A stretch of DNA of 20,901 nt, from IMG/VR virus record IMGVR_UViG_3300025282_003454, positions 1 to 20,901 of that record. One strand, written 5' to 3'. The notes below the pieces were generated by a model. It searched no databases. It was not told the origin of the DNA and saw nothing but the letters and a program-made list of their open reading frames with translations. Source of the DNA: a virus. How positions within the stretch are numbered: the stretch's first letter is position 1; each line of letters starts with the position of its first letter. Shown here piece after piece: positions 1 to 20,901 of the stretch. Position numbers and translations under genes: made by a program.

Positions 1-1719
1 CATATCCACCGAGTAACCCCTGGTCAGGGCAGTCTCCACTGTTTCACGAACAACCTTCTTTGTGGTTCTGTGTATGATCGTAGCCCTGGCGGTGGCCTGG
101 GAGACAACCATCTGGACTGCCGGAAGATTCTCGGCCCATTCAATAACCCCCGCGACACCTGAGTCATTGATATGCCCGAATGTCGATTTTGTTACCCTGA
201 CAAATGAATCGTGCAAGGCACTGGATAACCCATCCAGTTCTGCATCAGGAACCAGTTGACCCCACTCAAAGGGAAACTCTTTCTCCTCAAGCTCTATGTC
301 CCGTTCCATATAACGGCCCATAACACCGTCAGCCCGGTTCTTTATCCGGCGCAGATATGACTGCATCCTTCTATCAAGATCCTCTACCAGCGCATCCCTG
401 TCTTTCAGGAGGGATCTCCGGAGCCGTACAGCCCCAGGGGCCACGGGGCTCTCTCTCTTTATCTGGTCGATGCCCATGCCCTCCTCGATAGCGAGGGGAG
501 CGGCGGGGCCATCCTCAAGGGCGTTATCCTCGATGATGTTTACCGGAACCCTGCGAACATCCCCGTCATCAATAGCGTCCTGTCCAACCAGTGACCTCGC
601 CTCGTTCAGGGTGATGATTCCCGCTGTGAAAAGGTTTGTTGCCCTGGTTGTGACGGAGTCCTTATCGTCCAGGAAGGATCGCATTTCGGACAGATCAACC
701 ATGACCTCCCCGCTGTTGGGAAACTCAGGGACGAGGCAGTAATTAAAAAACCGGAGAAACCTGTTGATCAACGGTTCCAGGGTTTCTGAATGAAAGCTGA
801 ATCGAGCCTCCCGATAGTTGGAGAATGTCGATCTCTGCAATCCCACATTGGCCGATATGAGGATGGGAGGAACCCCAAAGACACTGCATATCCTTGACTC
901 TGTCAGGTTGTGTAACTCTGTGAGTGCCATGTCTTTCGGGCTTGATGCCATTTGTTGATATTCGGCATCGTCATCCAGGACTGCCACCTGGTGCATATTA
1001 CTTGGGCCTCCGAACGTAGACCTCCACCTGGAGCGGATACGGCTTGCCTCCTCCTGGGATGTCAGCCTTCTCTTGATCTTGAGCAGTCCGCTCGGAACCC
1101 CCGCATTGTTGAAATAGGTCTTGGCGAAATCGGTCATAAGGGTGTCCAGGTTAACGGTCTTTGCCAGGACATGAAGAGGGGATAGCCCGTAGACGTCGCC
1201 CGAAGGATTGGGCAATGACAGGTGGGCAATATCCGAGGCAGGGATCTCATACTCCTTACCGTTGATCTCATAGCTGTATGAGCTTGCCCCCCGATCCTGG
1301 GAAACAATCGAGACCCTGTCAGGTCTCAGGAGCCAGAGGGCGGAGATCCGGTTGGTTCTGACCCGCTCCTTGTAGACATACACGTTTCCGGCGACCTGTA
1401 GATATGTGACCGCCCGTTCCAACCAGGTGTACCAATCGTGTTCAGGGTTGGGATACTTGAGGAGTAACGAGAAAGGGGAGTTTTCGATTTCCGATATCCC
1501 GCCATCAGCGGGAATCCCGACAAACCATCTTGCCGTTGCCGTTCCGGTGGAAAGCTCCCTGATACAGGCATGGACGATCTCTGACCGTCCGTAACCCTGG
1601 GATGAGAAATTGGCGTAGTTGTCACTAGGATATACAACCCGTGACGGATCGCTGATAAGCGGGACTGTGGCGGCTATGTCCCCGTCATACTGCTTTCGCG
1701 AGAACCCAAATATGCCCAA
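1..1719 (-). CDS. Phage portal protein, HK97 type, 3' end beyond the window
   Basis: The portal forms the dodecameric ring at the capsid vertex through which DNA is packaged and to which the neck attaches. I read 573 codons open to base 1, so the C-terminus is missing. Family-typical stretches are DVYGLSPLHV near residue 175, the segment KDMALTELHN through FGVPPILISA at 262-290, then TFSNYREARF near 298-307 and a proline/hydrophobic run at 315-333; GIITLNEARSLVG lies at 367-379. The start is TTG at 1719, preceded by AGGGA about six bases upstream and by an in-frame TAA. HK97-type portals are usually near 400 residues, so the part after about 410 is an extension. It is helical and charged (RRSLLKDRDALVEDLDRRM near 434-452), and its last residues (TKKVVRETVETALTRGYS) resemble helices of minor head proteins. 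Family assignment is firm; the nature of the extension is inference. Confidence 0.93.
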   Translation of the reverse strand, partial: MGIFGFSRKQYDGDIAATVPLISDPSRVVYPSDNYANFSSQGYGRSEIVHACIRELSTGTATARWFVGIPADGGISEIENSPFSLLLKYPNPEHDWYTWLERAVTYLQVAGNVYVYKERVRTNRISALWLLRPDRVSIVSQDRGASSYSYEINGKEYEIPASDIAHLSLPNPSGDVYGLSPLHVLAKTVNLDTLMTDFAKTYFNNAGVPSGLLKIKRRLTSQEEASRIRSRWRSTFGGPSNMHQVAVLDDDAEYQQMASSPKDMALTELHNLTESRICSVFGVPPILISANVGLQRSTFSNYREARFSFHSETLEPLINRFLRFFNYCLVPEFPNSGEVMVDLSEMRSFLDDKDSVTTRATNLFTAGIITLNEARSLVGQDAIDDGDVRRVPVNIIEDNALEDGPAAPLAIEEGMGIDQIKRESPVAPGAVRLRRSLLKDRDALVEDLDRRMQSYLRRIKNRADGVMGRYMERDIELEEKEFPFEWGQLVPDAELDGLSSALHDSFVRVTKSTFGHINDSGVAGVIEWAENLPAVQMVVSQATARATIIHRTTKKVVRETVETALTRGYSVDM

Positions 1720-1934
1720 GCGTTATCCCTGGCTTGAGGGCACTTGCCTTGACCACGATCTGGTTGGAGGGCGGGCTTCCCCGGAGGAGAAATCCAGGAA
1801 GCCCACTATAACTTTTGATCAATGGAAAATGCTCAGAACCATTGATCCGATACAGCATAGCACAGTAAATAGCAAGGACACCATCAATGCCCGCCTCCGC
1901 AATAGGCTACTATACGTTCTCAAAAGGAGGAGCC

Positions 1935-2231
1935 ATGTCACTGTTAATTGATATAGATAAGATCACCAGGGTATGTATTGCTGGCCACTGGCACGATGTT
2001 CAATGGGTGGAAGAAGGAGACAGCGGAGAGGTTAGTACCTTTCTTTTCGATTCATATGAATTTGTCACCAAACGAGGATATGAAGACAAGTGGCCTCCCT
2101 ATCATCTGGAGCATGGCGGCGGGGAGAGTGAAACCTGTGCAAAGGGCTTTGAGTTCATGGATGCTGAGACAGGAAGCATTATTGCTGGCCCCTTCACTTC
2201 GATTGATGCGGTGATGACCCAACCTTACTAA
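1935..2231 (+). CDS. Small acidic hypothetical protein, lone rightward gene
   Basis: I do not recognise this 98-residue protein. It is acidic and aromatic-rich (HWHDVQWVEEGD, GYEDKWPPYH) with no membrane segment or Cys motif. The start at 1935 is chosen because AAAGGAGGAG sits just upstream; an in-frame upstream ATG at 1887 has no such site. It is the only rightward gene within the leftward packaging/head block. Its TAA stop at 2229-2231 overlaps the TAG stop of the convergent gene to its right by two bases. It must therefore have its own promoter in the 215 bases between it and the portal start, where I see only weak matches (TTGATC at 1842 followed by an A/T-rich hexamer about 17 bases on). 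It could be a late-acquired accessory gene. Confidence 0.7.
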   Translation: MSLLIDIDKITRVCIAGHWHDVQWVEEGDSGEVSTFLFDSYEFVTKRGYEDKWPPYHLEHGGGESETCAKGFEFMDAETGSIIAGPFTSIDAVMTQPY

Positions 2232-2518
2232 ACGGCAACGGCCTTTATTTCTTCAACGCGGAGAATGCCATCTTGCAGACGGAGACCATAACCGGACAAC
2301 TTCTCGGTAGTGTGGCGGGCTCCCTCATGGAGCCCAATCCTCTCAGTTGTGAAATCGTGTATATGGTAGTTCCGCTTCTCCCGCCAGGGATTTCCCTGAC
2401 AGGTATTACATCGCTCGTACAATGGACGATCCCCTGATCCAAAACTGAACTTGAATGCAGAATAGAATTTCCTGTGGGATGCTCTGGAATGATTGCAAGT
2501 GCCGCATTTTTCAGTCAT
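2228..2518 (-). CDS. Small putative zinc-binding protein
   Basis: A 96-residue protein with two CxxC pairs, CGTC at residues 5-8 and CNTC at 37-40, separated by a basic and aromatic stretch (RASHRKFYSAFKFSFG). This spacing fits one structural zinc site of the treble-clef or zinc-ribbon kind. No catalytic motif is visible. The ATG at 2518 is preceded by GAGGTGA and overlaps the stop of the upstream gene by four bases (ATGA), so translation is probably coupled. The function is unknown. Zinc-finger proteins of this size in phage packaging blocks can include HNH endonucleases, but no His-Asn-His core is seen here. Confidence 0.7.
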   Translation of the reverse strand: MTEKCGTCNHSRASHRKFYSAFKFSFGSGDRPLYERCNTCQGNPWREKRNYHIHDFTTERIGLHEGARHTTEKLSGYGLRLQDGILRVEEIKAVAV

Positions 2519-2826
2519 TGGTTCACCTCATTCCTTGCACTGCTTGATTGCTTATATCTCTCTGGGAGTTTGAAATCCCTCTGAACGGTTCTGCCTTCCT
2601 TCGCGCACCGCCACAACCCGCAGTACTGTTCCCCGTTCCTGGAAGGGTCATCATAAACCCAGTTGCCACAATCAGTGACAGGGTCTCCTGGACATAGGCG
2701 GTGCATGGAGCGAAGGCCCTCGTCCAGTTTCTTCATTGTTACTTCTGCCGAATTCTCCGTTATGAAGTAGCGTTTAATTGCCGTTATGGCAATCAACATC
2801 TCATCCGGGCTCAGATCAATTTTCAT
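2515..2826 (-). CDS. Hypothetical protein with four spaced cysteines
   Basis: A 103-residue protein. The N-terminal half (LSPDEMLIAITAIKRYF and following) looks helical. The middle holds cysteines at about 45, 53, 69 and 74 (LCPGDPVTDCGNW, QYCGLWRCA), plausible as a zinc site. The tail is basic and polar. The ATG at 2826 has GGGAG about seven bases upstream. The stop overlaps the start of the next leftward gene by four bases. No family is recognised. It sits downstream of the large terminase and the Com-like zinc finger, so it belongs to the packaging transcript. Confidence 0.7.
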   Translation of the reverse strand: MKIDLSPDEMLIAITAIKRYFITENSAEVTMKKLDEGLRSMHRLCPGDPVTDCGNWVYDDPSRNGEQYCGLWRCAKEGRTVQRDFKLPERYKQSSSARNEVNQ

Positions 2827-2861
2827 AAACGAACTCCCTTTTTTTGAGGATTCTGAGATTA

Positions 2862-2981
2862 TTATTTCTCATTCCGTGTCTTGCATCTATTACAGACAAT
2901 AACGGTTCCCTTCCCTACCTTCTCCGCCAGGAGTTTCCCGCAGTTTGAACACCGGAACTCCCTCACTGTGGAATTTACCAT
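2862..2981 (-). CDS. Com-like zinc-finger protein, 39 residues
   Basis: Very short gene read directly from the reverse strand. The protein has CSNC at 11-14, the motif GKLLAEK just after it, and CNRC at 30-33. The order C-x2-C-GKLL-x(11)-C-x2-C matches the core of the Mu Com family. In phage Mu, Com is an mRNA-binding zinc-finger protein that activates translation of the mom DNA-modification gene. The ATG at 2981 overlaps the end of the large terminase gene (2975) by seven bases, which suggests coupled translation. The protein is shorter than Mu Com (about 62 residues) and lacks the C-terminal tail. A generic small zinc ribbon is the alternative. Its role here is unproven, though a DNA methyltransferase gene lies upstream on the same strand. 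Confidence 0.75.
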   Translation of the reverse strand: MVNSTVREFRCSNCGKLLAEKVGKGTVIVCNRCKTRNEK

Positions 2982-4168
2982 ACGCCCATCCCAGGGCTGT
3001 TACTCGATCCGTAAACGGCAAGAGCAAGGGCCATTACACAGTCATCATGTAAACCTGGAGGAGCCGAGTATTTTACTCCGGTCCTGGTGTACTCATAACT
3101 GAAGGTGTCAAGCTCTGCCACTATCGTCCCGTCCGGGTAACCGATAGATTGGGACTGTATACCAAGGGCGAGGCCCTCCATTAACTTCTGCTTGCTTGGG
3201 GAGGAGAAGTTGTAACCCTGGACATTGGACAGGGATCGCTGAAGTCTTTCCACGATGGGATCTCCCACTCCGGTTGAATCCACGAAAGCCGAAACACTGC
3301 CGATCACGGGAATGATCCTCCCCAGGGTTTCCTCCCAGGGCAGTTGAAATCGATCAAAGAAGCAGACCTGGTTATCCCCATCGAGTCCGATGATCACCGT
3401 GAAGTCAACTGACTTTGCCAGGTCAATCCCGAACACAGCCGCCTGGGAGCCCGATAGCGGGGCGATACACTGTTGGATGGAGCTAATGCCGAAAGGATTC
3501 CCCCCGTCATCAGATGGCTCGGCGAGATATAACTCCTTGAAAACATTATCCGGCAGTTGGGCCTTCGCATCCTCCACTTCCTGGAGCTGTAAAACCCCTG
3601 CGTCCACCGCATCGTATGCCGTTAACTTTGCATAGTGCCAATCCCTTTCCCCGGATTCGGCTCTCCTCGCCAACCTGTATGCCCAATTGCGCCGTCCCTT
3701 CACGTTTCCGATGATGCGGATTGGCCCTCTGGTTGCCGTCAGGGTTGACCGGATCGCGTGCCAGGATTCCTCCCTTGCCCTGGTGGCCTCATCAACCACA
3801 CAGGCATAAACATCCTCCCCGTACAGATTGTCGGGTTTCTCGGCAGACTTGAATCCTATGACCGACCCGTTCAGGAGAGTGATGGTTAGCTCTGATTCGT
3901 TGGAGGTGAAAACAGACGGGTCTAATCCCCGTTTGAGTCTCCTGTATGCAATCTTCGCCTGGGGATAAACGGGAGCGACCCACCAGTAAGCCTGTCCTGG
4001 GTTTCCACCCATAGCCTTCTCCAGAATCCACGCAAGACACGCAACGGTTTTGCCGCACTTGGTGGAGCCCTCGATTACGGCGTACCTATCCCTGGAGAAT
4101 ATCGCCTCCGATTGTTTGAGGTAGAGACTCGGTCTCCGGTATGTCCTGGTCGGCGTTATCCCCTGCAT
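2975..4168 (-). CDS. terL: Terminase large subunit
   Basis: ATPase and nuclease motor that drives DNA into the prohead and cuts the concatemer. The 397 residues hold the adenine-binding region LYLKQSEAIF near 16-24, Walker A GSTKCGKT at 34-41, Walker B YACVVDEA at 121-128 with the catalytic Glu next to the Asp, and a coupling-type IIGNVKG near 152-158. The C-terminal RNase H-like nuclease shows D249 in FGIDLA, D297 in FVDSTG and D375/D376 in LHDDCV. All key residues are present, so it looks active. The ATG at 4168 lies inside the small-subunit gene, overlapping it by 83 bases in another frame, with AGGA six bases upstream; no later Met precedes Walker A. Confidence 0.96.
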   Translation of the reverse strand: MQGITPTRTYRRPSLYLKQSEAIFSRDRYAVIEGSTKCGKTVACLAWILEKAMGGNPGQAYWWVAPVYPQAKIAYRRLKRGLDPSVFTSNESELTITLLNGSVIGFKSAEKPDNLYGEDVYACVVDEATRAREESWHAIRSTLTATRGPIRIIGNVKGRRNWAYRLARRAESGERDWHYAKLTAYDAVDAGVLQLQEVEDAKAQLPDNVFKELYLAEPSDDGGNPFGISSIQQCIAPLSGSQAAVFGIDLAKSVDFTVIIGLDGDNQVCFFDRFQLPWEETLGRIIPVIGSVSAFVDSTGVGDPIVERLQRSLSNVQGYNFSSPSKQKLMEGLALGIQSQSIGYPDGTIVAELDTFSYEYTRTGVKYSAPPGLHDDCVMALALAVYGSSNSPGMGVW

Positions 4169-4574
4169 TCTCTATCCTGAATGTGAACGGTGCCTGGGTC
4201 ATCTGGATACTTGTCTGTTCTATCGCCATATTTATCAGCGGCTTGTCTGGGATCACTCCATTGATTGCATTGATCCTGTCCATTATCTTTATCACCCGAT
4301 CTACCGCTCCCTCATCGGACTGCATGGCAGATTCCCACATGCGGAGAAGAAGGGCGTTATACCGTTCCATCTGGAGAGCCCTGATCTTGTCTGCGTTTCC
4401 CGTGTTCTCCCTGGCAAGATCCTCAAGAACCTTTTTGATGTCCTTGTTGACCAGGCCGTGGGAAATCCCCTCCTGTTCCGCTATCTGCCTCTCAGAGGCT
4501 CCGGCGATCTTCAGGTTCAGCATACGGTATCTCCGCAGTTGGGCCGCGATCCTCTGACCGTTCTGTAATGCCAT
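4086..4574 (-). CDS. terS: Terminase small subunit (probable)
   Basis: A 162-residue protein with a helix-turn-helix near residues 25-48 (GASERQIAEQEGISHGLVNK), followed by a long helical part (to about 110) suited to oligomerisation and a polar tail. This is the usual plan of DNA-recognising small terminases, and the gene sits immediately upstream of the large subunit. The ATG at 4574 has GAGGAG about ten bases upstream. Its 3' end overlaps the large subunit gene by 83 bases. Sequence alone does not identify the pac or cos site it binds; the assignment rests on the HTH, size and position. Confidence 0.85.
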   Translation of the reverse strand: MALQNGQRIAAQLRRYRMLNLKIAGASERQIAEQEGISHGLVNKDIKKVLEDLARENTGNADKIRALQMERYNALLLRMWESAMQSDEGAVDRVIKIMDRINAINGVIPDKPLINMAIEQTSIQMTQAPFTFRIENAGDNADQDIPETESLPQTIGGDILQG

Positions 4575-4675
4575 CAGTTAATCACTCCTCTTAGCCTCCG
4601 GGTCTGTGCAGAGAGCTGCCATTTAATGCCCCTGTTAGGCCCGTAGAGCCAGATACAAGGGAAGGACGCTCCCAT
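4574..4675 (-). CDS. Possible 33-residue peptide upstream of terS
   Basis: An ATG at 4675 opens 33 codons ending in TGA, whose last base is the first base of the small-terminase ATG (TGATG). The peptide has an aromatic and Cys-containing start (FPCIWLYGPNRG) and a basic end (QTRRLRG). No Shine-Dalgarno site precedes the ATG. The frame is the same as that of the methyltransferase, whose TGA stop lies 30 bases upstream of this ATG with no other stop between. It may be a coupling leader, a readthrough extension or chance. Confidence 0.3.
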   Translation of the reverse strand: MGASFPCIWLYGPNRGIKWQLSAQTRRLRGVIN

Positions 4676-4705
4676 GCTATACAGGCAACGATTGCTCGCA
4701 TCTAT

Positions 4706-5956
4706 TCACTGAGATAAAAGGCAGGCCTTCCCACCGGTGTAATCCTCCCATCGCTGAATCACTACGTCACAATATCGCGGCTCAATCTCCATAGCATAGC
4801 ACCGACGACCCAACCGCTCGGCGGCGATAATGGTCGTGCCAGAGCCGACGAAGGGGTCGTAGACGTCCCCGTCATGGTAGGAGATGGGCCGCTCCATACA
4901 CTCCAGCGGCTTCTGCGTACTGTGACCGCCGTCAGGGGCGTCGGGCGAGACGTTCTTGTCTAATGATATATCCCAGACCGTCGAGGCGTTCGCTGGGCCA
5001 ATCCACGCGGCCTGACGGCCCTTCCTGATCGCGTACCAACACGCCTCATGCTGGAACGTGTAATGTCCGCGTGAGATTGGGAAGTGAGGCTTGCGCCACA
5101 TCACCGACGCCCGAATCTCAAACCCCGCCGACTGGAGAGCCAGCCCCGAAACAATACAATCTGCACCGGGTGCGCTCCAGCAGTACGCCACGTCGCCGGG
5201 AAACAGTCGCCACGCATCCGACCAGTCGGTGCGGGTGTCGGCGGTAACTAATCCCACGCGGCTCGCCGCGTAAGCTAACTGCCCCGCTTCATACGCTTCG
5301 TTCCTCCAGTTGGGGTCGTAGTTCACGCCATAAGGCGGGTCAGTAATCATAAGGTTAGGAATGTTCCCATCCAAAAGAACAAGTACATCCTCCTCTGAGG
5401 TGGCATCCCCGCACATGAGACGGTGCTGCCCCAGACTCCAGACCTCGCCCCGCTGTACTGTCGGCTCGTAATCGTCGGCCTCGACATCGTCCATCGCCTC
5501 GTCCGCGTCGAACCCCTCGTCCGGCGGGTCAGGCTCCAGCAACGTCAACGGCTCGTAATTACCTTTTGCCAGAGCTCTCAGCATCTCGCTCACATGGTCT
5601 GACTCTGAATTTATGCCGTCCAGGAGGGAGCCCAGTTTCTCATTGTCCCGTCCCGCCATCGAGGCCAGGGGGTCGAGGGTTGCCAGTATCTTGTCAGCTT
5701 CATCATCGGAGACATCAAGGACCAGGACGGGAACTTCCTCATCCGGGGTTGTTTCGGCACGGAGGTGGCCGTCTATCAATGTAAGGCCCAGGGAGCCCTC
5801 ATATGCAATCAGGGCATCGGCATAGCCAACTTCAGCCAGCATACCCGCTATTGCCTGCTGCTGTGCGGGAGGATGGGTTCTCCAGTTCTTGGGATTGGGA
5901 ATGATCTCCGACGCTTTGACACGCCGCAGTTCTTTGATCCTGTCCCTGATTGCCAA
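4706..5956 (-). CDS. ParB-domain / N4-N6 DNA methyltransferase
   Basis: 416-residue two-domain protein. The N-terminal part (about 14-110) is a ParB/sulfiredoxin-like domain with NPKNWRTHP at 21-29 and TLIDGHLRAE at 59-68, typical of phage ParB-methylase fusions. An acidic linker (EPDPPDEGFDADEAMDD) follows at 141-157. The C-terminal methyltransferase has DPPY at 206-209 (catalytic), HSTQKP at 345-350 and DPFVGSGTT at 367-375 (AdoMet binding); the order with DPPY first is beta-class. It should methylate adenine N6 or cytosine N4 in phage DNA, perhaps for protection from restriction; no cognate nuclease is seen. The start is TTG at 5956 with GGAGG six bases upstream and an in-frame TGA six bases before it. 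It is the first gene of the leftward block. Confidence 0.93.
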   Translation of the reverse strand: MAIRDRIKELRRVKASEIIPNPKNWRTHPPAQQQAIAGMLAEVGYADALIAYEGSLGLTLIDGHLRAETTPDEEVPVLVLDVSDDEADKILATLDPLASMAGRDNEKLGSLLDGINSESDHVSEMLRALAKGNYEPLTLLEPDPPDEGFDADEAMDDVEADDYEPTVQRGEVWSLGQHRLMCGDATSEEDVLVLLDGNIPNLMITDPPYGVNYDPNWRNEAYEAGQLAYAASRVGLVTADTRTDWSDAWRLFPGDVAYCWSAPGADCIVSGLALQSAGFEIRASVMWRKPHFPISRGHYTFQHEACWYAIRKGRQAAWIGPANASTVWDISLDKNVSPDAPDGGHSTQKPLECMERPISYHDGDVYDPFVGSGTTIIAAERLGRRCYAMEIEPRYCDVVIQRWEDYTGGKACLLSQ

Positions 5957-6176
5957 TGCTCACCTCCATGTGCGTACCTGGATTCATGGCCCCTCCGGAC
6001 GTTCCGGCGGGGTCATTTGTGAGCATTCCCCTTATATTACACCATAGAATATCAGTACCATATTTCTATGGAATTTTCTCCGTCAAACCTATATGATAAC
6101 TAACCCTCTATGTATTATTAACAGGCGTGAGAAGGAGGTACGCCGCATACCGGAAAAAGGAGAAAAGGAGGAGAAA
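5957..6176. promoter_or_regulatory. Divergent early/late control region
   Basis: The 220 bases between the leftward methyltransferase and the rightward early operon. Bases 6030-6120 are AT-rich. An inverted repeat with eight-base arms, CCATAGAA at 6042-6049 and TTCTATGG at 6064-6071, spans 30 bases. On the minus strand TTGACG (6080-6085) is followed about 18 bases later by TATGGT, a reasonable sigma70-like pair overlapping the inverted repeat. On the plus strand TATGAT near 6092 and TATTAT near 6112 are possible -10 elements without good -35 partners. The Shine-Dalgarno site for the first early gene is AAAAGGAGGAG just before 6177. Divergent promoters under a shared operator are inferred. Confidence 0.55.
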
Positions 6177-6416
6177 ATGTATGCAATGATGCACAGCACC
6201 TGTCACGGGTGCAAACAAATATTCAGTGCCAATCCGACCAGGGTTCCCTCGATGAGAATCAACGATCAGGGTGAACAGGTCTCATCCGGTGGAAGACAGG
6301 TTGTTTTCTGTCAGAACTGTATGAATCTGGCCAATAAACGCCGAAAAGACCTGGGGATTGACGTTCTGTTTGTACATCCGGACGCTTATGAACCAGTACA
6401 TGAATCGGAATTTTAA
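6177..6416 (+). CDS. Small zinc-finger-like protein, conserved phage type
   Basis: 79-residue protein that begins the rightward early module. It has CHGC at 9-12 near the start and CQNC at 46-49, with the pattern FSANPTRVPS after the first pair and NLANKRRKDLGI after the second, ending in DAYEPV. From memory, small phage and actinobacterial hypothetical proteins share this layout (CxxC, NPxxVPS, CxxC, N-x-R, DAYEP), so I take it as a conserved family of unknown function with one structural zinc. The ATG at 6177 follows GGAGGAGAAA; the frame is open further upstream but without a comparable ribosome site. Confidence 0.75.
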   Translation: MYAMMHSTCHGCKQIFSANPTRVPSMRINDQGEQVSSGGRQVVFCQNCMNLANKRRKDLGIDVLFVHPDAYEPVHESEF

Positions 6417-6426
6417 GGAGAAAAAA

Positions 6427-6615
6427 ATGCTGACAAATGAAGAAGTGATAGACAAGGCCAATCTCAGGTTAGAAGCCTATGTCGGAATGCTGAAAATATT
6501 AAAGACTATTTCACCCGCCACAAATAATGTCCAGGCTCCCCTCTGCGTACTTGCGGAGGGGATTATTTCGATTGCTATGGAGCTTAATGAGATGAACAGG
6601 CTGGGCCGTGAATAA
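6427..6615 (+). CDS. Small helical hypothetical protein
   Basis: 62 residues, almost all predicted helical by eye (EEVIDKANLRLEAYVGMLKI, then ISIAMELNEMNRLG), with one Cys and no motif I recognise. The ATG at 6427 has AAGGAG about seven bases upstream. The stop lies inside the next gene, overlapping its GTG start by eight bases. It belongs to the early operon of small proteins ahead of the replication genes. Function unknown. Confidence 0.65.
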   Translation: MLTNEEVIDKANLRLEAYVGMLKILKTISPATNNVQAPLCVLAEGIISIAMELNEMNRLGRE

Positions 6616-6796
6616 ATATCGAATCACCTACACCCTGCACAAAGAAGTCGTCCAGGATATCGAGGCAGTTGATGCGGTACACGCTCTCTCCCTCGGTGCC
6701 GCGAGGGCCGTTGAAACCATCAATGAACTGTTCCGCATGATTGAAGAAGACCCTGATCCCCAAGTGAAACTAATCGAGTTGAAGGAGGAGAAATGA
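6608..6796 (+). CDS. Small acidic hypothetical protein
   Basis: 62 residues beginning at a GTG (6608) that lies within the end of the preceding gene. The sequence starts with a strand-like YRITYTLHKEVVQDIEA followed by helix ALSLGAARAVETINELF, the alpha-beta plan of many small phage proteins of unknown function. It ends in KEEK because the last codons are the ribosome site of the next gene (AAGGAGGAGAAATGA), whose ATG overlaps its TGA. No ribosome site of its own is evident, so it is probably translated by coupling. Confidence 0.62.
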   Translation: MNKYRITYTLHKEVVQDIEAVDAVHALSLGAARAVETINELFRMIEEDPDPQVKLIELKEEK

Positions 6797-7485
6797 TTAC
6801 CGCAAGCATTGAGATCGATGTCAGTGACATCAGGCCCGTGGTTGACTACAAAGGGGCTCCTGAGTGGGAACTGACTGCTATGGTTCCGTGGAGCAAGCAT
6901 CCCATAAGCCCGAAACTGTATTTGAAACGGGAGGAGGGCGAAAGGGATTCACCCTGGGACTTTCCGGCCAAATATAAAGCCCTGGTGGGACGGGGTGATC
7001 TGTTGAAAGACAAGGACACCGGAGAATCCAAGAGCGGGGATCTTGTCTGGAACTACCGCTATAAATTACTCGAATTCCCGCTTTCCGATGACGCACCACT
7101 GAGCCAGACAACGAACTGGTACAAGGACATTTTCTGCGTCCAGGAATCGCAGGGATATCCAGCGGAATCGAGTATTGATCCGGTGGTTCAGGCTATCGAA
7201 GGGGATTTGGTGGAGGATGTCCTGGAGGAAGAGAAATCCCCGAATCCCTACGGCCGACAACCAACCGCAGATTACCGTCAGGCCCAGATCATGTACCAGG
7301 CAGCACGGCATGATGCTATCCCGCTTATATGTACCTTTCCCGACTCATACCTAACCAAGGATAAAAGGCATCCAAACGATATCCGAAAGGCAGTTTTGAA
7401 ATTAACCAATGCCATATTCCGCGAATACTGGGAGGACATGATCAAACCCCGATTCCCTGACACTGTCTGGGAAGAGACCCTGTGA
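6793..7485 (+). CDS. Hypothetical early protein upstream of the initiator
   Basis: 230 residues, not recognised. The N-terminal half has alternating strands with aromatic positions (WELTAMVPWSKH, SGDLVWNYRYKLLEF, TTNWYKDIFCVQ), an acidic linker at about 130-150 (EGDLVEDVLEEEK), and a helical C-terminal part (YRQAQIMYQAARHD, DIRKAVLKLTNAIFREYWEDM). A strand-rich start followed by an acidic linker could suit a single-strand DNA-binding or replication accessory role, but there is no diagnostic motif. It overlaps its neighbours by four bases on each side (ATGA, GTGA) and lies just before the initiator gene. Confidence 0.75.
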   Translation: MITASIEIDVSDIRPVVDYKGAPEWELTAMVPWSKHPISPKLYLKREEGERDSPWDFPAKYKALVGRGDLLKDKDTGESKSGDLVWNYRYKLLEFPLSDDAPLSQTTNWYKDIFCVQESQGYPAESSIDPVVQAIEGDLVEDVLEEEKSPNPYGRQPTADYRQAQIMYQAARHDAIPLICTFPDSYLTKDKRHPNDIRKAVLKLTNAIFREYWEDMIKPRFPDTVWEETL

Positions 7486-8324
7486 GGCGCATAACCGAGT
7501 GGATTTTCAGTCTGGATGTTTCCGCGTCTGACAGGTTGGTACTGTTTGCACTGTGCCGATCTGTCGGTTGCGGAGATTCCGAGGTGGAGGCATCCGTCTG
7601 GGATATCCGGTCTTCCACATCACTTGCCGAAAATACCGTTAGAAAATCGATTCGCCGTCTGCTTGACCTGGGGTTGATAGAACGCCCTGGTGGAAACATG
7701 GGTGGACGGAAACCACGCTACATTATCAGGATGAACCCTACCAATATTGGTAGCCTTGCCAGAATTAACCCTACCAAAATTGGTAGTGTTGGCCGCTTTA
7801 ACCCTACCAAAATTGGTACCCCTACCAAAATTGGTACTCCCAAAATTGGTAGTGTTCAGGCACAACCCGAAAACTCCGACCGAATTATGACCGAATCAGA
7901 GTCCCATATCCCTATCCCTGTTATTAAAGGATCTATTGATTCTATTGATACTAAGGATACAGAGCATTTATTTTTTCCGGCTATTTCAATCCTTAGAGGA
8001 ATCGAGGGATATAACCTGACTTATGAAAAGGAACAGGGTCTCCTCGGTTGGCTTGATTCAAAAAAGTGTTCGATTGAAATAGCAGAGGAATCTGCAAACG
8101 CCATGTATATGAACCTGTCCCTGCACCACGCAAAAGACGGTTCTAAATCGTGGACATACCGTAAGAGTGACGGGGGCCGTAAAAGTGGCTATTACAAGAC
8201 CCTGGACGGCGTATTTCGGGCATGGGTCGGCACCAGGATGAGAGATGCCCCTGTAAACTACCTTCAAAAACACGGCACCGATCCGTCCAAGGTTTTTAAA
8301 AGGCTCAGGGATCAGAGAAGATGA
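7482..8324 (+). CDS. Replication initiator-like winged-helix protein carrying the iterons
   Basis: 280 residues. Residues 13-83 look like a winged helix-turn-helix of the phage replication type: RLVLFALCRSVG, then SLAENTVRKSIRRLLDLGLIERPG (HTH and wing) and KPRYIIR. Residues 85-124 are a low-complexity stretch (NPTKIGS repeats) because this DNA is an array of 14-base dyad repeats. The C-terminal region from about 165 is helical and basic (GYYKTLDGVFRAWVG, KVFKRLRDQRR) and may contact the helicase loader encoded next door. Layout and neighbours match the lambda O kind of initiator: DNA-binding N-terminus, origin inside the gene, loader gene next. The GTG start overlaps the previous stop, and its stop overlaps the loader ATG. 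Without the repeats, a plain transcriptional regulator would be the alternative. Confidence 0.78.
   Translation: MRRITEWIFSLDVSASDRLVLFALCRSVGCGDSEVEASVWDIRSSTSLAENTVRKSIRRLLDLGLIERPGGNMGGRKPRYIIRMNPTNIGSLARINPTKIGSVGRFNPTKIGTPTKIGTPKIGSVQAQPENSDRIMTESESHIPIPVIKGSIDSIDTKDTEHLFFPAISILRGIEGYNLTYEKEQGLLGWLDSKKCSIEIAEESANAMYMNLSLHHAKDGSKSWTYRKSDGGRKSGYYKTLDGVFRAWVGTRMRDAPVNYLQKHGTDPSKVFKRLRDQRR
7734..7852 (+). repeat. Iteron array (five dyad repeats), putative replication origin
   Basis: Five copies of a 14-base dyad, TACCA-4 bases-TGGTA, start at 7739, 7772, 7805, 7823 and 7838. Copies 2-4 are identical (TACCAAAATTGGTA); copy 1 has ATAT in the centre; copy 5 has one change in its left arm. The first three are preceded by AACCC and spaced exactly 33 bases apart, about three helical turns; the last two are 18 and 15 bases further on. 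All spacings are multiples of three, keeping the host gene open. Arms and spacing fit binding sites for the encoded initiator. Function is inferred. Confidence 0.8.
7861..7990. other. AT-rich segment after the iterons, putative unwinding region
   Basis: Directly after the iteron array the base composition falls; by hand count bases 7921-7980 hold 17 G or C in 60. Two perfect nine-base tandem copies of TCTATTGAT lie at 7932-7949, and a TTTATTTTTT run at about 7967-7976. In lambda and in iteron plasmids an AT-rich stretch next to the iterons is where the duplex opens. This is still coding sequence of the initiator gene. Confidence 0.6.
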
Positions 8325-9106
8325 CCGGAAACTTTAAAAAAATAGATCTCCGGAAATATTCCAGGGCAAAGGTTGTGTTTCCTGAATCAACACAGTGTTC
8401 CGAATGTGGTTTTTTTGATACCTCACAACCGATTGTCCAACAACTGGTGGAAGAGGCGGGAAGGCTCCTGTCCGACGCAAAATGCCGTTGTCCGAGCAGG
8501 GAGGAGGAAAAGCTCGCAAGAGAGGAGAAACGCCGTAAATGGGCCAACCTGCCACATAATGATTCCCCCAGGGTATTCGACACTTTTACGCAGAGGGAGG
8601 GAACCTCCGAGGCGGTTGATACCGTCTGGAAGTTCTCCCAGGGCCACGGGGCCAGGATTCTTGTTCTTGTGGGAGCCACCGGAACGGGGAAAAGCCACCT
8701 GCTTGAATCGGCAGGGCGGGAACTTCTGGACAGGGGTATCGGAGTCCGATACATACTCTGTGGGGACCTGGTTGACGAATTCCGGGAAACCTATTCCGAA
8801 AGCTCCGAGATTGAATACCATCAGTTGTTGGAAAGCTACAGGGACTGCCCTGTGATCCTACTTGACGACATAGGGATGGAAAGGCAGACCAGTTATGCCA
8901 ACGAGGTCATTACAAGGCTTGTTGAAAACCGGCTCCAGTATGGAGGGAGATTGCTTGTTGCGACTAATCTGGATTATGAAAGCATGGTCTCCAAATACGG
9001 GCATCGGCTCGCTTCCAGGATATGGAGCTCCCAGGTGAGCGATGAATTTGAGAATGTGATTATTACAGCAACCGATTTCCGTCTGGAGGTGAAGAATGAC
9101 AACTAA
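8321..9106 (+). CDS. DnaC-like AAA+ helicase loader
   Basis: 261 residues. C26-x2-C29 and C55-x-C57 form a likely N-terminal zinc site, followed by a basic helical linker. The AAA+ core has Walker A GATGTGKS at 118-125, Walker B VILLDDIG at 178-185, sensor-1 N216 in LLVATNLD and the arginine region RLASRIW at 229-235. This is the DnaC/IstB layout; the gene next to a phage initiator argues for a loader that places the host DnaB-type helicase at the origin, rather than an IstB transposition partner, since no transposase is present. The ATG overlaps the initiator stop (ATGA). The last codons contain the GGAGGTG and the ATG of the next gene. Confidence 0.92.
   Translation: MTGNFKKIDLRKYSRAKVVFPESTQCSECGFFDTSQPIVQQLVEEAGRLLSDAKCRCPSREEEKLAREEKRRKWANLPHNDSPRVFDTFTQREGTSEAVDTVWKFSQGHGARILVLVGATGTGKSHLLESAGRELLDRGIGVRYILCGDLVDEFRETYSESSEIEYHQLLESYRDCPVILLDDIGMERQTSYANEVITRLVENRLQYGGRLLVATNLDYESMVSKYGHRLASRIWSSQVSDEFENVIITATDFRLEVKNDN
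9091..9106 (+). repeat. Direct repeat, left copy, flanking the DUF4326 gene
   Basis: GAAGAATGACAACTAA. It contains the end of the loader gene and the start codon of the DUF4326 gene. The right copy at 9495-9510 differs at one base. Confidence 0.8.
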
Positions 9107-9500
9107 CAAAGTCTATACAAAAAAAATAAGGGTATTTGATGACATGAACGCCACGCTTGTACTTCACTCTAGAACCACCAAATTACATAAGCGAGTTGGA
9201 AGGGGAAAGGTGCCACCTAAACTTGTTTATATTGGTCGTCCATCTAAATGGGGAAATCCTTTTAAGGTAAGCAAGGATCGTACAGCACAAGAAGCTGTAG
9301 AACTATATAAAGAATATATAGGGAACGCTGATCTTCCCATTAGTGAATTATGGAATCGTGATTTAGCTTGTTGGTGTGGTGAATGGATACTAGGAACTGA
9401 GCCAGAGATTGATTGCCACGGTGTAGTACTAATGCAATTAGCAAGTAAATCATTTAATGAATGGATAAGCCAAATAGATGGTTTAGAAGAGATGGAATAA
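9096..9500 (+). CDS. DUF4326 protein in a low-GC cassette
   Basis: 134 residues. The core LVYIGRPSKWGNPF at 43-56, the helix AQEAVELYKEYI, the pair LACWCGEW at 90-97 and CHG near 107 form the signature of DUF4326 (PF14216 as I recall it), common in phages and of unknown biochemical role; the conserved Cys/His/Trp residues hint at a metal or nucleotide site. The DNA differs from its neighbours: by hand count 9301-9360 has 20 and 9421-9480 has 18 G or C in 60, with AT-rich codons. The ATG at 9096 uses GGAGGTG inside the loader gene and overlaps its stop by 11 bases. An almost identical 16-base sequence recurs at its end, suggesting a recent insertion. Confidence 0.85.
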   Translation: MTTNKVYTKKIRVFDDMNATLVLHSRTTKLHKRVGRGKVPPKLVYIGRPSKWGNPFKVSKDRTAQEAVELYKEYIGNADLPISELWNRDLACWCGEWILGTEPEIDCHGVVLMQLASKSFNEWISQIDGLEEME

Positions 9501-9510
9501 TGACAACTAA
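9495..9510 (+). repeat. Direct repeat, right copy, flanking the DUF4326 gene
   Basis: GAATAATGACAACTAA, 15 of 16 bases identical to 9091-9106, with the last 11 exact. It contains the DUF4326 stop codon and the start codon of the following 23-residue reading frame. Removing the 404 bases between equivalent points would join that frame to the GGAGGTG site at the loader's end. Confidence 0.8.
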
Positions 9511-9571
9511 ACGTAACAGGGGAAACAGAAACCGTGGCAAGGAATACGAGCGCAGGGAGGTGAAAAGTTGA
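9500..9571 (+). CDS. 23-residue basic peptide, possible gene remnant
   Basis: ATG at 9500 overlaps the DUF4326 stop (TAATG) and opens 23 codons: MTTKRNRGNRNRGKEYERRE then VKS. The RGKEYERR stretch resembles the N-terminus of Holliday-junction resolvase-type nucleases, which commonly start with a basic run and an RG-x-x-(Y/F)ER motif, but the rest of such a domain is absent. It contains the GGGAGGTG site of the next gene and overlaps its TTG start by four bases. It could be a leader, a truncated resolvase or chance. Confidence 0.4.
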   Translation: MTTKRNRGNRNRGKEYERREVKS

Positions 9572-9771
9572 TATATCGCCTGTGGTGTTCACGGCATAGA
9601 GATTTTCACGAAGTTGAGCAGAGTAAACATCCCACTCTCGTCAAGAGTTTGATGGAGGACAATTCAGGGTGTGACGGACGCTACTACTACTGGACAGATG
9701 AAAACAATAAGATCCTGGATGTTCCGATCAAAAGCGTATTTCCATTAAGGAGTAGAAATGAATGTCGATAA
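9568..9771 (+). CDS. Small hypothetical protein
   Basis: 67 residues starting at TTG (9568), which has an excellent GGGAGGTG six bases upstream. It contains CSRHRDFHEVEQ at 7-18 and a Cys near 35 followed by DGRYYYWTDENN, so a Cys/His metal site is possible but incomplete. The end overlaps the next gene by 14 bases and contains its AAGGAG. Function unknown. Confidence 0.65.
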   Translation: MIYRLWCSRHRDFHEVEQSKHPTLVKSLMEDNSGCDGRYYYWTDENNKILDVPIKSVFPLRSRNECR

Positions 9772-10027
9772 TAAGCGTTTCTCGAACGAAGAAACGGGAG
9801 GGGATTGGTCACCTCCCTTCTATCCGGCATACCCCTCGTTCAATTGGAGAAATACAGAAACAGGGGACATTAATACGGTTCATTTTACCGATATAGATGA
9901 TGAACCCTATGCTGTTTTCTATGGAGAACTAGATCCAGACCCGTTGATCTTTGTTCCCCGATATGCCCTTTTAATGGCATATGAGGAAGGTTGGGCAGAA
10001 AGATATAAATCTAAGGAGGAGAAATGA
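9758..10027 (+). CDS. Acidic, aromatic-rich hypothetical protein
   Basis: 89 residues with many Pro, Tyr, Trp and Asp (WSPPFYPAYPSFNWRN, FTDIDDEPYAVFYGELD) and a helical end. It is strongly acidic. No family is recognised; a DNA mimic or host-enzyme inhibitor is conceivable from the charge alone but unsupported. AAGGAGTAGAAATG gives a clear start at 9758. It ends in KEEK because its last codons are the ribosome site AAGGAGGAGAAATGA shared with the next gene. Confidence 0.68.
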   Translation: MNVDNKRFSNEETGGDWSPPFYPAYPSFNWRNTETGDINTVHFTDIDDEPYAVFYGELDPDPLIFVPRYALLMAYEEGWAERYKSKEEK

Positions 10028-10272
10028 ACGTCGATAAGTTAATCAAAGAAGGTTATTCCGGCGAGGACATCGAGATGCTCGCCCTTTTAATGGAGAGGGC
10101 CAAAACCTGTCTCCACCGGCCAATCATTGTGGGAAACCGCCTGGGTGTGGAATTAAATTTCTGCCAGGATTGCGGGAGCCATATCGAAAAGAACCCAGGG
10201 GAACCGGATGTCGTCTACCGGATAACCCGCCTCCCCGATGGGACCGAGGTTGGGTATACCAGTGACTTCTAA
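10024..10272 (+). CDS. Small protein with Cys pair, possible zinc binding
   Basis: 82 residues: a helical N-terminus (YSGEDIEMLALLMERA), C29 followed by HRP, then CQDCG at 47-51 and a strand-rich end (VVYRITRLPDGTEVGY). C29/H31 plus CxxC could bind one zinc. ATG overlaps the upstream TGA within the repeated AAGGAGGAGAAATGA junction. It overlaps the nuclease gene downstream. Function unknown. Confidence 0.68.
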   Translation: MNVDKLIKEGYSGEDIEMLALLMERAKTCLHRPIIVGNRLGVELNFCQDCGSHIEKNPGEPDVVYRITRLPDGTEVGYTSDF

Positions 10273-10636
10273 GAAAAAATACCGCCGTCCAAGACGCAAG
10301 AAACAAATCTACTCCTCCGATCTGGATACAGACGGAAGGACGATTGTGGCATCCCAGTTGTCCGAGGCAGACTTTCAGAATCAGTTGAGAACCTACGCGA
10401 GGCTGATGGGATGGCTTTACTATCACCCATATGACAGCCGTAGATCCGACCCCGGATTTCCCGACACTGTCCTGGCAAGGGGAGACAGGATTATATTCGC
10501 CGAACTGAAAAAGGTTGGCGGGAAAGTATCACCGAACCAGAAACTCTGGCTAAATTCCTTGAGTGAACATCCAACCGTTGAGGTCTACACCTGGTATCCG
10601 CTCGACTGGGATCAGATCGAGGAGGTTTTGAAATGA
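10262..10636 (+). CDS. VRR-NUC domain nuclease
   Basis: 124 residues from GTG at 10262 (an ATG at 10238 in frame is the alternative; only the GTG has a GAGGT upstream, at a rather long spacing). After a very basic N-terminus comes a compact VRR-NUC fold of the PD-(D/E)XK class: E35 in SEADFQNQ, HPYDSRRSDPGFPD with D68, then E81-L-K83 in FAELKK and SPNQKLWLNSL. These are the expected catalytic residues. Stand-alone phage VRR-NUC proteins are thought to cut branched DNA such as Holliday junctions or flaps during replication and recombination, which fits this position after the replication genes. Confidence 0.88.
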   Translation: MTSKKKYRRPRRKKQIYSSDLDTDGRTIVASQLSEADFQNQLRTYARLMGWLYYHPYDSRRSDPGFPDTVLARGDRIIFAELKKVGGKVSPNQKLWLNSLSEHPTVEVYTWYPLDWDQIEEVLK

Positions 10637-11196
10637 GCTTGATTACATACATCGATTACCTCCAGAAAAAAAATGCTGATGACCTCGCTTTTTATCCTAT
10701 CGCCGCATTGGAAAAAGCATTGGATATGGATCGGGTAATAACCTGTCAGGATAATGAAGAGCCCGCCGGATACATATGGCACGGCCCAATCCGTCCGGGA
10801 TTTGATGCTGTCATTTATCAGGCTTGCGTTGATTACCAATCCCGCAGAAGACACCTGGGATGGGATATGGTCAGGAAACTAATAAACATATGCAAAGTGG
10901 GCTCCGGAACCGGAGTAAGACTTAGAGCTGCATCAAGTAGCGACAGCAATGATTTCTGGAGGCAGATAGGCTTTTATTGCACAAAGGTTACCCAGGGTGG
11001 AGTAAGACGAAGCCGCGAGATAAATCACTGGAGAACAGATGTTCAGCGTCCTCTGTTTACAATCGATCCGGTAAGTCCAAGTAAAAAAATTATGAATCCA
11101 AAATCGTACTTTGATAAAAGAAAGAGAGGAGACAAAATGCCCGGAGTATGGGCACGTCGTTATCCGACTATGCAGAGGGAGGATACAAATGAGTGA
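10633..11196 (+). CDS. GNAT-like N-acetyltransferase (probable)
   Basis: 187 residues. Residues about 15-120 follow a GNAT plan: strand EPAGYIWHGPI at 43-53, strand FDAVIYQACV at 57-66, then RRRHLGWDMV at 71-80 in the acetyl-CoA pyrophosphate-binding position, strand GVRLRAA and the closing element SNDFWRQIGF at 105-114. The classic Q/R-x-x-G-x-G/A is degenerate (RRHLGW), so activity is uncertain. A basic tail of about 60 residues follows. Substrate unknown; phage GNAT proteins may modify host proteins or DNA bases. ATGA overlap with the nuclease gene; its end carries GGGAGG for the next gene. Confidence 0.7.
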   Translation: MSLITYIDYLQKKNADDLAFYPIAALEKALDMDRVITCQDNEEPAGYIWHGPIRPGFDAVIYQACVDYQSRRRHLGWDMVRKLINICKVGSGTGVRLRAASSSDSNDFWRQIGFYCTKVTQGGVRRSREINHWRTDVQRPLFTIDPVSPSKKIMNPKSYFDKRKRGDKMPGVWARRYPTMQREDTNE

Positions 11197-11398
11197 ATGC
11201 GTTCATCACTGGGTTCTCAGCTCTCCCGATGGGTCTGAGGGTAACAGGCTAGCAGAGGGAACCTGTAAGAAGTGCGGGGAGAGGACTGAAGGTTTACCAA
11301 ACGGTCATAGTTACAAGACCCGCATAAGAAACACCGGAAAGGGGCTCCAGGCGGTCTCGGATATAACCATATCAAAGAGGGGAACACCCTGGCTCTGA
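11189..11398 (+). CDS. Small zinc-ribbon-like protein
   Basis: 69 residues with C4-x-H-H at the start (CVHHWVLSSPDG), then GTCKKCGERTEG near 27-38, a Cys/His plus CxxC set for one zinc. This CxHxW...GxCxxCG layout recurs in many phage and prophage hypothetical proteins. A related protein is encoded at 14138-14407 in the opposite operon. ATG at 11189 follows GGGAGGATACAA and overlaps the GNAT stop by eight bases. It is the last gene of the first rightward operon; no terminator is visible before the convergent HTH gene. Confidence 0.72.
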   Translation: MSECVHHWVLSSPDGSEGNRLAEGTCKKCGERTEGLPNGHSYKTRIRNTGKGLQAVSDITISKRGTPWL

Positions 11399-11407
11399 CA
11401 CGGCCCT

Positions 11408-11614
11408 TTATTTAGTCTTAGACCTTCTCAGCGGCGGGGGTTTCATCTCTGCCAACATCCCCAGTGCCAGAGACACACATTCAGGCATGAGCGGCGGGGC
11501 CAACCCACTCTCCCATCTCCTTGCAGTCTGCCATGAGGCTCCCAGGGCATCAGCTATCGCGGCTGTAGTCCAACCACCCTGCTTCAGCTCTGAAATCTGC
11601 GTCTTGATATCCAT
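11408..11614 (-). CDS. Small XRE/Cro-type helix-turn-helix regulator
   Basis: 68 residues with an HTH at about 14-37: GWTTAAIADALGASWQTARRWESG, in the style of Cro/CI DNA-binding domains, then a short hydrophobic helix (VSLALGMLAEM) and a basic tail. It is much shorter than a CI repressor and has no cleavage domain. It is the only leftward gene in the early region and faces the operon that starts at 11802 across palindromic DNA, so an auto- or cross-regulator of that operon is likely. No Shine-Dalgarno site precedes the ATG; an extended -10 sits six bases upstream, which would make its mRNA leaderless. Confidence 0.85.
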   Translation of the reverse strand: MDIKTQISELKQGGWTTAAIADALGASWQTARRWESGLAPPLMPECVSLALGMLAEMKPPPLRRSKTK

Positions 11615-11629
11615 GCCGTTATTGTATCA
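11615..11629 (-). promoter_or_regulatory. Promoter of the HTH gene giving a leaderless mRNA (predicted)
   Basis: On the minus strand TGATACAAT (extended -10, hexamer at 11626-11621) lies six bases before the ATG at 11614. Transcription would start at or one base from the A of ATG. The -35 position is poor, which an extended -10 can offset. Confidence 0.55.
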
Positions 11630-11653
11630 CCATAGCAGATTAAATGCGCCTCC

Positions 11654-11665
11654 AAACTGCAGTTT
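11654..11665. promoter_or_regulatory. Perfect 12-base palindrome in the switch region
   Basis: AAACTGCAGTTT lies just upstream of the predicted HTH promoter. It could be an operator; its sequence differs from the palindrome at 11755-11774. Confidence 0.35.
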
Positions 11666-11730
11666 TGCCCGTGATTGTGCCAGATACGGGATATTGCCTG
11701 AAAACTGGTGATATAAAACCCTGAAAAGTG

Positions 11731-11758
11731 TTGCATTACTATCCCATCATAGTATACT
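11731..11758 (+). promoter_or_regulatory. Rightward promoter of the second early operon
   Basis: TTGCAT at 11731-11736 and TATACT at 11753-11758, 16 bases apart, fit a sigma70-type promoter 43 bases before the first gene. A second possible element, the extended -10 TGATATAAA at 11709-11717, lies just upstream. Confidence 0.65.
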
Positions 11759-11774
11759 TACCGTAAGGTAAGTA
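11755..11774. promoter_or_regulatory. Operator-like palindrome over the transcription start
   Basis: TACTTACC-GTAA-GGTAAGTA, perfect eight-base arms. It begins inside the -10 hexamer and covers the expected start site, so a bound protein would block the promoter. The HTH regulator encoded 140 bases away is the natural candidate. Confidence 0.65.
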
Positions 11775-11801
11775 ACTAGCAAGCGACCCAAGGAGGGCAA
11801 C

Positions 11802-11990
11802 ATGACAACAACAACTCGATTCCCCAATCGCTTCGGGCGCTTCTCATGGGCGGTCACCTGGGGCCCCGGATTGACCCAGACGATTATCTGCACCTCCGAG
11901 GAGGAGGCGGCAGAGGTCGCAAGGACCAGAAGGCCAGTCGCTCGATCCGTCGAGCCTCTGGAACGGGAACACCGCAACGGCACCAGTTAA
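11802..11990 (+). CDS. First gene of the switch-controlled operon, hypothetical
   Basis: 62 residues, not recognised. The N-terminus is polar and aromatic (TRFPNRFGRFSWAVTWGPG) and the C-terminal half is a charged helix (TSEEEAAEVARTRRPVARS). AGGAGGGCAACATG gives a clear start at 11802. Position directly after an operator-controlled promoter is typical of Cro-like or antirepressor genes, but no HTH is visible. A strong RNA hairpin follows 16 bases after the stop. Confidence 0.62.
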   Translation: MTTTTRFPNRFGRFSWAVTWGPGLTQTIICTSEEEAAEVARTRRPVARSVEPLEREHRNGTS

Positions 11991-12006
11991 TAAATGCTCA
12001 TCTCTG

Positions 12007-12035
12007 GATGGGGAGCGTGTACCCCGCTCCCCATC
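12007..12035 (+). other. Strong 11-bp RNA hairpin, possible attenuator or processing site
   Basis: GATGGGGAGCG at 12007-12017 pairs perfectly with CGCTCCCCATC at 12025-12035 around a seven-base loop. No U-run follows, so it is not a standard rho-independent terminator. It lies between the first and second genes of the operon. Confidence 0.6.
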
Positions 12036-12065
12036 TTACAAACCCCATTAAATAAGGAGTCCAAA

Positions 12066-12281
12066 GTGGTAAATAAATCGCAGAAAGAAAATGATCCTGT
12101 CACAGAGGAGGAGTTTAAGGCCTTTGAAGCTGTAAGGATTTCGGGTGTCATCAATATGTGGGATACCCGAACTGTTTCGGAACTCTCCGGTGGAGTGCTT
12201 ACAAGGAAACGGGCTGTCAAAGTAATTGAGCAATATAAAACCCTGATGGAACAATATCCAGATGTAAGGAGGAGCCAATGA
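12066..12281 (+). CDS. Small hypothetical protein
   Basis: 71 residues from GTG at 12066, chosen because TAAGGAGT lies six bases upstream; the frame is open further upstream, across the hairpin, without a ribosome site. It is acidic then helical (VTEEEFKAFEAVRISG, NMWDTRTVSELSGG, KVIEQYKTLMEQYP). The NMWD and LSGG positions and the helical end look like a small conserved phage family of unknown role; I cannot name it. Its end carries AAGGAGGAG and overlaps the next ATG by four bases. Confidence 0.65.
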   Translation: MVNKSQKENDPVTEEEFKAFEAVRISGVINMWDTRTVSELSGGVLTRKRAVKVIEQYKTLMEQYPDVRRSQ

Positions 12282-12487
12282 GAGATTCAAGGGATGGGAT
12301 GGCTATTCAGTATCTTCCGGTTAACGAGGCATATGTGGTTACAAGAGGAGAAGTGCTTGTAACCCTGTATGAGGGCGGGGCTCCCATCGGAACCCTGTTC
12401 GATTCACTGGATGATCTGGACAATGCACTGGCCGACTGCGGTCTTAACAGAACCGGATTGAAGATAATTACCAAGGAGGAGAAATGA
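12278..12487 (+). CDS. Small hypothetical protein
   Basis: 69 residues with a strand-rich middle (AIQYLPVNEAYVVTRGEVLVTLY) and an acidic helix (SLDDLDNALADCG). It ends in KEEK through the shared AAGGAGGAGAAATGA junction with the next gene. No motif is recognised. AAGGAGGAGCC precedes the ATG, which overlaps the preceding stop. Confidence 0.65.
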   Translation: MRDSRDGMAIQYLPVNEAYVVTRGEVLVTLYEGGAPIGTLFDSLDDLDNALADCGLNRTGLKIITKEEK

Positions 12488-12975
12488 GTACCGATAACTG
12501 GATACCCTGGGAGACACCTCCCAACATGGAAGACCTCGGCAAAAAGGCCGAAGAGCTTTACAAGCTGAGAAACACGATCAAAGACCTGAGAGAGGGAGCG
12601 GATCGTCTGGAGATGGAAATCCGGGCGGGAATGGTCAGGCTTGGAGCGGGGGAGCTTTTACACCCAAGGTTCAAGGTAGAGCTTAAACAACCCGCGCCGA
12701 ACTATAACGATCCGGAGTCAAAGTTGGATCTGAAGGTTTTACTGGAGGAGATAGGCCAGGAGACCCTTGAGGATATGGGAGCATATATTGCCGCCCACCA
12801 GGAAATCATCGATGTAGAGGAGAAATGGTTTGGGACGGGGCTCAACAAGGTCAAAAGACTCGGCACCAAGTATGCCGAGCTTATAGATTCGGCCAGGAGG
12901 CCAAAAGGATTGCCCCGACTGATAGTTGAGGAACATAAGACTCCCACGACCCGGCACGAAGACACGGGGCTTTAA
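12484..12975 (+). CDS. Helical hypothetical protein with coiled coil
   Basis: 163 residues. Residues 15-50 form a probable coiled coil (LGKKAEELYKLRNTIKDLRE onward to MEIRAGM), followed by a helical charged body (LDLKVLLEEIGQETLEDMG) and a basic tail. The size and N-terminal coiled coil recall single-strand annealing or nuclease-inhibitor accessory proteins of phages, but no diagnostic motif allows a family name. It is the longest gene of the second early operon. ATG overlaps the preceding TGA. Confidence 0.7.
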   Translation: MSTDNWIPWETPPNMEDLGKKAEELYKLRNTIKDLREGADRLEMEIRAGMVRLGAGELLHPRFKVELKQPAPNYNDPESKLDLKVLLEEIGQETLEDMGAYIAAHQEIIDVEEKWFGTGLNKVKRLGTKYAELIDSARRPKGLPRLIVEEHKTPTTRHEDTGL

Positions 12976-12976
12976 C

Positions 12977-13186
12977 ATGACAAAAGGAAAAATTGTTTAC
13001 CTCGATAAACTGCCCCACTGTTATTTCTGCGCCATAAAGATCGGCGGCATAGTGGACGCAAAGTATGACGGAAAAACCGTCTATGAGTGGTGGGCCAATA
13101 TGTGCGGAGACTGCTTCAGGGTACACGGGCTTGGTAAGACAGGGATGGGATACGCCCAGGAGTTGCGGATCAAGGAGGAGAAATAA
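12977..13186 (+). CDS. Small protein with two CxxC pairs
   Basis: 69 residues: HCYFCAIK at 14-21 and CGDC at 43-46 with WWANM just before, a treble-clef-like spacing for one zinc. The start at 12977 has a modest GGGG upstream, one base after the preceding TAA. It ends in KEEK; the AAGGAGGAG in its last codons serves the next gene, whose ATG overlaps its TAA (TAATG). Function unknown. Confidence 0.68.
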   Translation: MTKGKIVYLDKLPHCYFCAIKIGGIVDAKYDGKTVYEWWANMCGDCFRVHGLGKTGMGYAQELRIKEEK

Positions 13187-13437
13187 TGTACTGCGTTTTA
13201 TGCGGAAAGAAAAGGCGAAAGTTCTGGGATATTAAGTATCGAATCTGCACCCAGAAATGCGCCGCAATTAGTATGTGGGGTCTTCTTAGTGCATCTGAGG
13301 AGAATAAAAGCCACTGTGAGAAATGTGGGGAATTCATCGGAGGTAGTTGGTGCAGTACCTGTGAACAGATATCGCCTGATGGCTCTGAAGATCCAGAGCT
13401 GAAGACAAGACGGCTGATCTGGGAGGCGGGAGTATGA
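13186..13437 (+). CDS. Cys-rich small protein, probably two zinc sites
   Basis: 83 residues with CVLCGKK at 3-9, CTQKC at 21-25, CEKCGEF at 44-50 and CSTCEQ at 56-61: four paired-Cys motifs, enough for two zinc ribbons. No DNA-binding or catalytic motif beyond that is seen. It is the last clear gene of the second early operon, upstream of tandem hairpins and a terminator. Confidence 0.72.
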   Translation: MYCVLCGKKRRKFWDIKYRICTQKCAAISMWGLLSASEENKSHCEKCGEFIGGSWCSTCEQISPDGSEDPELKTRRLIWEAGV

Positions 13438-13469
13438 ACCTTGCCGATAGCTTAACTCCCGACAAGTAA
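13434..13469 (+). CDS. Possible 11-residue terminal peptide
   Basis: An ATG overlapping the preceding stop (ATGA) with GGGAG just upstream opens 11 codons, MNLADSLTPDK. It ends within the first of two hairpins. The start context is good but so short a frame can easily be chance. Confidence 0.25.
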   Translation: MNLADSLTPDK

Positions 13470-13486
13470 TTACCTCTTACTGTCGG
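13459..13486 (+). other. Hairpin ahead of the terminator
   Basis: CCGACAAGTAA at 13459-13469 pairs with TTACTGTCGG at 13477-13486, ten pairs with one bulged A and a seven-base loop. It lies eight bases before the terminator stem and may protect the transcript end. Confidence 0.5.
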
Positions 13487-13493
13487 ACTCCGG

Positions 13494-13526
13494 AGGAGCG
13501 GGGCTAGCAATCCCGCTCCTTTTTTT
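13494..13526 (+). terminator. Rho-independent terminator of the rightward operon
   Basis: AGGAGCGGG pairs with CCCGCTCCT (nine base pairs, nine-base loop), followed by a run of seven T. It separates the rightward early operon from the convergent leftward block. The opposite strand has no T-run after the stem, so it works in one direction. Confidence 0.9.
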
Positions 13527-13540
13527 ATTATTCAGTACCT

Positions 13541-13690
13541 TCATGGGTGAGCCCCAAAGTACAGTAGTCTTCCCTGGTAATGTATTCCCCAGCATTTTTC
13601 AGTCTGTTCGGCTACTACACCCGGCGAAATAGTTTCCGGATCGACTGCCTCAATTGGGCAGTGTTGTTCATAGGGATCATAATTCTTCAA
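13541..13690 (-). CDS. 49-residue protein directly after an in-frame TAG
   Basis: The frame of the upstream gene stops at TAG (13693-13691) and the very next codon, TTG, begins 48 more codons ending in TGA at 13541. The product is acidic then aromatic (NYDPYEQHCPIEAVDPET, KCWGIHYQGRLLYFG). No Shine-Dalgarno site is visible. It may be a separate gene translated by coupling, a readthrough extension, or the second half of a gene split by a nonsense mutation. The composition is protein-like and it ends the leftward block. Confidence 0.5.
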   Translation of the reverse strand: MKNYDPYEQHCPIEAVDPETISPGVVAEQTEKCWGIHYQGRLLYFGAHP

Positions 13691-13921
13691 CTAGAAAAGT
13701 CTTCGATCCCAGTAAGAAAGTCCGGGATACTTGTAGTCTGGCCTGGCATTCGGTTTAAGCACTGCATATCCAACTCTCACCCAATCTCGATATACTCCAA
13801 TCGGACGAGAACGGCTATTGCACATGACCAGTGACTGCCGAACATAATCCAGATCAGAGCCATCGACCTCCCAAACTATTTCCCATTCCTTATCAAGGTC
13901 GTCTGGGCTTAGATTATTCAT
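13691..13921 (-). CDS. Small hypothetical protein
   Basis: 76 residues from ATG at 13921 (AAGGTG about eight bases upstream; an in-frame TTG at 13927 is less likely). It is acidic at the start (SPDDLDKEWEIVWEVDGSD) and more basic later (RDWVRVGYAVLKPNARPDYK). The repeated strand-like WEIVWEV and VRVGYAVL suggest a small beta fold. No family recognised. The start overlaps the end of the small membrane protein gene by eight bases. The next codon after its TAG opens another frame. Confidence 0.62.
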   Translation of the reverse strand: MNNLSPDDLDKEWEIVWEVDGSDLDYVRQSLVMCNSRSRPIGVYRDWVRVGYAVLKPNARPDYKYPGLSYWDRRLF

Positions 13922-14093
13922 TCTCAAGCACCTTGAGACTCACCCCGCCAAGGAAACCAAATATGCCCCCGATAACTGCCGTCACGATTTCGACGGCTCC
14001 GAGACTCATCCCGACCAGAATAGCTATCACGCTGAATAGAGTGGCGCAGATGATCGCGAGGGCTATCTGGGGTCTTAACTTCCCGTATGACAT
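13914..14093 (-). CDS. Small two-helix membrane protein
   Basis: 59 residues from ATG at 14093, chosen because AGGAGGAT lies six bases upstream; an ATG seven codons earlier (14114) lacks such a site. Two membrane segments are evident, about 9-29 (IALAIICATLFSVIAILVG) and 33-52 (AVEIVTAVIGGIFGFLGG), with a basic start and acidic end. Size and topology would fit a holin, and it lies beyond the tail genes where lysis genes often are, but no endolysin is in the window. Confidence 0.7.
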   Translation of the reverse strand: MSYGKLRPQIALAIICATLFSVIAILVGMSLGAVEIVTAVIGGIFGFLGGVSLKVLENE

Positions 14094-14137
14094 CCGTTTA
14101 TCCTCCTGGTTCATTATCTTCCTTTTTCGGCTTTCTC

Positions 14138-14407
14138 TCAGGAGTTTGCATCCCTGTTGCTGTTTACTTTTAGCCCGCCCTTGCGCGCTCCTATCATTCT
14201 GGACTCCATCATCCTTTTATATCTCGCGGATGTAGTCCAAGGCCCCTTGCCGTCTGTTGAGTTCGGGAAATCCCATTCAACTCCGCAATTAATACAAACC
14301 CCCGTGCTGACTCGACCTTCCATATAGTCTTTGCTTGGACTGTTTAATCTCCAGTATGCCTGAGTACATCCTGTATTGTGTTCTATCTCTAATTGCGGTT
14401 TTGGCAT
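14138..14407 (-). CDS. Small zinc-ribbon-like protein
   Basis: 89 residues from ATG at 14407 (a TTG at 14413 directly follows the upstream stop and is the alternative). C14, then GVCINCG at 36-42 and WDFPNS after it: the C...W...P...G-C-x2-CG layout seen also in the protein at 11189-11398. The C-terminal part is basic. It probably binds one zinc; function unknown. It sits between a membrane-anchored protein gene and the small two-helix membrane protein. Confidence 0.68.
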   Translation of the reverse strand: MPKPQLEIEHNTGCTQAYWRLNSPSKDYMEGRVSTGVCINCGVEWDFPNSTDGKGPWTTSARYKRMMESRMIGARKGGLKVNSNRDANS

Positions 14408-14413
14408 ACTCAA

Positions 14414-15271
14414 CTATCTGATCTGGATGGGTGCTTCTATGACCCCGTCATTGATAGTGTTGATCGTGACAGTCCCATTCGTTCCCAGGGTAAGATCAGC
14501 AGTATTTATATCCGCATCATTTCCGATTTTGACATTTTCCAGGGTGACAGTTCCGGCATGGACGTAATCCAGGTCAAAAACCCCAACCCATGCGGAAACC
14601 CCGTCAAGGATCAGCTTGTCAATAACGACATCATCTCCCGCTGTTGTCTGTCTCAGGATCACCCTGTCAACGTCCATGTCAGCGGCCCTGTAGGATTGAG
14701 TCCCTCGACCGGATGAGATAGTCACATCAGTGGTTGTCGACATGGTTGGCTCGAATGTATGGCCCGCCGCCTGGACTGAAGTCGTGGCATTGAATATATA
14801 AAATTCCGAATAATCAAAACTCATTTTCGGAAATTCCGAGTTGCGTATGATGAGCTCGTCAATCACCAGTAAATCTGAAGTGCTCGTCCCTGAAATTTCG
14901 AATGCTGTCGCGAGCCCCGCTTTCCCCAGATTGATGTTTTTGAACTCCACGATATCGAGCCGGATCCCTGCAGGGAATTGGAGTAAGAGAGTTTGTGATC
15001 GCTCACCTGGAAACTCTGGATCAGTGATCGGATGCCCGATAGTGCTTGGAGCCGTATATGCGGCTCCCAGGGCAGGGTAGTAAATTTCCACTTCTCCAGA
15101 ATTTATAACTACCATAAGCCCCGCCAGGAAACCCAGGGCAACCGCACTCAGGGATACAAGTATCAATCGTCCGCCTCCCAGATATATCCCTCCTGGGAGC
15201 GGGATCTTGAAAGCCCAGAATCGGGGCATTCTTATTCTCAATCTGGGAAAAGAAAACTGTTTAGGTTTCAT
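14414..15271 (-). CDS. Membrane-anchored protein with beta-repeat ectodomain
   Basis: 285 residues from ATG at 15271 (AAAGGA seven bases upstream; a TTG at 15277 is less likely). A basic N-terminus (RLRIRMPRF) precedes one membrane segment at about 34-56 (LILVSLSAVALGFLAGLMVV). Everything after it is strand-rich with repeating hydrophobic and Asp/Asn/Thr positions (LLVIDELIIRNSEF, DDVVIDKLILDG, GTVTLENVKIGNDADINT), like a parallel beta-solenoid outside the membrane. The positive N-terminus suggests it stays inside and the solenoid faces out. It could be a lysis, superinfection-exclusion or envelope-displayed protein; no family is recognised. Neighbour overlaps are short. Confidence 0.72.
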   Translation of the reverse strand: MKPKQFSFPRLRIRMPRFWAFKIPLPGGIYLGGGRLILVSLSAVALGFLAGLMVVINSGEVEIYYPALGAAYTAPSTIGHPITDPEFPGERSQTLLLQFPAGIRLDIVEFKNINLGKAGLATAFEISGTSTSDLLVIDELIIRNSEFPKMSFDYSEFYIFNATTSVQAAGHTFEPTMSTTTDVTISSGRGTQSYRAADMDVDRVILRQTTAGDDVVIDKLILDGVSAWVGVFDLDYVHAGTVTLENVKIGNDADINTADLTLGTNGTVTINTINDGVIEAPIQIR

Positions 15272-15599
15272 CTCCAAATCCTTTACCGCCGAGGCGGGCT
15301 TTTAATTCATCTGCCATGAGGGAACATATAGTGGCGGCGGCGGCTGTCACTGGGGTCGAGAATATAGCGAAAACCAATAATATATTTTGTATATGTGGAG
15401 AAATTGTTGCCGGATTGTTGAGGGTCTTGTAGCAAATTAAAATTCCTAATGCGGTGAAGCTGAGGAATAGAGGACCAACCAGGATAATGACCAAGAGCTG
15501 AGATGGTAGGAGTGTGGTCTTGGTTGCCGCTTCCAGTTCAAATATTTTTTGCTTTGCTTCAAGCAATTCCTCCTGGATGCTTACTTCTGATTCATTCAC
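15261..15599 (-). CDS. Small membrane protein with N-terminal coiled coil
   Basis: 112 residues from GTG at 15599. Residues 5-28 form a charged helix or coiled coil (SIQEELLEAKQKIFELEAAT), then two membrane segments at about 33-57 (LLVIILVGPLFLSFTALGIL) and 70-93 (ILLVFAIFSTPVTAAAATI), ending in a basic tail. No ribosome site is visible; the start overlaps the upstream stop by eight bases, so translation is probably coupled. A holin or similar membrane accessory role is possible. Confidence 0.66.
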   Translation of the reverse strand: MNESEVSIQEELLEAKQKIFELEAATKTTLLPSQLLVIILVGPLFLSFTALGILICYKTLNNPATISPHIQNILLVFAIFSTPVTAAAATICSLMADELKARLGGKGFGDET

Positions 15600-15777
15600 T
15601 TACAAGGTAAGCCAATAAGGCTATGCCCACAAGCGTTATAAGAGATAAAACCATATTCACCAGGGCAATCGTCCTGATCTGATCAATACTCCCCGCTATG
15701 CGCGTTATACGGGGCTCTATCCGGTCTCTGATATCTGTTATCGCCGCTCTGAACTTGAGTTGCTCGGTTGTGCTCAT
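15592..15777 (-). CDS. Small single-span membrane protein
   Basis: 61 residues. An amphipathic helical start (RAAITDIRDRIEPRITRIAG) is followed by one C-terminal membrane segment (ALVNMVLSLITLVGIALLAY). GGGGGAAAG precedes the ATG at 15777. A helix plus C-terminal anchor is seen in phage small membrane proteins near holins and in haemolysin XhlA-like proteins; the match is one of layout only. It clusters with two other small membrane proteins. Confidence 0.68.
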   Translation of the reverse strand: MSTTEQLKFRAAITDIRDRIEPRITRIAGSIDQIRTIALVNMVLSLITLVGIALLAYLVSE

Positions 15778-15812
15778 TTAACTTTCCCCCGGATCTTGTT
15801 TGGCCGAAACTA

Positions 15813-16031
15813 TTAAGACTCAGCTGAGACAAGTTCCTCGACATTTTCTACAAAACCGTTCCCCTGGGCCTTCTCCAGTTCCTCAATCCTTTCCTTCAGC
15901 TTCATCGAGTTTCTCTGTTCGGTAATAATGCCGAACTCCAATTCAGTTATTCGGTTGTTCTTTATATTCAACAACTGCTGAAGCGTCTCGATGGTTTCCT
16001 CTGGTGAAACCTGTTGTTCTTGCTGAGTCAT
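15813..16031 (-). CDS. Small coiled-coil protein
   Basis: 72 residues, largely one coiled coil: IETLQQLLNIKNNRITELEF, then a break and SMKLKERIEELEKAQ, with a Glu-rich end. AGGAGGGTCTT precedes the ATG at 16031. It lies after the tail fibre and two other small proteins on the leftward transcript. It could be a fibre assembly factor or minor virion component; there is no family motif. Confidence 0.68.
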   Translation of the reverse strand: MTQQEQQVSPEETIETLQQLLNIKNNRITELEFGIITEQRNSMKLKERIEELEKAQGNGFVENVEELVSAES

Positions 16032-16040
16032 AAGACCCTC

Positions 16041-16301
16041 CTATTCTGCGGGCGTATACGTCGGCGGCGTTGGTGTTACTTCTGCGGTCAATTGCTTCTC
16101 CGCTGCATGGATAATTCCATTGGCAGCAGAGTTAGCGATATGCACAGACCAAGTATCGTCTGTCAGGTCGGGATTATCTTCACCCCCACGATTCCTGTTC
16201 AACCATGCAATCGCATCAACCCTGACAGCACTGAGAATCGTTGCCGTCTTGGCAGTTCCCCCAGTAACCTGCACGGTGATTTTTACATCTCCAGTTGCCA
16301 T
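16041..16301 (-). CDS. Small hypothetical protein near the tail fibre
   Basis: 86 residues: strand MATGDVKITVQVTGG, helix TATILSAVRVDAIAWLNRN, then a mixed region and a Pro/Thr-rich end (EVTPTPPTYTP). TAGGAGGATTTT precedes the ATG at 16301. Its place directly beyond the tail fibre fits a minor structural or accessory protein. No family recognised. Confidence 0.68.
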   Translation of the reverse strand: MATGDVKITVQVTGGTAKTATILSAVRVDAIAWLNRNRGGEDNPDLTDDTWSVHIANSAANGIIHAAEKQLTAEVTPTPPTYTPAE

Positions 16302-16310
16302 AAAATCCTC

Positions 16311-16541
16311 CTAACTTGATACTGTTCCATCCCATTCCTTGGCAGTCGCCAGAAATGCCGCTACAGCATCGCTATCCATGTCCGTGACGGCTTCCAGTTT
16401 CGTGGTTTTATATGACGCTGTAAATCCTGTTCCATTATCGTTCTTCTGCCAATCCCTCACGGTATTGATTGCACCGTTGATAACCGCCCTAGCCCCATCC
16501 AAGGCTTCCAAGGTCGCCTCGTTCGACTTTGCATCAGCCAT
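16311..16541 (-). CDS. Small hypothetical protein after the tail fibre
   Basis: 76 residues, polar and helical at the start (NEATLEALDGARAVINGAIN), then a variable middle with WQKNDNGTGF and an end with KEWDGTV. GAGGAGGTCAGGA precedes the ATG at 16541, which lies eight bases inside the fibre gene's 3' end. Probably co-translated with the fibre. Possibly a fibre chaperone or minor tail component; function unknown. Confidence 0.66.
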   Translation of the reverse strand: MADAKSNEATLEALDGARAVINGAINTVRDWQKNDNGTGFTASYKTTKLEAVTDMDSDAVAAFLATAKEWDGTVSS

Positions 16542-19500
16542 TCCTGACCTCCTCTAATTCTTTCTCTAGCCTGTTAATTAATCCTTTCATCTCATCGAAC
16601 TGAGCATCCATCCTCTGACGATTCTGGAATGCCGCTGACATGGCAAATTCAAAATCCTTGCCAAGAACAGTGAACACTTCAGGGTTTCCCTCGTTGTCCA
16701 ATGTTCTCTCAATAACCCCCACCTTCTCCATGTAATCAATCCCTTCAGGTTGTCGTAGAGCCATAGCCCTGAAGTCTAAAACGTCATCATGCCATTCCAC
16801 CTTTCCACAGCACTCAAACTGTTCTGCCTCATGTCTCCCACAGGAATCACAAACATAGTCGAATGTCCCTGTCGGATGGGTCGTGTTATATGTCGTCACT
16901 GGTGGAGTTGCATTCGTGATACGCAGAGCGTCATTTGTACCTAATCCATTATTGTTGGAAATAACGAATGCCTGAGAATTGGAATTGTCCAATCCAAGAG
17001 ACCAGTAGATGTTGGTACTTGTAGTCCTGAAGATATTTATAAATGCGTCTGATGAGGTATTTCCCCCATCGATACCAATCTGCAATTCGGCTGAGGAACT
17101 TGCGTCTGCTGAATCATTACGGAGAATTATTTGATTCTTTCCCCCTGAATATTCATTTTCTAACTTGAATTGCCTTGCAGTCCATTCGTTGCCTGCATTC
17201 CCTACGTCAATTATTGAGTTATTACGCATATGAACAGTGCCGTAGAAATTTGTAACACCTCCAGAATCAAGGTCAATTCTTTCAGTACCGTCAATCTCAA
17301 ATGACAGAGCGTTATTAGTATTAATCCTGAAAGGTTCAGTAGCGGAATCAGTAGCAGGGGTATGAATAGTTAAGGTACGGTTATTACTACTTCCCATGTC
17401 TGCTTCTAGTTTAACAAGAGGTAAATTCTCATCGGCAACATTGATATGTAATGGGGAATCTGGAGCCGTAGAGCCAATTCCTACATTCCCATCATGGGCA
17501 ATCGTCACCCTTTCATCGATGGTCGTTGTTGTATTATCCGTAGTGCTGAATACGAGTTTTGTACCCATAGCACTACCGCTCCATGTCTCTGTCGCTTCAG
17601 CATGAATCTTTCCACCTGCTTCAAATGCTGAACCGTTAGAGGCACGGAATAAAATAGCACCCATAACATCATCGGCAGTAAGAGCAGTATGTGTTCCTTC
17701 AGTACCGTTATTACTCTTATCAAGAGCAAGGAATGACGTCTGAGTTGCCGTGGTCGAATAACTTTGTATATACATTGCCGTGTTGCCTGAATCGGAATGT
17801 ATAAATGACCCTGTCGCCCACTGGTTATATGCACTTCCTACGTCATAGATGCCGTTATTCTGGAACATGAATTCGCCACCGTCTTCCACTTCCAACCTCT
17901 TACTACCACTGGTATAAAAGTCTATTTTTCCTTTGTTAGTACCATTAGAACCCCGAATAGACACATCACCTACACCAGAAGAATGGGCTTCTCCGTAAAC
18001 AAATACGGCTCCACCACTCCCTGCCGTATTGTCATGTCCACCCAGTACCGCTGTAAGTCCGTTATCAGCGGTATCACTAGATGACAGAATTAAAAATCCG
18101 TTAGCACTGGATGTGGTAGACCCATATAAGGTGTTTCCAGTGCCACTCCCAATAGTGAGACTATTAGAAAGCCAATCGCCACCTGCGTTGCCTACGTTGA
18201 GTAATGTACCACTAGCATTCAGGTCTACATCTCCATCAAACCTACTCACGCCTGCGTCCACGAAGAGGGCGTAGTTGTTGGTGGCTTCAGTTGGTGCATT
18301 CGGAATCCATAAGGATGCTCCGTTAGTTATTGCCCCACCCGCCTCGCTGAGATTCGGTTCTGTGATTGTCACAGTGGCGGCATTGGTGACAGTTCTTCCT
18401 GTCGTAAGTGAGCCACCTGCCCAAGTACCCGCTAACATCTGGGTTAAATAATCCTCGTCACCAGCATGCCCAGTGATAGCAAGCGAAAGCTGAAGCCCAA
18501 TGCCAACTGTGGAATCCCCACCACTCGTATAAGCCCCACCGATAGTAGTAGCGGCGTAATGATTCCCAGTAGCCTGAAAAACCATCCTTGGAGTAGTTCC
18601 CACAGCAGACCCTTGACCTAACGTCAAAGTATCGTTGCCATCGTCCAACCCGATATGCCAGTCCACGGCGTTGCCGTCAAAGACGATGGCAGTGTCAGCG
18701 GCGGCGGCAGAACCTATTGTGAGGACAGCAGTTGCTCCACCTGATATATCCATAGAGTACGCCGCATTGGTGGCGAATCTAAACCTGTCATTAGCTTGGT
18801 CATAGGCTATAAATCCAATATCGTCATTGTCGTTATCTCCCATAAGCAGATAAGAAATACCAGCATTCCCAGATTGGATTCCCATAAAGGCATTATTGCC
18901 AGTTGAGCCAGAGTTAGCGGCTCTCACACCAGTGGTCTGGGTCATAGTCCCAGCCCCAACAGCCCCTACCTCTACAAACCCATCAAACCTGCTAGTGCCA
19001 TCGTCCACCCAGAGGGCGTAGTCGGCACTACTAGCCCCTTCAGTTGGTGCATCTTCAATGTACAGAGTCGCAGCACTAGTTATCGTATGGCTTGTAGAAA
19101 TGTTAGGTTCTTTTAGGTATAGCGTTGCTGCAACAGACGTATTACCCCCAGTAACAAGGCTATTTGCACCTGAAATCTGACTGCCCATAGACACCAGACT
19201 TACATTCGCACTATCACCAGAATGAGAAGTGACAATAGGTGAGAAAGCTACACCGACAGCATAGGTGGATGCACCACTACTTGTTCCAGTTCCACCAACG
19301 AGCATGTTATATGGTTGTACGCCAGTTCCAAATATTCTCAGGAATGGCGTTGTACCCGGTGCGCTACCAGCACCTAATGCAAGGCTATTTGCACCTGCAT
19401 CCCAGCCGATATGGTAGTCAGGTGTGGTATTGGTATCAAAGTAAACTGTGGAGTCGGCAGTAGCTGCACTACCCAGTTGCAGGGTCGGGCTTATGCCACC

Positions 19501-20430
19501 CGACAGATACATACTGGCGGCGGTAGCGGTACTCCATCCAAATGTGTCTGTATCTTGTTTATAGTTAAATCTGCCACGGTTCTCGTCATTAACGTCACCG
19601 AACCAGATTTGTCCATATCCAGCATTGCCAGATATCAGGGAAAGTTGCACACCATCGCCTGTTGCTGATGAATTAACAAGCGTCAACCCTGTCGAAGCGT
19701 CTGGAGTAGCAATAGAACCAGCATCGACATTTATGCGTGTAGCCTCAGAAATTGTTACGCCACCAGAACCTGTAGTCTGGAGAATGATACCGTCATCACC
19801 ATCTATGGTTAATACCCCTGAACTAGTAGACCAAGTTGAGGCCTCTGCTGCTGTAATTGTGATGGGTGACCCAGCTATAGTTGCACCAAGGTCACCATCA
19901 TGGGTGATACTGAAGCCATCATCATCTCCCATCTTAAAAACAGAACTATCAGAATTAAGAGTTAGGTCATCAGTAAGTGTTAAGTCTGTAAACTGAGGAC
20001 TGTCTCCAGTACCAACCCCGATAGAAGTTCTAAGGGTTGCACCGCTCTCAGCTACAGGGTCAGTAGTACCATCTCCAACTATCATCTCACTGTCTGCAAG
20101 AACTGCCATAGCTGTGATGGCACTTGCACCAGAACCCAGAAGGACACCGCCGTCTGTGAGGGTCGAAACCCCTGTTCCACCGTAGGCAACTCCGACATCG
20201 GTTCCCTGCCAGACTCCAGTTGCTATAGTTCCAACTGTTGTCAGGCTAGAGGTCACAACGGTAGATGCCAGAACCGTTCCCTGTAGATTATTGGAATTGA
20301 CTTTTACGCCAGTATTGCTCGTCCCTGCATGGGTGTGACTTGACGAACTATCCAGAACGTCCGTCCTTAGATTGTTGTACTGTGCCGCTGTTGCGATATC
20401 ACCTGTTGTAACTGCACTAGATGCCGCCAT
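16534..20430 (-). CDS. Long tail fibre protein with internal duplication
   Basis: 1298 residues, Gly/Ser/Thr/Asp-rich and strand-repeated, as in trimeric phage fibres. The N-terminus has AAQYNNLRTDVL and the GVAYGGTGVSTL motif near 80-91, typical of fibre N-terminal regions. Two similar modules of about 230 residues lie at about 252-487 and 506-737: both hold SGNAG, YHIG or WHIG, GTTP, EPN, IxxAPTE and RFDG in the same order. Three shorter repeats, LNVGNAGGDW, YDVGSAYNQW and IDVGNAGNEW, are at 744, 862 and 1074. NVGIGSTAP with DSPLHI at 982-996 is typical of fibre shafts before a chaperone domain. The end is unusual: CDSCG at 1194-1198 and CCGK at 1207-1210, then a coiled coil to 1295. No clear S74 chaperone. 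GGAG precedes the ATG. Confidence 0.88.
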   Translation of the reverse strand: MAASSAVTTGDIATAAQYNNLRTDVLDSSSSHTHAGTSNTGVKVNSNNLQGTVLASTVVTSSLTTVGTIATGVWQGTDVGVAYGGTGVSTLTDGGVLLGSGASAITAMAVLADSEMIVGDGTTDPVAESGATLRTSIGVGTGDSPQFTDLTLTDDLTLNSDSSVFKMGDDDGFSITHDGDLGATIAGSPITITAAEASTWSTSSGVLTIDGDDGIILQTTGSGGVTISEATRINVDAGSIATPDASTGLTLVNSSATGDGVQLSLISGNAGYGQIWFGDVNDENRGRFNYKQDTDTFGWSTATAASMYLSGGISPTLQLGSAATADSTVYFDTNTTPDYHIGWDAGANSLALGAGSAPGTTPFLRIFGTGVQPYNMLVGGTGTSSGASTYAVGVAFSPIVTSHSGDSANVSLVSMGSQISGANSLVTGGNTSVAATLYLKEPNISTSHTITSAATLYIEDAPTEGASSADYALWVDDGTSRFDGFVEVGAVGAGTMTQTTGVRAANSGSTGNNAFMGIQSGNAGISYLLMGDNDNDDIGFIAYDQANDRFRFATNAAYSMDISGGATAVLTIGSAAAADTAIVFDGNAVDWHIGLDDGNDTLTLGQGSAVGTTPRMVFQATGNHYAATTIGGAYTSGGDSTVGIGLQLSLAITGHAGDEDYLTQMLAGTWAGGSLTTGRTVTNAATVTITEPNLSEAGGAITNGASLWIPNAPTEATNNYALFVDAGVSRFDGDVDLNASGTLLNVGNAGGDWLSNSLTIGSGTGNTLYGSTTSSANGFLILSSSDTADNGLTAVLGGHDNTAGSGGAVFVYGEAHSSGVGDVSIRGSNGTNKGKIDFYTSGSKRLEVEDGGEFMFQNNGIYDVGSAYNQWATGSFIHSDSGNTAMYIQSYSTTATQTSFLALDKSNNGTEGTHTALTADDVMGAILFRASNGSAFEAGGKIHAEATETWSGSAMGTKLVFSTTDNTTTTIDERVTIAHDGNVGIGSTAPDSPLHINVADENLPLVKLEADMGSSNNRTLTIHTPATDSATEPFRINTNNALSFEIDGTERIDLDSGGVTNFYGTVHMRNNSIIDVGNAGNEWTARQFKLENEYSGGKNQIILRNDSADASSSAELQIGIDGGNTSSDAFINIFRTTSTNIYWSLGLDNSNSQAFVISNNNGLGTNDALRITNATPPVTTYNTTHPTGTFDYVCDSCGRHEAEQFECCGKVEWHDDVLDFRAMALRQPEGIDYMEKVGVIERTLDNEGNPEVFTVLGKDFEFAMSAAFQNRQRMDAQFDEMKGLINRLEKELEEVRNG

Positions 20431-20433
20431 AGC

Positions 20434-20901
20434 TTAACTCCATTTGTTCATTCCCCATCTCATATATCCCCATCTCCCTGCCGCCGCCCCGACTCCCGAT
20501 TGGGTAACATGGATTGTCTGGTTGATTACAGTATTGCCCTGGGAGAACCTGTATGTAAACCCGTCCACATAGGCCGAGAAACTCAGGCCCATACCGGATT
20601 CGATAACATGAACCCTGTCACTCAATCTGCGGTGGACGATATTCAGAAGGGTTGCCTTGTCATGGTTGATAAGATCCAGGCGCATTCTAACAATCGGATC
20701 TTTCACCCTGGCAATCCGGTGGGCCGCAGGGATAGTTGCCAGACCCAGACCATCGAAAAAGGTTTTCTCCCTGGTTAATCTACGCTCTCCAAAGGTTGTG
20801 ATGGAATCGGAATTTTCAACCTGAGTGATGCCCTTATTAACAGTGTTTAGAGTTGCCAGAAGGTTGAACTGTAATTTCTTGATATACCCCTGACTTGCCG
20901 A
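20434..20901 (-). CDS. Tail protein, N-terminus beyond the window
   Basis: 155 codons open to the right edge, ending four bases before the fibre start. Features include SITTFGERRL, then the helix IPAAHRIARV with DPIVRMRLDL, the strand DRVHVIESG and the aromatic FSAYVDGFTYRF. This sequence (a TxxGxR motif, helix A-x-R-I-A, strand, G-dr-V, then a final domain ending in Trp) resembles the C-terminal regions of siphophage tail-tip proteins that precede the fibre gene, but I cannot name the family with confidence. The end GRWGYMRWGMNKWS is Trp-rich. An internal GTG at 20706 is not needed as a start because the frame is open above it. Confidence 0.68.
   Translation of the reverse strand, partial: SASQGYIKKLQFNLLATLNTVNKGITQVENSDSITTFGERRLTREKTFFDGLGLATIPAAHRIARVKDPIVRMRLDLINHDKATLLNIVHRRLSDRVHVIESGMGLSFSAYVDGFTYRFSQGNTVINQTIHVTQSGVGAAAGRWGYMRWGMNKWS

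Follow-up and report, generated by a model that had tools for sequence, protein, structure and literature searches.

A putative replication origin within the initiator gene of an uncultured phage and its counterparts in other phage initiators

Introduction

In an uncultured phage, a gene encoding a winged-helix protein contains an array of TACCA-N4-TGGTA dyads that is translated into a repetitive peptide. The array raises the question of whether this DNA acts as a replication origin, and whether the DNA or the peptide is maintained by selection. The DNA analysed here, which we call the window, is the whole 20,901-bp IMG/VR record IMGVR_UViG_3300025282_003454, probably a fragment of the phage genome.

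Origins lying inside initiator genes have been described in two well-studied phages. The iterons of lambda are 18–19 bp imperfect inverted repeats, which are bound by O dimers inside gene O and adjoin an AT-rich region (PMC7466680, PMC6022878). Some lambdoid phages carry two extra iterons, corresponding to 13 more residues of O (PMC7466680), the same kind of effect of DNA on the linker as is proposed here. An in-frame deletion of iteron 4 of lambda abolishes the activity of O in trans (PMC6022878), which indicates that the lambda linker is under some constraint as protein. In Bacillus phage SPP1, the repeats bound by gp38 are located in gene 38 itself, the loader gene 39 lies directly downstream, and there is an AT-rich unwinding element (PMC6316719).

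A sequence-only reading of the window had proposed a lambda-like origin plan written inside the initiator gene. We estimate at about 0.85 the probability that the locus is a theta-type origin of the lambda/SPP1 style within its own initiator gene, a judgement that extends from the anatomy of the sequence to the binding and origin activity we infer from it. Such an origin is of an already known kind, and the window phage adds one ordinary, well-supported example.

Results

The features of the locus are listed in Table 1.

Table 1. Features of the putative origin and of its neighbouring genes in the window
Feature	Positions	Strand	Description
Initiator-like gene	7482–8324	+	280 aa, GTG start; winged helix, disordered linker and C-terminal region
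Winged-helix DNA-binding domain	7482–7736	+	hhalign; predicted helices and strands of a winged helix
Repetitive linker-coding stretch	7734–7853	+	NPTNIGS/NPTKIGS/NPTKIGT/PTKIGT/PKIGS (translation); predicted disordered
Dyad 1	7739–7752	.	TACCAATATTGGTA, perfect palindrome
Dyad 2	7772–7785	.	TACCAAAATTGGTA, perfect
Dyad 3	7805–7818	.	TACCAAAATTGGTA, perfect
Dyad 4	7823–7836	.	TACCAAAATTGGTA, perfect
Dyad 5	7838–7851	.	TCCCAAAATTGGTA, imperfect, one mismatch
AT-rich stretch	7917–7976	.	Candidate unwinding element; 26.7% GC over 60 bp
DnaC-like AAA+ helicase loader	8321–9106	+	phrog_50, E=5e-33; Pfam IstB_IS21, Bac_DnaA
VRR-NUC nuclease	10238–10636	+	PF08774, E=5e-6; downstream in the replication cluster

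The winged-helix assignment of the gene product was obtained from profile and structure comparisons. The Pfam search of the protein gave no family at E<=0.1, PF04492 (Phage_rep_O) and PF13730 (HTH_36) included, and the PHROG matches were to replication-initiation families and weak (best phrog_270, E=1.4e-5). By hhalign, the winged helix matched the HTH_36-type phage initiators (set A3) with a probability of 95.9% (E=6e-9) and, less closely, Phage_rep_O (set A2) with a probability of 86 (E=5e-6). The AlphaFold model showed a winged helix in residues 1–85 (pLDDT block means about 70–97) and disorder in residues 90–183. The best Foldseek matches were MarR-type winged helices at E>=2.6e-3 only; the PDB gave no sequence relative, and nothing by fold at E<=0.001. 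No close relatives of the initiator were found in viral contigs, phages or plasmids (plasmid best E=0.009).

The claim that the dyads lie inside a winged-helix gene and encode NPTKIGS/T repeats was borne out. Five dyads had been claimed, and their positions and spacings (33, 33, 18 and 15 bp, all multiples of 3) stand; only four of them are perfect palindromes. The array had also been said to keep helical phase, which is only approximate, as 33 bp correspond to 3.14 turns at 10.5 bp per turn, or about 50 degrees off per step. The window contains six TACCA-N4-TGGTA sites with up to one mismatch against 0.61 expected, and none of 100 shuffles reached six. The half-site TCCCA of the imperfect dyad 5 is that of Edwardsiella phage Edno5 (TCCCA-N4-TGGGA). 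A scan of the window for RNA families and tRNAs found none.

Such palindromes are commonly bound by dimeric winged-helix proteins, and MarR-type regulators were the best structural matches, so the dyads might be operators through which the protein controls its own gene or the downstream genes, with replication starting elsewhere. We consider this very unlikely. The array is located mid-gene, about 250 bp into the ORF, and the single weak promoter-like match near it is at the level of chance, whereas the layout, with the AT-rich stretch and the loader adjoining, fits the proven origins of lambda and SPP1.

The low-GC stretch with two tandem nine-mers that had been noted 3' of the dyads was confirmed. 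It is among the two lowest-GC 60-bp stretches of the contig and carries the TCTATTGAT nine-mers at 7932 and 7941. It lies about 80 bp beyond dyad 4 and does not abut the array, which counts against the origin reading. The DnaC-like loader gene, likewise recognised from the sequence, overlaps the stop of the initiator gene. Exact peptide patterns found no relatives of the loader in viral contigs, and among phages there were low-identity matches only. The GC skew minimum is near 6.0 kb, not 7.8 kb, which also counts against an origin at the array; however, the skew tracks gene orientation in a record that is probably a fragment, so we rejected GC skew as an uninformative marker of the origin. 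On the minus strand, positions 4706–5956 encode a DNA methyltransferase with an N-terminal ParB-like domain that adjoins the terminase genes, and several terminase relatives align to it over the N-terminal third only.

When the codons of the initiator gene were shuffled synonymously, none of 20,000 shuffles retained the four exact dyads; with a looser count, in which any repeated dyad was accepted, 2 of 2,000 shuffles reached four. Comparison of the first two 33-bp units showed one difference in the 19-bp dyad block and six in the 14-bp spacer. All the dyads of the window are in one reading frame.

To examine phage initiators more widely, survey loci were chosen by their winged-helix peptides alone, with no regard to dyads, and 60 deduplicated Phage_rep_O genes were obtained. 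At least three copies of one identical dyad occurred in 36 of these genes, and 24 did not reach three exact copies. For none of the 36 did any of 200 synonymous shuffles of the gene match the dyad count, and in 32 of them the copies fell in more than one reading frame. That 80 of 80 dyad copies avoid frames in which they would make a stop is automatic in an open gene and was not counted as evidence. The half-sites were specific to lineages (TTACC-N6, TTGCC-N6, TTATC-N6, GTTGC-N7, GTTAC-N7, GTACC-N5, TTACC-N7 and others). An AAA or TTT was present in the centre of 108 of 166 dyads (65%, against a background of 22%), and in 35 of 39 comparable genes the 100 bp past the array had a higher AT content than the gene as a whole. 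Spacings had a main peak at 18–24 bp and smaller ones near 30–33 and 68 bp, so that the 33-bp spacing of the window belongs to the second, minor peak seen in the family. Of 19 HTH_36 genes, the sites of which are mostly imperfect, only 2 contained three exact dyads; since exact dyads with 5-bp arms are too strict a definition for lambda and many HTH_36 genes, those counts are lower bounds. These results suggest conservation of the DNA site, with the linker peptide as its consequence, as shown by the dyads in 36 of the 60 genes, their several frames in 32 of the 36 and the half-site of each lineage. No earlier published survey of such dyads was found in the openly licensed literature.

The half-site and the recognition helix showed a partial correlation of 0.157, which 5 of 2000 permutations reached. 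Covariation specific to the recognition helix was rejected, because other windows of the domain scored higher and the signal did not go beyond relatedness. In seven genes (L064, L238, L239, L241, L246, L259 and L263) the first dyad copy apparently lies inside the wing-coding sequence, with the next copy about 68 bp on; no such copy was found in the gene of the window. In some Phage_rep_O genes, part of the DNA-contacting wing may thus be encoded by a copy of its own binding site.

Paired TACCA-N4-TGGTA dyads within 30 bp were found in 85 viral-contig stretches, whereas a control pair matched in composition gave 7. Many of the 85 sit in Phage_rep_O or HTH_36 initiators, just past the winged helix. 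The dyad is translated there as TKNG/TKIG, LPKMV or YQKR, sometimes within one gene. One of the 85 (L041, 5870–6010) lies in a replisome-organizer/DnaD-like initiator (phrog_6251), where many GGTACC-based dyads are followed by an A-rich tract; it suggests that the layout extends to another initiator family. The same search of bacterial genomes returned mostly unrelated repeats and only a few initiators, e.g., L146.

These translations bear on the possibility that the array is a flexible repetitive linker, useful as protein and derived from a recent tandem duplication, of which the DNA dyads are a by-product. The copies of the window share one frame and codons at spacings that are multiples of 3, and for this gene alone recent duplication with a constraint on the peptide could therefore still account for the array. 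As a full explanation we regard it as highly improbable: the spacers diverged (6 of 14 positions) and the dyads did not (1 of 19), none of the 20,000 synonymous shuffles kept the four exact dyads, and in relatives the same dyad yields unrelated peptides because two or three frames are used. The earlier proposal that the linker is forced by the DNA repeats thus receives support from this comparison of reading frames, and the linker was probably shaped by the DNA.

Discussion

The comparison with lambda O and its origin (PF04492) suggests that the plan is shared. In both, inverted repeats with an A-tract centre (PMC7466680) lie in the initiator gene, within the linker between the DNA-binding and C-terminal domains; an AT-rich stretch follows on their 3' side, and a loader gene is next. 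The sequence-only reading had contrasted its short inverted-repeat dyads with lambda, and this was mistaken, as the lambda iterons are also inverted repeats (PMC7466680, PMC6022878). The differences are elsewhere: the half-site is CTACCA in the window and of the TCCCT type in lambda, the spacings are 33, 33, 18 and 15 against 20, 24 and 23, the loader is DnaC-like instead of P, the initiator of the window has no PF04492 match, and its AT-rich stretch is further from the array. SPP1 gp38 and oriL, compared by layout alone, likewise have repeats in the initiator's own gene, an AT-rich element and a helicase-loader gene next; SPP1 departs from the window in its direct repeats, in the non-AAA+ type of its loader (gp39) and in having a further origin, oriR. 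The closest winged-helix domains by hhalign are those of HTH_36-type (PF13730) initiators, for example L054, L063, Acinetobacter phage AP22 gp76, Edwardsiella phage Edno5 and Vibrio phage Cla. They have a similar linker (TSTKIGTSTKNGTS, NDPKIGILNDPKIG), and several carry TACC-N6-GGTA sites, whereas identity is only about 20–28%, the spacings differ and some copies are in other frames. The plan of winged helix, dyad array in the linker, AT-rich stretch and downstream replication gene recurs among numerous phage initiators whose half-sites differ.

Relatives of the window by terminase are plentiful, and only one, the distant relative L441 (IMGVR_UViG_3300030329_003112; 67% terminase identity), retains a recognisable loader (34% identity). 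It has an ORF, a winged-helix initiator, a DnaC-like loader and a VRR-NUC-like ORF in the same order as in the window. The L441 linker contains three dyads, two of which are GTGTCAAAATGACAC, differing from the dyad of the window, and one is half-degenerate. BLASTP gave no alignment between the two initiators, which indicates that the layout, not the sequence, recurs.

Taken together, the origin reading is based on the order of winged helix, dyads in the linker, AT-rich stretch and loader, on the excess of dyads over synonymous shuffles, on the Phage_rep_O survey with its 3' AT-richness and A-tract centres, on the excess of TACCA pairs and the L441 layout, and on the precedents of lambda and SPP1 (PMC7466680, PMC6022878, PMC6316719). 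On the other side weigh the negative Pfam search of the initiator and the 24 Phage_rep_O and most HTH_36 genes that fall short of three exact dyads. We presume that the winged-helix domain binds each TACCA-N4-TGGTA dyad, which would probably be occupied by a single dimer. Several such dimers would wrap the array and put strain on the AT-rich stretch, which would then open. The C-terminal part of the initiator may recruit the DnaC-like loader, and the loader would place the host DnaB helicase. The NPTKIGS linker peptide would be translated binding sites under otherwise loose constraint.

The dyads could instead be recognised by a host protein. In favour of this, the TACCA dyad is found in phages with different initiator families. 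We consider a host binder extremely unlikely, because lambda O and SPP1 gp38 each bind their own gene, and because half-sites vary between related initiators and are similar where the proteins are similar, a pattern that fits a phage-encoded binder.

The survey also points to a rule for several initiator families, which we hold to be somewhat probable: the linker would be mainly the origin translated, with half-sites set by lineage and read in any stop-free frame, the peptide would arise as a by-product, and initiator and target would evolve together as one cis-linked cassette. As both travel in one gene, the initiator and its binding-site specificity can change together. The comparative survey matters more than the window, which gives one more phage with its origin in the initiator gene. 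With the frame test, selection on DNA can be told apart from selection on the peptide without experiment, origins may be read directly from the initiator genes of metagenomic phages, and the protein/half-site pairs form a large natural set for working out winged-helix recognition.

Dyads were also observed outside initiator genes. In L422 and L423, related by terminase, GTTGAC-type dyads (GTTGA-N3-TCAAC) form an array between genes at 5400–5530, just before a VRR-NUC-like gene, and no winged-helix initiator was recognised near it. In a Desulfobacterales contig (L166, 805–839), two TACCAAAATTGGTA dyads occupy a non-coding region that also holds other short repeats; a small helix-turn-helix-like ORF lies downstream of them.
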